The notes below the pieces were generated by a model, which saw nothing but the letters and a program-made list of their open reading frames with translations, did no database searches and was not told the origin of the DNA. Below are positions 1 to 64,000 of a stretch of 64,000 nt of DNA, piece after piece. The DNA comes from an uncultured Actinomycetes bacterium. Its GTDB lineage: Bacteria > Actinomycetota > Actinomycetes > S36-B12 > UBA10799. A program made the position numbers and the translations under genes. Each line of letters opens with the position of its first letter. The stretch's first letter is position 1. The stretch lies in contig CAMPEQ010000011.1 in NCBI GenBank assembly GCA_946803585.1, positions 310,001 to 374,000 on the forward strand. The letters are read 5' to 3'.

Positions 1-709
1 TTTCTGGCACTTCATTGCGCACGATCATCTGTGCAAGACCCTCAACAACTGCGGTCTTTCCGACCCCTGGCTCACCAATCAGCACCGGGTTGTTCTTCGT
101 CCGACGACTCAACACCTGCATGACGCGCTCTATCTCCGTCTCGCGCCCAATTACAGGGTCGAGTTTGGAATCGCGGGCCGCCTGCGTGAGGTTCTGTCCG
201 AATTGGTCAAGGACCAACGATGTTGACGGGGTTCCCTCTTGTGGACCGCCAGCATTCGCTGGCTCCTTACCCTGGTATCCGCTGAGCAACTGGATGACCT
301 GCTGACGAACTCGGTTGAGATCAGCGCCGAGCTTGACCAAAACCTGCGCCGCTACTCCTTCACCTTCCCTGATCAGCCCAAGCAGGATGTGCTCGGTACC
401 GATGTAGTTGTGGCCGAGCTGTAGCGCCTCCCGCAATGACAACTCCAGGACCTTCTTGGCCCGAGGTGTGAAGGGGATATGTCCGCTTGGTGCTTGCTGG
501 CCCTGCCCGATGATCTCCTCGACCTGATGGCGCACGGCCTCCAGGGAGATGTTGAGGCTCTCCAAAGACTTGGCGGCAACGCCCTCGCCCTCGTGGATGA
601 GCCCGAGCAGGATGTGCTCAGTTCCGATGTAGTTGTGGTTGAGCATGCGGGCTTCTTCTTGCGCAAGCACGACAACCCGGCGGGCTCGGTCGGTAAATCT
701 CTCGAACAT
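1..709 (-). CDS. clpC: ATP-dependent Clp protease ATP-binding subunit ClpC (N-terminal part, cut by window edge)
   Basis: The reverse strand encodes about 236 residues from an ATG at 709 and runs off the left edge. It starts [13 protein letters not shown] and holds two Clp_N repeats, each with [14 protein letters not shown], followed by a linker and the first AAA+ domain with the Walker A motif GEPGVGKT near residue 210. ClpC is the Hsp100 unfoldase that feeds proteins to the ClpP peptidase in the cytosol. A GGGAG ribosome binding site precedes the ATG, and a ClgR-like palindrome lies about 195 bp upstream. The M domain and second AAA+ domain are outside the window. Confidence 0.97.
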
Positions 710-1033
710 CGTCACTCCCTAGCTAGGTTGACCAACCGTACCTGCTGGCTCTGCCTTTTCGACTACCCATATCGCGATTACTCACTGGTTACATTGCAGA
801 TAGCTAACGCGGTGGGCGGGTTTTTTGCGACTTCAACAAGCACTTTCTCTGGTTGTCTTTCCAACCGTCACGTCATCAGAAATGTTCCAGGAGCCTGTGG
901 CAGTTCGCCCAGGGCGAAATACCGCGTCGCTACTAGTCCTGACGATATCCACGTCCGATTCCACCGGTGGCCGCTACCCACAGCGGGTGACCTTCGGGTA
1001 GCACTCCTTGAAGATCCGCGTCAGGATGGGGCC
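710..1033. other. Divergent intergenic region clpC/pgm
   Basis: This 324-bp stretch separates the divergent clpC and pgm genes. I see no credible coding region in it; the open frame extending pgm upstream lacks family sequence before the ATG at 1034. It contains the ClgR-like operator at 902-919 and a run of six T at 821-826 after a GC-rich stretch. Directly before pgm, CAGGAT ends 6 nt from the ATG, which resembles the leaderless -10 pattern seen elsewhere in the window. Confidence 0.6.
902..919. promoter_or_regulatory. Probable ClgR operator upstream of clpC
   Basis: The palindrome TTCGCCC-A-GGGCGAA (904-918) sits in AGTTCGCCCAGGGCGAAA. By my count it matches 17 of 18 positions of the remembered ClgR consensus WNNWCGCYNANRGCGWWS from corynebacteria. 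ClgR is the XRE-type activator of clpC and clpP1P2 in actinobacteria, so location and sequence agree. No clgR gene lies in the window. Confidence 0.7.
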
Positions 1034-2677
<1,644 letters not shown>

Positions 2678-2679
2678 CT

Positions 2680-3156
2680 CTAGCCGCGCGAGAAGAACGC
2701 TTTGGTGCGGTTTCCGGCGTAGAGCAGGATGAGCACCAACAGACCCACCCCGATCTCGACCAGGAATGCACTCCAAACGTCAGAGCCGATCGCCAAGATC
2801 AGCCCAACGACGGCGAGCGCCATCCGCACAACCGAGATGAAGGCAATGACTCCGCGCGATAGGCGGGAGCCTCCAAATAGCCCGAAAGACAGCAGGAGGA
2901 TTACGGCGCCGATAACCAGAATCACGCCACCAGAAACCGCGATATTCGCCGAGTTCAAACCGAGCTGATCTTGGAGCTGGACCTCGTTACGGTACAGGAG
3001 CGCGCCAACGCCTACTGCGACGTCGAGTAAACCAAGCAGGAACGCGATAACCGCGACCAGGGTCACGTTCCACGGCCGTGGTGCCGAGACGGGTACTGGT
3101 GGAACACCAGTCACTGGGTAGCCGGGCTGAGGCGGGGGTTGCGGTGGGTAGCTCAC
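2680..3156 (-). CDS. Small membrane protein with proline-rich N-terminus
   Basis: About 158 residues: a proline- and tyrosine-rich cytosolic N-terminus (SYPPQPPPQPGYP), then roughly four hydrophobic helices and a short basic end. The GTG at 3156 is chosen because GGGAGAAA lies 7 nt before it and the product then begins (V)SYPPQ, as typical MSYPPQ proteins do; a GTG at 3174 would add six residues. I do not recognise a named family. Its function is unknown; proline-rich tails of this kind are common in actinobacterial membrane proteins. It is convergent with pgm and downstream of argA in the same direction. Confidence 0.7.
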   Translation of the reverse strand: MSYPPQPPPQPGYPVTGVPPVPVSAPRPWNVTLVAVIAFLLGLLDVAVGVGALLYRNEVQLQDQLGLNSANIAVSGGVILVIGAVILLLSFGLFGGSRLSRGVIAFISVVRMALAVVGLILAIGSDVWSAFLVEIGVGLLVLILLYAGNRTKAFFSRG

Positions 3157-3199
3157 GATTCGAGTTTCTCCCACGGCCGCAAACTCGCGAGCGGCAGGT

Positions 3200-3733
3200 C
3201 TAGAGAATCAGGAGTAGACGCGAGTTCCCGAGAGTGTTGGGCTTCACTCGTTCGAGGTCAAGGAACTCTGCAACACCCTCGTCGTAGGACTGAAGCAATT
3301 GTGCGAACACGTTGTGATCCACGGGAGTTCCCTCTATCTCCACGAATCCCGCCCGCCGGAAGAAATCGACCTCAAACGTCAGCACGAAGACCCGTTCGAC
3401 CCCAATCTGACGGGCTCTAATAATCAGCTCGTCGAGTAGCAACCGCCCCACTCCGCGACCGGCTTGGGCCGGATCCACCCCTAGGGTCCGGACCTCAGCG
3501 AGGTCCTCCCAGATGACGTGTAGCGCACCACACGCGACAACGTGGCCGTCTTGCTCGGCGACGAGGAAGTCGGGAACGTCCTCGTATAGGGACACGGTTG
3601 CTTTGCTCAGCAGGCGACGATCTTGGGAGTAAAGGTCGACGATCTCCCGAATCCGGCGCACATCCTTGGTCCGAGCGCGGCGAATCGTCACGTCGCCGTA
3701 GGTGTTCCCGCCGATGGGCAGCGTCGAGCTCAT
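3200..3733 (-). CDS. argA: Amino-acid N-acetyltransferase, ArgA type (GNAT)
   Basis: This 177-residue GNAT protein closely resembles the mycobacterial L-glutamate alpha-N-acetyltransferase (Rv2747 type), which makes N-acetylglutamate for arginine synthesis from glutamate and acetyl-CoA. Seen: IRRART near the start, HVIWEDLAEVRTLGVDP, the acetyl-CoA loop QAGRGVGRLLL, RVFVLTFEVDFF, and the family-typical C-terminal GVAEFLDLERVKPNTLGNSR. Its ATG overlaps the coaX stop (ATGA), so translation is probably coupled to coaX. No other arginine genes are present in the window. Confidence 0.88.
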   Translation of the reverse strand: MSSTLPIGGNTYGDVTIRRARTKDVRRIREIVDLYSQDRRLLSKATVSLYEDVPDFLVAEQDGHVVACGALHVIWEDLAEVRTLGVDPAQAGRGVGRLLLDELIIRARQIGVERVFVLTFEVDFFRRAGFVEIEGTPVDHNVFAQLLQSYDEGVAEFLDLERVKPNTLGNSRLLLIL

Positions 3734-4494
3734 TCGGGTTGGTTCTTCTCGTAAACCAACCGCAGTCCAATCAAGGTGAGTGCGGGTTCGTGCGCAGTCA
3801 GGGTTGCCGACTGATCCCGGACGACTTTGGATAGTCCGCCCGTTGCGATGACCGCATTCACCGATCCGCCAAGCTCAGCGATAAGTCTGGTGACAAGTCC
3901 GTCGACCTGGCCAGCAAACCCGTAGACAGTTCCGGACTGCAACGCCTCAACGGTGTTCTTACCGATCACGGAACGCGGCTTGACTAGCTCGACTTTGCGA
4001 AGTTGTGCAGCACGGGCAGCCAGCGCTTCAACCGAGATCTCAATTCCCGCGGCGAGCGCACCACCGAGGAACTCCCCCTTCGCAGACACAACATCGAAGT
4101 TCGTTGAGGTACCAAAGTCAACGACGATCGAGGGCCCACCGTAGAGGTGGTGGGCGGCCAGCGTATTCATGATTCGGTCGCTTCCGACCTCTTTGGGGTT
4201 GTCGGTGAGGACTCCCACTCCGGTCTTAGTACCGGGCTCGACCACGAAGGTGGGGACATCCGGGTAGTAGCGGCTCAGCATCGCCCGAAGCTCGCGCAAC
4301 ACGGCCGGGACCGTTGAACACACGGCGACCCCGGTCACGGGTGGATCATCGGCCAAGAGCCCGCGAAAAATCAGCGCAATCTCATCTGCGGTCGCGCGTG
4401 AGTCCGTCTTGGTCCGATAGGAGATCTCGAGCCGGTCATCTGCGAACAGCCCAATATCGGTATTCGTGTTTCCGACATCAATTGCTAAGAGCAC
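3730..4494 (-). CDS. coaX: Type III pantothenate kinase
   Basis: This 254-residue ASKHA-fold kinase phosphorylates pantothenate, the first step of coenzyme A synthesis. Seen: the N-terminal phosphate loop DVGNTNT, the mid-protein GSDRIMNTLAAHH segment, the DFGTSTNFD loop and a late IATGGLSK loop. The length is normal. The start is a GTG at 4494 with GGGGGA about ten bases upstream. It lies downstream of nadC and panC on the same strand, so pantothenate formation and use are encoded together, and it is coupled to argA by a 4-bp overlap. Confidence 0.95.
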   Translation of the reverse strand: MLLAIDVGNTNTDIGLFADDRLEISYRTKTDSRATADEIALIFRGLLADDPPVTGVAVCSTVPAVLRELRAMLSRYYPDVPTFVVEPGTKTGVGVLTDNPKEVGSDRIMNTLAAHHLYGGPSIVVDFGTSTNFDVVSAKGEFLGGALAAGIEISVEALAARAAQLRKVELVKPRSVIGKNTVEALQSGTVYGFAGQVDGLVTRLIAELGGSVNAVIATGGLSKVVRDQSATLTAHEPALTLIGLRLVYEKNQPE

Positions 4495-4649
4495 CTGTCA
4501 ATGATCCCCCACGGCTCGCGAGCGTTCTACTGCGGTGCACATCAAGGGATCTGCCGACGAGTACCCACGGCCGGACCAGTCAGGGTTACTCGGGTGATCA
4601 CGCCGGTCTAACTGATCCTGGGGATAGAGCGCAATCCCTGAGTTATCGA

Positions 4650-5558
4650 TCAGTCAGAGCTGAGATCTGCGCCGATATCCAGAACCGGTGCAGAGTGAGT
4701 CAACGCTCCAACTGCCACATAGTCGACACCCGTGGCAGCGACAGCCGCAGCGTCGGCCAGCGTCAGCCCACCAGAGGCCTCCAACAGCACTCGCCCATCC
4801 ACAATCGACACAGCTTGCCTCATCTGATCCGGGGTGAAGTTATCGAGCAAGATGAGATCTGCCCCGGCTGCAACGACCTCCGCGAGCTGCTCAATCGAGT
4901 CCACCTCGACCTCGACTGGAATTCCCGGGAACTGATCTCTCACCGCTGTGAACGCCTCAGCGACCCCACCGGCAGCAATGACGTGGTTGTCTTTTACCAG
5001 CGCTGCATCAGATAGGGCCATTCGATGATTCACACCACCACCACAGCGAACGGCGTACTTCTCCAGCGCGCGCAAACCGGGAGTTGTCTTGCGGGTGTCA
5101 CGAACCCTGGTGTTCGAACCCTCCAAGGCACGCGCCCAAGCGTTCGTTGCAGTCGCAACACCCGAGAGGTGCCCGATGAGGTTCAACGCCGTGCGCTCGG
5201 CAGTCAGTAGGTCACGGGTTGGCCCCTCAACCGAAAGGACAGTTACACCGGGTACCACAGCGTCGCCGTCGGCGCAGGGCTGCTGGATCTCAATCACGGA
5301 TCCTGACTGATCGGCAACGACCTGAAAGACCATTGCTGCAACCGGAACGCCGGCAGCTACCCCACGGACCCGGGAGGTCAAGTCGAGTCTTGATCGCTGG
5401 TCTGCCGGGACTGTCGCAATGGTAGTGACGTCAACGCCACCGGCTAGGTCCTCCGCGATCGCCCCCTCGATCAGGGCGAGAACGGCAGCTGCATCCAACC
5501 CTACGGTTCCTAACTGGGTGGCGAACTGCTCAAGTGCTGTCGACGGGCTCTGAGTCAT
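4650..5558 (-). CDS. nadC: Nicotinate-nucleotide pyrophosphorylase (carboxylating)
   Basis: This 302-residue quinolinate phosphoribosyltransferase converts quinolinate and PRPP to nicotinate mononucleotide in de novo NAD synthesis. Seen: the substrate-binding run RDTRKTTPGLRALEK, GGGVNHRMALSDAALVKDNH, and the barrel strands EVEVDS and LILLDNF. The length is slightly above the usual 280-290. The ATG overlaps the nadB stop by four bases. The 155 bp between nadC and coaX contain nothing I recognise. Confidence 0.96.
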   Translation of the reverse strand: MTQSPSTALEQFATQLGTVGLDAAAVLALIEGAIAEDLAGGVDVTTIATVPADQRSRLDLTSRVRGVAAGVPVAAMVFQVVADQSGSVIEIQQPCADGDAVVPGVTVLSVEGPTRDLLTAERTALNLIGHLSGVATATNAWARALEGSNTRVRDTRKTTPGLRALEKYAVRCGGGVNHRMALSDAALVKDNHVIAAGGVAEAFTAVRDQFPGIPVEVEVDSIEQLAEVVAAGADLILLDNFTPDQMRQAVSIVDGRVLLEASGGLTLADAAAVAATGVDYVAVGALTHSAPVLDIGADLSSD

Positions 5559-7216
5559 TGGTTCTCCAGGCTAGGGCTTACCGGTCGCAGGCTGACGGCA
5601 AACTGCGAGTCGTCTAGGCGTTCACTGACGATCCGGACCCGCCAGTTCTGGTCGTCGACCTCGAGGAAATCATCGCGCCAATGCGAGCCCCGAGTCTCTT
5701 CACGGATCAATGCGGCATCGGCTAGGACTCGTGCGACGAGCGCAATATTCGTCGTCTCCCATGCAGCAGTATGCGGCTGGGTTACACCCACCTGGGCAGA
5801 CTGGCTCGTGGCATCGAGCAAATCCAACGTCGCGCGGATCGACGTATCGGTTCGCAGTACTCCCACGTTGTCGGTCATGGACTGTTGGATAACCGACCGC
5901 AGTGCCGGGTCCAGCAATGCCGACGGGCCTCGCAACGCTTCGATTGGTCGTCGCTTCGGTAGCCCCGCCGCCAGTACCGAGCCAATCCGGTCGGCGAACA
6001 CCAACCCTTCCAACAGACTGTTACTCGCCAGCCGATTCGCTCCATGCACGCCAGTGCAGGCACATTCACCGACTGCAAACAGCCCCGCGATACTCGTGCG
6101 GCCGTTCAAGTCGGTGAGAAGCCCACCAGAGACGTAATGCTGGGCGGGAACTACCGGGATGAGCTGCGTCATCGGATCGATCCCGTGACCGAGGCACGCC
6201 GCTCGAATGTTGGGGAAGCGGCGCTCCCACGTAGCCGAGGAGAAGCTTCGCGCGTCGAGCCAAACGTGTTCGCGATCGGTCTCGCGCATCCGGTACATGA
6301 TGGCTTTTGCGACAACGTCGCGCGGTGCGAGCTCGGCCATCTCATGCTGGCCAACCAGGAAGCGCGCATCATCGTCATCGAGTAGGACCGCACCCTCCCC
6401 GCGTAGTGCCTCGGAAACCAACGGTTGCTGACCAGTGGACTCATCCCCGAGCCAAAGCACCGTCGGATGGAACTGCACGAACTCGATGTCGGCCACCTGC
6501 GCCCCGGCGCGGATACCCAAAGCGAGCCCGTCACCGGTCGCCACCGATGGGTTAGTCGATGAGGCGAACACCTGGCCGATCCCACCAGTTGCCAGCACAA
6601 CAGCTGGTGCCAGCGCAGCCCCAACACCATCGCGCTGGCCTGCGCCCATGACGTGCAGTGTGAGCCCTTGGGCAGCACCCTTCGCATCGAGAAGTAGATC
6701 CAATACCAGGGCGTGCTCAATGAGCTCAATCTTAGGATCATCGGTCACTGCCTGGACCAGTGCACGACTGATCTCGATACCGGTGGCGTCACCCCCAGCG
6801 TGGGCTATCCGATCACGATGGTGACCGCCCTCGCGAGTCAGCGCCAATTCCCCGGAATCATCTAAGTCGAAGTCCGCCCCCCATCGCACAAGGCGACGAA
6901 CTGCTGCGGGGCCTTCATAGGCCAGCACCTGCACCGCACCGGGGTCACATAGCCCGGCACCGGCGACCAAAGTGTCAGCTAGGTGATCGGCGGGGGAATC
7001 GTCGTCGGCCAGTGCTGCTGCGATCCCGCCCTGCGCCCAGCGCGTCGAACCCTCATCAACTCTCGCCTTAGTCACCAGCAACACACTGTGACCAGCTCGT
7101 CGCGCATGCATTGCAGTGGCCAGCCCGGCAATCCCAGAGCCCACAACGATGACATCGGCACTGATCGTCCAGCCTGGTTCAGGACTTGCCAGCCGTCCGG
7201 GAATCTCGAAGGTCAC
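5555..7216 (-). CDS. nadB: L-aspartate oxidase
   Basis: This 553-residue flavoprotein oxidises L-aspartate to iminoaspartate with FAD, the first step of de novo NAD synthesis. Seen: the N-terminal dinucleotide fold VVGSGIAGLATAMHARRAG, the FAD/substrate segment STRWAQGGIAA, the fumarate-reductase-like HPTVLW and RGEGAVLLDDDDARF stretches, the late VGECACTGVHGANRLASNSLLEGLVF motif and the helical C-terminal domain. It overlaps panC and nadC by 4 bp on either side. The usual partner nadA (quinolinate synthase) is absent from the window. Confidence 0.96.
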   Translation of the reverse strand: MTFEIPGRLASPEPGWTISADVIVVGSGIAGLATAMHARRAGHSVLLVTKARVDEGSTRWAQGGIAAALADDDSPADHLADTLVAGAGLCDPGAVQVLAYEGPAAVRRLVRWGADFDLDDSGELALTREGGHHRDRIAHAGGDATGIEISRALVQAVTDDPKIELIEHALVLDLLLDAKGAAQGLTLHVMGAGQRDGVGAALAPAVVLATGGIGQVFASSTNPSVATGDGLALGIRAGAQVADIEFVQFHPTVLWLGDESTGQQPLVSEALRGEGAVLLDDDDARFLVGQHEMAELAPRDVVAKAIMYRMRETDREHVWLDARSFSSATWERRFPNIRAACLGHGIDPMTQLIPVVPAQHYVSGGLLTDLNGRTSIAGLFAVGECACTGVHGANRLASNSLLEGLVFADRIGSVLAAGLPKRRPIEALRGPSALLDPALRSVIQQSMTDNVGVLRTDTSIRATLDLLDATSQSAQVGVTQPHTAAWETTNIALVARVLADAALIREETRGSHWRDDFLEVDDQNWRVRIVSERLDDSQFAVSLRPVSPSLENQ

Positions 7217-8142
7217 GCGCGGCCCGTGAGGTCGTCGGTGATGGTGGCCGTGGAATCCATACCAAGGCTGATGGCGGCGTTATCCAGCAACCGCGTCCCA
7301 TCGACGATCGCCGTCACAATCAACCTGCCTTCGCCGCGAATTGGAGCTGGACCCATGAGTACGTCAGTGACGGCAACGTACTCAACCGTGATCTCGACCC
7401 CCGCACCGGGAGCGGTGAGGGTTTGTTCCGTCGCGGCAACCACGGCCGCAGCGCCGTGAACGGCGGCGGCCTGGCCGGCTGATATGGCTGCCGGGATCCG
7501 TAGTGCCACCTCTCTGGCTTGCGCTGTCAGGTACTTGTTTCGACTCGATAGCGCCAGGTGGTCACCGTCTCGAACCGTTGGCGCTCCCACTACTTCTACG
7601 TCGATATTGAGATCGCGAACCATTGTCCTGATCAGGGTGAGCTGCTGATAGTCCTTCTCGCCGAAGACCGCGTAGTCAGGTGTGGTGAACCCTAGGAATT
7701 TGGCGACCACAGATAGGACGCCACGGAAGTGCGTGGGCCTGGCAACACCTTCGTATTGGGTTGCCAGCGGCCCCGGATCGATCGTGACCACAAGGTCCCC
7801 ATCGGGGTAGACGACATCGGTCGCGGGTGCGAACACCACATCAGCTCCGCTGGCACGGCACAGGTCAACGTCGGAGTCCAACGTTCGGGGATAGCGCTCG
7901 AGGTCCTCGGTCGGCCCGAACTGCGTGGGATTCACAAAGATTGTCACGACCACTTGACCTGCGGGACCAACCAACTCCCGAGCATGCCGGACAAGGGCGG
8001 CATGCCCCTCGTGTAGTGCGCCCATCGTCATGACGACTGCGCGAGGGCGAGATGATGGTGCACGCAGTGCCTCCTGCAGTCCTGCCCGGTCGTGTACTAC
8101 CCGCAGGTCTGACTGGTCACTGCTGTCTATCGGTCGACTCAT
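7213..8142 (-). CDS. panC: Pantothenate synthetase
   Basis: This 309-residue enzyme condenses pantoate and beta-alanine with ATP to give pantothenate. Seen: the nucleotidyl-transferase motif MGALHEGH, FVNPTQFGPTEDLERYPR, FGEKDYQQL and LSSRNKYL. It sits in a tightly overlapping cluster DUF2520-panC-nadB-nadC, each pair sharing about 4 bp, which implies one mRNA and coupled translation. It supplies the substrate for CoaX encoded 2.7 kb downstream. panB and panD are not in the window. Confidence 0.96.
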   Translation of the reverse strand: MSRPIDSSDQSDLRVVHDRAGLQEALRAPSSRPRAVVMTMGALHEGHAALVRHARELVGPAGQVVVTIFVNPTQFGPTEDLERYPRTLDSDVDLCRASGADVVFAPATDVVYPDGDLVVTIDPGPLATQYEGVARPTHFRGVLSVVAKFLGFTTPDYAVFGEKDYQQLTLIRTMVRDLNIDVEVVGAPTVRDGDHLALSSRNKYLTAQAREVALRIPAAISAGQAAAVHGAAAVVAATEQTLTAPGAGVEITVEYVAVTDVLMGPAPIRGEGRLIVTAIVDGTRLLDNAAISLGMDSTATITDDLTGRA

Positions 8143-9050
8143 CCCGCACTTCCCTCGCCGAGGTCTTGCGACGCCAATACCGATAGCAGTGCTTCGGCTT
8201 GCTGGGGCGAGAGACGGCGTGCCGCGATCGCGCGGTCAGCGGTAAGCCGGGCCATCGCAACATAGGCCCGCCGCGCCTGCTCGGAAACCTCATTGATGAC
8301 CTCGACGTGAGCAGCAACGGTCCCCGCGTCACCGCGGACGATCGGACCGGTAAGGGCGGCATCACCAGTCCGCAGTGCGTTATCCAACGATGCATAGAGC
8401 AGCGGACTAAGTAGGCGTTGAGGCGCCTCGACTCCGGCCTCAGCGAGGAGATCAAGTGACTGAGTCACGAGGGTGATCAAATGGTTGGCGCCATTGGCCA
8501 GCGCCGCGTGGTAGAGCGCGCGACTGCCCTCCGGCACCCACACTGGCTCACCACCCATTTCAACGACGAGTGCTTCGCCGACGGGTCGCAGCGCATCAGG
8601 AGCGGTCACCCCAAACGGCGCTCCGCTGAGGCGTTGGAGGTCGAGACTCGTTCCGGTCAAAGTCATCACCGGATGTAGGGCTAGGGGCAAGGCCCCAACC
8701 GCGGTGGCCGGATCCAACACCCCAATTCCGTAGCGGCCGCTTGCATGGGCAAGGAGTTGACCAGCCCTCACGGCCTTCGTCGCGACGAGACCACCGATGA
8801 GTTCAGGTAGGACGTCGTCCGGCACTGTGAGTAGGACGAGTTCAGCAGAAGCGAAGACCTGCTCGGGACTGACTAGCGGGACATCTGGAAGTAGAGCCTG
8901 GGCACGTAGTTGGCTGACGTCACTCACACCGTAGGCGGCGACGACATGATGCCCGGCATTGCGCAGCGCGGCACCGAGCACACTTCCAGCTCGCCCCGTC
9001 CCGACGACTCCCACGGTTAGCCGCGGAGCCGCACTGTTCGTCGACGTCAC
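8139..9050 (-). CDS. Rossmann-fold and DUF2520 domain protein
   Basis: The 303-residue product has an N-terminal NAD(P)-binding fold (VGVVGTGRAGSVLGAALRNAGH) and a helical C-terminal DUF2520 domain. It is the gene regularly found just upstream of panC in actinobacteria and looks like a ketopantoate-reductase or pyrroline-carboxylate-reductase relative; a reductase role in pantoate supply is only inference. The GTG at 9050 follows TAGGCT by exactly 6 nt, indicating a leaderless transcript. It begins the panC-nadB-nadC-coaX-argA series and is divergent from the methyltransferase gene. Confidence 0.87.
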   Translation of the reverse strand: MTSTNSAAPRLTVGVVGTGRAGSVLGAALRNAGHHVVAAYGVSDVSQLRAQALLPDVPLVSPEQVFASAELVLLTVPDDVLPELIGGLVATKAVRAGQLLAHASGRYGIGVLDPATAVGALPLALHPVMTLTGTSLDLQRLSGAPFGVTAPDALRPVGEALVVEMGGEPVWVPEGSRALYHAALANGANHLITLVTQSLDLLAEAGVEAPQRLLSPLLYASLDNALRTGDAALTGPIVRGDAGTVAAHVEVINEVSEQARRAYVAMARLTADRAIAARRLSPQQAEALLSVLASQDLGEGSAG

Positions 9051-9056
9051 CGCGTC

Positions 9057-9088
9057 AGCCTATTGCGTCGAGGCCTCGGTTGTAGCGT
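9057..9088. promoter_or_regulatory. Compact divergent pair of leaderless -10 elements
   Basis: On the minus strand TAGGCT (9057-9062) lies 6 nt before the GTG at 9050. On the plus strand TAGCGT (9083-9088) lies 7 nt before the GTG at 9096. Only 45 bp separate the two start codons, and neither has a convincing Shine-Dalgarno sequence at useful spacing. Confidence 0.6.
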
Positions 9089-9095
9089 GTGGCGT

Positions 9096-10217
9096 GTGTT
9101 CACTGCGGCGCCGACATCCGATGGCCATCAGACCTGGGGGCGTGCGTGGGAAACCGCTGCCTTTGGAGATGCGGGATTCTACCGCCAGACTGATTGTTCA
9201 CCAGCGGATCACTTTCGAACATCGGCCCATATTGGCGGTGCGTTCACTCAGGCGGTTTTCGATCGGCTCGTACGACTAGTACGGCGCCTTCCCCCCGGGC
9301 AGGCGCTCTCATTTGTGGATGTGGGTGCCGGTGGCGGCGAACTACTCAATGGCATCCACGCTCGCCTGCTCACGACTGACGTTCTGCGCGCAGATCGGAT
9401 CCGTTTGATCGGGATCGACGTCCGCGAGCGGCCACATTCCATTGCCGCGCAGATCGACTGGATTCAAGGCCGCGCCCCTGACTGTGTGCCCAGAGATCTC
9501 ACAGGGATGCTCGTGGCGACCGAACTGCTCGACGATGTTCCGTTGGAGGTGGCGCAACGTGATCATCACGGTAACTGGCGATACCTGAGTCTCGACCAGG
9601 CTGGCGAGACAACCCTCAGGGAGGAACTCTCACCAGCCGATCAAGTGTGGGTTCAGCGGTCTATGGCGACCCACCCGGCTAGAGCGACGTCCCCGGAGCA
9701 AACCGAATCACCACAGATCGAGATCGGCAGACCACGAGATGAGTTGGCAGCGGCCCTCGCCAGACGGTTGACAGCGGGAGAACTGCTGCTTGTGGACTAC
9801 GTCCAGCCCACTGCTGGCGGATCGCACGACACCGAGGCACCCGGTTTGGACGGCGGAACCAGTTCCACGATCCGGGGTTTTCGCAATGGTCTAGAGGTAG
9901 CGCCCGCTACAGACGGATCGGCGAATCTGACGGCAGCAGTTGATCGACAAGCGCTGCTAGCGCAACTCCGCGTTTTCGGCGAAGCCAAATCGCAACGACA
10001 GGCAGACGTACTGGCGCCGTACCGCAGCTCACCAGAGGACCCCAAGTTGTCCATGATGGCCCAGCTGCAGTGGCAGTCCCAATGGCGAGAACTCTCCGAC
10101 CCGGCCGAGCTCGGTGCCCACGAGTGGATAACACTCACTCGAGACATCGGGTCCGACCCAACAGATTTACCGAACAGCCAACGAGGACGAATGAGCGAAG
10201 CGGGGACCCCGGCCTAA
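9096..10217 (+). CDS. SAM-dependent methyltransferase, MidA/NDUFAF7-like
   Basis: About 373 residues with the class I SAM-binding loop VDVGAGGGELL, a MidA-like N-terminus (TWGRAWETAAFGDAGFY) and the LVATELLDDVPLEV acidic region. MidA/NDUFAF7 proteins dimethylate an arginine of the complex I 49-kDa subunit (NuoD/NDUFS2) in mitochondria. Here the very next gene, overlapping by 1 bp (TAATG), is a NuoD paralogue, which suggests enzyme and substrate, though the product could act on another protein. In-frame TTG (9063) and GTG (9087) are alternative starts; I prefer GTG 9096 because TAGCGT precedes it by 7 nt. Confidence 0.8.
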   Translation: MFTAAPTSDGHQTWGRAWETAAFGDAGFYRQTDCSPADHFRTSAHIGGAFTQAVFDRLVRLVRRLPPGQALSFVDVGAGGGELLNGIHARLLTTDVLRADRIRLIGIDVRERPHSIAAQIDWIQGRAPDCVPRDLTGMLVATELLDDVPLEVAQRDHHGNWRYLSLDQAGETTLREELSPADQVWVQRSMATHPARATSPEQTESPQIEIGRPRDELAAALARRLTAGELLLVDYVQPTAGGSHDTEAPGLDGGTSSTIRGFRNGLEVAPATDGSANLTAAVDRQALLAQLRVFGEAKSQRQADVLAPYRSSPEDPKLSMMAQLQWQSQWRELSDPAELGAHEWITLTRDIGSDPTDLPNSQRGRMSEAGTPA

Positions 10218-11353
10218 TGCCAAACGAGCAGACGTGGACGTTGACTTTGGGTCCCTCGCACCCGGCCGCCCACGGCCCGATTTCACTGAACCTGCGCACG
10301 GCCGCCGATGGCGCCGATGACGACACGATTAACTGGTGCGAGCCACTCATCCAACCGCTACATCGCGGCGCTGAGAAGCTCTTCGAGTCCCGCGACTACC
10401 GGCAGATCCTGGCGCTATCCGATCGCCACGATTGGCTCAGTGCATTCGGTTCTGAACTAGGGCTCGCGCTCACCCTGGAGGCCATGCTCGGAATACAGGT
10501 TCCCGGGAGGGCAACGTGGATCCGAACTGCCATGGCCGAGCTCAACCGCGCCATCCACCATCTGCGCTGGCTAGGCGAAACGATCGGCGAGCTTGCGCAC
10601 GACGGCGACGACCTCGAGATCCGCGACCGTTGTCGCCGGGCCCGCGAGGACCTGACCGACCTACATGAGGCAAATAGTGGTGGGCGGATTCACCCGATGC
10701 TCGTTCAGCCAGGCGGCGTTCGCCTGGACCTTCCAACGGGGTGGACCGACGCGGCGATTGAGCTGGTATCCCACCTCGACCCGCTATGCGATGAGTTAGT
10801 GGCCTGGACCGAGCGCGCGAGGCACCTGCAAGGAATCGCGACCCTCACGACCGTGGATGCAACTGCCTACGGGGTGTCGGGTCCCGTCGCTAGAGCCAGC
10901 GGGTTACCCGTCGATCTGCGCTTCGACGACCCCTACGTCGCGTACCCGGAACTGGAATCAGCCGGGATCCTGACGCGCGTGGTCTATGACGCCGGAGACG
11001 CGCAAAGCCGACTGCGGGTCCTGGCTGCCGAGCTACCTGTCTCGCTTTCCTGTCTTCGCTTCGCCGCCGAGAGATTGGCGACCGAGTACTCCGGAGGCGA
11101 TATCGCCGTTCGCCTTCCTCGGAGTATCCGCGTTCCGGAAGGATCCGGTTACGGCTGGACGGAGAATCCCACGGGGATCAACGGCTGGTACCTCATCTCT
11201 AAGGGCGGCCCAATGCCCTACCGCTTAAAGCTGCGCACCGCGTCGTTCGCGAATGCTCAGGCTCTGAGCAGGTCGGTGGTCGGGGCGACTGTGAGCGACT
11301 TGCCGGTCTCGCTAATGACGTTCCTGCTCGTAGCCGGCGATCTGGCGAAATGA
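10217..11353 (+). CDS. Orphan NADH-quinone oxidoreductase subunit D paralogue
   Basis: The 378-residue product keeps the NuoD/49-kDa signatures GPSHPAAHG (His15 and His19, the quinone-site histidine region) and HRGAEKLFESRDY (Tyr61 at the quinone tyrosine position), but no other nuo gene is nearby. It is shorter than a normal NuoD and the C-terminal PVMGxVDR-like end is replaced by LLVAGDLAK. At the position I align with the methylated arginine of NDUFS2 there is Asn39. It therefore looks like a diverged paralogue rather than the working respiratory subunit. It is translationally coupled to the MidA-like gene. Confidence 0.82.
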   Translation: MPNEQTWTLTLGPSHPAAHGPISLNLRTAADGADDDTINWCEPLIQPLHRGAEKLFESRDYRQILALSDRHDWLSAFGSELGLALTLEAMLGIQVPGRATWIRTAMAELNRAIHHLRWLGETIGELAHDGDDLEIRDRCRRAREDLTDLHEANSGGRIHPMLVQPGGVRLDLPTGWTDAAIELVSHLDPLCDELVAWTERARHLQGIATLTTVDATAYGVSGPVARASGLPVDLRFDDPYVAYPELESAGILTRVVYDAGDAQSRLRVLAAELPVSLSCLRFAAERLATEYSGGDIAVRLPRSIRVPEGSGYGWTENPTGINGWYLISKGGPMPYRLKLRTASFANAQALSRSVVGATVSDLPVSLMTFLLVAGDLAK

Positions 11354-11472
11354 GACCCAGATCAACTCCCCAGACTGTGGGAATGGGACTGGACTTGCGG
11401 CGTGGTTCAATAACGCGTTTGTTCAAGGACGGCCCCTAGGGCTTCGTCTCATCCCGCCTAGAGAGTTTGCTC

Positions 11473-13503
11473 ATGCTCAAGAAGTCACTCATCTCACTGG
11501 TCACGGTTGGCGTCTTGGCCGTCATGTTCGCGGTGTGCTTGGTCAGCGCCGTACAACTACTTGCTCCCCGGGATATGGCCTTCGGCGTTGTCGGTTCCTC
11601 ACCTGTGGTTGAGGCGGTCGAGCAGGAGTACAGCCTTGATCTGCAAACCTACGCAAACGAATCAGACTTGGTCTCTGCCGCCGAACGCGGCGACATCTAT
11701 GGCGGATACATAGCAGGGTCAGACAACAGCGACACCTTGGTGACGGTTCCCGCCAAGAGCTTCTTCGGCGAGGTCTACGTGCGCGGCGGATTCACCGATG
11801 CGGCGAAGAAGGCCGGTCAAACCTTCACAACCCAGGTAGTCGCCCCACTTCCCACCGCCGACCGAACCGGAGCGGTAATCGGCCTACTCCTACTTCCGAC
11901 ACTCGTCGGCGGGTACATGATCGCCTCATTGCTCTTCTCCACGAGTCAAAAGGCGGCAGCACCGGGTCGGATCGGAATCGTTCTATCCTTTGCCGCAGCT
12001 GTAGCGGTGATTACCGGTCTAGCCGCTGGACCGATCATTGGGGCAATCCCAACCGAGCACCTACTCCCCCTCGTTCTCTGCTTCTTCGCCGTCACGGCCG
12101 TGGTGGGACTGTCTGCGGTTGCCATCCAATCCGTAGTCGGCAAGTTGGGATCACTTGTCGTTGCTCTGCTCTTCATCATCATCGGTGGTGCAGGAGCCGG
12201 AGGCGGTGGTGTTGCCCTCCTACCGAACTACTGGCAGACGATCGGCTCGCTGTTCCCACCGCAGCATGCCGTCGAGCTCTATCGCAATGTTCGGTACTTC
12301 GGCGGGCATAACATCGCACTTCCACTAACTGTGCTGGCGGCGTACGGCATTGCGAGTGTGGTCGTCATCGTGTTTATGACGCGGCGGACTTCAGCGGCAG
12401 CATCGACGGCGGTAGCGGAGTCGGGCTCGGGCTCGGGCTTGGATAGCGATTCAACCGTCGCGGCGAAACCCACAGGTCGGCACCGAATCGTCCCCAAGGA
12501 CCTGCTTGCACCGGTGCTTTTCTCCCTCGTTCTGACCTCACTATTCGCGTTCAACTACGTGAGCTCCGGACACGAGCCCGTCGCCAGGGATATGCCAATC
12601 GCTGTGGTGGGATCCACCGAGCTGGCCCAAAACGCCCAGAACGATCTGTTCTCTATCGACGTCATCTCCTACGACACCCAGGACGCGGCAACCCAAGCCA
12701 TGGATAACGCGGAGGTCTACGGAACTCTCATCGACTCGGGTACATCTCCTGAGTTGATCGTGATGCCGTCAATGAGTGACCTCGCGCCACTAGACATTGC
12801 CAGGAACTTTGAGAAGGCCGCTACCGCTGCCGGTGAGCAACTCAAGGTAACCGACTACACGCCGACACCGCTTGCTCCCAAGGATCCCTTCGCACTAGTC
12901 ATCGCAACGCTGCTCGTGGCTCTGTTGGTAGGCGGGTACATGTCTGCCGCCCTGCTGGCGACCGCCGTTGGAACCGCATCGGGGCACTGGCGAGGTGTTT
13001 GGTTAGCCGGGTTCGCAGTCGGAACGGGACTCGTCATCGACCTCGTGACGACCTTTTGGTTACACGGGATACCGACGGCAGCGTTTTGGGTTGCCTGGCC
13101 GATCATGTCGTTGATCATTCTGGTTGTTGCGCTGTTCGCCGCTGTACTCCGGCGCGCCCTCGGTCCTGCCGGAATCATCGTGACCCTCGTCGTCATCTTG
13201 CAGTTCGGGAATCCGTCCTCGGGCGGTTCGAATGGGGCTGCTTACCTGACGACATTCTGGGATGACATCGGCCCCTTCCTTCCACCCAGAAACGCCTTCC
13301 TACTGCTGCGTAACACGATCTACTTCGATGGCAACAACATCTTGGCGCCACTTGGAGTCTTGCTCGCCTATGCGGTCATTGGCGCTGGGGTGCTGGCCTT
13401 CCTCAACTGGTTCCGAACGCCTGAACCAAGCGTCCGGGGTGTAGATAGCTCGGATTCATCCCAAACAGCCAGTGTCGCAATTCCGGTTGGTCCACTACCG
13501 TAG
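11473..13503 (+). CDS. Internally duplicated YhgE/Pip-like (DUF3533-type) membrane protein
   Basis: About 676 residues in two homologous halves. Each half has an N-terminal helix, an extracytoplasmic segment starting ARDM or PRDM with a VVGS strand, then five or six helices with a GGYM motif and a conserved block PPxxAxxLxRNxxYF before the last helix. The second copy begins near residue 360. Single copies resemble YhgE/Pip and ABC-2 permease-like proteins (type VII secretion accessory or efflux components), but I cannot assign a function. A TTG lies two codons before the ATG chosen. A Ser/Gly-rich linker joins the halves. Confidence 0.75.
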   Translation: MLKKSLISLVTVGVLAVMFAVCLVSAVQLLAPRDMAFGVVGSSPVVEAVEQEYSLDLQTYANESDLVSAAERGDIYGGYIAGSDNSDTLVTVPAKSFFGEVYVRGGFTDAAKKAGQTFTTQVVAPLPTADRTGAVIGLLLLPTLVGGYMIASLLFSTSQKAAAPGRIGIVLSFAAAVAVITGLAAGPIIGAIPTEHLLPLVLCFFAVTAVVGLSAVAIQSVVGKLGSLVVALLFIIIGGAGAGGGGVALLPNYWQTIGSLFPPQHAVELYRNVRYFGGHNIALPLTVLAAYGIASVVVIVFMTRRTSAAASTAVAESGSGSGLDSDSTVAAKPTGRHRIVPKDLLAPVLFSLVLTSLFAFNYVSSGHEPVARDMPIAVVGSTELAQNAQNDLFSIDVISYDTQDAATQAMDNAEVYGTLIDSGTSPELIVMPSMSDLAPLDIARNFEKAATAAGEQLKVTDYTPTPLAPKDPFALVIATLLVALLVGGYMSAALLATAVGTASGHWRGVWLAGFAVGTGLVIDLVTTFWLHGIPTAAFWVAWPIMSLIILVVALFAAVLRRALGPAGIIVTLVVILQFGNPSSGGSNGAAYLTTFWDDIGPFLPPRNAFLLLRNTIYFDGNNILAPLGVLLAYAVIGAGVLAFLNWFRTPEPSVRGVDSSDSSQTASVAIPVGPLP

Positions 13504-13547
13504 GAGCCACACCTATCCCGTAGCGCACCCACCAGAGGAGCTCGACC

Positions 13548-14726
13548 GTGAACACAACAACCAGAGTCGTTGGCGGTTTGGCCGCCTTGTCAGTAGTGGC
13601 ACTCGTCGCGGGATGTTCCTCTGGCACGACCGATGATTCCTCGGCCAGTCCGGGCGCGACTGAGGCTGCGCTCCCGCCCGAGATGGAGCAGAAGTTCCAA
13701 GCAGTCCTTGACGATTCACTTACCAAATTCAACATCCCGGGGGTCCAAGCCGGAGTCTGGACACCCGATGGCGAGTGGGTAGGGGTAAGTGGCAAGTCAG
13801 CCCCGGATAGTGACCGGGCACCCCAACGCGACGACCACACGCGAATCGGCAGCCTCACCAAGACGTTCACCGTCGCGGTCCTTCTCCAGCAAGTAGATAA
13901 GGGTCTTGCCTCCCTCGACGATCCGATCAACAAGTACGTCAAGGGTCTACCGAACGGCAAGACCGCGACGTTGCGAATGCTCGCGAGTATGACCAGCGGA
14001 ATTCCGAGCTACACCGCCGATGATCAGTGGCATGAGATCTTCGATAACGAACACGAGTATGTCTACACCCCAATGCAACTGATCGACTTCATCAAGGACG
14101 ACAAGCCGCTGTTCCCCGCTGGCACCGAGGTGCACTACTCCAACAGCAATACCGTCCTGCTCGGAATGGTCATCGAACAGGTCACCGGCAAGCCGTTCGC
14201 CGATTCGCTACAGGAAGGGATCCTCGATCCGCTAGGTATGGCCAACACGTCCTTCCCCGCGACCACCGCAGCGATCCCGTCACCTCACCTTGGTGGAATC
14301 ACGATCCAAGGCAACCCCGAAGGCACGGTAAAGAACGCAACACACTGGAATCCGTCCTGGGGGTTCACAGCTGGAGCCATGATCTCCACCCTCGACGATA
14401 TTCGGATTTGGGGGGAAGCCCTGGGAACTGGTGACGGTTGGGCATCACCGCAAATGCAAGCGGAGCGGGAGGCATCAAAGACGTCCACGGCGAAGGGAAG
14501 TACCCCGGACAACGTCTATGCCCTCGGCTTTGGCTGGCGCTCGGGCTGGGTCGGCCATGCCGGTAGCCTCCCGGGCTTCAATACCGAGATGCAGTTCGAC
14601 ACCGAGGGGAAGAACACCATCGTCGTCATGACGAACACCGATATCCCAAATGAGGAACGCACCCCGTCCGAGCCTGCTCGCTACATCTACTCAGAACTGC
14701 GAGCGGCACTGCTCCCCACGGGCTAA
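13548..14726 (+). CDS. Serine hydrolase lipoprotein, beta-lactamase / D-Ala-D-Ala carboxypeptidase class C family
   Basis: The 392-residue product has a lipoprotein signal (VALVAGCSS, lipobox Cys near residue 23) and a penicillin-binding-type serine hydrolase domain. Seen: the nucleophile motif SLTK in RIGSLTKTF, the YSNSN second motif and HAGSLPG in place of KTG. Relatives are DD-carboxypeptidases, esterases and class C beta-lactamases, so the substrate is uncertain; it acts outside the membrane. The start is a GTG preceded by AGAGGAG. Its stop codon lies inside a tandem repeat shared with the convergent transporter gene. Confidence 0.88.
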   Translation: MNTTTRVVGGLAALSVVALVAGCSSGTTDDSSASPGATEAALPPEMEQKFQAVLDDSLTKFNIPGVQAGVWTPDGEWVGVSGKSAPDSDRAPQRDDHTRIGSLTKTFTVAVLLQQVDKGLASLDDPINKYVKGLPNGKTATLRMLASMTSGIPSYTADDQWHEIFDNEHEYVYTPMQLIDFIKDDKPLFPAGTEVHYSNSNTVLLGMVIEQVTGKPFADSLQEGILDPLGMANTSFPATTAAIPSPHLGGITIQGNPEGTVKNATHWNPSWGFTAGAMISTLDDIRIWGEALGTGDGWASPQMQAEREASKTSTAKGSTPDNVYALGFGWRSGWVGHAGSLPGFNTEMQFDTEGKNTIVVMTNTDIPNEERTPSEPARYIYSELRAALLPTG

Positions 14727-14751
14727 CGGGCTAACGGGCTAACGGGCTAAC
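14718..14751. repeat. 8-bp tandem repeat at a convergent junction
   Basis: Four perfect copies of ACGGGCTA plus two bases span the stop codon of the serine hydrolase and reach the stop codon of the convergent binding-protein gene. The first copies supply the hydrolase stop (TAA). Two other convergent junctions of this window also hold 7-8 bp tandem repeats. Confidence 0.95.
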
Positions 14752-15703
14752 TATTAGGTGGTGGGATCAGTCCCTCGGATTGGAGCCAATCGCGGGCAAC
14801 ATCGAGGGGATCCTGGCGCTGGAGGTCAACTTTGGCGTTGAGTTCTTGCAGATCCTGAGTGGTTAGTTTGGCGGAAACGCCGTTGAGGGCGGCCACCATC
14901 TGCGGAGTGGATGCCTCGTTGTTCACCACGGGGATGACGTTGTCGGCGGCCTGCAGATTCTTGTCATCGTCGAGGACGACGAGGTCGTAGGCGGCGATAA
15001 ATCCTGAGGATGAGAAGACCAGCCCAAGGTTGATCTTGTTTTGTAGCAGCGCCTGAACGGTCAGCGGCCCGCCGGTATCTAGGGCAGTGAAGCTATTGAA
15101 CTTGATGTTGTACGTCTCTTCCAATCCCGGTTGGCAGAACGGCCGAGTCGGACAATCCGGCCCAGCGCCTAGGTTGACCGGATTGGACTGTGACCAGACG
15201 CCCAACTGCGACAGTGTTGCCAGGTTGTTCTTCTTTGCAAACTCAGGCGTGACGGCGAATGCGTTCTGGTCTTGGGCCGCCGCCGGAGTCAGGATTGTCA
15301 GGCCCTTCTCTTGGGCCAGCGGCTGACCCGCGGCCAACGTCTTCTCGACACTACTGCTGGCAAGGGCGGGCGCTTGGGGTCCGTTGATGTTGAGGTTCAG
15401 GTACTCCGTGAAGGTCGCGAGGTAGTTGGGCATCACCTGCAACTGGTTCTTCTCGAGTGCCGGAATCACGATCTCAGAGGTGGTCAACTCCTTTACCGTG
15501 GTCTCGATTCCCGCATTGTCTAGCGCAAGGGAGTAGATCTGGCCCAGGATCCTGGACTCGGTGAAGTTGGTGGTTCCGATCAGAGTTCCGCTGCTACCGA
15601 AGCCACAGGCACTGAGACCGAAGCCGGCAATGAGGACGGCAAAGAACGCGGTGGCTGCGCTACGAATCGCTCGAGTCTTGGACCGGCTGGTTCGTCTCGT
15701 CAT
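14747..15703 (-). CDS. Osmoprotectant ABC transporter substrate-binding lipoprotein (OpuC/OsmF type)
   Basis: A 318-residue lipoprotein (lipobox LSACG) with a type II periplasmic-binding fold. The mature start IGTTNFTESRILGQIYSLAL and the ELTTSEIVIPALEKNQLQVMPNY segment are typical of glycine-betaine/choline/carnitine binding proteins of the OpuBC/OsmF group. It captures the solute for the two permeases encoded immediately upstream (4-bp overlap) and the divergent ATPase. Which compatible solute is bound cannot be read from the sequence. Confidence 0.9.
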   Translation of the reverse strand: MTRRTSRSKTRAIRSAATAFFAVLIAGFGLSACGFGSSGTLIGTTNFTESRILGQIYSLALDNAGIETTVKELTTSEIVIPALEKNQLQVMPNYLATFTEYLNLNINGPQAPALASSSVEKTLAAGQPLAQEKGLTILTPAAAQDQNAFAVTPEFAKKNNLATLSQLGVWSQSNPVNLGAGPDCPTRPFCQPGLEETYNIKFNSFTALDTGGPLTVQALLQNKINLGLVFSSSGFIAAYDLVVLDDDKNLQAADNVIPVVNNEASTPQMVAALNGVSAKLTTQDLQELNAKVDLQRQDPLDVARDWLQSEGLIPPPNS

Positions 15704-16386
15704 GCCATCTCCTCGATTGCGGCCTGCTCCAGCGTGAGGCCACGCGGGGTGACCCGTCGTTGGATAAGCGCGAGCACCAAATCGACACTGATCGCCAAGA
15801 CAGCAGTCAGGATCGCGCCGGCAATGAGCAAGGTGTCGTCCTGGATCGCAAAACCCTCAACGACGTAGACCCCGAGTCCCCCACCTCCAACAAGGGCAGC
15901 AAGCGAGGCCGTGGCAACAACCTGGACCGTCGACGTGCGTATCCCTGCGGCGATCAACGGGACGGCATTGGGCAGTTCAACCTTGCGGAGCATCAGCAAT
16001 CCTGAGAAGCCCATACCTCTCGCGGCACCACGGACTTCCTCGTCGACGTCGCGAACGCCGATGTAGGCATTGGTGAGTAGCGGCGGAATCGCAAAGATGA
16101 TGAGGGCGATAATCGCCGCAAGGTTGCCGACCCCGATTGGAGCCCAGGCCGCGAAGATCATAAGCAGACCGAAGGTCGGGACGGCACGGCCAACGTTTCC
16201 GACGTTGATTGCCAGGAACCCCCCTTTGCCCTTGTGTCCGAGGTAGACCCCCAGAGGCAGCGCAATCACCATCGCGATCGCCATCGCAATGAGGGTGATC
16301 CCCATCTGCTGGGCGAACCGCACCGGAATCCCGTTACTGCCCGTCCAGTTCGCAGGGTCAGTGAACCAGTCCCAAAGCGCCATCAT
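15700..16386 (-). CDS. Osmoprotectant ABC transporter permease
   Basis: About 228 residues, ProW/OpuCB type, with five or six helices and the EAA loop seen as VRGAARGMGFSGLLMLRKVELPNAVPLIAAGIR. The ATG chosen (16386) forms TAATG with the stop of the preceding permease gene; ATG at 16383 is possible too. It pairs with the other permease as a heterodimeric membrane channel for a betaine- or choline-like solute. Confidence 0.9.
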   Translation of the reverse strand: MMALWDWFTDPANWTGSNGIPVRFAQQMGITLIAMAIAMVIALPLGVYLGHKGKGGFLAINVGNVGRAVPTFGLLMIFAAWAPIGVGNLAAIIALIIFAIPPLLTNAYIGVRDVDEEVRGAARGMGFSGLLMLRKVELPNAVPLIAAGIRTSTVQVVATASLAALVGGGGLGVYVVEGFAIQDDTLLIAGAILTAVLAISVDLVLALIQRRVTPRGLTLEQAAIEEMA

Positions 16387-17096
16387 TAGGCCTCCCGTGC
16401 CGATCTCGCCCACGGCGTCAGGAGTCGTTCAGCGATCTGCAACAGGATCTCCAGCACGATGGCCAGCAGCACACACGCCAGCGTTGCCGTCATGATCTGG
16501 GCATGCCAGAAGTTCTGCAGGAAGCCGCTATAGATCAGCGAGCCGAAGCCGCCGTATCCCACGAGGGCCCCGATGGTCACGAGGCCAACGGTCGATACGG
16601 TCGCGATTCGGATTCCCGCGATGATCGTCGGCAGCGCGAGTGGGAACTCGACCTTCCAAAGGATCGCGACCTTCGAGTAGCCCATACCGCGGGCGGCATC
16701 TACGGCGTCTGGCGGAACCCCTTTGAGGCCGACAACGGTATTGCGTAGAACGACTAGGAGCGCATAGAGAGCGAGCGCGACCACCACTGTCCAGGGCGAA
16801 AGACCAAATACTGGCCAGAGCACGGAGATCAACGCCAATGACGGAATCGTGTAGAGAACGCCGCCTAGTGCCAGGACAGGAGACTCCCAACGTGGGTAAC
16901 GTCTGACTAGTATCCCGAGCGGAATCGCAATCACGATCGCAAGCGCAACCGCGGTCAAGGTCAGCAGAATGTGTTCTTGGCCGGCTTGCAGCAACTGCTC
17001 GGTATGCGAGGTGACGTAGGACCAGCTCAACCAAGGGTTGGGCGCGGACTCGACAGTCGTCTCGGCCGCAAGTACGGCTGAGCCAAAGAAGGGCAC
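16386..17096 (-). CDS. Osmoprotectant ABC transporter permease (first of pair)
   Basis: About 236 residues homologous to the downstream permease, with EAA loop AVDAARGMGYSKVAILWKVEFPLALPTIIAGIR. The start is uncertain. GTG at 17096 leaves only 3 bp to the divergent ATPase start; GTG at 17183 would overlap the ATPase gene by over 80 bp; TTG at 17030 would place the start about where family members begin. No good Shine-Dalgarno precedes any of them. Membrane channel half of the transporter. Confidence 0.85.
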   Translation of the reverse strand: MPFFGSAVLAAETTVESAPNPWLSWSYVTSHTEQLLQAGQEHILLTLTAVALAIVIAIPLGILVRRYPRWESPVLALGGVLYTIPSLALISVLWPVFGLSPWTVVVALALYALLVVLRNTVVGLKGVPPDAVDAARGMGYSKVAILWKVEFPLALPTIIAGIRIATVSTVGLVTIGALVGYGGFGSLIYSGFLQNFWHAQIMTATLACVLLAIVLEILLQIAERLLTPWARSAREA

Positions 17097-17099
17097 GAA

Positions 17100-18101
17100 A
17101 TGAACGCTACCGAATTCGGTGACGCGATGATCTCGTTTAAGGGCGCCTCCAAGACTTATCCCGACGGAACAGTCGCGGTGCACCCTCTAGACCTAGAGGT
17201 CCGCGAGGGCGAAGTCTGCGTACTCGTCGGCGAATCTGGTTGCGGGAAGACCACAACGATGCGGATGATCAACCGCCTCCAAGAACCGACCACGGGCGTG
17301 GTCGAGGTGGGCGGTCGGGACGTTATGACGGTCCCGCTCAAGGAGCTACGCCTTGGTATGGGCTACGTCATTCAGCAAATTGGCTTGTTCCCCCACCTGA
17401 CAGTGCGCAAGAACGTCGCAACGGTATGCAACCTGCTGAAGTGGGACAAACAGAAGACCAATAACCGAGTAGACGAGATGCTCGAACTCGTGGGATTGCC
17501 CCCAGAAGAGTTCGCGAATCGCTATCCGCACCAACTCTCCGGTGGTCAGCGCCAACGCGTCGGGGTCGCCCGTGCCCTCGCCGCGGACCCACCCGTGCTG
17601 CTGATGGATGAGCCGTTTGGGGCAATTGATCCGATTGCTCGCAATCGTCTACAAGACGAGTTCCTGGCGCTACAAGCGCGCGTGCGCAAGACCGTCGTCA
17701 TCGTTACCCATGACATCGACGAGGCGGTGAAACTCGGCGATCGGATCGCGGTGATGCGACGAGGCGGCTACCTCGATCAGTACGCAACCCCCGCCGAAGT
17801 TCTCGGTGATCCAGCCACCGAGTTCGTTGCGGAATTCACGGGTACAGATCGCAGTTTAAAATTACTCGCTGTAACCCCTGTCGAGTCCGGTGAGCTAGAG
17901 CCGACGACTGCTGCCGATGCGAATCTGGCGACTGTCCCGGCCGACTACTCACTACGTGAGTCACTTGCCGTACTCCTGGACACCACGGAGGGCAAAGTCA
18001 AAGTCGGTGATCCCGCTAACCCTGATGGGGTGCTCACGATGGATGGGGTACGCCGGGCACTACGTATCACCACCGCTGAGGCCGAGGCAGCCACCGAATA
18101 G
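17100..18101 (+). CDS. Osmoprotectant ABC transporter ATP-binding protein
   Basis: The 333-residue ATPase, ProV/OpuCA type, has Walker A GESGCGKTT, a Q-loop, the signature LSGGQRQRVGVARAL, Walker B VLLMDEPFGAID and a switch histidine in VIVTHDIDEAV. A C-terminal segment of about 90 residues resembles a reduced CBS-like regulatory tail. It is divergent from the permease and binding-protein genes it must serve, an unusual split for this transporter. GAAGGG sits 6 nt before the ATG at 17100. Confidence 0.92.
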   Translation: MNATEFGDAMISFKGASKTYPDGTVAVHPLDLEVREGEVCVLVGESGCGKTTTMRMINRLQEPTTGVVEVGGRDVMTVPLKELRLGMGYVIQQIGLFPHLTVRKNVATVCNLLKWDKQKTNNRVDEMLELVGLPPEEFANRYPHQLSGGQRQRVGVARALAADPPVLLMDEPFGAIDPIARNRLQDEFLALQARVRKTVVIVTHDIDEAVKLGDRIAVMRRGGYLDQYATPAEVLGDPATEFVAEFTGTDRSLKLLAVTPVESGELEPTTAADANLATVPADYSLRESLAVLLDTTEGKVKVGDPANPDGVLTMDGVRRALRITTAEAEAATE

Positions 18102-18108
18102 GCCGCGT

Positions 18109-18726
18109 TTAGCCGCTCGTGCCCTTCGCCGAGCGGACTGATTTCGCGCCTGTGGCCGCCTTTGCGTTCCTGGCTTTGCGGCGCTGCTTCCACGCACGAA
18201 CCTTCAGTAGCGACGCCTCGTCCGTTACATCGGCGATCGACATCGAGGTCCCAACGCGTCCATACGGACTCGTGGCGGCCTTCCAGCCGCTCGGCGCTTG
18301 CGCTAGCTGCTTACCGACGAGGGCGACGAAGATCTTGGCCTTCTGCTCGCCGAATCCGGGAAGAGCTTGCACGGCACGAACTGCCGCATTCCCATTCTTT
18401 GCCGTTGTCCAGATACGTGCTGCGTCGCCGTCGTACTCGTCAATGACGATCTGGGCCAATGCATGAATTCGATCAATCATCGAGCCCGGGTATCGATGGA
18501 TCGCTGGGGGTCCTTTGGCTGCCGACAACAAGTCGTCAGGCGAGGTGGCAGCCACAACCGCAGGATCGAGTCGACCCGGCGTACCAAGTCGCTCAGCCAG
18601 AATGTGCGGCCCGGCGAATGCCCGTTCCATTGGAAACTGCTGATCGAGCAACATCCCAACTAGCAACGCAAACGGGTCATTGGTGAGGAGCTCATTTGCC
18701 TCGGCACTCGGCGTCAGATTCAGCAC
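18109..18726 (-). CDS. HhH-GPD-type base-excision DNA repair protein
   Basis: About 205 residues of the actinobacterial HhH-GPD group often mislabelled HesB-like. Seen: PFALLVGMLLDQQFPMERAF near the N-terminus, the helix-hairpin-helix LPGFGEQKAKIF and a basic Lys/Arg/Ala-rich tail of about 30 residues. The GTG at 18726 gives the usual family start (LNLTPSAEANELL); an upstream TTG at 18783 is the alternative. The lesion recognised is unknown. No iron-sulfur cysteine cluster is visible, unlike EndoIII/MutY. It is convergent with the ABC ATPase gene. Confidence 0.85.
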   Translation of the reverse strand: MLNLTPSAEANELLTNDPFALLVGMLLDQQFPMERAFAGPHILAERLGTPGRLDPAVVAATSPDDLLSAAKGPPAIHRYPGSMIDRIHALAQIVIDEYDGDAARIWTTAKNGNAAVRAVQALPGFGEQKAKIFVALVGKQLAQAPSGWKAATSPYGRVGTSMSIADVTDEASLLKVRAWKQRRKARNAKAATGAKSVRSAKGTSG

Positions 18727-18894
18727 GTAGGTAGTTTCTCGCAAATCTGCTGGTTGCGGGAGCGGATAGCGCAGATGGGCCAATTCCGTTCATCTATCCG
18801 GACCGGGTCCATCGGCGAAGGTGCAGTGCCGCACATTTCAGGCGGCGACAATCCAACTACCTGACTACGATCAAGCCGGAGAGGAGTTGGTGTC

Positions 18895-21663
18895 GTGCCA
18901 TTGGGAGAACCGTTCAAGCACCCCGAGAATCAGGCTGCCGATATTCGGGCGAATCCAGCGCAACTGCGACTCGACCTCTGGTCTCGGATCCGCCAAACGG
19001 CCTATCGATTGGCTACCGGTGACGGCGGGATTCCAGCGGAGTTGACCCAGATAATCCGCGACTCACTGCTCGAGGTGGAGCCGTGGGAACGATACTTCGC
19101 CTTTCCTGGTTCAGCAGCAGTCGAGAAGATTCGCCTGCGCCTTGAATCAAAGGACTATGGGGCACTCAACGCTGAGACCGAACGCCTCGACCGACTCCTG
19201 AGTGAGCTCGGCGACGGCGCAGCCAGCCTCGCCGACGCCATGGACCTCAGCACTCACACCGATGACCTAATCAAAGAAGCTCGCCAGCGACTTCATTTCT
19301 CCGTCCTCGTATGCGACACGCTGACGAGCTACCAACTACATCAACTCCGCAACGACCTACGGAAAGCCCGCAGCCGCGATGATGAGTTCACCTACGAGGT
19401 CATCCAGTTGGGCTCGGTGGAGGATGCGCTCGCGGCGGTGGTCTCGAATCCGCAGATCCAAGCAGTGTGGGTGCGGGGAGATATTCCGCTGCGTTCCGAA
19501 CGCCCGCTGAGCTTCTTCCGACGCCGAACTGACTTATTCGCCAATATGGAGGCGACTTCCGGACTGAGGCAGCACGGTCCGTTGCTGGCCGCTGCCATTG
19601 GCGATCTCCGGCCAGAGCTAGACCTCTACCAAACGATCGAGGACGAGGGGTCCATCGGCAACTCCAACGATCAGGCGTTGTTCAAGCGCAGCTTCTACCG
19701 TCGCGAGCATCCGGCCGAGATCCACATGGCGACGATGGACGGCGTTCGGCGTCGCTACCGTACGCCGTTCTTCGATGCGCTCAAGGAATACTCCCGGCGT
19801 CCTATTGGGAACTTCCACGCGCTACCGATTGCTCACGGCAACTCCGTGTTCAACTCATCCTGGATTCAGGATATGGGCGAGTTCTACGGTGAACAGATCT
19901 TCATGGCTGAGACCTCCAGCACTGTAGGTGGACTCGACTCCCTCCTCGCGCCTAAGGGCAGTATCCGCGAGGCACAAGAGGCAGCCTCTCGAGCCTTCGG
20001 TTCGAAGGAAACCTACTTTGCGACTAACGGAACATCGAGCTCGAACAAGGTGGTCCTGCAGGCGCTCTGTCGGCCAGGCGACGTCGTGCTCATCGATCGA
20101 AACTGCCACAAATCGCATCACTACGGCCTGGTGATGTCCGGAGCGCACCCGATCTATCTCGATGCCTATCCGGTCAAACCAGTGGCGATCTACGGGGCAG
20201 TTCGAACTCGCACCATCAAGGAGCAGTTGCTGCAGTTGCGCCGCGACGGGCAACTTGATGCGGTCCGCATGGTGCTCTTGACGAACTGCACTTTCGATGG
20301 CGTCGTCTACCACCCGCTGAAGGTCATGCAAGAAGTCCTGGCGATCAAACCGGATATGGTCTTTTTATGGGATGAGGCCTGGTTTGCCTTTGCCCAACTA
20401 CACCCGACCTACCGGCGCCGGACGGGGATGTGGGCGGCAGCCGAACTTCGGCGTCGGTTGGACTCTCCGGAGTATCGCCAGGAGTACGCCGAGTGGAAGG
20501 CTGAGTTCGACAAACTCGACCCGAACGACGATGCCACCTGGCTAGACAACCGACTGATGCCTGATCCCGATCAGGTCAAGGTTCGGGTCTACTCAACCCA
20601 GTCAACCCACAAATCGCTGTCTGCACTTCGGCAAGGATCGATGATTCATCAGTGGGATGAGAGCTTCGCCGTCGATGCCGAGGAGTCATTCCACGAGGCT
20701 TACTTCACTCATACGACGACCTCGCCGAACTATCAGATCTTGGCCTCCCTCGACCTAGCGCGGCGCCAAGTCGAACTTGAGGGATTCGGCAAGATGTCCG
20801 CTGCCCTTGAGATGGCATTCGCCGTTCGCCAGCTCGTCGAGGATGATCCGCTGTTAAGCCGCTACCTGCGCTTTCTCGACCCTGAAGACCTGATTCCACC
20901 GGAGCTGCGGCCCTCCGGGCTGACTAGGTATAAGAACTTCGAGCGCGTCGATGAGTTCACCCATGTGACCGATGCCTGGGTCACCGACGAGTTCGTACTC
21001 GATCCGACTCGCCTGACGCTGTACCTCGCAAACACCGGAATGACCGGCGATGCATTCAAGGTCGGTACGCTGATGGATCGATTCGGCATCCAGGTAAACA
21101 AGACTGGCCTCAACACTGTGCTGCTGATGACTAACATCGGCACAACATGGTCGGCGATCGACTACCTCTTACAAGCACTTCGGGGGATTGTCGGCGAGAT
21201 CGATCAAGGACTCAAGAGCGCCAATACTGCCGAGGCTGCGCTCTTCAACCGCAAGGTTGAGCACCTCACCAACAAGCTGCCACCGTTGCCGGATTTCAGC
21301 CGGTTCCATGATGCCTTCAGGCCCAACGTGCAGACTCCCGAAGGCGATATGCGCTCGGCATTCTTCATGGCGTACAACCAGGAAAACCACGAGTACGTCA
21401 CCCTCGCCGAGACTGACCGGCTGATCAGCGAAGGCCGAGAACTCGTGGCATCGCGCTTCATCATCCCGTACCCACCGGGGTTTCCGATCCTCGTTCCAGG
21501 CCAGGTCATCAGTCGTGAGATCTTGCAGTTCATGTCCGAACTAGACGTGGGAGAGATCCACGGATATCGCGACGAGTTAGGACTTCCGGTGTTCACCGAG
21601 GAGGCAATGGCCAAGGCCGCGGTTCGAGGCGACCTAAAGCGAATCGCAGCAAAACGGGTCTAG
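18895..21663 (+). CDS. Orn/Lys/Arg-type amino-acid decarboxylase (PLP, fold type I), Rv2531c-like
   Basis: A 922-residue protein with a wing/linker domain of about 320 residues, a large PLP domain and a C-terminal domain. Seen: MAETSSTVGGLDSLL, YFATNGTSSSNKVV, DRNCHKSHHYG, WDEAWFAF and the PLP lysine Lys573 in QSTHKSLSALRQ. It matches the long mycobacterial adi/Rv2531c decarboxylase family. It would decarboxylate a basic amino acid to a polyamine or agmatine, consuming a proton, but the exact substrate is not evident. No antiporter lies beside it. GTG start with GAGAGGAG 8 nt upstream. Confidence 0.92.
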   Translation: MPLGEPFKHPENQAADIRANPAQLRLDLWSRIRQTAYRLATGDGGIPAELTQIIRDSLLEVEPWERYFAFPGSAAVEKIRLRLESKDYGALNAETERLDRLLSELGDGAASLADAMDLSTHTDDLIKEARQRLHFSVLVCDTLTSYQLHQLRNDLRKARSRDDEFTYEVIQLGSVEDALAAVVSNPQIQAVWVRGDIPLRSERPLSFFRRRTDLFANMEATSGLRQHGPLLAAAIGDLRPELDLYQTIEDEGSIGNSNDQALFKRSFYRREHPAEIHMATMDGVRRRYRTPFFDALKEYSRRPIGNFHALPIAHGNSVFNSSWIQDMGEFYGEQIFMAETSSTVGGLDSLLAPKGSIREAQEAASRAFGSKETYFATNGTSSSNKVVLQALCRPGDVVLIDRNCHKSHHYGLVMSGAHPIYLDAYPVKPVAIYGAVRTRTIKEQLLQLRRDGQLDAVRMVLLTNCTFDGVVYHPLKVMQEVLAIKPDMVFLWDEAWFAFAQLHPTYRRRTGMWAAAELRRRLDSPEYRQEYAEWKAEFDKLDPNDDATWLDNRLMPDPDQVKVRVYSTQSTHKSLSALRQGSMIHQWDESFAVDAEESFHEAYFTHTTTSPNYQILASLDLARRQVELEGFGKMSAALEMAFAVRQLVEDDPLLSRYLRFLDPEDLIPPELRPSGLTRYKNFERVDEFTHVTDAWVTDEFVLDPTRLTLYLANTGMTGDAFKVGTLMDRFGIQVNKTGLNTVLLMTNIGTTWSAIDYLLQALRGIVGEIDQGLKSANTAEAALFNRKVEHLTNKLPPLPDFSRFHDAFRPNVQTPEGDMRSAFFMAYNQENHEYVTLAETDRLISEGRELVASRFIIPYPPGFPILVPGQVISREILQFMSELDVGEIHGYRDELGLPVFTEEAMAKAAVRGDLKRIAAKRV

Positions 21664-21704
21664 GTTCTCAGTTGCACTCGCTCACACCGGCGAGAGGAGT
21701 CCAG

Positions 21705-22565
21705 CTACGGAACTAGCCAACCGAGTAGGGAGAACGCGGACCTTGGTGCGGACGGTCCGACTAGCAGTGCTGGCGCTAGTGGTGACACACCTGCCGATTG
21801 CGTCCCACTCGATGGGCTCGGATCAACGGACTCGCTAGCAGCCGACTCCTCGACTGAGATAGGCGAATCGGTCGGATCAGCTGATGCGCTCGGGGCGGCG
21901 GTCTGTGTTGGTTCGCTAGAAGCTGTTGGTTCTGCACTCTGCGTCGGATCCTCAGCTTCTGCGGGATCCTCAGTTTCGGTTGGATCCTCAGTTTCGGTTG
22001 GCCCCGACGTTTCGCTCGGTTCCGGCGAACCGGATGTCGCCGGGCTCGCAGACTGCGTGGCAGATTCCGACGGCGTTGGGCTTGGCTGCTGTGTGGCCGA
22101 GGGAGTGGGACTCGGCTCACTAGTCGGCGAGGCGGTTGGCTCACCTGGTGGCGATGGCTCCTCGCTCGGAAGCCCGGCAGCCGAAGGCCCGCCGTCGTCG
22201 GGCTCGAATGTCGGGGAAGCCGCCGGAATATCGACATCATCAGTCGAGGTCAGCCCTTGTGTGCTCGCGCCTCGCTTCGGCACTTTGGGGTTGGGGGCAC
22301 GCTTGACAACCGTGACGGCCAGCGTTTCAGGTTGGGCTTGGGCAACATCGGTGCGCGGCCTATTGCGCGGCTTCTCAGCCGTTGGCTCCTGCGCGACGGG
22401 ATCTGACGGTGCGGCGAGCGCGCCGGCGGCCTGCAGGGAATCACTCGTGACGCCGTTCTCAGCAGTCGCTGCGCCGAGGATCTGTGTATTGATCGTGGCA
22501 GCAACGATCGCCGCAGCAGCAACTCCAGCTACCGAAAGAACGGTAACTGTGCGAACGCGCTTCAT
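21705..22565 (-). CDS. Secreted low-complexity Ser/Thr/Pro/Glu-rich protein
   Basis: About 286 residues: an N-terminal signal or anchor helix (KRVRTVTVLSVAGVAAAAIVAAT), a basic stretch near residues 80-105, then roughly 150 residues of low-complexity Pro/Ser/Thr/Glu, including TETEDP repeats encoded by 18-bp DNA repeats. It ends SLLGWLVP without LPXTG or a clear anchor. The ATG at 22565 follows AGAGGA and is preferred over an upstream in-frame start at 22646. No domain is recognised. It is transcribed away from the two-component system next to it. Confidence 0.8.
   Translation of the reverse strand: MKRVRTVTVLSVAGVAAAAIVAATINTQILGAATAENGVTSDSLQAAGALAAPSDPVAQEPTAEKPRNRPRTDVAQAQPETLAVTVVKRAPNPKVPKRGASTQGLTSTDDVDIPAASPTFEPDDGGPSAAGLPSEEPSPPGEPTASPTSEPSPTPSATQQPSPTPSESATQSASPATSGSPEPSETSGPTETEDPTETEDPAEAEDPTQSAEPTASSEPTQTAAPSASADPTDSPISVEESAASESVDPSPSSGTQSAGVSPLAPALLVGPSAPRSAFSLLGWLVP
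21946..21999. repeat. Three 18-bp tandem repeats inside the secreted-protein gene
   Basis: Two perfect copies of an 18-bp unit beginning GGATCCTCAG (21964-21999) and one diverged copy (21946-21963) encode TETEDP-like hexapeptides. Being in multiples of three, gain or loss of copies would alter length without breaking the frame. Confidence 0.9.
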
Positions 22566-22728
22566 CACGAATCCTCTCTTGACACGACCTAACCGTAAAC
22601 GGTATCGGACTTTGATCCAAAGTCGAGAAGTCAAAGAACCAGCCAATTACCGCGCCGTAGCGCAGTCTAGGCGCTGTTTCATGAGGGAATGGTGGCAAGT
22701 TATCGCTAGGCAACTGGTTTCTGGAGTT

Positions 22729-22742
22729 CACTCCTAGGAGTG
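22729..22742. promoter_or_regulatory. 14-bp perfect palindrome upstream of the response regulator
   Basis: CACTCCTAGGAGTG is a perfect palindrome 70 bp before the regulator start and is followed by a T-rich run. It could be an operator for the OmpR-type regulator or a short terminator. Nearby 6-bp arms ACTTTG-N3-CAAAGT (22609-22623) lie on the side of the secreted-protein gene. Confidence 0.4.
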
Positions 22743-22811
22743 TGTTTTTGGCCACACTGCCCAAGTCGATCTAAGATATTTCCGTCCAACTAACGAGCAG
22801 GGGAGCCGCTA

Positions 22812-23519
22812 ATGCGAGTACTGCTGATCGAGGACGATCCCTCCGTTGCCGCTAGCGTCCGCGATGGCCTGTCGGCCAACGGCTACACCGTCGACTACGT
22901 TTCGAATGGCACCGCCGGGTTGGCCGCCGTTGATAGCGCACCGCAACCTGACATCGTCCTACTCGACCTCGGGTTACCGGACGTCGACGGCCAAGATGTC
23001 TGCCGGTCGATTCGGGCCGATTCCCAGATTCCGATTATCGTCATTAGTGCGCGCGGCGATGAGGTCGACAAGGTTGTTGGCCTCGAGCTAGGCGCAGATG
23101 ACTACCTGGCCAAACCATTCGGAATCCGCGAACTCATCGCTCGGATGCGGGCGGTCACTCGGCGCAGTGCTGCCGGATCGACAACATCGCAAGGCGGTGG
23201 GAACACCAACACCGGCGGCCAACAAGACATTGGGGCACTGACGATCGATCGGCGTGCACAGCGTGTGTTCTTAGCCGATGAGGAGATCGCCCTGACCGCT
23301 AAGGAGTTCGCCCTTCTTAGCTTTCTAGCGGAAGATCCCGGATCGGTCTGTCGGCGTACTGACATCCTCAGCCAGGTGTGGGAAACCGACTGGTACGGGC
23401 CAACCAAGACCGTCGATGCCCATGTCGCATCTCTTCGCAAGAAGATGGGCGATGCCGCCTGGATCGAATCAGTTCGAGGGGTGGGCTTTCGCCTAGGCAA
23501 TCCGGGACAGGCAGCCTGA
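22812..23519 (+). CDS. OmpR-family two-component response regulator
   Basis: 235 residues. The receiver domain shows LLIEDDPS, the phosphorylation site in LLDLGLPDVDG and the conserved Lys in YLAKPFGIREL; a glycine/asparagine-rich linker leads to a winged-helix DNA-binding domain (LTAKEFALLSFLAEDPGSVCRRTDIL, then TVDAHVASLRKKMG). It pairs with the histidine kinase that starts 4 bp downstream of its stop. ATG preceded by AGGGGAG. The inducing signal is unknown. Confidence 0.95.
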   Translation: MRVLLIEDDPSVAASVRDGLSANGYTVDYVSNGTAGLAAVDSAPQPDIVLLDLGLPDVDGQDVCRSIRADSQIPIIVISARGDEVDKVVGLELGADDYLAKPFGIRELIARMRAVTRRSAAGSTTSQGGGNTNTGGQQDIGALTIDRRAQRVFLADEEIALTAKEFALLSFLAEDPGSVCRRTDILSQVWETDWYGPTKTVDAHVASLRKKMGDAAWIESVRGVGFRLGNPGQAA

Positions 23520-23523
23520 CGTA

Positions 23524-24918
23524 GTGAAGTGGCGCGTTGCAGCCGCACTGGTAGCGCTTACGGCACTCGTACTGCTGGTTCAGGACATCCCCCTCGCGGC
23601 CTATCTGAGAACGGTCGAGAGTAATCGGATCAACACCGAACTGCAGCGCGACGCCTTTGTCATCGCCGGACGAAGCGTGCAGGTTCTCCAGTCTGCTACT
23701 GCTCAGACAAATCCGGCTCTCGACGTGCTCGTCAACGAGTATGCCAAAGCTGAAGGCGCGCAAGTCGCGGTCGTGGACGCCACTGGCACAGTCGTTGCCT
23801 CCAGCGATCCGCGCGTTGCCGTCGGTACCTCATTGGAGAACCGAAACGAGATCCAAGCGGCGCTGCGTGACGAGACCGCTACCGGCGAGCGCGACTCGGC
23901 AGTCGGGGATTTCTCGCTGCAGTACGTCGCTGTCCCAGTCCTGAGCGGGCCACAAACTCTCGGAGCTGTTCGGCTGACCTATCCAACCTCGGAACTGCAA
24001 AGCCGGGTCAATGATCGAGTGCGCGGAATCGGGATCGTCGCCGGACTCACTCTCTTGGCAGCTATTGCCGTGGCATTCCTGCTCGCAGGCACGATCACTC
24101 GGCCCTTGCGACGCCTCCAGGAGACCACGGCTCAACTAGCGCGCGGCAACCTCTCAGCCCGAGCTGAGACCGATTCGGGCGCGCCGGAGTTGCGACAGCT
24201 CGGGCGCGACCTCAATGTCATGGCCAACCGCCTCGACGGTCTCATCGAAGCCCAACGCTCCTTCGCCGGCGATGCCTCTCATCAGCTGCGCACGCCGCTG
24301 ACGGCATTACGCCTACGTCTGGACCAAGCCGCCGACATGTTGACGATAGATCCAACTGCGGCCAGCGAACCACTCGACGACGCACGGGCAGAAACCGAGC
24401 GCCTCCAGCACGTTATCGACGGACTGCTCAGATTGGCGCGCGCGGAAGGGCAACAGCAAGACCTCACCGTGGTCGATCTCACGTTAGTCGCGCGGGAACG
24501 CTTCGCTATTTGGCAACCGCTCGCTGAGGAACAGGATGTTCGCCTCGAGCTATCGGCTCCGACACTGGCGCTGATCAAGGCCGTACCTGCGGCACCGGAA
24601 CAGATACTGGACAACTACCTCGACAACGCGTTATCTGTTAGCCCGCCGGGGTCGACGGTACTTGTAACCATCGTCGAGTCCACAGCCTCCGTCGCGCCGA
24701 CAACGACGCTACTCGTCAGCGACTCAGGGCCTGGTTTGAGCTCCGAACAACGAACTCGAGCATTCGATCGGTTCTGGAGTATCCGCGAAGACAACGCAGG
24801 AACTGGACTAGGTCTGGCCATCGTTCGGCAACTAGCCGACGCGAGTCAGGCAACCGTTGAGCTGCGGGAGTCAGTCAACGGCGGGATTGAGGCCGTTGCG
24901 GTCTTTCAACGCACCTAG
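23524..24918 (+). CDS. Sensor histidine kinase
   Basis: 464 residues: TM1 at about 3-20, an extracytoplasmic sensor segment of about 140 residues, TM2 at about 175-195, HAMP (TRPLRRLQETTAQLARG), the HisKA phosphoacceptor in DASHQLRTPLTALRL, the N box DNYLDNAL, and ATP lid motifs DSGPGLS and GTGLGLAIV. It autophosphorylates and passes the phosphate to the regulator encoded just upstream. GTG start. The extracytoplasmic part resembles a PAS-like (dCACHE) sensor, but the ligand is unknown. Its stop is followed at once by a CTAG-rich tandem repeat. Confidence 0.94.
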   Translation: MKWRVAAALVALTALVLLVQDIPLAAYLRTVESNRINTELQRDAFVIAGRSVQVLQSATAQTNPALDVLVNEYAKAEGAQVAVVDATGTVVASSDPRVAVGTSLENRNEIQAALRDETATGERDSAVGDFSLQYVAVPVLSGPQTLGAVRLTYPTSELQSRVNDRVRGIGIVAGLTLLAAIAVAFLLAGTITRPLRRLQETTAQLARGNLSARAETDSGAPELRQLGRDLNVMANRLDGLIEAQRSFAGDASHQLRTPLTALRLRLDQAADMLTIDPTAASEPLDDARAETERLQHVIDGLLRLARAEGQQQDLTVVDLTLVARERFAIWQPLAEEQDVRLELSAPTLALIKAVPAAPEQILDNYLDNALSVSPPGSTVLVTIVESTASVAPTTTLLVSDSGPGLSSEQRTRAFDRFWSIREDNAGTGLGLAIVRQLADASQATVELRESVNGGIEAVAVFQRT

Positions 24919-24923
24919 AAACG

Positions 24924-24958
24924 CTAGCTACTAGCTACTAGCTGCTAGTTGCTAGCTA
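24924..24958. repeat. 7-bp tandem repeat (CTAGCTA) at a convergent junction
   Basis: Five copies of CTAGCTA (CTAGCTA, CTAGCTA, CTAGCTG, CTAGTTG, CTAGCTA) lie between the stop codons of the histidine kinase and the convergent 92-residue gene, overlapping the latter's stop. The run contains five CTAG tetranucleotides, a word usually rare in bacterial DNA. Confidence 0.95.
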
Positions 24959-25230
24959 TCTGCGTGCGCACGCAGATAGGTCGCGTAGTTGGCCACGAAC
25001 AATGGCTCAAGTGCCCCGACCTTGTCCTCGTGGAACATCTCGCGAGCAGCTTCGACTAGCTCCACGAGGGTCCCACTGATATCGCCGAGCGATCCGCCTT
25101 CAGTCGAGGCGTCCTGCATCGCCTGGGTGTGCTTGAAAAGGTCATAGAAGAACTTCAGATCGTGGCGCTGCTCAGCGCACTCAAAAGCCTTCTCACGCAG
25201 TTCCTCGTACGGCATATCTTCGTAGTCCAC
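24952..25230 (-). CDS. Small acidic conserved protein, unknown function
   Basis: 92 residues, acidic and mostly helical, without cysteines or membrane segments. The N-terminus reads DYEDMPYEELREKAFECAEQ and a later stretch ends FVANYATYLRAHADS. I recall no function for this family. The GTG start at 25230 lies 6 nt from TAACCT, so the mRNA is probably leaderless. It is divergent from the flavin-type oxidase gene, with 44 bp between the starts, suggesting shared control. Confidence 0.75.
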   Translation of the reverse strand: MDYEDMPYEELREKAFECAEQRHDLKFFYDLFKHTQAMQDASTEGGSLGDISGTLVELVEAAREMFHEDKVGALEPLFVANYATYLRAHADS

Positions 25231-25236
25231 GTCGGC

Positions 25237-25268
25237 AGGTTACCCCTAAGCGCGAACGGTGGCAGAAT
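25237..25268. promoter_or_regulatory. Divergent leaderless -10 elements
   Basis: Minus strand TAACCT (25237-25242) is 6 nt before the GTG at 25230, and plus strand CAGAAT (25263-25268) is 6 nt before the ATG at 25275. The arrangement repeats the one at 9057-9088. Confidence 0.5.
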
Positions 25269-25274
25269 AGAGGC

Positions 25275-25697
25275 ATGGATACTGACATCTCGAACCCAAT
25301 CAATATCTTGAGTGCCGATGAATGCTGGGCACTGCTGGAACAAGAGACGCTGGGTCGCTTGGCGGTTGCCGCCAACGGGGTCCCGGATATCTTCCCGATC
25401 AACTACGCGGTGCTGGATCGAATGATCGTGCTTCGCACGAGGGAAGGTTCCAAACTCGTCACGATGATGCTCCAAGCAGAAGTGGCGTTCGAGATTGATG
25501 GTCTTCGGGAAGAAGACAATGTCGCGTGGAGCGTCGTTTTGAAGGGATTGGCACGGGATGTGCCACCAGGACCGCTGGAGGACAGGATCGTCGAGCATCC
25601 ACCCATCCCCTGGAATACCTCGCCCAAGCATCGGTTCGTCGTCATTGAGGTCTCGGCCGTTTCGGGTCGTTCATTCGAGGCCCTAGGACGTGGCTAA
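25275..25697 (+). CDS. Pyridoxamine-5'-phosphate-oxidase-like flavin-binding protein
   Basis: 140 residues of the FMN-binding split-barrel fold. Seen: LGRLAVAANGVPDIFPINYAV and GSKLVTMMLQAEVAFEID, as in small nitroreductase/PNPOx-like actinobacterial proteins that bind FMN, F420 or haem. The substrate is unknown, and it is too diverged for a PdxH call. It is divergent from the 92-residue gene and convergent with DUF3180 (6-bp gap). Confidence 0.85.
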   Translation: MDTDISNPINILSADECWALLEQETLGRLAVAANGVPDIFPINYAVLDRMIVLRTREGSKLVTMMLQAEVAFEIDGLREEDNVAWSVVLKGLARDVPPGPLEDRIVEHPPIPWNTSPKHRFVVIEVSAVSGRSFEALGRG

Positions 25698-25703
25698 GGA
25701 CTT

Positions 25704-26234
25704 CTAGGTCCGATCAGGTCGACGCCGGGTTTGGGTACTGGGAAGAACCCAGTCTCCGTCGCTATCGACTCGGACATCCGATGGGTCGTCGTCTTTGTCC
25801 GTGAGCCGACATAGGTACTCGAGCCAGAGCGCGGCCAACACGACCAGGGCGGCAGCGCTGACGCACCCCAGGGCGTACCAGAATCGCTCGGCGGCGATCG
25901 GCGTGCTGAAGTTCATCGCAAACACGACGGCCGTCCCGAAGTAGAACCCAGCCACCAGCGCACCAGTACGGGACGCAGCCATTGCTAGCGCAGCCGTCCT
26001 GGTCGCGACGAACGGACTCATCGGGCGGGTATTGGGCCGTCCCAACAGCCTCGGGCGCACCGCAATGGCCCAAGCAAAAAGAGCGACGGCGAGCAGAACC
26101 AACGTCAAAGCCGCTGTTAGCGGTACTGGCAGTGTTCTTCCGGTGAACGCATCCCACAGCAGCACCGTCGCAAACCCGATCGCGGCAGCAAGCACCCCCA
26201 GGGCCAGCAGCAGGCGTGGTCGAGTGGGTGTCAC
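25704..26234 (-). CDS. DUF3180 membrane protein
   Basis: 176 residues with four predicted helices in two pairs (about 7-27, 38-58, 78-100, 118-140) and a charged C-terminal tail. DUF3180 proteins follow folK in many actinobacteria; their role is not known. The gap to the folK stop is only 2 bp, so it is the last gene of the folate transcript. Confidence 0.88.
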   Translation of the reverse strand: MTPTRPRLLLALGVLAAAIGFATVLLWDAFTGRTLPVPLTAALTLVLLAVALFAWAIAVRPRLLGRPNTRPMSPFVATRTAALAMAASRTGALVAGFYFGTAVVFAMNFSTPIAAERFWYALGCVSAAALVVLAALWLEYLCRLTDKDDDPSDVRVDSDGDWVLPSTQTRRRPDRT

Positions 26235-26236
26235 GT

Positions 26237-26779
26237 CTACAGGGTAGGCGTACTCGGTAGTTGCAGTGGAAGGTCGGCTCGCAATCGGACACCGCGGCGA
26301 TCGATCGGATCGAGCTCAGCCAGTAACTCAGCGACTGACTTACCCGTCCCAGCCAGAACCACGTCTGGAGCGATCTGCGCGGCAGGAACCAGGACGAACC
26401 CCCGTTCCCTGGCTCGGGGGTGTGGCAACGTCAAGTCCGGGTCAGCGCTGACGAAGGATCCGTAGTTAATGACGTCAACATCTAGAGTTCGCGGCCCCCA
26501 ACGAACGGAACGTTCGCGAGCGAGCTCGACCTCAGCTTCTTGCGCGAGGCCCAATACCTCCGCGGGACTCAGGGTCGTGGTGATCCGTAGCGCACTATTC
26601 AAGTAGTCCGGTTGCTCAGGTCCGCCGACTGGATCGGTATCAAATACCGAGGCCACCGCAACAGCTCGCACGGCCGGGTCTCGGCTGATGATGTCGACCC
26701 CCTGCTGCAGGGCAGACAACCGGTCTCCCAGGTTCGCCCCAAGGCCCAAGATCACCTCAACCGTGGCAGCCGTGGTCAT
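26237..26779 (-). CDS. folK: 2-amino-4-hydroxy-6-hydroxymethyldihydropteridine diphosphokinase
   Basis: 180 residues. HPPK transfers pyrophosphate from ATP to hydroxymethyl-dihydropterin, giving the substrate of FolP. Seen: LGLGANLGDRLSALQQGV, SVFDTDPVGGPEQPDYLN, RWGPRTLDVDVI and LPHPRARERGFVLVP. It lies between folB and DUF3180 on one strand. Confidence 0.96.
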   Translation of the reverse strand: MTTAATVEVILGLGANLGDRLSALQQGVDIISRDPAVRAVAVASVFDTDPVGGPEQPDYLNSALRITTTLSPAEVLGLAQEAEVELARERSVRWGPRTLDVDVINYGSFVSADPDLTLPHPRARERGFVLVPAAQIAPDVVLAGTGKSVAELLAELDPIDRRGVRLRADLPLQLPSTPTL

Positions 26780-26785
26780 CTATCC

Positions 26786-27181
26786 CTACTGAACACGCAC
26801 GATAGAAACCGCAACGTCAGCGAACTCGACATCGATGGGTGCCTGCGGTTTGTGCACTGTCACTTCTACGACGGAGATGTGGACTTCCTCGGAATGAGTG
26901 ACGGCAAATACCGAGTCGGAAATCCGTTGAGCTAGCGACTCGATCAAGTTAACGGGTTCACCTTCGATTGCCGCAACAATCGACTCGGCAACCGCCCCGT
27001 AGTCGATGGTGTGTTCTAGATCGTCGGTCCGCCCAGCTCGACGGATATCAGCATGCAGGACGACATCGGCTCGAAACGTCTGGCCGGTCTCACGCTCATG
27101 CGCCAGCACGCCGTGGTAGCCGAAGGCGCTGACACCGGTCAGGCTTATTCGATCAAACCCCTCAAAACCACCTGGATTCAT
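26786..27181 (-). CDS. folB: Dihydroneopterin aldolase
   Basis: 131 residues. Releases glycolaldehyde from dihydroneopterin to make the FolK substrate. Seen: the start DRISLTGVSAFGYHGVLAHERETGQTF, TIDYGAVAESI and the late ISVVEVTVHKPQAPID. The ATG at 27181 has GGAGGGAG before it and overlaps the folP stop (ATGA); an upstream TTG is discarded. Confidence 0.95.
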   Translation of the reverse strand: MNPGGFEGFDRISLTGVSAFGYHGVLAHERETGQTFRADVVLHADIRRAGRTDDLEHTIDYGAVAESIVAAIEGEPVNLIESLAQRISDSVFAVTHSEEVHISVVEVTVHKPQAPIDVEFADVAVSIVRVQ

Positions 27182-28044
27182 CGCGATCTCCCTCCTTGCC
27201 AAGCATTCGCCACCGAAACTGCGTCCCGTGTCCCAGGGACATCATGCACCCGAACTCCCCAGACTCCCGCAGCAGCCGCCAACGCGGAGATCGTTGCAGT
27301 CGCCCTATCACGTTCCTCGAAGTGCTGATCGGTGTGCACCGGATCCGTTGTGGACGTCGATACCACCTGCCCGAGAAAACGCTTACGAGATGCCCCGATT
27401 AGTACCGGTTGTCCCAGCTCAATCAGTCGATCGAGATTGCCCAATAGTAACCAGTTGTACTCTGGGCGCTTTGAGAATCCCAGTCCCGGATCGAGGATGA
27501 CCGAGTCTTGACTGATCCCGGCTTCCAGACAAGCAGCGAGACGAGCGGCCAGGTGGTCTCGCACCTCGAGCACCACGTCCTCGTAATCAGTGAGGGCGTC
27601 CATCTGATCGCTCGGCGCTCGCCAGTGCATCACCACGATCGGCACCCGTAGCCCAGCCACCGTGCTCAACATCTCTGGGTCGGCCAGACCGCCACTAACG
27701 TCGTTGACCATGACGGCGCCAGCGGCTACGGCGGCCTGAGCAACTCGCGCCCGCGTCGTGTCGACACTCACCGCGATTCCCTGTTCAGCCAGGCACCTCA
27801 CAACTGTGACGACACGGTTGAGCTCGACCTGCACGTCTACCCGTTCGGCCCCCGGACGGGTTGACTCCCCGCCCACGTCGACAAGGTCGGCACCCTGTTC
27901 AACGAGCGCAATCCCGCGCGCAACGGCCGCATCGTGGCTGTTGAACTGTCCACCGTCGCTAAACGAGTCAGGGGTGACGTTGAGGATCGCCATGATGGTA
28001 GTTCGATCAGACCTCATGACCTCGGCCGCACTCGTGGGGCTCAT
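27178..28044 (-). CDS. folP: Dihydropteroate synthase
   Basis: 288 residues. A TIM-barrel enzyme joining dihydropterin pyrophosphate with p-aminobenzoate; the target of sulfonamides. Seen: the pterin loop ILNVTPDSFSDGG, DVGGESTRPGAE, NDVSGG and GASRKRFLG. An internal ATG nine codons in is an alternative start. It lies 76 bp downstream of folE. Confidence 0.96.
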   Translation of the reverse strand: MSPTSAAEVMRSDRTTIMAILNVTPDSFSDGGQFNSHDAAVARGIALVEQGADLVDVGGESTRPGAERVDVQVELNRVVTVVRCLAEQGIAVSVDTTRARVAQAAVAAGAVMVNDVSGGLADPEMLSTVAGLRVPIVVMHWRAPSDQMDALTDYEDVVLEVRDHLAARLAACLEAGISQDSVILDPGLGFSKRPEYNWLLLGNLDRLIELGQPVLIGASRKRFLGQVVSTSTTDPVHTDQHFEERDRATATISALAAAAGVWGVRVHDVPGTRDAVSVANAWQGGRSR

Positions 28045-28120
28045 GGGGCCTCAGAGGCTTCTCGGTCGGTTCTCAGTGGCATCTGTGGTGAGTTCTCGGG
28101 GTCCCGGCGTTGCCGTTGCG

Positions 28121-28735
28121 CTACCGCGCAACGATCAACGACATCGCCTCGGCCCTGGTTGCTGGATCCCGCAACTGACCGCGCACGGAGCTCGTGGTGG
28201 TACGCGAGCCAGGCTTACGAACCCCGCGCATCGCCATACAGAGGTGCTCCGCCTCGATAACCACGATCGCGCCACGGGGATGCAGGATCTCTTCGAGCGA
28301 GTCGGCGATTTGCGTCGTGAGTCGCTCTTGAACCTGCGGTCGACGAGCAAAGACATCAACGAGGCGAGCCAGCTTGCTCAAACCGGTGATCTTGCCGTCC
28401 TTAGCCGGGATATAGCCGATATGGGCCTTCCCGAAGAACGGAACCAGGTGGTGTTCGCACTGGCTCCACAGTTCTATATCCCGCACCAGTACGAGCTCAT
28501 CATGGGCCAGATCAAAGGTTGTGGTCATAACGTCTTCAGGGCGTTGGCGAAGGCCGGCAAAGACCTCCGCGTACATTCGAGCGACCCGATCGGGGGTATC
28601 GCGAAGACCATCGCGGTCGGGATCCTCCCCTGCCGCCAGAAGCAGTTCACGGATTGCAGCCGCAGCGCGGTCGTGATCAAAATCGGGGCGCTGCCCGCCC
28701 GTGGGTTCGGGAACCAAGCTGATCGGATCAGTCAC
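28121..28735 (-). CDS. folE: GTP cyclohydrolase I
   Basis: 204 residues. The zinc enzyme that opens GTP to dihydroneopterin triphosphate, the first folate step. Seen: the zinc-binding [40 protein letters not shown] and the late [12 protein letters not shown] start 6 nt from TAGGTT, pointing to a leaderless transcript opening the folate operon folE-folP-folB-folK-DUF3180. Confidence 0.96.
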
Positions 28736-28741
28736 AGGAGC

Positions 28742-28747
28742 AACCTA
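28742..28747 (-). promoter_or_regulatory. Leaderless -10 element of folE
   Basis: Read on the minus strand, TTAGGTT-gctcct-GTG gives the hexamer TAGGTT exactly 6 nt before the start codon. No convincing -35 is seen. Confidence 0.5.
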
Positions 28748-28790
28748 ACGAAGTGGGAGTCGTATCTGCGGAGGTAGCGGATAGCCCGGA

Positions 28791-30803
28791 TCAGCTCGTG
28801 CCATCAGAATCAGCCGACGGCGTTACCGGCGGCGTCGCGGTTGCCGTATTGGTTGTGTCCTCGGTCGGAATCATCGTCTGACCGTTGGCGGCCACACCAC
28901 CATCGCGAAGAGGCGCATCGATCGGGCCTCGTCCCGTTGCCCGACGATCCGATCCGGTCCAGGCGGGGCGAGCGTTCCGCTTATTCATCTTCGTGAAGAT
29001 CCGGGCAACGTCGGCCTTGTCCAAGGTCTCGCGTTCTAGGAGTTCCAAGACGAGTTGATCGAGAATGTCGCGATTCTGGAAGAGAATCTCGTAGGCCTCC
29101 ATATGGGCCTGCTCGATGAAGCTGCGGACCTCCTCATCGATCGCGGCGGCGATCTCCTCGGAATAGTCGCGTTCATGGCCGCGATCCATTCCGACGAATA
29201 CCTCGCCGCTCTCCTTGCCGTACTTGATGGCACCGAGACGCTCTGTCATGCCGTACTGGGTAACCATCGCTCGAGCCACGGCAGTCGCCTTCTCGATGTC
29301 GTTGGCCGCACCTGTGGTCGGGTCATGGAAGACCATCTCCTCGGCCGCGCGGCCTCCGAGCATGTAGGCCAACTGATCAAGCATCTCGTTGCGCGTCGTG
29401 GAGTACTTCTCTTTGTCTGGCAGCACCATCGTGTAGCCAAGGGCACGCCCACGCGGCAAAATCGTGATCTTGTGAACTGGGTCGCTGTTTGGCAACGCCG
29501 CGGCGACCATCGCGTGCCCACCCTCGTGGTAGGCGGTAATCGTACGCTCGTGGTCGCTCATGAGGCGGGTCTTCTTCTGTGGACCGGCTAGCACTCGATC
29601 GATCGCCTCGTCGAGTGAATGGTTGTCCACCATCGGCTTACCAAGTCGAGCGGTCAACAGCGCAGCCTCATTCAGCACATTCGCCAAGTCGGCTCCGGTG
29701 AACCCGGGGGTCCGACGCGCGACCGCCATCATGTCGACGGTGTCAGCGAATGGCTTGCCCCGAGCATGGACTTTGAGAATCTCGTAGCGGCCATTGAGAT
29801 CTGGGCGATCAACCGCGATCTGGCGGTCGAAGCGACCTGGCCGCAGCAGCGCCGGGTCAAGAATATCCGGACGGTTGGTGGCGGCAATCAGGATGACACC
29901 AGCAGAGACATCGAACCCATCCATCTCCACGAGCATCTGGTTTAGCGTTTGCTCGCGCTCATCGTGCCCGCCGCCCATCCCGGCACCACGGTGACGACCG
30001 ACTGCGTCGATCTCGTCGATGAAGATGATGGCTGGAGCATTTGCCTTAGCCTGCTCGAAGAGGTCACGGACACGGCTCGCTCCCACACCAACGAACATCT
30101 CAACGAAGTCGGAACCGGAGATCGAGTAGAACGGCACCTCGGCCTCGCCAGCGACGGCGCGGGCAAGCAATGTCTTACCGGTTCCGGGTGGGCCGTACAG
30201 AAGTACACCCTTGGGAATCTTGGCGCCAACAGCTTGGAACTTTGCGGGCTCTTGGAGGAATTCCTTGATCTCGACGAGTTCCTCCACCGCCTCGTCTGCA
30301 CCGGCTACATCGGTAAATGTGGTCTTTGGCAGGTCCTTATTGACGGCCTTGGTCTTAGCCTTGCCGAAGTTCATTATTCGGCTACCGCCGCCTTGCATCT
30401 GGCTCATAAAGAAGAACAGCAAACCGATAATGATGATGACGGGCAGTAGTGAGACCAGCAGCGTGATCAGTAGGTTCTCGCTGGGAACCTCAATGTTGTA
30501 GCCATCTGGTAGTTGGCCTGCATCCACCTTGGCTTGTAAGAGCTCCTGGAGGTTGACGCCCTGACCATCGATGTACTTTGCGGTCGTGACCGTGCCATCT
30601 TTACCGGTGACCTCGATCTTCTGCTCGCGATCAATGAGCTTGGCAGACTGCGCCTGATTACTCTGGATCGTCTGGATGATCTGAGAGGTCTCGACGTCTT
30701 TGGGCGCACCAAAACTGCTCCACAAGCTAGTACCCAGAAGCACGAGAAATAGGGCCAGCAGGATCCACAACACTGGCCCACGAAGAAATCGCTTGGCATT
30801 CAT
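28791..30803 (-). CDS. ftsH: ATP-dependent zinc metalloprotease FtsH
   Basis: 670 residues: TM1 at about 10-28, an extracytoplasmic segment, TM2 at about 108-130, then AAA+ with Walker A GPPGTGKT near residue 200, Walker B IIFIDEID, the arginine-finger region LRPGRFDRQ, and the zinc motif HEGGH near residue 420. FtsH hexamers extract and degrade membrane and cytosolic proteins. The start is ATG 30803, directly after an in-frame TTG; TACCCT lies 5 nt before the TTG. The Thr/Ala-rich tail is typical of actinobacteria. Confidence 0.97.
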
Positions 30804-30907
30804 CAAGAGACAGGGTATGCGAGAGCACCCCGGATATGACTGCTGGATTCGCCTAAGGGTGTTCCGCTCGTCGCATAACCGGGCAAGGTTGCCGCAATAC
30901 CAGTGGG

Positions 30908-31447
30908 TTACAGCGGCTTGAGGGCCCCGATATATCGCAGATTGCGGTAGTGCTGATTGTGATCCATGCCGTAGCCAACCACGAAGTCGTTTTCGATATC
31001 GAAGCCGACATATCGGACATCCACCTTGTTACGAACCGCCTCAGGTTTGCGTAACAGCGTCAGGATCTCCAACGATGCCGGCTGACGAGCTTGCAGACTG
31101 CGAACGAGCCAACGCAACGTCAGTCCCGAGTCCAGGACGTCTTCAACGATCAGGACGTGGCGGCCGTCGAGATTGGTATCGAGGTCCTTCAGGATTCTGA
31201 CGACGCCACTTGAGGTGTTTCCAGCCCCGTAGGAGCTAACCGCCATCCAATCGATCTCGACCGACCCATCGAGCTCGCGAGAGAGGTCCGCCATGATCAT
31301 CATGGCACCTTTCAGGACCCCAACCAGTAGGAGGTCCTCCCCGGCATAGTCGGCATTCACTTGTGCAGCCATCTCGCTGACCCGCTGTTTGAGTTGCTCT
31401 TCACTCAGCAGAACTCGATCGATCTCTGCGGGGGTCTCCGTGCTCAC
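30908..31447 (-). CDS. hpt: Hypoxanthine phosphoribosyltransferase
   Basis: 179 residues. Purine salvage: hypoxanthine or guanine plus PRPP to IMP or GMP. Seen: [16 protein letters not shown], the PRPP motif [14 protein letters not shown] and [17 protein letters not shown]. Conserved order hpt-ftsH downstream of tilS. GTG start with GGAAGG upstream. Confidence 0.96.
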
Positions 31448-31501
31448 GCGCCGAACCTTCCGTTTGGACTTCAGCGAACTACCCGCAGTGAGGTGATTCC
31501 C

Positions 31502-32539
31502 TCACCGACCAAGTGGTTGCGCTCGGTAGAACACCAGAGTGTCAGAGATGCGCGCTACTTCGTGGTCGCCGGGCACTCGTGTGGGCCCTTGTCCGCGCCA
31601 ATCGTCAACAAACCGGTCAATCGTGGTGAGGTGGCCGAAAGTGATCGAGCCGGGGGTAACCCCGACCGCTAGCAGAGCTAGACGGTACAACCGGGTTCGC
31701 ACGGCCTGGGGAACCGCGGCTAGTTTCCCAGCACTCGGTGTGTCCAATGCCAGCACAACTCGACCAGCTTCGGTGAGGTCGAGTCGACTCTCTGCTTGCA
31801 ACTGCGCCCACTGATCGAGTGCAGCGTTGTCCGCCTGGAGCATCGAGGCCGTCCGAGCCAGCGCCTCGCGTACCCCTGGGCCGAGCTGCGCCTCCAGCGT
31901 TGGGAGAACCCGCTGCCGGACTTTCACGCGAGTAAATGCGGGGTCCTGGTTGTGCGGGTCGTGGAACGGGATCAGCCCAGCTTGCGCACAAACCTCCTCG
32001 GTGTCAGCTCGAGTTGCCGCCAGCAGTGGGCGTCGCCACATCCCCTCACGTGGACTCATTGCCGCCAGCGATCGACTACCCGATCCGCGGGCTAGTCCCA
32101 GCAAGACAGTCTCAGCCTGATCGTCCACCGTGTGGGCAAGCAGGATTGCTTTGGCACCAAGGCTGCGCGCTAGGTCAATCATGGCTCGACGACGAGCGGT
32201 CCGCGCGGCTGCTTCCATCCCTCCGGCAGCCGACGAGCGATCAACCTCCACAGCCAACGACGCGACAGGGGCTAACCCGAAGGAAAGACAGGTTTGTACA
32301 GCGACTTCAGCCACCTCGGCTGACCCATCTTGGAGTTGGTGGTCAATCACGACTGCGCCCGCCCTAACGAGTCCGCGGTCACCCGAAATATCCGCCACGA
32401 GGCGAGCAAGAGCTAGGGAGTCAGCTCCTCCGGAGACCCCCACTAGGACGAGGTCGTCGCTTGCAAGATCTGCGAGTTCGTGTTCAACGATGCGACGGAG
32501 TCGGCGTCGAACCGGCTGATCGCCTAACTCGTTAGCCAT
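31502..32539 (-). CDS. tilS: tRNA(Ile)-lysidine synthase
   Basis: 345 residues. Modifies the wobble cytidine of tRNA-Ile(CAU) to lysidine with ATP and lysine. Seen: the PP-loop LVGVSGGADSLALARL, the LLAHTVDDQAETVLLGLARGSGSRSLAAM segment and RPLLAATR. Its start overlaps the upstream zincin gene by 8 bp. Confidence 0.95.
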   Translation of the reverse strand: MANELGDQPVRRRLRRIVEHELADLASDDLVLVGVSGGADSLALARLVADISGDRGLVRAGAVVIDHQLQDGSAEVAEVAVQTCLSFGLAPVASLAVEVDRSSAAGGMEAAARTARRRAMIDLARSLGAKAILLAHTVDDQAETVLLGLARGSGSRSLAAMSPREGMWRRPLLAATRADTEEVCAQAGLIPFHDPHNQDPAFTRVKVRQRVLPTLEAQLGPGVREALARTASMLQADNAALDQWAQLQAESRLDLTEAGRVVLALDTPSAGKLAAVPQAVRTRLYRLALLAVGVTPGSITFGHLTTIDRFVDDWRGQGPTRVPGDHEVARISDTLVFYRAQPLGR

Positions 32540-33578
32540 GAACTCGAGTTATCCAGGCAGCGGGGTCGGCGATCTCGGTCAAGGACGGTAGGTTCGCCGG
32601 CTGCGCCCAGGCCTGGTTGAAACCGGCCATCCCGACGGAGTCGACGACAGTCCGTACAAAGGCCGCACCTTCGGAGTACTGCCGCAGCTTGGCATCCATT
32701 CCGAATACTCGCCGAGCAATCGAGTCTGATCCGCTGGGCTGGTTACGTCGCTGGTCGAATCGTGCCCGAATCGTCGCGACACTGGGGACGATTTCTGGCC
32801 CAACCTCATCCATCACGACATCGGCGTGGCCTTCAAGCAGGGTCATCAACGCGCTAATCCGGTCATAGACCGCGCGCTGCTCGGGTGAGAGCACTGCCAG
32901 CATGAGCGCAGTTGCGCCCTCATTCCCGCGGAGGACTTGAACGATCGCGTCCATCAGGTCGCGTGTGTGCTTGAGGAACTCTCGCGGTGGAACATCCACG
33001 GCAGCGACCAGCGATCGGGTCTCCGCGGCGAAGTAGTCCGACAACCACCCGACGGCGGTGAACTGGACCCGGTGCGTTTCCTCGTGCAGACACACCCACA
33101 TTTGAAAGTCTCGCTGGTCGACGTCAAGGGTCTCGGCGACGCCGACGATGTTGGGAGCCACCAGCATCAGCCGTGGAGTCTGCCCTGCCGGGACGAGTGC
33201 CTCATATTGACCAAGTACCTTGCCCGAGAGCCAACCGAGTACGAAACCCATTTGAATCGCGGTCAATCTGGATCCGACTTCGTTGACGACCGAGACCCCG
33301 TTGGATCGCAGTCGGTCGAGTACGGGGCTGAGCACAAAGCGGAATGAATCGAGATTGGATTCGATCCATGCGCCCCGGTCGACAACTGCCGCGCTAGGAG
33401 CGTCGGAGGGAGCAATCAGCCCGGTACATTCCCGCACCGGCGCGACTGCTTGAGTCGCAAGCGACCGCAACTGTAGAACCGTCTCCCGCGCCTGTTCAAG
33501 TTCACGATGCGGCCCGTTGGGGGCAAACTTCTTCCCGGTCGCTAGTGCGAGGTTCCAATCAACAACGTCTGTGGCCAT
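32532..33578 (-). CDS. Zinc-dependent metalloprotease of the DUF2342 / F420-associated family
   Basis: 348 residues. The zinc motif HEETHRVQF is seen near residue 165, and GWLSGKVLGQYEAL is typical of this actinobacterial family. It is regularly found between dacB and tilS. It is sometimes annotated as coenzyme-F420-biosynthesis associated; its substrate is unknown. The ATG at 33578 is 6 nt from TAGCGT inside the end of dacB, so it can be transcribed alone without a leader. Confidence 0.9.
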   Translation of the reverse strand: MATDVVDWNLALATGKKFAPNGPHRELEQARETVLQLRSLATQAVAPVRECTGLIAPSDAPSAAVVDRGAWIESNLDSFRFVLSPVLDRLRSNGVSVVNEVGSRLTAIQMGFVLGWLSGKVLGQYEALVPAGQTPRLMLVAPNIVGVAETLDVDQRDFQMWVCLHEETHRVQFTAVGWLSDYFAAETRSLVAAVDVPPREFLKHTRDLMDAIVQVLRGNEGATALMLAVLSPEQRAVYDRISALMTLLEGHADVVMDEVGPEIVPSVATIRARFDQRRNQPSGSDSIARRVFGMDAKLRQYSEGAAFVRTVVDSVGMAGFNQAWAQPANLPSLTEIADPAAWITRVHG

Positions 33579-33584
33579 AAGGAG

Positions 33585-33590
33585 ACGCTA
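33585..33590 (-). promoter_or_regulatory. Leaderless -10 element of the zincin gene
   Basis: TAGCGT on the minus strand ends 6 nt before the ATG at 33578 and overlaps the last codons of dacB. The same hexamer recurs before 9096, 58226 and in the DUF4188 promoter. Confidence 0.5.
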
Positions 33591-34946
33591 CTTGCACCCG
33601 CAAGTGGCCAGTGCTGCCGCGGCTTGATCCCACGCGACTTCGGATCCAAGCAGGTCCGGGGTTTGCGGCGCCATAAATGCAAACGACAACAGGTCTCCAT
33701 CAACGTCAGTGACAAGTCCTGCCAACGTCACCACACCCGTCAGGGTTCCGGTCTTAGCCCGCACCTGGCCCCTTCCAGGCTTAGTACCGGCTCCGACAAA
33801 CCGGTCATCCAGTGAGCCAGTGAACCCTGCAACAGGCATCCCGTACGTTCCCGCCCAGAGATCAGCATTGGCGTTTGTCGCCATCGAGTTCAGCAACTGC
33901 CCAAGGATCGCAGCAGGGATGACGTTGTCACGACTTAAGCCCGATGCATCAAACAGTTGCAGGCCCGAGGGGTCGATTCCGAGATCAGTCAGTACTTGAG
34001 TGACCGCGCGAACACCTCCGTTGAAGCTACCTTCACGGGCCAGCTTTGCTCCGGCTAAGTGCCCGAGCATCTCCGCCGTTGTGTTGTCTGACTTCTCCAA
34101 TGACTGCTGGACCAGCGCACTCATTGGTAGCGACTCAACACTGCTGACAAGCGTCTCTTGGGCTGGTGCTAGGACTCGGCCGGGGGACCCTTTGACCTTA
34201 ACCCCCCGATCTTTGAGCAGCTGGGCAAACCGTTTGGTGGTAGCCAAAGATGGATCTGAGTTGATCCCCCCAACGAACCCGCCATCGGCAATCAGGGCAG
34301 TGATACGCGAGACGATGCCTTCCTGGACGTACGTCGTGGGCCAGGTTGGGGAGGACAGGGGGCCGGAGAAGAGGTCGTTATCGAAAGCCAACGAGTAGGT
34401 GATGCCGCCTACCGGCACCTCCCCGCCAGTCGCCAGGAGGGCGGCGGCGGTCTTGTCGGCCAACTCCGCTAACGATGCGGCCGCCGGCTCACTGGAACCG
34501 GGCTTTCCAGATCGAAGAAGCGGATCGCCACCCCCAACCAAGACGAGCTCAGTCGGCGTCGAGCCCGTTACTACTTTGGTCTCAAGGCGATGATCCGCGC
34601 CATAGGCAGTAAGGACCGCGGCTGCGCCCAGCAGCTTATTTGTCGATGCGGGAGTCGCAGGGACATTGGCGGACTTGTCATAGATCAACTGACCAGTTCT
34701 GGCGTCATAGACCGCGACCGAGGTAGTAGGCCCAAGAGCAGCTGATGACAGCGGGCCGGCCAGCGCCGCGGCGATTCCAGCGGTGGTTGGCGGCGTGGTC
34801 GTCGGCGTAGTGAGCGGCGCCAGCAGATCGGAGCCGACCGCGGCCGGTACGCCCGCTGCGGAGCTCGAGGCCGAGCCAGCAAGTCCGACAACTGCGACCA
34901 GTGCGCTGGCACTAATCGCAGAGGCGAGCGCTACAACTGATGTCAC
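33588..34946 (-). CDS. dacB: D-alanyl-D-alanine carboxypeptidase/endopeptidase (PBP4)
   Basis: 452 residues with a signal-like N-terminus. Class C penicillin-binding protein trimming or cutting peptidoglycan cross-links outside the membrane. Seen: SxxK as STNK in TPASTNKLLGAA, SxN as SDN in KSDNTTAEML, and KTG in RAKTGTLTG; the extra domain between the first two motifs is present. A Pro/Thr linker follows the signal. GTG start 6 nt from TATCCT. Confidence 0.94.
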   Translation of the reverse strand: MTSVVALASAISASALVAVVGLAGSASSSAAGVPAAVGSDLLAPLTTPTTTPPTTAGIAAALAGPLSSAALGPTTSVAVYDARTGQLIYDKSANVPATPASTNKLLGAAAVLTAYGADHRLETKVVTGSTPTELVLVGGGDPLLRSGKPGSSEPAAASLAELADKTAAALLATGGEVPVGGITYSLAFDNDLFSGPLSSPTWPTTYVQEGIVSRITALIADGGFVGGINSDPSLATTKRFAQLLKDRGVKVKGSPGRVLAPAQETLVSSVESLPMSALVQQSLEKSDNTTAEMLGHLAGAKLAREGSFNGGVRAVTQVLTDLGIDPSGLQLFDASGLSRDNVIPAAILGQLLNSMATNANADLWAGTYGMPVAGFTGSLDDRFVGAGTKPGRGQVRAKTGTLTGVVTLAGLVTDVDGDLLSFAFMAPQTPDLLGSEVAWDQAAAALATCGCK

Positions 34947-34952
34947 TCATGC

Positions 34953-34958
34953 AGGATA
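34953..34958 (-). promoter_or_regulatory. Leaderless -10 element of dacB
   Basis: TATCCT on the minus strand lies exactly 6 nt before the GTG at 34946. The rest of the 149-bp gap to ppa shows no obvious operator. Confidence 0.5.
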
Positions 34959-35095
34959 ACCGCGTGACGATGGTCAGTAGCCACCCCCTTTGCCGTTTCG
35001 AATGCGGCAAGTGGACTACTCGACAGGCTTCGACGGGTCTGTTTGCGGAACACTGAGCCAGGAATACCGCACCTCAACGGACACAGGAGAAGCTT

Positions 35096-35617
35096 GTGGA
35101 GTTCGACGTAACTATTGAAATCCCGACCGGCAGCCGAAACAAGTACGAGATCGACCACAAATCAGGTCGTTTACGTCTTGACCGCATGCTGTTCACCGCC
35201 ACTCGGTACCCCCACGACTACGGCTTCGTCGATGACACCCTTGGTCTTGACGGCGATCCGCTAGACGCGCTGGTCATCGTCCAAGAGCCGACCTTCCCAG
35301 GTTGTGTGATTCGGGCGCGCACAGTTGGCATGTTCCGGATGACCGATGAGGCTGGCGGTGACGACAAGTTGGTCTGCGTTGCAGCCAACGATCCACGGAT
35401 GGAGCACATCCGCGATATCCATCACGTCGCTGAGTTCGATCGCCTAGAGATCCAACACTTCTTCGAGGTCTACAAAGAACTCGAGCCAGGCAAGTCAGTC
35501 GAAGGCGCCACCTGGGCCGGACGCGCAGAGGCCGAACAAGAGGTCCGTGACTCCTACGCTCGCGCCGAAGAGGCAGCAGCTAAAGAGGCAGCAGAACAAG
35601 CGCCACCAGAAGAGTAG
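35096..35617 (+). CDS. ppa: Inorganic pyrophosphatase
   Basis: 173 residues, family I soluble PPase that hydrolyses pyrophosphate to drive biosynthesis. Seen: [36 protein letters not shown] and [15 protein letters not shown]. An Ala/Glu-rich tail extends past the usual end. GTG start preceded by AGGAGAA. Divergent from dacB, as in other actinobacteria. Confidence 0.96.
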
Positions 35618-35640
35618 ATCGCCCCACACCTACGCCCGGG

Positions 35641-36489
35641 CTAGCACTGCGAGTAGTGATACTTGCGGTGCCCGCTCGGGCGTAGTTGACGGTCTCGTTG
35701 AATGATCGAGATCGCAGCACCATGGCTGGCGCAGGCTCGATCAAATACGGAGCTGGAATAGTCGGTGTATTCAATCTCGATGACCGCTGGCCCATAGGCC
35801 GCTAGGTAACGCCCGCACTCGGAATAGCGTTGGCATTCCTCCGCGACGGCAAAGTCAAACCCGATTTTGCTGCGGCCCCGCGTCCCAAGCTCGGCAGTGT
35901 TCTTTTGGCCAGCGGCCAACCCGACCCGATGAGCTTTGCGTACAAGCTTCTTAGCCATCGCAATGTTGTTCGCCATCGTGAGTTGTTTACGCGATCGCGA
36001 GAATGAGTCGAGGTTGTCGAACTCAACCGCCTGGAACCCGTCTCGGGCGCAGCCCTTGGTCCACTTCCCGACCACTCGAGCGATTCGCTTTCGTTTGCGC
36101 TTGGAGGAGGTATCAAGGAGCACCTCTCCCCACTGCGAATCCACCACGAGGCGGGACTTCTTGCGCAACAGCAGCTTCGGATGATGCTTCTTCCACCATT
36201 TGCGCGACCCCGGCTGAGTCTGGAAGCCATTGACGTAGCAAATGTTGTAGTAACCCTGGGCCGCAGATTCGGTGCGGTCCCGAGCTACCACCCCTACGCC
36301 TGGTTCCGGCTGATACGCCCCACCTAACTGATAGGACGCTGGACTATCGACCGGCAGTGTGTTGTATCCGATCGACGGGATCGCGGCAGCACCTACCAGC
36401 ACGGCGCTGAGGAGTCCGACTCCTAGCGAACGAGATACCAGGCGAGGGCAACCCGGCGCTCTGGGGTGACTAGCTGCGTTTAGTTTCAT
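35641..36489 (-). CDS. Secreted endo-alpha-1,4-polygalactosaminidase-like protein (GH114)
   Basis: 282 residues with a signal peptide (LLSAVLVGAAAIPSIG). The body resembles the GH114 TIM barrel: YYNICYVNGFQT, VVDSQWGEVLLD, FQAVEFDNLDSF with acidic catalytic candidates, AAGQKNTAEL, FDFAVAEECQRY and YTDYS. Relatives cleave galactosaminogalactan-type polysaccharides. It would act outside the cell; the real substrate is unknown. It is convergent with ppa and divergent from the GGDEF-EAL gene. Confidence 0.82.
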   Translation of the reverse strand: MKLNAASHPRAPGCPRLVSRSLGVGLLSAVLVGAAAIPSIGYNTLPVDSPASYQLGGAYQPEPGVGVVARDRTESAAQGYYNICYVNGFQTQPGSRKWWKKHHPKLLLRKKSRLVVDSQWGEVLLDTSSKRKRKRIARVVGKWTKGCARDGFQAVEFDNLDSFSRSRKQLTMANNIAMAKKLVRKAHRVGLAAGQKNTAELGTRGRSKIGFDFAVAEECQRYSECGRYLAAYGPAVIEIEYTDYSSSVFDRACASHGAAISIIQRDRQLRPSGHRKYHYSQC

Positions 36490-36703
36490 CGACTCACACG
36501 TTACGTGGATTCTGTCCCGCCGGATACCACCATCGAGTGACTGGTCCCCTCACCTTGAGTGACTTCCGCCAATCGGGTGACACCGTCCGGTCACACGCGC
36601 CATACCCGGCGAGACTTACGACAGGTCACCGTTCGCCCAATGGCGCACGCAAAGGGACGCGCAGCTTTCCACACCCAACCATTGGATGAAGGTCGGAGGG
36701 GAA

Positions 36704-38521
36704 ATGGGTTCAGAACGATCGCCTAGCCCTACTGAGGCTACTGAGTCTCAACTCGTGCTTCAGCGTGACCGCCTCAGCACTGTACTCAAGACAGCCAGCA
36801 CCGGATTGTGCTTGGTGGACTCCGAGAACCAGATTGTTGAGATCAATAGAGCAGCCGCCGAGCTGCTGCGTATCTCCCCCGCACAAGCTCATGGATTCAA
36901 CCTGCTGACGCTCTTGGGCACAACCGAGACCACACCAGCCGACGGTGACCTTGCAGGGTTGCAGAGTTCGATCCGTATCGGCAGCCCCTGGCATGGAGAG
37001 GCCATCGAGATCGCGGTGAGTGAGCAGACAAGAAAGGTCTGCAATATCGACTTCATTCCGCTCGGTTCCGACGGCAACAACGCCGGAGGGGTACTGGCCT
37101 TTCACGACCTCAGCGACCGGAAGAGGGACTCAGAGAGAATCGAGTGGGTGGCTAGCCATGATCCCCTCACCGGGTTGATGAATAGGTCAGCCATTGCATC
37201 CCACATCGACGGGTTCCAACTCCGCGCGGATGCTGACGAGCCGGACTGCGCGCTGCTATTCATCGACCTCGACCACTTCAAGACGGTGAATGAGACCGCC
37301 GGGCACGATGTCGGCGACGCGGTACTGGTTGATGCCGCGAATCGAATTCGCGCATGTGTCCGCCATGGCGACGTCGTAGCACGCGTTGGTGGTGACGAGT
37401 TCGTAGTGTTCTTCGAACAGACACCGCACCCCGACGCACTTGCCTTACTAGCTGAACGAATTCTGATGCAGTTGCGGATGCCATTCGCACCAGTCGGGGA
37501 GCAAATGCACCTCTCTGCGAGCCTGGGGATGGTCACCTCCCAAGCGCGGGAAACCTCAGCGAACTCGCTTCTTCGAGATGCCGATATCGCGCTCTATCAA
37601 GCCAAGGAATCCGGTCGCGATCAAGCGGTGCGCTTTGACGAGGAACTCCGGAAGCGGATTCAACGTCGAGTCGACCTCGATCGGAAGCTTCGATCGGCCG
37701 TGACCAATCGCGAACTATCCGTCGCGTTCCAGCCAATGATCGAGATTGGGACAGGCCGAGTACTCGGATTCGAAACGCTCGCTCGCTGGTTCACTGACGA
37801 TGGGCCGATTGGGCCAGATGAGTTCATTCCCGCCGCTGAGGCCAACGGGCTTATCACTGATATCGGCAAAATGGTGCTCGATGAATCCATCTCGATGGCG
37901 GCCGAGATTGGTGCCCAGGCGCCCGAGTGGCCCAGCGCTGGGATGGTTGTGGCCGTTAACGTCTCCGGGGCTCAGCTTGCTGGCGGCGGGTTCGCCGAGA
38001 CTGTCGCCCAAGGCCTCGCATCAGCCAATGTGCCGGCCAGTGCAATCGCTTTGGAGCTGACCGAGTCGAGCCTAGTGAGCTATGGCGATGCGGCCTGGCA
38101 GGAACTAACCGCCGCCCGCGAGCTTGGTGTGCACATCGCACTCGATGACTTCGGAACTGGATGGAGCTCGCTATCTGTGCTCCAGAACTTCCCGATCGAC
38201 TGCATCAAGATCGACCGGAGCTTTGTCAATGGCATGGTCTCGGAATCAAAGGACTACGCCATCGTCGAATCAATCATCGCCCTTGGGCGGGCGATGGGGC
38301 ATGCCGTGGTCGCGGAGGGCGTAGAGGAAACGACTCAAGCTGAGGCGCTGGAAGAACTCGGCTGCGTGGTCGCCCAGGGCTACTTCTACGCGCGGCCCAT
38401 GACCAAGCAGGACGCGTTGACGTTCCTTGCTAGTCAGCGACAGTTGAACGGGCCACTCGTGGCCAGTCAGCGCAGCGCCCCGAGGCGAACGAACTCAGCG
38501 CGGGCCAGAGCAGCTAGCTAA
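36704..38521 (+). CDS. PAS-GGDEF-EAL cyclic-di-GMP enzyme
   Basis: About 605 residues: a PAS domain (about 15-130; LVDSENQIVEINRAAAEL), GGDEF (VARVGGDEFVVFFEQ intact, with DLDHFKTVNE) and EAL (ETLARW in place of EALxRW, then ELTESSL, DDFGTGWSSL, KIDRSFV). Both cyclase and phosphodiesterase core residues I can see are kept, so it may make or degrade c-di-GMP, gated by the PAS domain. No membrane segment. ATG 36704 follows GGAGGGG; an ATG at 36686 would add six residues. Confidence 0.93.
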   Translation: MGSERSPSPTEATESQLVLQRDRLSTVLKTASTGLCLVDSENQIVEINRAAAELLRISPAQAHGFNLLTLLGTTETTPADGDLAGLQSSIRIGSPWHGEAIEIAVSEQTRKVCNIDFIPLGSDGNNAGGVLAFHDLSDRKRDSERIEWVASHDPLTGLMNRSAIASHIDGFQLRADADEPDCALLFIDLDHFKTVNETAGHDVGDAVLVDAANRIRACVRHGDVVARVGGDEFVVFFEQTPHPDALALLAERILMQLRMPFAPVGEQMHLSASLGMVTSQARETSANSLLRDADIALYQAKESGRDQAVRFDEELRKRIQRRVDLDRKLRSAVTNRELSVAFQPMIEIGTGRVLGFETLARWFTDDGPIGPDEFIPAAEANGLITDIGKMVLDESISMAAEIGAQAPEWPSAGMVVAVNVSGAQLAGGGFAETVAQGLASANVPASAIALELTESSLVSYGDAAWQELTAARELGVHIALDDFGTGWSSLSVLQNFPIDCIKIDRSFVNGMVSESKDYAIVESIIALGRAMGHAVVAEGVEETTQAEALEELGCVVAQGYFYARPMTKQDALTFLASQRQLNGPLVASQRSAPRRTNSARARAAS

Positions 38522-38538
38522 TAGCGCGGTGACAGCGT

Positions 38539-38655
38539 TCAGCGACAAGTGCAGTGCTGATCGACTGGGAACCTGGCGAGCACCTGATCCACATGTTCGC
38601 CGCATCCGGTGTAGGTGATTTTCTGACACTGTTGACATCGAGCTGGACTACACAT
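38539..38655 (-). CDS. 38-residue cysteine-rich microprotein
   Basis: Found by reading the gap between larger genes. The product starts MCSPARCQQC and ends CTCR; it has Cys at 2, 7, 10, 18, 35 and 37 and His at 21 in a GCGEHV motif. GGAGG lies upstream of the ATG at good spacing. It is a paralogue of the 53-residue protein encoded divergently at 38834: all six Cys, Pro4, Tyr15, the GCGxHV block and Pro30 share identical positions. The pattern suggests a small metal-binding (zinc or copper) or thiol-active knuckle. The family occurs in actinobacteria but I know of no assigned function. Confidence 0.8.
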   Translation of the reverse strand: MCSPARCQQCQKITYTGCGEHVDQVLARFPVDQHCTCR

Positions 38656-38738
38656 CTTCTTGATCCTCCGTTTGTTCTTGGTACGGCACGTGCGGATTGA
38701 GCTTCGCGGTTTCTACCACTTCAGCAAGAATAGCGGGC

Positions 38739-38767
38739 TTGGCACAATATACCCCAGGGGGTATAGT
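38739..38767 (+). promoter_or_regulatory. Sigma-70-type promoter of the microprotein/DUF302 genes
   Basis: TTGGCA (38739-38744), a 17-bp spacer and TATAGT (38762-38767) form a good promoter reading toward the 53-residue gene. The spacer is occupied by the palindrome described next, so a bound repressor would block polymerase. Confidence 0.7.
38748..38765. promoter_or_regulatory. CsoR-type operator palindrome
   Basis: TATACCCC-AG-GGGGTATA has perfect 8-bp arms. TACCC-N4-GGGTA palindromes of this kind are the operators of CsoR/CstR-family repressors that sense copper or persulfide. It lies between the -35 and -10 boxes and between the two divergent microprotein genes, so it may control both. 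No csoR gene lies in the window. Confidence 0.65.
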
Positions 38768-38833
38768 CTAGACATTGTTACGACGAGCCGTCTAGTCCCA
38801 GGCGGCCACGCCAACCATGGAGGTCTACCCACA

Positions 38834-38995
38834 ATGTGTCGTCCCGCAACCTGTCGCAAATGCAATAAGACCACCTACGCCGGCTGCGGTCAGCACGTCA
38901 AAGAGGCCGTCAGCGGAGTCCCTTCACGAGATCGCTGTAAGTGCGACAACGGCAAGCCTGCCAAGCGCACACTATTCGGCTGGGGTCAGCGCTAG
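38834..38995 (+). CDS. 53-residue cysteine-rich microprotein
   Basis: Starts MCRPATCRKC and has Cys at 2, 7, 10, 18, 35, 37, with His21 in GCGQHV. A basic C-terminal extension of about 16 residues ending FGWGQR is missing from its divergent 38-residue paralogue. Basic and cytosolic, with no signal peptide. The Cys spacing suggests metal or thiol chemistry; no established function. It is followed 37 bp later by the DUF302 gene in the same direction, probably one transcript. Confidence 0.82.
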   Translation: MCRPATCRKCNKTTYAGCGQHVKEAVSGVPSRDRCKCDNGKPAKRTLFGWGQR

Positions 38996-39032
38996 ATCTA
39001 CCCGCCCGAACAACTATCAAGGAGCATCTGAG

Positions 39033-39419
39033 ATGTCTTACGCACTGACCGTCGCACTCGAGAGCCCGTTCGATACCGCGATCGAGCAGGTACGCGCTGC
39101 ACTGACCGAACAAGGGTTTGGGGTGATAACCGAAATTGACATGAAGGCCACCCTGCACAAGAAGATCGGGGCAGAGATCGACAACCAGGTCATCCTTGGT
39201 GCGTGCAATCCGGAGTTCGCCCACAAGGCAATCCAGGCCGAACCCTCAATCGGAGTCCTGCTGCCGTGCAACGTTGTCGTTCGATCGACGGGCGAGACGA
39301 CAACAGTCGAGATGATCAATCCCCAGATGATGGTCGACCTGACGGCCAATCCGGTAATGGCGGGACTGGCCCACGAAGTGTCTGACCGCCTTGAGGCAGC
39401 GATAGAGAGCCTTCGGTAA
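39033..39419 (+). CDS. DUF302 domain protein
   Basis: 128 residues: YALTVALESPFDTAIEQVRAALTEQGFGVITEIDM, then the TLHKKIGAEIDNQVILGACNP and GVLLPCNVVV strands typical of DUF302. The fold is small alpha/beta, and homologues often accompany copper, sulfur or thioredoxin genes; the biochemical role is unknown. AAGGAG lies ahead of the ATG at 39033. The frame extends upstream, but only this ATG gives the family N-terminus. Confidence 0.9.
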   Translation: MSYALTVALESPFDTAIEQVRAALTEQGFGVITEIDMKATLHKKIGAEIDNQVILGACNPEFAHKAIQAEPSIGVLLPCNVVVRSTGETTTVEMINPQMMVDLTANPVMAGLAHEVSDRLEAAIESLR

Positions 39420-39449
39420 ATAGCACGCTCCAGGAAGTACCACCTCGAC

Positions 39450-39496
39450 CCGCAGCGACTTTTACATTTCCATGTGACTTGTAAAAATGGCTGCGG
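39450..39496. promoter_or_regulatory. Long interrupted inverted repeat upstream of alkB
   Basis: Two 17-nt arms, 39450-39466 and 39480-39496, pair with three mismatches in the middle: outer CCGCAGC/GCTGCGG and inner TTTTACA/TGTAAAA, with a 13-nt loop. It ends 51 bp before alkB. It could be an operator for a dimeric regulator or the terminator of the DUF302 transcript. Confidence 0.65.
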
Positions 39497-39547
39497 TTTG
39501 GGAGACTCGTGGGAAGCACTTGTTACCACAATCCTGGAGGTCAGAGC

Positions 39548-40726
39548 GTGGGTGTTCTTAGGTCACCATCCCTGGAGACCAGCCTGGGCCCCTGGCGAGA
39601 TCCCAAACGCTACCTGTGGCTGCTAGGCGTCGTCATGCCGATGCTCCCGTTCATGGCTGCCGGACTCGTTGCACTAACCGGCCTGGGAGTCTTCTGGTGG
39701 TGGGGACCAATCTTCGCTTTCATCCTCCTGCCAATCCTCGACATCACCGTCGGTCGCGATACCAGCAATCCGCCAGAGGAAGCAGTGGCCGCGTTAGATC
39801 GCGATAAGTACTACCGCTGGTGCACCTACCTCTTCATTCCGCTGCAGTACCTCGCGCTGGTGTACTCGTGTTACCTCTGGGCTGGCAGCTCGCTCAGCGT
39901 GCCGGACAAGATCGGGCTCGCCGCAACGATGGGCGTCGTCGCCGGGGTCGCTATTAATGCCGCACACGAGCTCGGCCATAAACGCGACCGATTAGAACGA
40001 CGACTGTCCAAAATTGCTCTGGCACAAACCGCCTACGGTCACTTCTACGTTGAACACAACCGGGGCCACCACGTTCGAGTCGCTACCCCTGAGGACCCGG
40101 CGAGTAGCCGACTCGGCGAGAGTTTCTGGGCTTACTGGCCCCGGACGGTCTTTGGCTCTATTGGGTCGGCCTGGGGGATGGAGTCACGGCGGTTCGCCAA
40201 GCGCGGGACAACTAAGTGGTCATGGCGCAATGACGTCTTGACCGCGTGGTCATTGACGATTGTTCTTTGGCTTGCGCTGATCATCGCCTTTGGGATGGGG
40301 ATTGCGCCGTATCTGATCGTTCAAGCCTTGGTCGGGATCACCTTGCTCGAGGCGGTGAACTACCTGGAGCACTACGGGCTCTTGCGCCAATCGCGTGGCG
40401 ATCGCTATGTGCGAGTGACTCCCGAGCACAGCTGGAACTCAAACAACACCGTCAGCAACTTGCTGCTCTATCACCTTCAGCGACATAGCGACCATCACGC
40501 GAATCCCGCTAGGCGCTACCAGTCACTTCGACACATGGACCAAGCTCCACAGCTTCCCAGCGGTTACGCGGCAATGATTATTCTGGCAACGGTGCCATTC
40601 GCTTGGCGCAAGGTGATGGATCCTCGGTTGGCAGCTCACTATGGCGAGGACCTATCGCTAGCCAACATCTCACCCCGCAAACGCGACAGAATCATGACAA
40701 ACCAACCAGGCTCTCCGGTGCACTAA
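39548..40726 (+). CDS. alkB: Alkane 1-monooxygenase (AlkB), integral membrane di-iron
   Basis: 392 residues with about six helices. The histidine boxes are all present: HELGH (His140/144), EHNRGHH (His170/174/175), RHSDHH (His313/316/317) and the AlkB signature NYLEHYGL. AlkB hydroxylates the terminal carbon of alkanes using O2 and electrons from rubredoxin. No rubredoxin, rubredoxin reductase or fused rubredoxin domain is present, so the electron donor must be elsewhere. GTG 39548 follows GGAGG by 7 nt; an upstream in-frame GTG at 39509 is discarded. Confidence 0.94.
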   Translation: MGVLRSPSLETSLGPWRDPKRYLWLLGVVMPMLPFMAAGLVALTGLGVFWWWGPIFAFILLPILDITVGRDTSNPPEEAVAALDRDKYYRWCTYLFIPLQYLALVYSCYLWAGSSLSVPDKIGLAATMGVVAGVAINAAHELGHKRDRLERRLSKIALAQTAYGHFYVEHNRGHHVRVATPEDPASSRLGESFWAYWPRTVFGSIGSAWGMESRRFAKRGTTKWSWRNDVLTAWSLTIVLWLALIIAFGMGIAPYLIVQALVGITLLEAVNYLEHYGLLRQSRGDRYVRVTPEHSWNSNNTVSNLLLYHLQRHSDHHANPARRYQSLRHMDQAPQLPSGYAAMIILATVPFAWRKVMDPRLAAHYGEDLSLANISPRKRDRIMTNQPGSPVH

Positions 40727-40729
40727 TCT
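40724..40729 (+). promoter_or_regulatory. Leaderless -10 element of the HNH gene
   Basis: TAATCT ends 6 nt before the ATG at 40736 and overlaps the alkB stop codon. Confidence 0.5.
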
Positions 40730-40735
40730 GCATCC

Positions 40736-41098
40736 ATGGCGGCGGGACGAACGAGACGACAACGGGCGGCCCGTCGTCGCAGTCGGCGAGTCGCCGCCGG
40801 GGATCATGACCTGAGCCCAACCCAATGGGCAACCTTGCAAGAGGCCTGGGGTGGCTGCGCGTACTGCGGGATGGAGGGCTCTGCACTTCAGAAGGACTGT
40901 GTACTACCTATCTCCCGGGGCGGGCGCTACACCCTCGACAACGTTGTTCCAGCGTGCCGATCGTGCAATGCGAGTAAGTGCAATCACGAGGTGACTTCTT
41001 GGATGCGTCGCAAGAAACTTGATGAGCGCGCATTCATCGAACGGCACCTCAGGGTGCAGCAAACCATGGCTCGAATGATCGAACTCGACGCCATGTGA
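40736..41098 (+). CDS. HNH endonuclease-like protein
   Basis: 120 residues with a very basic N-terminus (RTRRQRAARRRSRR), a CxxC zinc pair (CAYC), and an HNH-like region KDCVLPISRGGRYTLDNVVPACRSCN with a second CxxC. The usual first His of HNH (in D-H-V) is Cys here (D-C-V), so nuclease activity is uncertain; I believe related actinobacterial proteins may share this change. It starts 9 bp after alkB but probably has its own leaderless promoter. Confidence 0.82.
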   Translation: MAAGRTRRQRAARRRSRRVAAGDHDLSPTQWATLQEAWGGCAYCGMEGSALQKDCVLPISRGGRYTLDNVVPACRSCNASKCNHEVTSWMRRKKLDERAFIERHLRVQQTMARMIELDAM

Positions 41099-41108
41099 CA
41101 ATCGATTG

Positions 41109-42149
41109 ATGGCAACAAAACGTTCCTATGTAATCGCGGCAATCGCCGTGCTGGTAGCACTGGTCTTAGTTCTCCTCGTAGCTAGTCTGCTGCGCACGAG
41201 CAGCGACACATCGACCGAGGGCGCGCAGCCAGTTGTACTGGAATCGGTCGGAGCCAGCGGCCCTGCGCCGTTCACGAACTCCGTCTCTTCGAGCCCCGCG
41301 ACCGACTCCGCTGGAGACGATGTCGTGGTGTCAAGAACGACGGTCGGCGATATCGAACAGGCCGACGGAGCTACTCCAGGCCTTTATGGCGGCACGGGTG
41401 CTTCGGACGCGTGTGACGTGGGCCAACTGATCGAGTTCTTGGCGAACAACCCTGACAAGTCCACCGCTTTCGCTAGTGCCGCCCAAATCCCCGCAAGCGA
41501 CCTACCGACCTACCTTTCCCAACTACTGCCAGTGGTACTAGTGACCGACACTTGGGTAACAAATCACGGATACGAATCCGGTCAGGCCACACCGTTCCAA
41601 GCTGTGCTGGAGGCCGGGACGGCCGTCCTCATCGACAACACTGGCGCCCCACGCGTTCGCTGCGCCTGCGGCAACCCCCTGCTGGCTCCCGACGGGTTGG
41701 CTGGCTCCGAGGTCGACCTCACGGGTACCCCTTGGGATGGCTTCACGATTGGCTCATCGCAGTTCATTGAGCCAGCGCCCACGGCCCTCACATCGATTCA
41801 ACTGCGTCCCCCCAATGGTGGCGAGCTCGTATCTGTGCCCTTCGCGACCGAAACATCTGACCAGGACATCGCCAGTTGCGGAGAACTACAGGGCCGCGAC
41901 GGCAGTCAGCTAGCAGTGATTCCTGTTCGAGGTTTCGGGCAGCCCGCCCCCTGCGAGGCCCTGTTCAGTTTGGCGCAGCAGTACTTCACCGTCCCAGCAA
42001 CTGAGCTCTCGGGTAGTGCCGGGTACTGGACCACCGGGGAATGGGAATGCGCCATCGAGGCAGCCGGCAACCGCAGCCCCCGCGACGCCGTGGGTGGTTG
42101 CACCTCACGTGACGGGGATCGTCGGATTGAGTTCTATCCCATCCCTTAG
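41109..42149 (+). CDS. DUF6777-like exported or membrane-anchored protein
   Basis: 346 residues: an N-terminal helix (about 8-28), a Ser/Thr-rich linker, then a domain with GLYGGTGASDACDVGQLIEFL, VTNHGYESGQATPFQAVLEAGTAVLID and the cysteine-containing RCACGNPL, which I recall as DUF6777. Six or more cysteines in the outer part suggest disulfides. Function unknown. ATG 41109 is preferred over an in-frame TTG three bases earlier. No clear ribosome binding site; GACAAT lies 6 nt upstream. Confidence 0.75.
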   Translation: MATKRSYVIAAIAVLVALVLVLLVASLLRTSSDTSTEGAQPVVLESVGASGPAPFTNSVSSSPATDSAGDDVVVSRTTVGDIEQADGATPGLYGGTGASDACDVGQLIEFLANNPDKSTAFASAAQIPASDLPTYLSQLLPVVLVTDTWVTNHGYESGQATPFQAVLEAGTAVLIDNTGAPRVRCACGNPLLAPDGLAGSEVDLTGTPWDGFTIGSSQFIEPAPTALTSIQLRPPNGGELVSVPFATETSDQDIASCGELQGRDGSQLAVIPVRGFGQPAPCEALFSLAQQYFTVPATELSGSAGYWTTGEWECAIEAAGNRSPRDAVGGCTSRDGDRRIEFYPIP

Positions 42150-42247
42150 CACCCGGCTACCCTCCTCGGAGCCGAACACTTCGCGGGTTGCAATTCCATG
42201 GCATCGGCGGCAGGGTAGTCAGTGGGAATGTCGACCGGGCCTCAACT

Positions 42248-42275
42248 GTTCATATACCCGTAGGGGTATGTGAAC
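42248..42275. promoter_or_regulatory. Second CsoR-type operator palindrome, upstream of thioredoxin
   Basis: GTTCATATACCC-GTAG-GGGTATGTGAAC has 12-nt arms with one mismatch and the core TACCC-N4-GGGTA, the same core and spacing as the site at 38748. It lies 84 bp before the trx ATG. I cannot place -35 and -10 boxes with confidence here. Confidence 0.65.
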
Positions 42276-42358
42276 GAATGTCTAGTCGGGCGCTCAACTC
42301 GCGTCTCGACGGAGCCATGAGTCGACCACGATTAAATCAACGTCCTAGGAGAAGCGAT

Positions 42359-42742
42359 ATGGCAAGCGTTACCTTGACCGCAGAGAACTTCGATAAGACC
42401 GTCGCCGACAACGACATCGTGTTGGTCGATTTCTGGGCGGAATGGTGTGGTCCGTGTAAGCAGTTTGGTCCAGTATTCGAGGGCGCGTCTGAGGGCCACG
42501 ACGGAATCGTCTTTGGAAAGGTCGACACTGAAGCGGAGCAATCGCTCGCGGCTGCCGCACAGATCACGTCGATCCCGACCTTGATGGCCTTCCGTGAAGG
42601 GGTCCTAGTCTTTAGCCAGCCAGGCGCCCTGCCCGCCAACAGCCTCGAAGAGCTCATCGGTGCTGTTAAAGATCTCGACATGGCCGATGTCCGGCGTCAG
42701 ATCGCCGAGGCGGCCGCAGCCGCCGACAAGGGCGACAGCTGA
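42359..42742 (+). CDS. Thioredoxin
   Basis: 127 residues with FWAEWCGPCKQF (active-site CGPC), SIPTLMAF (cis-Pro) and a C-terminal Ala/Glu-rich helix. Reduces protein disulfides in the cytosol. AGGAGAAG precedes the ATG at 42359. It stands alone, without thioredoxin reductase, and under a TACCC-N4-GGGTA operator, suggesting a specialised stress-induced thioredoxin rather than the housekeeping one. Confidence 0.95.
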   Translation: MASVTLTAENFDKTVADNDIVLVDFWAEWCGPCKQFGPVFEGASEGHDGIVFGKVDTEAEQSLAAAAQITSIPTLMAFREGVLVFSQPGALPANSLEELIGAVKDLDMADVRRQIAEAAAAADKGDS

Positions 42743-42865
42743 GCCTGATCGCTAGCCGCGGGTGACTCGCAAGGGTTGCTCGCGGCACTGATCACAAGAC
42801 TCCGACTCGAATGTGCGGTTGAATCAAGGGTCACGCGAGATTCGTCATCGAGAACGAGGTTCGTC

Positions 42866-43216
42866 ATGCTCTACAAACTGCCACAAAGCAACGGGTCAGA
42901 GATCGGCTACCGATTCAGCGAAACCATCGATAAGGGTGACTACGCCCTGTTAGTTCCCGAGATGGAAGCCCTCGCAAAGGAACATGGCAAGATCCAGCTG
43001 CTGTGCGACCTCACCGATTTCAAGTGGGAGAAGGCCAACGCGTGGCGTGACGACCTCGCATTCGGCCGCGAGTTTCACCACACGATCAGCAAAATGGCAA
43101 TCATTGGCGACAGCGAGACTAAGAAGCTCATCGCTGATGTCGCGCACCCATTCTATGCGGAGTCAAGTGAGTACTTCACCGACCAGCAAGCAGGGTGGGC
43201 CTGGCTCGCCAGCTAG
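42866..43216 (+). CDS. SpoIIAA-like STAS-fold protein
   Basis: 116 residues matching the SpoIIAA-like family (PF11964): IGYRFSETIDKGDYALLVPEMEAL, KIQLLCDLTDFKWE, a long helical AWRDDLAFGREFHH, and KMAIIGDSETKKL. Members are lipid-binding or regulatory STAS-like proteins of unclear role, unlike true anti-sigma antagonists. GAGG precedes the ATG at 42866. No sigma factor or kinase partner lies beside it. Confidence 0.85.
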   Translation: MLYKLPQSNGSEIGYRFSETIDKGDYALLVPEMEALAKEHGKIQLLCDLTDFKWEKANAWRDDLAFGREFHHTISKMAIIGDSETKKLIADVAHPFYAESSEYFTDQQAGWAWLAS

Positions 43217-43282
43217 ATCTATCCGTTCTGCGCGCCACAGAAAGCCGAACTTGCCAGCAATCCCAACCGAAAGCGGAATCCT

Positions 43283-44464
43283 GTGAAGCAACTATCCCGC
43301 TCAGTCGCAATCGTCGCGACTCTCGCCGCCGCGGCCTTGACCGTCGGCGCGTGCTCTAGTAGCTCAGACTCCGCAGACGAGGTCTGGCGGATCGGACTCG
43401 AGGCACCGCTATCTGGCAGCCAGTCCGCGCTTGGCCAGGGAATGCTCCAAGGCGCTCAGCTTGCTGCGGCCGACATCAACGACTCAGGCGGACTCATGGG
43501 TCGCAATATCGAGATCGTGGAGATTGACGATGCGGCCGATCCGGCTACTGGCGTGAGCGCCGCCAACAAAGCGATCTCGGAGGGTATCAACGGCGTCGTC
43601 GGTCCGTACAACTCCAGCGTTGGGCTGCAGACACTTCCGCTGTATCTCGAGGCGGGAATGGTCCCGGTCCGACTGACCTCAGACAACGCGACCGAGGGTA
43701 TGGGGATCACGCTGCAACCGATGACCAGTCAGATTGCACCGGTTACCTCGCGCGCGCTCTCGGAGTTCTATGACGCTAAGAAAGTGGCGATCATGTACGA
43801 CCCGACACAGGAGTACACAACATCGACCTCAGCCGCGGTGAAGAAAGACCTTGAAGCAGCTGGAGTGAAGATCACCAGCTACCAGGAGATTCAGCCAGGA
43901 CAGGACCAGCAGGTCTACACCGATGCGGTGAAGAAAGCGGAATCCGAGAAGCCGGACGCGATCTACTCTGCCGTCTACTACCCCGAGGGCGCCAAGGTCG
44001 CAACGGCAGTAAGCCAGACGCAGAAGGATCCCGGCCAGATGCCGTGCCTTCTTGACTATGCCTCCTACGACCAAGGATATGTCGAGGATGCCGGTGTCTC
44101 CGTCGCGCAAGCATGCGACGTGGTCGGCGTTCCGGCACCGACTGACTTCCCGAACTCCTCGCAGTATGTGGATGCATTTCAAGCCAAGTTCAACAGTGCA
44201 CCTGGAACGTGGAGCCCGTACACCTATGACTCCGTCAAGGTATTCACCGACAGCGTCAACCAGGTCGGCAAATGGGATTCCCAAGAGATCCAAACGGCAC
44301 TCGAGTCAGTCGCCGACTGGACTGGCTGGACGGGGTCAGTCACGATCGAACCGTCGACCGGAAACCGGGTCCCCGCGACCGTCGTTGTCACCAGCGTCAA
44401 CGATGCCGGTGAACTGACCGTAGACCCAAAGTGGAGCTCTGACTCGGCCTCCAAGACCGAGTAA
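43283..44464 (+). CDS. Branched-chain amino-acid type ABC substrate-binding lipoprotein
   Basis: 393 residues: lipobox LTVGACSS, then a type I periplasmic-binding fold (GLEAPLSGSQSALGQGMLQGAQLAAADINDSGG, later KKVAIMYDPTQEYTTS and AIYSAVYYPEGAKVA). Resembles LivJ/K-type receptors for amino acids, amides or aromatics. No permease or ATPase gene is adjacent, so it either serves a transporter elsewhere or acts as an orphan receptor. GTG start. Its stop is followed by an 8-bp tandem repeat. Confidence 0.9.
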   Translation: MKQLSRSVAIVATLAAAALTVGACSSSSDSADEVWRIGLEAPLSGSQSALGQGMLQGAQLAAADINDSGGLMGRNIEIVEIDDAADPATGVSAANKAISEGINGVVGPYNSSVGLQTLPLYLEAGMVPVRLTSDNATEGMGITLQPMTSQIAPVTSRALSEFYDAKKVAIMYDPTQEYTTSTSAAVKKDLEAAGVKITSYQEIQPGQDQQVYTDAVKKAESEKPDAIYSAVYYPEGAKVATAVSQTQKDPGQMPCLLDYASYDQGYVEDAGVSVAQACDVVGVPAPTDFPNSSQYVDAFQAKFNSAPGTWSPYTYDSVKVFTDSVNQVGKWDSQEIQTALESVADWTGWTGSVTIEPSTGNRVPATVVVTSVNDAGELTVDPKWSSDSASKTE

Positions 44465-44468
44465 CACC

Positions 44469-44497
44469 TCGGCGAATCGGCGAATCGGCGAATCGGC
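44469..44497. repeat. 8-bp tandem repeat (TCGGCGAA) at a convergent junction
   Basis: Three perfect copies of TCGGCGAA plus a partial fourth fill the space between the stop codons of the binding-protein gene and the convergent propeller gene. Confidence 0.95.
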
Positions 44498-44506
44498 CGA
44501 TTGAAA

Positions 44507-45835
44507 CTACTTGGCCTTGATCTTCTTTACCTTGCCCGCGGTCGTAACAACCTCATTGGTTGCCAGCGCCCGGAAGAAGTACTTCTTACCGCGCTTGAGG
44601 CCCTTGGCCCACCCCGTCACCGATTCGCGGGTATACCCAGCAGTCACCGACTTCGTCGCGGTCGTCTTGGTCTTGCGACTGAAGTCCTTCTTTGGGCTAT
44701 ACGCAAAACGCACTGCCGTGGTCAATCCGCCGGCATAGACGTGGGCGCGCAGCTTGGCCTTGCGCTTTCGCTTGGTCTGGTTCTTGACCTTGCCGAGCTT
44801 CAACGTCGTCACCGTTGGGGCGGTCACACCTTTGACTCGGGTGACCGTGTCATTCCCCGAGTTCGCCGTGTAGATATCACCACCGCTGGTCAAAGCCAAC
44901 CCATACGGCTGCGCATCCCCTCCTAGCCCAGTGGTGGCGTCAGCGGAATCCGATCCACGGTTGATCCGGTACAACGTACTGGTGTCGTGACCCACGATGT
45001 AGGCGAAGCCGTTGTCGTCGACTCCAACACCGCGTGGTTCGGTGCCGGCCGCGAACGAAACCGTTCGCGAGGATGTGATCGAGCCGGGATCGATCACCGA
45101 CATAGTGTTCATCGTCCGGTTGGCGGTGTAGACCGTTCCGTCCACTGTGACTGCAATGGCACGCGGCTTGGTATCTGCCGGCAGGGTGATGGTCCGTGGG
45201 AACACCCCTTCCTTGAGGACCGCGACTGAGCCGTTGTCGTGATTTGCGACGTAGACCGATCCATCGATCCCGACGACAACCGCAGTAGGTCCAGCATCTG
45301 GCTCGAGTGCGATCGGGTCCAACGGGATCAGTGCATCTGCCGGGATAACGGACAGCGAATCAGTTCCGTAGTTCGCGACGTAGACCGTGCCATTTGCGGC
45401 TACCGCAAGTCCATAGGGAATCGAACCAGCAGGAAGCGGGATGTCGTCGATGATCCGCATCGTGTGTGGATTGATGCGGCTAACGCTGTCGATGTTGGTA
45501 TTTGCGACATAGATCAAGCCATCAGGCCCGACGGCGATTCCATAGGGCTCTGCGTTCTCAGGTAACGCCACCGTCGAGTCGACCAGCCCGGTATCGGGAT
45601 TGATCCGAGAAACAGAGTCAGTCCCCGAGTTAGCCGAATACACGAAGCCATTGGGGCCGACAGCAACGGCCAACGGTTCACTTGAAGCGGCGAGCAAAGT
45701 CTGCCTGACCGAGTCACCCTCTGCCGCGAGCGCCGGGGACGTACCAGCGACGCCGATGACGCCCACCCCAAGACCGACCGCCAAGGCGACCGAACCCGCG
45801 CGACGAAGCGCAGTGCTGTGCATAGCCACGTCCAT
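44507..45835 (-). CDS. Secreted beta-propeller protein (NHL/YVTN-like repeats) with Lys-rich Fn3-like C-terminus
   Basis: 442 residues: a signal peptide (to about 38), then about seven repeats of roughly 40 residues of the form PxGIAVxxDGxVYVANxGxDSVSxI, forming a beta-propeller (about 45-335), then a very basic C-terminal domain (KLGKVKNQTKRKRKAK) resembling a fibronectin-III/Ig module. Probably a surface or matrix protein with binding or lyase activity that I cannot name. AGGAG lies 6 nt before the ATG. Confidence 0.85.
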   Translation of the reverse strand: MDVAMHSTALRRAGSVALAVGLGVGVIGVAGTSPALAAEGDSVRQTLLAASSEPLAVAVGPNGFVYSANSGTDSVSRINPDTGLVDSTVALPENAEPYGIAVGPDGLIYVANTNIDSVSRINPHTMRIIDDIPLPAGSIPYGLAVAANGTVYVANYGTDSLSVIPADALIPLDPIALEPDAGPTAVVVGIDGSVYVANHDNGSVAVLKEGVFPRTITLPADTKPRAIAVTVDGTVYTANRTMNTMSVIDPGSITSSRTVSFAAGTEPRGVGVDDNGFAYIVGHDTSTLYRINRGSDSADATTGLGGDAQPYGLALTSGGDIYTANSGNDTVTRVKGVTAPTVTTLKLGKVKNQTKRKRKAKLRAHVYAGGLTTAVRFAYSPKKDFSRKTKTTATKSVTAGYTRESVTGWAKGLKRGKKYFFRALATNEVVTTAGKVKKIKAK

Positions 45836-45965
45836 TGTCGCTCCTGCCTACGTCGCTACGCGCTGAAGGAATTGGGCCCAAAATTTGGCCTCTGACCACA
45901 GTCCATCGACAACGTAGTGATGTCAAGACGAGTAGACAGAAATGATCCAAAGGCTGGCCAGAAAA

Positions 45966-47405
45966 CTACCAAGGCGACGGCTCGTAGTCCTTCAGGAAGC
46001 ACCCGAAGAGATCCTCACCCCGCTCGCCGCGAATCACCGGGTCATATACCCTCGCTGCGCCATCCACCAGGTCAAGCGGCGCGTGGAAGCCTTCCTCGGC
46101 CAAGCGGATCTTCGTCGGGTGAGGACGCTCGTCGGTAATCCAACCGGTATCAACCGCGGTCATGAGAATGCGGTCGGTCTCCAACATCTCCCCCGCGCTT
46201 GTGCGGGTCAACATGTTCAGGGACGCCTTAGCCATGTTCGTGTGCGGGTGGCCCGGGCCCTTGTAGCGGCGGGAGAACTGTCCCTCCATCGCCGAGACAT
46301 TGACAACGTACTTCCTGCGCGCGGGTGAGGCTGCCATGGATGCCCGCAGATGGCTAATCAGGATGAAGGGAGCAATGGAGTTCGCCAACTGGACTTCGAG
46401 CAACTCAAGGGCTTCAACCTCGTGGACCATCTGCGTCCAACTGTTCTGGTCGTGCAGATCCGGCAGCAGCCCACCGGCATCAATCGCGGTCAGCGCGGCA
46501 TTGCGAGCCAGCGAGGATGACCCGCCGACCAGCGCCGCTTGGGTCAACTCAGATGCGCTCATCCCCGCCGGTGCCGGCTGATTGCCGGTGACTGCGCCCA
46601 TCAACGCCATCGGATGGGCATCGCTAGTGCGACCGAATACCGTGACGTCGGGCAGATCACCGCTGGGTAGTTGCTCATTCTCGGCCTCCGCCAGCAGCGA
46701 GTAGGAGCCAGGAGAACGCCGGACGGTCTGAGCTGCGTTGTTGATCAGGATATCCAACGGTCCGCGCTGGGCAACCGAGTCGGCTAAAGCGACGACCTGG
46801 GCCGGATCACGTAGATCGATGCCAACAATGTGCAGCCGGTGGATCCAATCAGCGCTATCGGGCATCGCCATAAATCGTCGAATCGCATCATGAGGGAATC
46901 GGGTGGTGATCGTTGTTTCCGCGCCGTCACGAAGGAGCCGCAGCGCGATATACATGCCGATCTTGGCTCGGCCGCCAGTCAGGAGTGCGCGCCGTCCAGA
47001 GAGGTCAGTGCGCGCGTCACGTCGAGCCCGGTTCAGAGAAGCGCAATCTGGGCACATCTGGTGATAGAAGGCATCTATCAAGGTGTATCGAGTTTTACAG
47101 ATGTAGCAGGCCTGTGGACGGATCAGCGTTCCGGCGGTGGCACCTTCGGCGTTAGATACCAGCGGGAGACCTTGGGTTTCATCATCGATTCGATCTGGTG
47201 ATCCCGTGGCCGTGGCCGCGATCACAGCGTTGTCGCTAGCCATTACTTTCTCGCGATGTTCGATACGTCGGCGCTTCTTCACGCTCTTGAATAACCCGGC
47301 CGTTGCTCGACGAACTGCCACAGCATCTGGGTGCTCAACTGGAATATCGTCTAACTCGCGAAAGACCCGCAAACAGGTTTCCAGATCAGCTGGATCGATT
47401 CCCAC
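45966..47405 (-). CDS. SDR-family oxidoreductase with N-terminal zinc-ribbon extension
   Basis: About 479 residues. The N-terminal 130 include a CYIC-x15-CPDC zinc-ribbon-like motif absent from normal SDRs. The Rossmann core has LLTGGRAKIGMYIALRLL, DLRDP and LINNAAQTVRRSP, and the catalytic Ser in VNVSAMEG. At the catalytic YxxxK position it reads TNMAK, so Tyr is replaced by Thr. The start GTG 47405 is 7 nt from TAGCCT; an ATG at 47465 would overlap the methylase gene by 50 bp. Substrate unknown. Confidence 0.82.
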   Translation of the reverse strand: MGIDPADLETCLRVFRELDDIPVEHPDAVAVRRATAGLFKSVKKRRRIEHREKVMASDNAVIAATATGSPDRIDDETQGLPLVSNAEGATAGTLIRPQACYICKTRYTLIDAFYHQMCPDCASLNRARRDARTDLSGRRALLTGGRAKIGMYIALRLLRDGAETTITTRFPHDAIRRFMAMPDSADWIHRLHIVGIDLRDPAQVVALADSVAQRGPLDILINNAAQTVRRSPGSYSLLAEAENEQLPSGDLPDVTVFGRTSDAHPMALMGAVTGNQPAPAGMSASELTQAALVGGSSSLARNAALTAIDAGGLLPDLHDQNSWTQMVHEVEALELLEVQLANSIAPFILISHLRASMAASPARRKYVVNVSAMEGQFSRRYKGPGHPHTNMAKASLNMLTRTSAGEMLETDRILMTAVDTGWITDERPHPTKIRLAEEGFHAPLDLVDGAARVYDPVIRGERGEDLFGCFLKDYEPSPW

Positions 47406-47415
47406 AGGTACCAGG

Positions 47416-48495
47416 CTAGATGACTGCTCGGCGGTGCTGTTCAAACGTCCCAGGAACCGCATCAACTGCTGCGGCTACGTCCAATCGATCGCCCGCCACG
47501 ACGAGGTACTCCAGATTGCGCACGTGACTAACTTCCCCGACTCGATCGCCGTGCGGATTGTGGATTCCGATCTGGGCACCGACGTATCTCTTCGAATCAA
47601 ATGCCAACAACGTCGCATCCTCGCGTCCTTGCCCGCACCAGTCCAATAACTCATCGGCACTGACCCAGCTCTCATTGTTGTAGGAGACGACGAGAGTCTG
47701 GGCGTTAACCGCTGCAATCGTGTGACGGAGTTCCTCCGGCATGGTCTTACGAGAGTTGTAGGGGCTCTTTGTCTCCGCGTCGCGACTATCGATTCGCTTA
47801 CACGCAATCCCGTAATGCGCTGGGGCATCCCACCGAACGAGGGTCTCCCAAATGTGATAGTTCGTGAAGTATCTGTGTTGATTGTAGGGCGGATCAAGAT
47901 AGGCCAAATCCACTTGCCCGAGGGTTTGGGCCACCGTGCGTGCATCACCGTTTATTGCAGTGCCGCGGCCCTCCAATAGGGCCGGCATCCTTAGCGCTAG
48001 GTCCTTATTCGCCCGTGGCGCCCACTGTTTGAGATACGCCATCTGTAGACCAGTTGTACTGTCAACCCGATCGGCAGCCAGCATCAATTCCGCGAGCAAG
48101 ATCGGGTACAGCGCCGTTCCCAAGTAGTCCGATTCAATCCGGTCACGGATCGCATCAACCCGCTCACCGTTCTTCGGCTGGAAGTACCTGGACTCGACGC
48201 AGAAGGTCTCGGTGAAGTAACCGGGGGCACCTGGCAGTTCATTTAGCAGCGTGATCGCGTCGCTAAGGTCCGGCTGACTGATCTGACGTTCATCCGTTGC
48301 AATGTAGGCCTGCGCGAGCACTGTGGAATAGCGAGCGGTATCGACTGCTGTCACTTCGACTTCGTGGCGCTTAAGTTCTTGGGCCACCCGCGTTGTGCCA
48401 GTGAAGAGATCGAGGGCTGTGGTCGCTTCGAGCGCGTCGCAGATTGCGCCGATCGCTGGCAGGAGTCGCTTCTTGGATCCCAAATATTTGATCAT
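47416..48495 (-). CDS. DNA adenine methyltransferase (D12 class), no restriction partner
   Basis: 359 residues: the N-terminal KYLGSKKRLLP, the SAM loop DLFTGTTRVAQ, and the catalytic DPPY in YLDPPYNQHRYF, all typical of D12-class N6-adenine methylases. The ATG at 48495 begins family sequence; upstream in-frame residues look non-coding. No restriction endonuclease or specificity gene is adjacent, so it may be an orphan regulatory methylase or a remnant. The recognition sequence cannot be read. Confidence 0.9.
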   Translation of the reverse strand: MIKYLGSKKRLLPAIGAICDALEATTALDLFTGTTRVAQELKRHEVEVTAVDTARYSTVLAQAYIATDERQISQPDLSDAITLLNELPGAPGYFTETFCVESRYFQPKNGERVDAIRDRIESDYLGTALYPILLAELMLAADRVDSTTGLQMAYLKQWAPRANKDLALRMPALLEGRGTAINGDARTVAQTLGQVDLAYLDPPYNQHRYFTNYHIWETLVRWDAPAHYGIACKRIDSRDAETKSPYNSRKTMPEELRHTIAAVNAQTLVVSYNNESWVSADELLDWCGQGREDATLLAFDSKRYVGAQIGIHNPHGDRVGEVSHVRNLEYLVVAGDRLDVAAAVDAVPGTFEQHRRAVI

Positions 48496-48738
48496 TGTGT
48501 CCGCGTTCGACTGACCGCGAATCCCCCATACATGTGGCCAGTATGCCCGATCAGGGGTTAGCGTCCGTGCCGCAATGGCCAGCGTCGAGTGTCCGGTATC
48601 GAATTGAAATTCTCCACGCTCCGCATCACTCACTGGTAGGCGCCAGATTTGGCATGAATAGCTCTGTCAGCGGTTGCAACTCGGGCACTACTTCCGCCAA
48701 GATCAGGCCACATCTGAGGCACGTTGGCGGGAGCAATC

Positions 48739-50271
48739 ATGAGCATCGAGTCGAACGGCCCCAAGTACGAGACAGAAGAAGACCTCAAGACCAAAGGCCT
48801 CTCGAAGAACTCGGTTGGCCTGCTCGGCGGGATCATCTTAGCGATCTCCTGCGTCGCTCCGGCCTACACACTCACAGCCACGATCGGGCTCCTGGGAACC
48901 GATGACGGCACGAAAATTCCGGTCATCTTCATCGCTGGCTTCATCCCGATGTTCTTCGCCGCCTTCGCCTACCGGGAAATGAACAAGGTCGCGCCTGATT
49001 GTGGGACCTCGTTCACGTGGACGACAAAGGCGTTTGGGCCCTACATCGGCTGGCTCGGGGGTTGGGCTGCGATCCTGGCTACCGTCATCGTCTTGTCGAA
49101 CCTGGCTGGCGTCGCCGTGCAGTTCGTCTACCAGTTCATCGGCGACATCATCAACAACCCGACCGTTACCGATCTATGGACGAACCGACTCGTCAACGTC
49201 GTTACCTGCGTGGTGTTCCTCGCAATCGCGACCTACATCGCCTATCGCGGAATCACCACAACCGAGCGGTTCCAGTACATCCTCGTCGGCTTCCAGATGA
49301 TCGTCTTGGTCATCTTTGGAATCGCGGCGATCATGCAGTCGTCGAGTTCCGAGACCGGACTGGCCTTCAGTTGGGATTGGTTTAGTCCGGCCGGAATGAC
49401 GCTCTCGGCGTTTATCGCCGGACTATCGGGGTCGATCTTCGCGTTTTGGGGATGGGATTCGGCTCTCACCGTGAACGAGGAATCGAAGGACTCCAGCAAG
49501 ACGCCAGGACGCGCCGCCGTACTGGCCGTCATCTCGATCCTGTTGACCTACCTGCTGGTCTCGATCGCCGTCATCATGTATGCGGGGGTGGGTGACACTG
49601 GCATTGGGATCTCAAATGAGGAGACCGCCGACAATGTATTCGGTGCCGTCGCCGAGCCCGTACTCGGTGACCCGTGGTACCTATTCCTCTTCCTTGCGGT
49701 CATCGCCTCGAGTGCAGCGAGCCTCATCACAACCTTCCTCCCTACCTCACGCACCCTGCTGGCGATGTCGACATACAAGGCGATGCCAGCGAAGTTCTCG
49801 CGGATTCACCCGAAGTACCTCACTCCCTCTTACGCCACAGTCGCCGCTGGAATCGGCGCGGCCGGGTTCTATACCTTCCTTACCTTCACCAGTGAACGAG
49901 TACTACTAGACACGATCTACTCGATCGGCATCATGATCTGCTTCTACTACGGTCTGACTGCGTTCGCTTGCGCTTGGTACTTCCGCAAAGAGATGTTCAA
50001 CAGCGTCTCGGCCTTCACCTTCAAGTTCCTGCTGCCGTTCCTCGGTGGCGTCGGCCTCGTGATCGTGTTCATCATTACGTTGCGCGACTCATACTCTCCC
50101 GACTACGGCAGTGGCGCATCTATCGCCGGGATCGGCATGGTCTTTATCCTCGGAGTCGGGCTCATCCTGTTCGGTATCGTCTTGATGGTTGCAATGCGAA
50201 TCAAGGATCCATCCTTCTTCCGCGGTGAGACCCTCATGCGCGACACGCCAGCACTCGTTGTCGACGAGTGA
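48739..50271 (+). CDS. APC-family amino-acid permease
   Basis: 510 residues with about 12-14 helices. The first helix region SVGLLGGIILAISCVAPAYTLTATIGLLG carries the APC sodium- or proton-coupled amino-acid/polyamine transporter motif; FAAFAYREMNKVAPDCGTSFTWTTKAFGPYIGWLGGW matches APC TM3. The substrate is not determined. GGGAG 7 nt before the ATG; an in-frame TTG at 48724 is discarded. Confidence 0.9.
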   Translation: MSIESNGPKYETEEDLKTKGLSKNSVGLLGGIILAISCVAPAYTLTATIGLLGTDDGTKIPVIFIAGFIPMFFAAFAYREMNKVAPDCGTSFTWTTKAFGPYIGWLGGWAAILATVIVLSNLAGVAVQFVYQFIGDIINNPTVTDLWTNRLVNVVTCVVFLAIATYIAYRGITTTERFQYILVGFQMIVLVIFGIAAIMQSSSSETGLAFSWDWFSPAGMTLSAFIAGLSGSIFAFWGWDSALTVNEESKDSSKTPGRAAVLAVISILLTYLLVSIAVIMYAGVGDTGIGISNEETADNVFGAVAEPVLGDPWYLFLFLAVIASSAASLITTFLPTSRTLLAMSTYKAMPAKFSRIHPKYLTPSYATVAAGIGAAGFYTFLTFTSERVLLDTIYSIGIMICFYYGLTAFACAWYFRKEMFNSVSAFTFKFLLPFLGGVGLVIVFIITLRDSYSPDYGSGASIAGIGMVFILGVGLILFGIVLMVAMRIKDPSFFRGETLMRDTPALVVDE

Positions 50272-50342
50272 GCTGAGGCTGGGAACAGCCTCCGGGTGGC
50301 GGTCCAGCGAGACGAACTCGAGTACCGCATTGGCGTGATTTA

Positions 50343-50359
50343 CCGCAGGATTCCTGCGG
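50343..50359. terminator. Hairpin between permease and membrane-protein genes
   Basis: CCGCAGG-ATT-CCTGCGG is a perfect 7-bp stem with a 3-nt loop, 71 bp after the permease stop and just upstream of the next promoter. It has no T tract. Terminator or operator. Confidence 0.5.
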
Positions 50360-50365
50360 GGTGAG

Positions 50366-50394
50366 TTGAGTGTGGCCGCAGTTGTCAGTATGTT
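50366..50394 (+). promoter_or_regulatory. Leaderless promoter with -35 and -10
   Basis: TTGAGT, a 17-bp spacer and TATGTT, then 6 nt to the ATG at 50401. It is the clearest complete leaderless promoter in the window. Confidence 0.7.
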
Positions 50395-50400
50395 CCGGCC

Positions 50401-50991
50401 ATGACTACCCCGCAGCCAGCCCCAATCGTAATTCCCGAGGACGACCTGAAACGTCCCGGGACCGTCGTCGTCGTGGCGATCCTAGTCTTCATCATCGGCT
50501 TACTTAACCTTGCCGCGGCCGTCGGCGCCGTCTTCCTCGCTACCCAACCAGGCGAGGCCGAGACCCTCTACGGCGGTGCAGGAACCAGTGACTTCTTCTG
50601 GTGGTTCAACGCCCTCATGTCCTTCATCCTCTTCCTGATCTACATCTGGCTCGCGCGTGGCCAGCTAAAGGGAGATGCGCAGTCGTGGATGCTCGTCAAT
50701 ATTTTGATGGTCATCAACATCTTCTTCGCGTTCTTCCAGCTGTTCTACGGAACCGGATTCGCAGCAATCTTCTTCGGACTCATCGTCCTACTGTTGAACA
50801 ACACCAAGAAGTCCAAGCCATACTTCATGTCCAAGCTGCCGCCGGAGGTCAAGGCACAGATCATCGCGGCACAAGAGCAAGCTGCCGCCGCGAACGCAGC
50901 TGCTGCCGCGGTTGCTGCTCGCCAAGCTGCCGATGCAGCCCAGGCCCAAGCAAATCCGCCCGCCACCCCACCGAGCACTCCTTCTGCATAG
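50401..50991 (+). CDS. Membrane protein with alanine-rich C-terminal tail
   Basis: 196 residues: four helices (about 18-42, 62-80, 95-113, 115-130), then an Ala/Gln-rich, probably helical tail of about 50 residues ending in a Pro/Thr stretch. No family recognised; it recalls small DUF-type actinobacterial membrane proteins. Monocistronic between a leaderless promoter and a strong terminator. Confidence 0.78.
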   Translation: MTTPQPAPIVIPEDDLKRPGTVVVVAILVFIIGLLNLAAAVGAVFLATQPGEAETLYGGAGTSDFFWWFNALMSFILFLIYIWLARGQLKGDAQSWMLVNILMVINIFFAFFQLFYGTGFAAIFFGLIVLLLNNTKKSKPYFMSKLPPEVKAQIIAAQEQAAAANAAAAAVAARQAADAAQAQANPPATPPSTPSA

Positions 50992-51012
50992 GAGCGCGTC
51001 GGCAAGACGTAG

Positions 51013-51056
51013 TTACGCAGGCACCCCGGGTCACGATGACCGGGGTGCCTGCGTAA
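51013..51056. terminator. Strong stem-loop terminator
   Basis: A 16-bp perfect stem (TTACGCAGGCACCCCG paired with its complement), extended by GTCA/TGAC past a single bulged G and closed by a CGA loop. It lies 22 bp after the membrane-protein stop and before nagB. It is the longest hairpin I found. Confidence 0.85.
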
Positions 51057-51252
51057 TTCTGTGGCGCTTCAGGCTCGCCCACTCCCGATCGGCGGCGGTA
51101 GCGACTATCTCTGGTCGAAACCATCACTGGCAGGCACCTAGGTACCTCACTGTTCTACCTGCGCGCCCACCGGTTGGCCGACTTAAGATGACCTTCGCCG
51201 CGCAAATCGCTAGCCTGTCGAGGACTTGATTCACGACTCTTGGAGGTTTGCT

Positions 51253-52038
51253 GTGGAAGTTGTTGTCGTCCCGACGAAGAAAGACGGCAGCGAGATAGTT
51301 GGCGGTGCAATCGCCGACCTTCTGACGCGCAATCCGGCAGCAGTTCTAGGCCTGGCGACTGGCAGTACTCCGCTAGGTGTCTATGACGACTTAGTCCGCC
51401 GGCACAACGATGACGGTTTGTCATTTGCCCAGGCGAAGGGTTTCGCTCTCGATGAGTATGTGGGCCTTCCCGCCGGACACCCCGAGTCATACCGCGCGGT
51501 AATCCAGCGAGAGATCGCCGAGCGAGTCAACTTCGCGCCGGGGAGCGTGCACGGGCCAGACGGATGGGCCGCCGATATTCCCGCTGCGTGCACAGAATAC
51601 GAAGAGGCAATCAACGCAGCTGGCGGAATCGATCTACAGATTCTTGGTGTTGGCACCGACGGCCACATCGGCTTCAACGAGCCGATCTCGTCGCTGGCAT
51701 CGCTGACGCGGATCAAGACGCTCACCGAGCAAACCCGCGAAGATAACGCCCGGTTCTTTGACGATGACCTCTCACAGGTACCGACTCATGTCTTAACCCA
51801 AGGGGTAGGCACGATTCTTCGAGCTCGCCATCTCGTGCTGTTGGCGTGGGGTGAGAACAAGGCCGAAGCGATTCGCGCGACGGTGGAGGGTCCGGTTACC
51901 TCGATGATTCCCTCGACTGCCCTGCAACTGCATCAGCACGCAACCATCGTTGTCGACGAGGCTGCAGCATCACTGCTCAGCGACCGCGAGCACTACAAGT
52001 GGACGTACGAGAACAAGCCGGCCTGGCAGGGGATCTAA
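51253..52038 (+). CDS. nagB: Glucosamine-6-phosphate deaminase
   Basis: 261 residues. Converts glucosamine-6-phosphate to fructose-6-phosphate and ammonia. Seen: LATGSTPLGVYDDLV, FALDEYVGLPAGHPESYRAVI, GVGTDGHIGFNEP and GVGTILRARHLVLLAWGENKA. GTG 51253 follows TGGAGG by 6 nt. No nagA or PTS gene is adjacent. Confidence 0.96.
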   Translation: MEVVVVPTKKDGSEIVGGAIADLLTRNPAAVLGLATGSTPLGVYDDLVRRHNDDGLSFAQAKGFALDEYVGLPAGHPESYRAVIQREIAERVNFAPGSVHGPDGWAADIPAACTEYEEAINAAGGIDLQILGVGTDGHIGFNEPISSLASLTRIKTLTEQTREDNARFFDDDLSQVPTHVLTQGVGTILRARHLVLLAWGENKAEAIRATVEGPVTSMIPSTALQLHQHATIVVDEAAASLLSDREHYKWTYENKPAWQGI

Positions 52039-52080
52039 CCGCCCCTGGAATACCGGCGCTAGCGACGGAGGTATCTGACC

Positions 52081-53421
52081 ATGGCCGAAGGAATCTTCAC
52101 GCGCGGGGTATACGCACCTGTCCCCTCCGGGCGTGTGCTCACCGACTTACCGGTGCAGGGAACTCTGCCGCCAGAACTTGACGGCCTACTCATCCGAAAT
52201 GGACCGAATCCAAGCCCCTCCTCGCTACGCGGTGGCGGGGACGACCTATCGAGCTGGTTCTCCGGCGATGGGATGTTGCACGGGATTCGGATAAGTGACG
52301 GCCGAGCCCAGTGGTATCGCAACCAGTACGTCAAGACTGCGATGCTCGATAACCCTGGCGGCGATGTCGTCAACGACTCACCTGCCAACACCCACGTCAT
52401 CGAACACAACGGTTCGATCCTCGCGCTGTGTGAGGGCGGTTGGCCGTATCAAGTTACGCCGGAGCTCGACACCATCGGTATGACGAGCTTTGACGGCAAG
52501 TTGCAGGGGCCGATGACTGCTCACCCCAAAACCGATCCGGCCACCGGGGAGCTCATCTTCTTCGGCTACAACTGGCAGGAGCCATACCTGCGCTACCACG
52601 TCGCTGACCGGACCGGAAACTTGACACATTCGGTCGAGATTGACGTCGCAGGCCCAACGATGATGCACGACTTTGCCATCACGGCGACGCGTACGGTCTT
52701 CATGGACCTGCCGGTGGTGTTCAATCTCGATTTAGCGATGACCGGGAACTCAGTTCCCTACATCTGGGATGACGAGTACGGGGCTCGGATCGGCATCGTT
52801 GCTCGATCAGGACAGTCCACTGACGTGACATGGTTTGAGATTGATCCCTGCTACGTCTTCCACACGTTTAACGCATACGACGACGGCGACACCGTCGTCC
52901 TAGATGCCGCGCGCTACGACAAGATCCAGGTATGGGACGCCTCGACAAAGGCCTTCTCCTACCCGTCCAACTCCTATCTGGTGCGGTACCGGTTCAACTT
53001 GGCGACGGGTGAGTCAACCTGCCAGCAACTTAGTGACCTCGGCGTCGAGTTTCCTCGAATCGACTTGGCGAGAGCCGGGCGCGACTATCGCTACGGCTAC
53101 GGCGCCCTCATCCCCGACGATGACCTCGATACCTTCGTCGGGCTTGCTAAGTTCGACCTCACCACCGGAGCCTCGACGGTGTTCTCCGTGGGGGACGACC
53201 ATGTGAACGGCGAGCCCGTATTTGTCCCTGCCCAGTCGCAATCAGCTGAGGACGATGGCTACCTCTTGGTCGTCAACTACGACAAGCGCACGGACCGCAG
53301 CGAGGTGCTCGTACTCGATTCCCAATCGATGTCTGAGGTGGTCGCCAAGGTTGAGTTACCGGTTCGGATTCCGATGGGCTTTCACGGCAGCTGGCTGCCT
53401 TGGAACTCCCTGAATCGGTAG
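52081..53421 (+). CDS. Carotenoid oxygenase family protein
   Basis: 446 residues, carotenoid-cleavage-dioxygenase fold. Seen: GLLIRNGPNPSP, WFSGDGMLHGI, and the iron-ligand His contexts NTHVIEHNG, MMHDFAIT, FHTFNAYDDG and GFHGSWLP. Cleaves carotenoid or stilbene double bonds with O2. Actinobacterial proteorhodopsin systems use such an enzyme to make retinal, but no rhodopsin or carotenoid gene is in the window, so the role is open. GGAGG lies 9 nt before the ATG. Confidence 0.92.
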   Translation: MAEGIFTRGVYAPVPSGRVLTDLPVQGTLPPELDGLLIRNGPNPSPSSLRGGGDDLSSWFSGDGMLHGIRISDGRAQWYRNQYVKTAMLDNPGGDVVNDSPANTHVIEHNGSILALCEGGWPYQVTPELDTIGMTSFDGKLQGPMTAHPKTDPATGELIFFGYNWQEPYLRYHVADRTGNLTHSVEIDVAGPTMMHDFAITATRTVFMDLPVVFNLDLAMTGNSVPYIWDDEYGARIGIVARSGQSTDVTWFEIDPCYVFHTFNAYDDGDTVVLDAARYDKIQVWDASTKAFSYPSNSYLVRYRFNLATGESTCQQLSDLGVEFPRIDLARAGRDYRYGYGALIPDDDLDTFVGLAKFDLTTGASTVFSVGDDHVNGEPVFVPAQSQSAEDDGYLLVVNYDKRTDRSEVLVLDSQSMSEVVAKVELPVRIPMGFHGSWLPWNSLNR

Positions 53422-53579
53422 CCTCCGCTGACGCTAACAATCTCAGGTTCTTTCTGCGCCCAGATGGAGTAATGGACGAACTTCGATCGGCTCGTTCTGG
53501 CGATCTTGTCGCTAGCTTTAGCGCACCTACTGGTAGGTAGGCAGTCGCGTCAGTTCGGCGCCCTCAAGATCGGATCGAC

Positions 53580-56500
53580 ATGCGACCAAGTAGCGCGCAA
53601 ACGCTTCGCAGTGGCTCACCCTCAGCACCAGGACTTGGTCGCTGCAGCACGATTGGTGCCGCGATAATCGCGCTCATCGCGGGACTACTTGTCGCTATCT
53701 CGCCGTCGCCAGCGTTGGCTTCCGACGAACTAGTTGTCGGGCCAACCGCATCTGCTGGAACGGATCTCTTTGAGCAGTCCTTCGCAGACGCGACCTTGAA
53801 CCCCGCCTCACCTGTCACCAAACCCGCAGTTCCTGTCGGCAAGGTCAACCAGGTGTGTCTGACGGCATCGGACGATACGACTCAAACGCCGATTCCGGGG
53901 TGCCAGGATCCCGCGCTAGATGCCGAGGGCGACGGCGTTCTGCGCCTCACAGATAATGGCTACAACAAGGTCGGCGGCCTCATCGCAGCCGAGTCGTCTC
54001 CTTCCATTTCCGGACTGGACTTCGCGTTTGACGGATACCAGTGGGGAGGGCGTTTGCGCGGCGATGGCTACTCGTTCGTTGTCGGCGCAGTCAATCCCGA
54101 GACTCAGGTGCCCGAGGCGCTGACTGGTGGAACCGGCGGAAGCCTCGGCTACATCGGGTACAAGAACGGATACCTCGGCGTTGCCTTTGATACCTACGGG
54201 AACTTCGCGAGATCGAAATGCGCCGACGATCCGGCGTGGGCCCGATTCGTACCCAACAATGTGACAGTTCGCGGACCGGATATGTGCATTGTCACAAGCA
54301 CGATCGACCCGGCCTACGCTGGCGAGGCGCCGAGCTTGTCAGGCACGACCCGCGCTAACTCGGGAGTGCCTGTCCAGGTAACCGTCAACCCTTCTGCGGC
54401 CGAGATCGAAAATGCCGGAGGGCTAATGGTCCCAGCCTTGAGTCTGCTGGTTGCCTTCACTCCCATCGGCGGCACCCAACAGACTCTCGTAGCTCCGCTG
54501 CCCAACGCGGAGGGCATCTTCGACTCCAGTTGGCTGAACTCTGACGGAATCCCGCGCCAGCTCTCATTCGGCTGGGTAGCTTCCAGCGGCGGCGCCACGG
54601 ACTACCACGAGATCAGCACTGCAAGCACAGAGTCCATCAGCCCGGTCTCGACTCTAGAGACGACTCAACTCTATTCAGGCGCAACCGGAGACTCGGGAAC
54701 AGGAACCTTCGTCGTTACTCCCACGGTTCGTGGGATCGATCTCAACGCCCCCGTAACCGTCAACGGGACGGTTCCGCCCGGGATGCGCATTACCGACATC
54801 GTTGCCGACGGCTGGGATTGTGATGTCACCGGTGCCACGACTTACTCCTGCGTCAGTGATGGCGTGTCATTCCCGGTAGACACCACTCTGCCATCGATCA
54901 ACGTCAACGTGACCATCGAGGAACCGACGTCCGAGGCCGACATCGCAGAAGGAACTACTTCCCGCACCCTGTCCCCGGATGCGCAGTCAACGCTTGCAAC
55001 AGACGTCTCGGTGGGGCTCCAGGTTGACGGCATTTCTCCTGCGGCTGGTCCTCTGGCTGGTGGTGAGGTTCTGACGATCACCGGCGGCACTCTCACTGAT
55101 TCCACCGTGACGATCGGCGGTAACCCTTGCACCATCCTGGACATCAATCTCGCTGGAACCAGCCTGACCTGCACTGTTCCCCCTGGCGATGCCGGCGCAG
55201 CAGACGTCGTGGTGACCACTCCAGACAGCGAGGTCACCAGAAGCCAGGCCTACACCTATCTCCCTACACCAACAATGGGCGAGATCTCACCAGCGGAGGG
55301 CTCGCCTGGCGGCGGAGACGAGCTCACAGTCAACGGGACCGATCTCGACAACGCGACGGTGACCGTTGGAGGAAACCCCTGTACTGATGTGGTTGTCAAC
55401 GCCGAGCGAACATCGTTGACATGTACGACTCCTCCTGGCCTTGTCGGACCGGCTGACGTCGTCGTCGAGACCGCGGGTGGAACGACCGAGGGAACTGACG
55501 CCTACACCTACCTCAATGTCCCCGCAGTTACCGGGATGGATCCGGCATCGGGCCCACTCGTGGGCGGCGAAACAGTGACGATCACCGGAACCAACCTGAC
55601 CGATGCAACGGTCACCATTGGCGATGCCGAATGCGTTGTCTCTTCATCTCAAGATGATTCAGTTGAGTGCGTTGTTCCGGCCGGCGTGGCAGGGAACGCG
55701 ACCGTCGTCGTTAGCAAAGGCGACGGGACGGACACTGTTCCAGGCGGCTACACCTACATCGCACCGCCCACGGTTGACGTAGTTACCCCAAATGAAGGAC
55801 CAACGGTTGGGGGCGAGGAGATCACGATCTCCGGCGCCGAACTGGAGAACGCGACGGTCACGATCGACGGACAGCCGTGCACGTCCGTTGAGGTTGCCGA
55901 GGACGGCGATTCGCTAACGTGCACAACTCCGCCAGGAACGCGGGGCAATGTGACAGTCGAGGTAACAACTCCTGGTGGGACGGTTGAGGTCCCTGGTGGA
56001 TACTCATATCTCGACATCCCGATTGTTACCGGCATTGACCCCACCTCAGGGCCAACTGACGGCGCGTACTCAGTGACAATCAGCGGCGAAAACCTCACTG
56101 ATGCAACCGTCACTTTCGGCGGACTTCCTTGCACCGATCCCACGGTCAATCTGGCTGGGACGTCGCTGACCTGCGATATCCCCGCGCACGCCGAAGGCGA
56201 CGTCGAGGTACTCGTCAGCAAGGACGACGGCGACGCCGAAGTCCCGGGAACGTTCTTCTACAGTCCAGCACCATTCGTCACGGGCATCTCACCTGAGTCG
56301 GGCTCGATTGGCGGCGGCGACACCCTCACCATCGAGGGTGTCAACCTCTTCAACTCCACGGTGACGGTAGGCGGTAACGCCTGTGATGATGTCGCCATCG
56401 CAGAGGACAACCGGTCACTGACGTGTACCGTGCCTGCCGGTACTGCTGGACTTGTCGATGTCGTTGTCACAACACCGAGCGGTGACGATACGAGCGCTGA

Positions 56501-58199
56501 CCCGTACCTGTATGAGAACACGGCTGTCGTCGACGAGATCACTCCCGATGAGGGATCGACGTCCGGTGGAGAAACCGTCACCATCAATGGTCGGAACCTA
56601 GATGACGCGGTAGTGACGATCGGGGGCAATGAATGCACCGACGTGGACGTCTCCGACGACGGAACATCATTAACCTGCGAGGCTCCGGGAGGAGTCGCTG
56701 GAAGCGCAGATGTTGTTGTAACCAAGGGCGACGGTCCCACCACTGTTGTCGACGGGTACACCTTTGTGGCGGAACCTGCCGCTGACTCAATGGGGCCGCT
56801 AACGGGCCCGATCAGTGGTGGTCAAACAGCCACCATCCACGGGTCCAACCTTGACGGAGCCTACGTAACGATCGCCGGTGGCGAGTGCACAGACGTCATC
56901 GTTGCTTCCGATGGGAACTCACTAACCTGTGTCACTCCACCAGGATTCGTTGGATACGCCGACGTGGATATCGTGACGGCTGGTGGAATCACGACGGTTC
57001 CGGAGAGCTATGAGTACCTAGACATCGCGGTGGTTGACGAGATGTCCCCTGCCGAGGGTCCTGTCGGCGGTGACACTGAAATCACTCTCACTGGCTTGAA
57101 CCTGACTGGCGCTGAGGTGACAGTTGGTGGCGATGCCTGCCTCAACATCTCGGTGAATGATGCTGGAACTGAACTGACTTGCGATGTGCCAGCACATAGC
57201 CGCGGGGAAGTCGAGGTTGTTGTTACCAAACCTGGCGGCGAGGTGACGGTGCCCGGCGGCTTTAGCTACTACGACGCCCCCACCATCACTCGCGTAACGC
57301 CGAACTCCGGGCTGCCAGAAGGTGGCGGTCAGATCCGCATCAACGGTCGCGACTTCATCGATCCGACAGTTCTGATTGGCGACCAAGAGTGCACCGATAT
57401 CGAGGTGGCCGAAGACGGAACCTCGCTAACGTGCACAGTACCCGAGGGTTCGGCCGGGCTGACTGACATCACGGTCGAGAATGAGGCCGGGGAGACCATC
57501 GAGTCCGACGGCTACCGGTATGCAGAACCGCCCACGATTGACTCTGTTAGTCCCACCAGCGGGCCCTCCGCAGGTGGCGAGACGGTCACCATTCGCGGAA
57601 CAAACCTGTTCGGTGTCGAGGTCACAGTCGGGGGCGACACGATCTCTGACGTCACAGTAAGCGAGGACGGGACGACAGCAACCTTCGTGGTCCCGAGGCT
57701 TCCCGCTGGGCGCGCTGACATCGTGGTGACGACCAACTCAGGATCAGCGACCCTAGCCGGAGCGTTCGAAGTAGTCGCCACTCCAACTCCAACTCCAACT
57801 CCGACGCCCAAACCCAAGCCTAAGCCCATCACCATCAAGGCGAAGAAGCCCAAGGGTGCGGGCTACCTAGCAACGGTCAAGCTCAAGGGAAAGACCAAGA
57901 CCAAGAAGGCCAAGACGATCCGGATCTATGTCTCGTCAAAGTCTGGCAAGCCCGCAAAGCTCGTGACATCGGTCAAGAGCAAGAAGGGTAAGTGGAAGTC
58001 AGTCAAGACACCGTTGGCAGGTGCAACATCCGCAGTGTTCTGCGCGCAAGTCGGCCGGAAGACTTCGACCGGGGTCTTGGTTACGGTCGGCAAGAAGGGC
58101 AAGCAGAGGCTGCTAGTTGTGGATCCGAGCGAGTGGGCGACGGTGCGTGGTGACGTCGTCACCTGCACACTACCGAGTTCTGCTGCTGCCACGCCTTAA
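53580..58199 (+). CDS. Giant secreted IPT/TIG-repeat surface protein with N-terminal lectin-like domain
   Basis: 1539 residues: a signal peptide (to about 48), an L-type-lectin-like domain (about 60-370; GDGYSFVVGAVN, LGVAFDTYGNF), a linker domain with one cysteine pair, eleven IPT/TIG repeats of about 84 residues (482-1400), a TPTPTP-KPKPKP hinge, and a very basic C-terminal domain with two cysteines. Repeats 1-10 each have a C...LTC-type cysteine pair (in repeat 3, VEC); repeat 11 has none. No LPXTG or transmembrane anchor. Likely an adhesin or matrix-binding protein. No convincing ribosome binding site. Confidence 0.9.
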   Translation: MRPSSAQTLRSGSPSAPGLGRCSTIGAAIIALIAGLLVAISPSPALASDELVVGPTASAGTDLFEQSFADATLNPASPVTKPAVPVGKVNQVCLTASDDTTQTPIPGCQDPALDAEGDGVLRLTDNGYNKVGGLIAAESSPSISGLDFAFDGYQWGGRLRGDGYSFVVGAVNPETQVPEALTGGTGGSLGYIGYKNGYLGVAFDTYGNFARSKCADDPAWARFVPNNVTVRGPDMCIVTSTIDPAYAGEAPSLSGTTRANSGVPVQVTVNPSAAEIENAGGLMVPALSLLVAFTPIGGTQQTLVAPLPNAEGIFDSSWLNSDGIPRQLSFGWVASSGGATDYHEISTASTESISPVSTLETTQLYSGATGDSGTGTFVVTPTVRGIDLNAPVTVNGTVPPGMRITDIVADGWDCDVTGATTYSCVSDGVSFPVDTTLPSINVNVTIEEPTSEADIAEGTTSRTLSPDAQSTLATDVSVGLQVDGISPAAGPLAGGEVLTITGGTLTDSTVTIGGNPCTILDINLAGTSLTCTVPPGDAGAADVVVTTPDSEVTRSQAYTYLPTPTMGEISPAEGSPGGGDELTVNGTDLDNATVTVGGNPCTDVVVNAERTSLTCTTPPGLVGPADVVVETAGGTTEGTDAYTYLNVPAVTGMDPASGPLVGGETVTITGTNLTDATVTIGDAECVVSSSQDDSVECVVPAGVAGNATVVVSKGDGTDTVPGGYTYIAPPTVDVVTPNEGPTVGGEEITISGAELENATVTIDGQPCTSVEVAEDGDSLTCTTPPGTRGNVTVEVTTPGGTVEVPGGYSYLDIPIVTGIDPTSGPTDGAYSVTISGENLTDATVTFGGLPCTDPTVNLAGTSLTCDIPAHAEGDVEVLVSKDDGDAEVPGTFFYSPAPFVTGISPESGSIGGGDTLTIEGVNLFNSTVTVGGNACDDVAIAEDNRSLTCTVPAGTAGLVDVVVTTPSGDDTSADPYLYENTAVVDEITPDEGSTSGGETVTINGRNLDDAVVTIGGNECTDVDVSDDGTSLTCEAPGGVAGSADVVVTKGDGPTTVVDGYTFVAEPAADSMGPLTGPISGGQTATIHGSNLDGAYVTIAGGECTDVIVASDGNSLTCVTPPGFVGYADVDIVTAGGITTVPESYEYLDIAVVDEMSPAEGPVGGDTEITLTGLNLTGAEVTVGGDACLNISVNDAGTELTCDVPAHSRGEVEVVVTKPGGEVTVPGGFSYYDAPTITRVTPNSGLPEGGGQIRINGRDFIDPTVLIGDQECTDIEVAEDGTSLTCTVPEGSAGLTDITVENEAGETIESDGYRYAEPPTIDSVSPTSGPSAGGETVTIRGTNLFGVEVTVGGDTISDVTVSEDGTTATFVVPRLPAGRADIVVTTNSGSATLAGAFEVVATPTPTPTPTPKPKPKPITIKAKKPKGAGYLATVKLKGKTKTKKAKTIRIYVSSKSGKPAKLVTSVKSKKGKWKSVKTPLAGATSAVFCAQVGRKTSTGVLVTVGKKGKQRLLVVDPSEWATVRGDVVTCTLPSSAAATP
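55023..57780 (+). repeat. Eleven tandem IPT/TIG-coding repeats, about 252 bp each
   Basis: Units begin with the pattern xxISPxxGPxxGGExxTIxGxNL and end YxY plus one or two residues. They are clear at protein level but diverged in DNA, so they are old duplications rather than recent expansions. Confidence 0.88.
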
Positions 58200-58213
58200 C
58201 AGCGCAGCACTGC

Positions 58214-58219
58214 TAGCGT
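58214..58219 (+). promoter_or_regulatory. Leaderless -10 element of the MFS gene
   Basis: TAGCGT ends 6 nt before the GTG at 58226. GGAGGTG overlaps the start codon itself and so cannot work as a Shine-Dalgarno for it, and no other start codon lies at proper distance. Confidence 0.5.
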
Positions 58220-58225
58220 CGGGAG

Positions 58226-59863
58226 GTGACTAACGATCAACTCTCGGCTAGCGAAGAAGTAGCCCCGGCACCTCAGGGGAAGAAGGCCTGGATCGGCTTC
58301 ATCGCCCTGATGCTCGCAATCTTGGTGCTTGCACTAGACGTCACCATCACTGACGTGTCCGTGCCCTCGATGGTCCAGTCGTTAGATATTGACGCCGACG
58401 ACGCCAGCTTGGTCGTTACCATCTACATGGTTGTCGCGGCTTCGCTAATGATTCTGATGGGTAAGTTCAGCGACCGGATTGGTGCTCGCCGAGCGATGCT
58501 TGGCGGAACTCTGCTCTTCGCCGTTGGAAGCTTGATCACCGGACTAGCCACCAGCCTCGGAATGCTCCTGGCTGGACGCGCACTCCAGGGATTCGTACTC
58601 GCGATGTGCATTCCAGCATCGCTGTCGCTACTCAATCACCTCTTCCCCAGTGGTCGCACGCGCGTCCTTGCATTCTCGGTGTGGACGGCGGCGCTAGGTT
58701 CCGCATTTGCTATTGGGCCAGTGATCGGCGGCTACCTGGCCACCTATCTGTCGTGGCGCTGGTCGTTCTTCATCAACATCCCACTCATGTTGATCGCAGC
58801 CGCCGGAATCATGACCTGCGTACCAAGCGTTGCTGGACGGTTGCAGGAGAAGGGCAACGATGTCCTCGGTTCGGTCTTCATGGTGTTCGCTGTTGCTTTC
58901 CTGGTCCTCGGTATCCAAGAGGGCACCGGCTGGGGATGGCTAACTCCGAGCAATCAGACCGTCTTTGGAATCACCTGGACGTTGGGCTTATCGGCGGCGT
59001 TCCTTGCGATTGTGCTCGGCGTGATCCTGCTCGTCGTCCTCATCGTCTACGAGTTGCGGCGTTTCAAGTCAAAGCGTCCGATGGTGCTCGAACCCGCGCT
59101 GTTCAAGGTACCCAGCTTCACCTGGGGAACCGCGTCTGCAGCACTGATGACGGCTGGGATCTTTGGCCTCCTGCTAATGGTGCCGCTGTATGCGCAGTAT
59201 GTGCTGAACTACGACCCACTGAGCTCTGGCCTGACCCTGCTGTCGATGGGTATCGGTATGGCATTGGGTGGCCCCATTGTCTCTCGGATGTCCATCGCAA
59301 TGGACCGACGAACGATCGTCATCGCGCTCATCGTCCAACCACTGGCGACCCTGTCGATCATTCCGCTGCTGTCCGCGACGGGGAACGGCTGGATTCTCGC
59401 TCCGAGTCTGCTGGTGGAGGGATTCGCGTGGGGAGCGGCGTATTCGATTCTGGTCAGTACGCTCATGCAGGACGTACCGGAAGATCTGTCAGGCACAGCG
59501 GGCGGAACCCAAACAGCCGTACGCCTGCTCGCGGGAGCGATTGGTACAGCTGTCATGACGTCGGTGCTCCTTCTCACTATCTCGGCGAAGGTCTCGGACG
59601 TCAATGAGTCCGGCCTGACCGCGTCGCAGCAGCAACAGCTCGAACAGCTCTACACATTGTCTGGCCAGGCTCACTCCGAGGTGGCCGATCCCAATGGCGA
59701 GACGGTTCAGCAGTTCCGCCAGATTCAGGAATTCGATGCGGCGATCTCCGCGGTGGGTGAAGACATGGTCGGTGGATTCAAGATCACAGTAGGCCTCGCC
59801 GCACTGATCAGCGCTACGGCTATTCCTTGTTCCCTGCGGCTACCAAAGAAGCGGAAGAAGTAG
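58226..59863 (+). CDS. MFS drug-efflux transporter, DHA2 (EmrB/QacA) type, 14 helices
   Basis: 545 residues. TM1 ends in LALDVTITDVSVPSM (the DHA2 D-V-T/V-N signature region), followed by LMGKFSDRIGARRAMLGG (motif A) and the motif C-like GSAFAIGPVIGG. Proton-coupled export of hydrophobic compounds; the substrate is unknown. No TetR/MarR regulator is adjacent on this side. Basic LPKKRKK end. GTG start in a leaderless context. Confidence 0.93.
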   Translation: MTNDQLSASEEVAPAPQGKKAWIGFIALMLAILVLALDVTITDVSVPSMVQSLDIDADDASLVVTIYMVVAASLMILMGKFSDRIGARRAMLGGTLLFAVGSLITGLATSLGMLLAGRALQGFVLAMCIPASLSLLNHLFPSGRTRVLAFSVWTAALGSAFAIGPVIGGYLATYLSWRWSFFINIPLMLIAAAGIMTCVPSVAGRLQEKGNDVLGSVFMVFAVAFLVLGIQEGTGWGWLTPSNQTVFGITWTLGLSAAFLAIVLGVILLVVLIVYELRRFKSKRPMVLEPALFKVPSFTWGTASAALMTAGIFGLLLMVPLYAQYVLNYDPLSSGLTLLSMGIGMALGGPIVSRMSIAMDRRTIVIALIVQPLATLSIIPLLSATGNGWILAPSLLVEGFAWGAAYSILVSTLMQDVPEDLSGTAGGTQTAVRLLAGAIGTAVMTSVLLLTISAKVSDVNESGLTASQQQQLEQLYTLSGQAHSEVADPNGETVQQFRQIQEFDAAISAVGEDMVGGFKITVGLAALISATAIPCSLRLPKKRKK

Positions 59864-59899
59864 CGCCCGACGGAATTCGCTCACAGGGTGTCTACAAAA

Positions 59900-60253
59900 C
59901 TAAACTTCGCTCACCCGAGTATGGGCATCGAGGTCGATGTAGTTGTGGAGTGCAATCTCGGCGTCGGAGCCGGAGACCAAGATTGCGGTGGAACCAACAT
60001 GGATTCGGTCACCGACACTGACCTCAACGGGAGCGGAGATACGAACACTGTTCACATAAGTCCCATTCATGGAGTTCCGGTCCGCGAGTAACCACACGCC
60101 GTTGTCTCGCGTCAGCACCGCGTGGCGGCGAGAAGCGCGACGGTCGCCCGAGAGCACAACGTCGTTATCGTCCCCACGCCCGATCGTGACGCGTGCGCCG
60201 GTCAGATCGATGATGCGTGATGTGTCGCCGGTGACGACTTCCAAGGTGTCCAC
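59900..60253 (-). CDS. FHA-domain protein
   Basis: 117 residues, essentially one forkhead-associated domain: VTIGRGDDNDVVLSGDRRASRRHAVL, then RNSMNGTYVN, with the phosphothreonine-binding Arg, Ser and Asn present. Binds phosphothreonine peptides, usually substrates of Ser/Thr kinases; no kinase is in the window. GTG start; the short C-terminal tail has no other domain. Confidence 0.92.
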   Translation of the reverse strand: MDTLEVVTGDTSRIIDLTGARVTIGRGDDNDVVLSGDRRASRRHAVLTRDNGVWLLADRNSMNGTYVNSVRISAPVEVSVGDRIHVGSTAILVSGSDAEIALHNYIDLDAHTRVSEV

Positions 60254-60460
60254 TCATCCCCCATTGTTCTCAAACCCAAACGATACGTCGCCTCTCGCGC
60301 CGAGTTTGGTAGCCAACGCCGACGTGTCATATTGCTCACGATCGCGGGTCCGATTTAGCGGACAGTCCGCACATCCGGCCCGCGACCAGAATCCGCTGTT
60401 CACAGGTTGCGCGCGAAATTTCGCTAGGCTCGCCTGATCCCGAACCGTTAACCGAGCGAA

Positions 60461-61321
60461 ATGAGCACCGACATGAATGGCCGAACGGATACCTCTAAGC
60501 GTTTGCTACTAACGACTGCAATCGCACTAGTCTCGATCGGCGCATTCTCTGCCTGCTCATCGGAGCCGTCTTCATCATCGAGCGCTTCCCCTACCAACGA
60601 CGCAGCCGCATTCCCCAACGACAACCAGGACATTGACCCAGCTACCACTCAGCTCGAATTCATCGTCCCAGCGTTACAGGAGTACGCCAAGCCGTACGTC
60701 GACATCACCGTTGCAGGCAAGCCCGCGCAAACCTACGCGCAGGCTTCCAACAAAGAGGTATCGGCCTACGCAAAGGATCAAGAGCAAATCGCGCAGCAGG
60801 CAATCACATGCATGAAGTCAGAACTTACGGAGAACCCCGTAAAGCCTGCGCTCATGCTCGACGTGGACGAGACGTCGCTGAGCAACATCTGGCTCGTCCT
60901 GCAACAACCAAATCTTGCAGCGGGCAACCCCGTCCGGTCGGCGTCGGCCAAGACCGGAGATGACACTGTCATCGAAGCAACGAAGGAGCTCTACCAGGAG
61001 GCGCTCGCGAACGACGTGACCGTGTTCTTCATGTCCGGTCGGTCGGAATCCGAGCGCGGCTTTACTACCAAGAACCTGCAGGCAGCCGGGTTCACCGAAT
61101 ACGAAGAGCTAATCCTTGAAGCGGACGACAACACCCTAGGTGCCGGTCAGTACAAGACTCAGAACCGTGAAAAGTTGGCGTCCGAAGGGTGGACGATCAT
61201 TACCAATGTTGGTGACCAATTCAGCGACATCAACGGAGCAGACGGGAACCCCACGGGACCCTGCTCATTCAAGTTACCGAACCCCTACTACTTCATCCCG
61301 TGGCTGCCATCTGGCGAGTAA
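60461..61321 (+). CDS. HAD-family acid phosphatase lipoprotein (class B/IIIB)
   Basis: 286 residues: lipobox FSACSS, a Ser-rich spacer, then a HAD fold with motif I LDVDETSLSN, motif II FFMSGRSESE and a late GDQFSDI motif. Resembles cell-surface acid phosphatases that release phosphate from organic esters. An ATG four codons later gives a more typical signal start. The nearby ribosome binding site is weak. Confidence 0.9.
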   Translation: MSTDMNGRTDTSKRLLLTTAIALVSIGAFSACSSEPSSSSSASPTNDAAAFPNDNQDIDPATTQLEFIVPALQEYAKPYVDITVAGKPAQTYAQASNKEVSAYAKDQEQIAQQAITCMKSELTENPVKPALMLDVDETSLSNIWLVLQQPNLAAGNPVRSASAKTGDDTVIEATKELYQEALANDVTVFFMSGRSESERGFTTKNLQAAGFTEYEELILEADDNTLGAGQYKTQNREKLASEGWTIITNVGDQFSDINGADGNPTGPCSFKLPNPYYFIPWLPSGE

Positions 61322-61407
61322 GGCCTAGCCCACGGTTTCGCGAAGTCCGACGTGCATGCTCCCAACCGGCCACCAAGCACTATTGGGCGCCCTAGATCAT
61401 GCAATGG

Positions 61408-62010
61408 CTACAGTGGACGCCGCGCGGCATCTTCTAGTATCCGGTCGGCAGAGGCCCGATATGCAGCTAATCCACCTGCCTCGGCAAAGCCCTCGCCCAA
61501 AGCGCCGTCGTTCCACAGGGTTGCGAGTCCGTGTACGAGCGCCCAAGCCTGCAGCCAGGGAACCACATCTTCGTCTGAGTTGGCGACAGCTGGGGTGCTG
61601 GCTTCAAGCAGGATGGAGCCTGATCGGGAAGCCGCTAGGTTAAAGGAGTCGTCCTTCTCGCATGAGCCAGGATCAATCCGCCCGAACATCAATCGGAAGA
61701 GCTGTGGATTCTCCAGGGCAAAATCCAGGTAGCCCTTCCCGCTCGCACTGAGGGCGTTGTCGGGATCGGCCTCGAGCCTGCTCTCCATGGAATCTGCGAG
61801 TAGCTCGTGGCCAATGCTGGCCAGTGCGATCAAGAGGGCATCTCGGTCGGCGAAATGATAGCCAGGAGCCGCGTGGGAAACGCCGACCCTTCGAGCCAGG
61901 CCACGAAAGGTGACGGCGTCGGGTCCGCCTTGCTCAAGCATCGCCATTGCCTCATCCACGAGGGCTTGACGTAAGTCGCCATGGTGGTAGTCGTCCTTGC
62001 CGCGAGCCAT
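61408..62010 (-). CDS. TetR-family transcriptional regulator
   Basis: 200 residues: an N-terminal helix-turn-helix (VTFRGLARRVGVSHAAPGYHFADRDALL) and an all-helical ligand domain (TetR C-terminal, WHG-like). Probably represses the divergent DUF4188 gene and itself through the palindrome at 62055-62071. GGGAGAGGG precedes the ATG. The ligand is unknown. Confidence 0.92.
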   Translation of the reverse strand: MARGKDDYHHGDLRQALVDEAMAMLEQGGPDAVTFRGLARRVGVSHAAPGYHFADRDALLIALASIGHELLADSMESRLEADPDNALSASGKGYLDFALENPQLFRLMFGRIDPGSCEKDDSFNLAASRSGSILLEASTPAVANSDEDVVPWLQAWALVHGLATLWNDGALGEGFAEAGGLAAYRASADRILEDAARRPL

Positions 62011-62054
62011 CCCTCTCCCTGCTGACGTTCGTGGGCATCGCGTCCACGCGTCAA

Positions 62055-62071
62055 TCTTGACACTGTCAAGA
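62055..62071. promoter_or_regulatory. TetR operator between tetR and DUF4188
   Basis: TCTTGACA-C-TGTCAAGA has perfect 8-bp arms about one central base and covers the -35 box of the DUF4188 promoter; both arms read TTGACA on their own strand. Confidence 0.75.
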
Positions 62072-62085
62072 CCAAAGTGTAGCGT
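62057..62085 (+). promoter_or_regulatory. Promoter of the DUF4188 gene
   Basis: Consensus TTGACA (62057-62062), a 17-bp spacer and TAGCGT (62080-62085). The -35 box is inside the operator palindrome, so TetR binding would block it. Confidence 0.75.
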
Positions 62086-62120
62086 TCGATTGCATCTTTA
62101 CACCGACAAGATTGAGGACA

Positions 62121-62618
62121 ATGAAAAGACATCTCAACGGCGGACGCTTCACTGCAACCATGGAAGAGGACTTCGTCGTATTCCTCATTGGATCGCGGCT
62201 CAACCGGTTGCGCGACGCCCCAAAGATGATCCGCATTGCTCGCCAGATGCGAGCAATGCAAAAGGAGCTGCAGGAAGCTCCTGATTTGGGCTTGTTGCAC
62301 ATGGAGGATTTCTTTGGCCGGGTCACGGTGAGTGTTCAGTACTGGCGCGACTTCGAGTCCCTTGAGAACTACGCGAAGTCCAACCACCAAAGTCACCTGC
62401 CAGCGTGGCGGGAATACAACCGGCTGATCCGGGATTCAGGCACCATCGGGGTATGGCATGAGACGTACCGAGTCCGAGCAAGTGATCACGAGTCTGTCTA
62501 CGTGAACATGCCGACATTCGGGCTCGCGAATGCAGGAGCTCCGAGTCGGCTAGCCAGTTCTAGTACCGCCCGACGGCGTATGGAGGTTGTCCGCACCACG
62601 TCTGGAACCGGGCGGTGA
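62121..62618 (+). CDS. DUF4188 domain protein (monooxygenase-like)
   Basis: 165 residues: FVVFLIGSRLNRLRDAPKMIRIARQM, then LLHMEDFFGRVTVSVQYWRDFESLENYAKS and HLPAWREYNRLIRDSGTIGVWHETY, which is the DUF4188 pattern (dimeric alpha/beta barrel fold related to haem-dependent aldoxime dehydratase-like and monooxygenase-like proteins). Activity unknown. The product, or its substrate, may relate to the ligand of the divergent TetR. ATG 62121 is chosen over TTG 62112. Confidence 0.87.
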   Translation: MKRHLNGGRFTATMEEDFVVFLIGSRLNRLRDAPKMIRIARQMRAMQKELQEAPDLGLLHMEDFFGRVTVSVQYWRDFESLENYAKSNHQSHLPAWREYNRLIRDSGTIGVWHETYRVRASDHESVYVNMPTFGLANAGAPSRLASSSTARRRMEVVRTTSGTGR

Positions 62619-62624
62619 GGTAGT

Positions 62625-62639
62625 GCTGACAGCGTCAGC
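62625..62639. terminator. Short hairpin after DUF4188
   Basis: GCTGAC-AGC-GTCAGC, a 6-bp stem 7 bp after the DUF4188 stop, without a T tract. Weak terminator candidate lying between DUF4188 and the convergent tRNA. Confidence 0.4.
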
Positions 62640-62691
62640 TCGACAAAGGTACATCGAGAGTGTCAAGCATCAGCCGGAGTAATACAGATCT

Positions 62692-62767
62692 TGGAGCCGC
62701 CTAAGAGAGTCGAACTCTTGACCTACGCATTACGAGTGCGTTGCTCTACCAACTGAGCTAAGGCGGC
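62692..62767 (-). tRNA. tRNA-Thr, anticodon CGT
   Basis: On the minus strand a full cloverleaf: acceptor GCCGCCT/AGGCGGC, D arm GCTC/GAGC, anticodon stem ACGCA/TGCGT with loop CTCGTAA (anticodon CGT, Thr), variable AGGTC, T arm AAGAG-TTCGACT-CTCTT, discriminator T and encoded CCA. 76 nt including CCA. Confidence 0.97.
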
Positions 62768-62787
62768 CGGTCGTGCGGGTCTAACCG

Positions 62788-62807
62788 TACCCAATGCCGA
62801 TTGGGTA
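62788..62807. repeat. Perfect inverted repeat upstream of tRNA-Thr
   Basis: TACCCAAT-GCCG-ATTGGGTA has perfect 8-bp arms and a 4-nt loop, 20 bp upstream of the tRNA in its own direction. It shares TACCC/GGGTA ends with the CsoR-type sites but with a spacing of 10, so it is probably not the same operator. Confidence 0.6.
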
Positions 62808-62964
62808 TCGCGTCCCAGCCGCCCTTACTCGTTTCGAACACGAATCTCGGTGAATCGTGACTCACTGTGAGGCAGCTTCATCCGAATGCCCCACAGCGCG
62901 CGCGAGCCACGCGCCGCCGGGCAGGATCGAACCAAGCACCCCAACGATTCGCACAGGAGCAAAC

Positions 62965-63735
62965 ATGAAGAAGCAAAGAGTCACGCTAGCCACGGCAGCG
63001 TTGGGCACCGCCGCACTATGTGGGTCGGCGATTGGGGTCGCCGCGCCTGCAACTGCTGGCGACGTGGGTCTGCCACTGACGAAGGCGCAGATGTTGAGTG
63101 CCTCGCTTCAACTGAGCGACGTTCCGAGTTCATTTAGCGACGACCCGAGTTGGGAGACGGCGTACGGCAAGGGGTCTAAGACGTTCCGATTCGAGATGTG
63201 CGTCGACAAGGACGGCGAGAAGGTCTTCGGGGCCCGCCCCGCTCAGCAGATGAACAGCACCGTCACCCTCGTCGAGAAGTTTGACGACGACGGTGAGCCA
63301 GTCAAACAACGGGTCGTCAGCAGCGACATCTACGGGTACAAGTCAGCAAGCGCCGCGAAGAAGGCGTGGAAGAAGCTCAACCAAGCCACCAAGAGGTGCG
63401 CCAAGAAGATCAACGAGCCGTTCGATATCGGCGATGACTTTGAGCTGCTCGCGATCGTCAAGCAAAAGACCAAACCACTGAATACGTACAACGGAGCCCC
63501 CGGGTTCGCGGTCAAACAGGACGTCGCGATTGAGATTGCCGAGGGCACTCCCGATGAACTCAATATCTACTTGGGTGGCTACACGAACTACCGCCAAGTT
63601 GGCACAACAATTCAGCGGGTGCAGTTCGCCAACCTGAATACCAAAGCCAAGTCAAAATCAAAGATCAAGAAGAAGTGGGCGTCATTCACCCGCTCCGAGT
63701 CAAAGACGATTGCGGGTCGTGTTGCTCGACTTTGA
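62965..63735 (+). CDS. Secreted protein with lysine-rich domain, unknown function
   Basis: 256 residues: a signal peptide (KKQRVTLATAALGTAALCGSAIGVAAPATAG), then one soluble domain with two cysteines (in FEMCVDKDG and KRCAKKI), a SxYGYKSASAAKKAWKKLNQATKRC segment, and a Lys-rich C-terminal third. It recalls PknH-type extracellular sensor-like domains (paired strands, single disulfide), but I cannot confirm this. AGGAG precedes the ATG at 62965; the upstream in-frame extension is discarded. Confidence 0.8.
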   Translation: MKKQRVTLATAALGTAALCGSAIGVAAPATAGDVGLPLTKAQMLSASLQLSDVPSSFSDDPSWETAYGKGSKTFRFEMCVDKDGEKVFGARPAQQMNSTVTLVEKFDDDGEPVKQRVVSSDIYGYKSASAAKKAWKKLNQATKRCAKKINEPFDIGDDFELLAIVKQKTKPLNTYNGAPGFAVKQDVAIEIAEGTPDELNIYLGGYTNYRQVGTTIQRVQFANLNTKAKSKSKIKKKWASFTRSESKTIAGRVARL

Positions 63736-63877
63736 TCGTTAGCTCGAACAAAGACGGCAAGTCGCAACGATGCAGCGCCGCAGTACTCTGGCCTCTCACC
63801 GCTCACCAGCGCCAGGGTGGGGTCGACCGAGACGAATCCAAACTGATTGCCTCGGGCGCCAGCGGGTACGGTGAATC

Positions 63878-64000
63878 ATGGCTCGATTCGTGACGACTGT
63901 TGAATCCACTGCACCGCCTAAAGCTGCCTTCGATCTGGTGGCAGACTTCAGCAACATCATGTCGTGGGATCCGGGAGTTAGTTCCGCCGAGCGACTCGAT
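63878..64000 (+). CDS. SRPBCC-family protein (N-terminal part, cut by window edge)
   Basis: The first 41 residues (RFVTTVESTAPPKAAFDLVADFSNIMSWDPGV) match the start of SRPBCC/polyketide-cyclase-like lipid-binding proteins, where a Val-x-AP-x-x-xF-x-LVADF helix precedes the first strands. TACGGT lies 5 nt before the ATG at 63878, again a leaderless context. The rest is outside the window. Confidence 0.8.
   Translation, partial: MARFVTTVESTAPPKAAFDLVADFSNIMSWDPGVSSAERLD

Follow-up and report, generated by a model that had tools for sequence, protein, structure and literature searches.

The window that we analysed is a stretch of 64,000 nucleotides from an uncultured Actinomycetes bacterium, in which two cysteine-rich microproteins of 38 and 53 residues are encoded back to back on opposite strands, ahead of a DUF302 gene (Table 1). 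The initial annotation had described the two ORFs as paralogues, and their coordinates and relationship were confirmed, the long protein as query finding the short one at E=8e-9 with 45% identity. No match besides itself and this paralogue was returned from the whole 2.7-Mb genome. As had been claimed, Cys 2, 7, 10, 18, 35 and 37, His21, Pro4, Tyr15 and Pro30 stand at the same positions in both proteins, and the minus-strand gene does carry a GGAGG ribosome binding site. The DUF302 gene, which is the only one found in a search of the genome, is probably co-transcribed with the long gene.

Table 1. Genes and predicted regulatory elements of the microprotein locus, in coordinates of the window.
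Feature	Coordinates	Strand	Details
Short paralogue	38539..38655	-	38 aa, MCSPARCQQCQKITYTGCGEHVDQVLARFPVDQHCTCR, ends CTCR; six Cys and His21
RBS GGAGG of short gene	38665..38669	-	Read from the sequence; upstream ACAAACGGAGGATCAAGAAG
Promoter of long gene, sigma-70-type TTGGCA-17-TATAGT	38739..38767	+	1 found vs 0.2 expected
CstR-type operator ATACCCC-AG-GGGGTAT	38749..38764	.	2-base spacer; exact 14/14, predicted
RBS GGAGG of long gene	38819..38823	+	Read from the sequence
Long paralogue	38834..38995	+	53 aa, MCRPATCRKCNKTTYAGCGQHVKEAVSGVPSRDRCKCDNGKPAKRTLFGWGQR, Cys/His core and basic/aromatic tail
DUF302 protein	39033..39419	+	Pfam PF03625, E=3.4e-23; 37 bp downstream of long gene
Second operator ATACCCG-TA-GGGGTAT	42254..42269	.	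About 90 bp ahead of thioredoxin start
Thioredoxin (WCGPC)	42359..42742	+	Pfam PF00085, E=3.1e-25; start MASVTL; behind second operator

Relatives of the microproteins were found in 4/4 genomes of the genus, in 131 of the 166 genomes of the order, and in 48 of the 396 genomes sampled across the phylum. In the 37-residue core, comparison with the nearest homologue gave a pN of 0.17 and a pS of 0.68 for the short gene of the window, and a pN of 0.13 and a pS of 0.63 for the long gene, while two other members (L001 and L003) differ by 16 synonymous changes and no nonsynonymous change. The 38-residue frame, on whose conservation in relatives the initial annotation had made its reading depend, is thus under purifying selection. 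Because relatives extend across genus, order, and phylum and purifying selection is strong, the ORFs are not ascribed to chance, and both can be taken as genuine genes of an unnamed, widely conserved actinobacterial microprotein family. Members of the short subtype have 37-39 residues and usually end in C-T-C-R, those of the long subtype carry a tail, often with a GFF-x-R-LFGR end, and both subtypes are present at several loci. Unlike the LFGR type, the tails of three members (L010 551-694, L001 5518-5682, and L003 5550-5714) end in GWLPR or TWLPR, and these are possibly a third subtype. Similar short sequences presumably occur in fungi as well.

Searches with single members and with alignments against Pfam, NCBIfam, and PHROGs gave no family above the curated cut-off, and sequence searches of the PDB gave no matching entry, which bears out that no named family covers it, the initial annotation having known no function for it. 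The C-x2-C and C-x2-H elements are like those of the LRP1/DUF702-type zinc finger (TIGR01623, PF05142) and of YyzF/CxxH (PF14116, TIGR04129); membership in either was rejected, as the scores were only sub-threshold. A full-text literature search for the motifs and peptides of the family found no paper, and a search for descriptions of CstR regulons that include a small Cys-rich protein found nothing relevant. Plasmid records annotate members at best as ‘hypothetical protein’, the PLSDB gene table being incomplete, so that an absent annotation there is no proof of none, and no plasmid match outside Actinomycetota was seen among the matches listed. A scan of viral contigs yielded no relative. 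The single match from a phage collection (L172, MT835623.1 13139-24304) is filed as ‘UNVERIFIED: Bacteriophage sp.’; it carries, in order, TauE, persulfide dioxygenase/rhodanese, rhodanese, and microprotein genes, a bacterial-looking sulfur operon, and is probably a contig of bacterial DNA entered among the phages by mistake.

The initial annotation had also placed an operator-like element of metal or sulfur type between the two genes, and a palindrome is indeed present there (Table 1). This predicted operator fills the spacer of the promoter of the long gene and extends into its -10 element, a layout that is visible at several other loci too. A genome-wide scan allowing at most one mismatch returned four sites, which lie in the intergenic region of a cstR-like and a CoA-disulfide-reductase-like gene, at the microprotein pair, ahead of the thioredoxin gene of the window, and beside a tRNA-like stretch. 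In the first of these (L157, L159; G000:C10:46247-48000), the CstR-like repressor gene is divergent from the gene of the flavoprotein, and one exact operator is common to both. The last (L162; G000:C11:466728-466743) has one mismatch and no clear target gene, and a cation diffusion facilitator-like gene lies ∼0.5-1.4 kb from it. The thioredoxin gene probably belongs to the same regulon as the microproteins; its operator, ∼3.4 kb downstream, suggests that a sulfur-stress regulon is spread along this stretch of the window.

The half-sites ATACCCC...GGGGTAT are like those of the Streptomyces CsoR copper operator, but the published consensus of the latter has a 3-base spacer and copZA as targets (PMC3902906), unlike the 2-base spacer and the sulfur genes found here. 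The copper csoR gene of the same genome adjoins copA and its site has a 3-base spacer. Since that site resembles the Streptomyces consensus and the window and cstR-type sites have two bases, spacer length appears to separate the CstR and copper CsoR regulons in this genome. Of the two options that the initial annotation had left for the element, the sulfur type (CstR, 2-base spacer) looks right and a copper CsoR site of the 3-base type does not. Among 105 sampled family genes, 48 have an operator of at least 12/14 within 200 bp upstream, with a spacer of nearly always 2 bases, and the other 57 are without a recognisable upstream operator. In 1.31 Mb of loci, the sites of at least 13/14 comprised 82 with spacer 2, one with spacer 1, and two with spacer 3; these loci were selected for the family, and the operator excess is to be read as enrichment by position within them. 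Directly preceding a family gene are 47 of the 82 spacer-2 sites, and others precede cstR, rhodanese, DUF302, or thioredoxin genes.

The two-gene module under one operator that had been proposed holds for this genome but is not general. A divergent pair with one common operator was found in the window and in another family of the order (L130). Elsewhere the genes are in tandem (L005, L007, and L008), parted by a thioredoxin gene (L006 and L009), convergent (the two long-type members of L001 and L003), or under separate operators at a distance of kilobases (L134 and L153). In view of these arrangements, the shared operator is one layout and not a defining feature of the family.

A tabulation of neighbours, which the initial annotation had suggested, brought out sulfane-sulfur genes. 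Recurrent near the family at 91 loci are genes for rhodanese, CstR-type repressor, thioredoxin, DUF302, TauE, and sulfide:quinone-reductase-like proteins, the names of neighbours being assigned by us from their sequences unless Pfam or a record annotation is cited, and the DUF302 counts being lower bounds because the crude gene calling missed the DUF302 gene of the window itself. Between genes within 1.5 kb (384) and genes at 4-8 kb (482), the counts were 14 vs 0 for CstR (p=1e-5), 27 vs 3 for rhodanese (p=1.4e-7), and 7 vs 0 for thioredoxin (p=0.003). No sulfur gene was detected within 1.5 kb at 56 of the 91 loci; given this and the 57 of 105 members without an operator, regulation appears to vary among members of the family. 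All 21 CsoR-family proteins encoded nearby have two Cys and none has the copper-ligand His. In this genome, one CsoR-family protein (L157, ...RDCKDV...SGIRQC...) likewise has two Cys and is without the copper His, and the other (L156) has the His and sits before copA. The regulon is supported further by plasmid contexts (pRHL3, pdjl-6-4) and by the gene order of contig L172; on Rhodococcus plasmids the microprotein gene occurs with genes for an MBL-fold hydrolase, thioredoxin, rhodanese, ‘metal-sensitive transcriptional regulator’, DUF2892, and DUF302. As the operator is of the cstR-adjacent type, a two-Cys CsoR-family protein is encoded, and sulfane-sulfur genes lie at the locus and operator, membership of the pair in the CstR persulfide regulon is, at the level of sequence, well supported.

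Such a regulon is of a known kind. In the sections of PMC7533328 drawn on here, the CstR-like repressor of S. coelicolor senses sulfane sulfur, which removes it from DNA, and has persulfide dioxygenase, rhodanese, and a sulfite transporter under its control. The present system is like the S. aureus cst operon and the S. coelicolor ScCsoR-PDO-rhodanese-TauE circuit, as far as these sections and those of PMC5480029 describe them, both in its CsoR-family repressor, which has two Cys but not the metal His, and in its rhodanese, persulfide dioxygenase, TauE, and sulfide:quinone-reductase-like neighbours. It is unlike them in the prominence of microproteins, thioredoxin, and DUF302, the same sections mentioning no Cys-rich microprotein. 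We rate the microproteins as a new and uncharacterised part of a regulon whose kind is known.

Invariant in 101 distinct members are Cys2, Cys7, Cys10, Gly17, Cys18, Gly19, His21, and Cys35. Of 104 sequences, 19 are without Cys37, and every one of these has Gly37 followed by His at position 38 or 39, which compares with a His within residues 38-40 in only 3 of the 85 sequences that keep Cys37. Mutual replacement of Cys and His is expected of a metal ligand. The exchange of Cys37 for Gly-His is likely a swap of this type and supports some metal binding, so that the small metal site of the initial annotation now seems likely. The AlphaFold model of the short form is fairly confident (pLDDT 85) and predicts hairpin strands at 3-6 and 13-16 and a helix at 19-26, with C7-x2-C10 in the hairpin turn and the helix start adjoining C18-x2-H21. 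This predicted secondary structure would fit a zinc knuckle or treble-clef-like pattern, for which a C-x2-C in a hairpin and a pair of ligands where a helix begins are expected. The model of the long form is weak (pLDDT 68), and fold searches with both models gave no significant structural match. Since Met1 directly precedes a Cys, the mature microproteins may, by the specificity of methionine aminopeptidase, start at Cys2.

Taken together, we propose that the pair are zinc-structured thiol microproteins of the CstR persulfide regulon that handle sulfane sulfur, an explanation in three steps to which, as a whole, we give about even chances. In the first, for which the sequence evidence is strong, a CstR-type repressor would bind ATACCCC-N2-GGGGTAT inside the promoter and block transcription. 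Reactive sulfane sulfur would then modify the cysteines of CstR, the repressor would leave the DNA, and both microproteins, DUF302, thioredoxin, and the CoA-disulfide-reductase-like enzyme would be made together; derepression by sulfide or polysulfide is proposed on the pattern of CstR in S. aureus and of the repressor in S. coelicolor. The fold of each microprotein would likely be built on a metal, most probably zinc, to which the C7-x2-C10 knuckle and C18-x2-H21 at the helix start bind; C35, C37 or its G-H substitute, and C2 close to the N-terminus would add further thiol or metal ligands. Finally, the thiols could accept, buffer, or relay sulfane sulfur between rhodanese, persulfide dioxygenase, and thioredoxin; alternatively, they could shield zinc and thiols in sulfide or persulfide stress. 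The role of sulfur carrier is our inference. Its boldest form is a new class of dedicated sulfane-sulfur carrier or buffer, in which the cysteines of zinc-structured microproteins, among them perhaps a Cys2 exposed by loss of the Met, take sulfur from rhodaneses and give it to thioredoxin or persulfide dioxygenase, the tailed and tailless forms sharing the work; we offer this tentatively, with the balance somewhat against it.

The same residues would also suit metallothionein-like buffers of zinc or copper, for metal that is freed or scarce in sulfide stress, the sulfur chemistry of the thiols being incidental. This reading is favoured by the presence of six Cys and a His in only 38 residues and by the His that takes over in every member without Cys37, but the strict spacing, Gly17, Gly19, and the aromatic residue at 15 suggest one defined fold and not a loose metal cluster, and operator and neighbours alike are of persulfide and not copper type; we consider it unlikely. 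MymT-type small bacterial metallothioneins are tiny, Cys-rich, and controlled by CsoR-family repressors, as the microproteins here appear to be. In contrast to them, the present family has an invariant spacing that includes His and Gly, and a persulfide-type regulon. Sulfide does trigger a zinc-limitation response in S. aureus, according to the sections of PMC5480029 drawn on here, which is in favour of a buffering role.

The predicted knuckle-hairpin-helix model, the sub-threshold similarity to LRP1-type zinc fingers, and the presence of tailed and tailless subtypes, often in one genome, would also fit zinc-finger-like adaptors that bind to an enzyme or a regulator in the sulfur pathway and control it. 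The FF-x-R/K-LF tail would then anchor the long form to a membrane or a partner, the short form having no such tail. This is quite doubtful, as neither model found a significant structural match and the tail in the clade of the window is RTLFGWG and not the FFxRLFGR seen elsewhere. Control by the copper sensor CsoR, with a copper-handling role like that of MymT of M. tuberculosis, would account for the Cys-rich composition and for an operator that shares the G/C-tract pseudopalindrome of CsoR and CstR sites; nevertheless, the spacer is of 2 bases and not 3, copA and copZ are absent from the recurrent neighbours of the 91 loci, and the regulators nearby are without the copper His, so that we rejected this explanation as very improbable. 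A last reading, in which the minus-strand ORF would be a chance frame or a remnant without function, has next to no credence and was rejected on the sequence evidence. Its length, under the usual annotation limits, is in favour, but the short subtype recurs with its invariant residues and has a pN far smaller than pS.

Reactive sulfur species have come to be regarded as general bacterial signals and stresses, and enzymes and transporters make up the CstR-type circuits known so far. Relatives that can be cultivated include Rhodococcus, Microbacterium, and Leucobacter. In essence, a conserved Cys-rich microprotein under a CstR operator would be a missing component of such circuits, one whose thiols are suited to carrying or buffering persulfide.

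Follow-up and report, generated by a model that had tools for sequence, protein, structure and literature searches.

The two palindromes found in this stretch of DNA are in all likelihood operators of a CstR-type (CsoR-like sulfurtransferase repressor) regulon for persulfide and sulfane sulfur, the regulator of which would be encoded elsewhere in the genome. Judged from sequence comparisons, regulons of this kind across the Actinomycetota very probably often include a tiny Cys-rich microprotein. The window, by which we mean the whole 64-kb stretch that was analysed (G000:C11:310001-374000), belongs to a 2.71 Mb genome in 11 contigs, and the genome-wide scans comprised pattern searches and protein searches.

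Operators in the window and in the genome

The features of the window that bear on this reading were:

38536..38655 including stop, - strand: second microprotein copy, MCSPARCQQCQKITYTGCGEHVDQVLARFPVDQHCTCR, 38 aa; divergent, with operator 1 about 100 bp upstream
38739..38767, + strand: promoter at operator 1; -35 TTGGCA at 38739-38744, 17 bp spacer at 38745-38761, -10 TATAGT at 38762-38767
38749..38764, strand not applicable: operator 1, ATACCCCAGGGGGTAT, of the TAC-X8-GTA type; direct reading
38834..38995 including stop, + strand: Cys-rich microprotein, MCRPATCRKCNKTTYAGCGQHV..., 53 aa; from family alignment and phylum-wide occurrence
39033..39419, + strand: DUF302 protein (PF03625), 128 aa; directly after the microprotein gene
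39548-40726, + strand: fatty-acid desaturase/AlkB-like gene; directly 3' of DUF302
42254-42269, strand not applicable: operator 2, ATACCCGTAGGGGTAT, within the longer palindrome GTTCATATACCC-GTAG-GGGTATGTGAAC (42248..42275); direct reading
42359..42742, + strand: thioredoxin, 127 aa, with a WCGPC active site (PF00085, TIGR01068); preceded by operator 2

Direct reading confirmed both palindromes of the first-pass annotation, as well as the TTGGCA-17-TATAGT promoter described there. Operator 1 overlaps the spacer and the -10 element of this promoter, its right arm contributing the TAT of the -10, and a right-arm TAT followed by NNT was recurrent across 50 aligned microprotein promoters. The 38-aa microprotein copy is shorter than the usual gene-calling length. 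None of the desaturase/AlkB-like, HNH and DUF6777 genes between the two operators had an operator of its own; their membership of the regulon is putative, and transcriptional read-through from DUF302 into the desaturase gene is possible.

The pattern TACCC-N4-GGGTA had two exact matches within the window, and five when up to one mismatch was allowed, compared with 0.89 expected. Genome-wide it was present exactly at five places, one of which was within a coding ORF. The 16-mer ATACCC-N4-GGGTAT occurred exactly four times in the genome, whereas its reversed control pattern occurred 0 times, and all four perfect sites were in promoters. In addition to the two window sites these were C10:46527, between a CsoR/CstR-family gene and a divergent gene for a CoA-disulfide reductase with a rhodanese domain, and C11:466728, which precedes a rhodanese lipoprotein gene. 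Sites with one mismatch to the 16-mer were also considered as extra regulon members and were rejected, all seven being within stop-to-stop ORFs of at least 150 aa. In the same genome, 11 near-match sites taken as controls had no panel gene downstream.

The first-pass annotation had assigned the palindromes to operators of the CsoR/CstR type. The genome scan bore this out, in that the motif was rare and promoter-bound, and accompanied a CsoR/CstR-family gene as well as rhodanese genes. The description of the regulon as local did not hold, as its four sites are on two contigs and the same genes share one operon in a relative (G011). That the palindromes are the product of chance, or elements of another kind, is a reading to which we attach next to no probability. 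The motif is short and one of its five 14-bp matches is coding, but the near-zero reversed controls, the conservation over the order and the phylum, the promoter placement and the gene content all argue against it.

Two regulators and two operator spacings

Protein searches identified two PF02583 (CsoR/RcnR) genes in the genome, at C10:46199-46465 and C11:874829, so that a CsoR/CstR-family protein is present, as the first-pass reading of the operators had presumed. The former is the candidate regulator:

C10:46199-46465, - strand: CstR-type repressor gene; PF02583, 82 bits against a cut-off of 22.8

The earlier statement that the regulon lacks its regulator was therefore correct only locally, since this repressor gene carries the operator in its own promoter, with the CoA-disulfide reductase/rhodanese gene divergent across the site. 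In an alignment of 30 CstR-type and 21 CsoR-type proteins, the C10 repressor had kept two Cys residues and the CsoR His was absent, as was the case in all 30 CstR-type relatives. Its closest solved chains were 7mq1 and 7mq3, which carry the label CsoR in the PDB and which we take to be pneumococcal CstR. The gene at C11:874829 encodes a copper-type CsoR, closest to that of S. lividans (121.8 bits), and precedes a copper-ATPase-like gene.

The two gene types differed in the spacing of their operators. TAC-X9-GTA was found upstream of 21 of 21 CsoR-type loci (the C11 locus and 20 from relatives). CstR-type loci had X8 sites and X9 in none, although 13 of the 30 had no X8 site in the upstream 350 bp, in some cases because the gene is operon-internal. 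This split agrees with published operators: those of the S. lividans copper CsoR are TAC-X9-GTA (PMC3902906), and S. coelicolor ScCsoR, a sulfane-sulfur sensor with a persulfide dioxygenase gene and a rhodanese gene as targets, binds ATACC-n6-GGTAT (PMC7533328). Both window operators have the X8 spacing of the CstR type and neither has the X9 spacing of the copper type, and the persulfide reading is therefore preferred over the copper one. The first-pass annotation had proposed a thiol/persulfide or copper response; its persulfide half is thus favoured, and its copper half is disfavoured by the X9 spacing at the CsoR-copA promoter and at the 20 CsoR loci from relatives.

The same X9 spacing weighs against an alternative in which the window sites would be copper operators of the C11:874829 CsoR and the microprotein would be metallothionein-like, for which RicR and MymT of mycobacteria are the model. 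The two paralogues recognise similar palindromes, and metal ligands are plausible in a small, Cys-rich protein. However, the X8 sites go together with the CstR-type gene and are located at rhodanese, persulfide-dioxygenase-like and thioredoxin genes, and X8 was the only common spacing at the best 80 microprotein loci, where X9 never occurred. We consider the copper alternative very unlikely. We give equally little credence to overlapping control, in which both repressors would bind X8 and X9 sites and copper and persulfide stress would induce a shared set of genes. Identical half-sites (TACCC/GGGTA) and the PF02583 fold shared by the paralogues would allow it, but the spacings split cleanly between the two gene types. 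In addition, neither of the two CsoR-family paralogues of T. thermophilus binds the sites of the other (PMC10318464), and sulfide stress elicits no response from the CsoR of S. aureus (PMC5480029).

Conservation in relatives and the microprotein family

The CstR-type reading was examined further in a sample of 60 genomes (the window genome and 59 relatives). ATACCC-N4-GGGTAT had 166 matches in these genomes compared with one for the reversed control. A perfect site was present in 41 of 46 genomes with a CstR-like gene and in 4 of 14 without one (Fisher p = 2.7e-5, a value that is optimistic because the genomes share kinship). Five relatives had a CstR-like gene and no perfect site. Conversely, no PF02583 gene was detected in G018, G047, G028 and G029, draft genomes of 83-97% completeness with one to five perfect sites each, perhaps because of gaps in the drafts.

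A panel gene started within 450 bp of 102 of 117 distinct perfect sites, a fraction that is optimistic because the panel was partly drawn from these same sites. Genes within this distance, in categories that may overlap, were those for the microprotein (35), CoA-disulfide reductase/rhodanese (19), CstR (17), thioredoxin (15, the window site counted), rhodanese (11), a persulfide-dioxygenase-like protein (10), an SQR-like protein (5) and DUF302 (3). Only recurrent clusters were considered among the genes downstream of sites, as single picks included high-GC shadow ORFs. In G011 the genes for rhodanese, thioredoxin, DUF302 and CstR stand one after another behind a single site, which indicates that parts dispersed in the window genome form a single transcription unit elsewhere. 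The order in G052 is site, microprotein, site, thioredoxin, rhodanese. The pairing of microprotein and DUF302 under an operator of the same kind was also found in G008, and DUF302 adjoins the operator and the CstR gene in G035 and G011. Searches of the window genome yielded no gene close to the SQR of the relatives and no clear persulfide dioxygenase-rhodanese fusion, so that its pathway differs from the classical oxidation route.

Two other proteins recurred beside operator sites in relatives. A small protein, AhpD/carboxymuconolactone-decarboxylase-like as judged by its sequence and a possible further member of the regulon, adjoins seven sites (L054, L072, L083, L085, L092, L161 and L168). 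A secreted protein judged by its sequence to be DUF2202-like (ferritin-like) follows six sites (L044, L105, L135, L136, L137 and L164).

The microprotein had no match in Pfam up to E = 1 and none in the PDB. In NCBIfam there was none for the 53-aa copy, and other members had only weak matches below the cut-offs. The 38-aa copy (38539-38655, - strand) showed a very weak likeness (E 0.25) to TIGR04129, a Bacillus CxxH/CxxC protein, which may reflect remote kinship or be fortuitous. A literature search that covered few subscription papers found no mention of the string GCGQHV, and in the incomplete PLSDB gene tables the places of the microprotein were mostly without a listed feature.

A profile search identified the family in 50 of the 60 genomes, and it was present at no fewer than 564 places (at least) in sequenced species, the best 80 of which were all in Actinomycetota. 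At 50 of these best 80 loci TACC-N6-GGTA (X8) was located within 200 bp upstream, compared with 0.2 expected from letter shuffles. When spacings from n=2 to n=12 were scanned at the same 80 loci, n=2 and n=5 (X7) were each found once besides n=6, and no others were present. A CstR-like gene was within 3 kb of 49 of the 80 loci, compared with 0 for five control genes. Among the relatives, the operator was found at 29 of 38 microprotein genes.

In 79 aligned microproteins the residues C2, C7, C10, T14, G17, C18, G19, H21 and C35 were invariant, and the last ligand position was C37 in 41 and H38 (C-x-G-H) in 38. The invariant Cys and His residues, together with a Cys-to-His swap that is typical of metal ligands, suggest that the microprotein binds metal. 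The predicted structure, of low confidence (pLDDT 70), was a hairpin and a short helix; a comparison with PDB folds returned nothing significant, and its weak top matches included several zinc-binding proteins. Most likely, the microprotein would be a small accessory protein that binds metal (probably zinc) and/or accepts sulfane sulfur. Our more specific proposal is a tentative one, and we hold it to be possible rather than probable: that this undescribed Actinomycetota family of 37-65 aa (M-C-x4-C-x2-C-x7-C-x2-H-x13-C-x-C or C-x-G-H) belongs to the core of the CstR regulon and serves as a metal-dependent persulfide sensor, carrier or buffer. If this proposal is correct, there would be a dedicated step of sulfane-sulfur handling for which no protein has been known.

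A candidate circuit and its closest known systems

We propose that the two-Cys repressor encoded on C10 would most likely bind ATACCC-N4-GGGTAT in four promoters, in each case between the -35 and -10 elements. It would thereby repress its own gene and the divergent CoA-disulfide reductase/rhodanese gene, the rhodanese lipoprotein gene, the divergent microprotein genes with DUF302, and the thioredoxin gene. A rise in sulfane sulfur may lead to persulfide chemistry at the two Cys residues and release of the repressor, and derepression would then supply proteins able to carry, reduce or buffer persulfide. The response would consist of a CoA-persulfide-reductase-like enzyme, a rhodanese and a thioredoxin, which DUF302 and the microproteins would join in roles that are as yet undefined.

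Among the closest known systems is the ScCsoR circuit of S. coelicolor (PMC7533328), which likewise has a two-Cys CsoR-family repressor, the 16-bp palindrome ATACC-n6-GGTAT and a site between the repressor and rhodanese genes, with ScCsoR repressing itself. The ScCsoR sites are at a persulfide dioxygenase gene (with a sulfite exporter) and the repressor/rhodanese genes, whereas those of the window genome are also at thioredoxin, DUF302 and microprotein genes, and no clear dioxygenase fusion was found. The C10 protein also resembles the CstR of S. aureus and E. faecalis, which are two-Cys CsoR-like repressors. In E. faecalis the target of CstR is a CoA-persulfide reductase that has a rhodanese domain (PMC9405070), similar to the CoA-disulfide reductase beside the C10 repressor. 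The CstR of S. aureus is believed to have a single operon under its control (PMC5480029), in contrast to the four promoters on two contigs here.

The S. lividans copper CsoR (4ADZ; PMC3902906) belongs to the same superfamily and has the same half-sites, and the C11 CsoR is its close relative; its C-H-C metal site and TAC-X9-GTA operator are found in neither the C10 repressor nor the window operators. B. licheniformis YrkD is another CstR-like sulfane-sulfur sensor, and its cluster, in the part of the report available to us, includes rhodaneses and a hypothetical thioredoxin (PMC9918477). The genes described in that part are clustered, and neither a microprotein nor DUF302 is mentioned there, in contrast to the dispersed sites of the window genome.

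These findings would add thioredoxin and DUF302 to the CstR regulon, and would tie a widespread small gene that has no family model to persulfide stress. In this order, X8 versus X9 would provide a sequence rule by which the persulfide operators of the CsoR superfamily can be distinguished from its copper operators. Both the microprotein and DUF302 would thereby gain a physiological context that can be tested.
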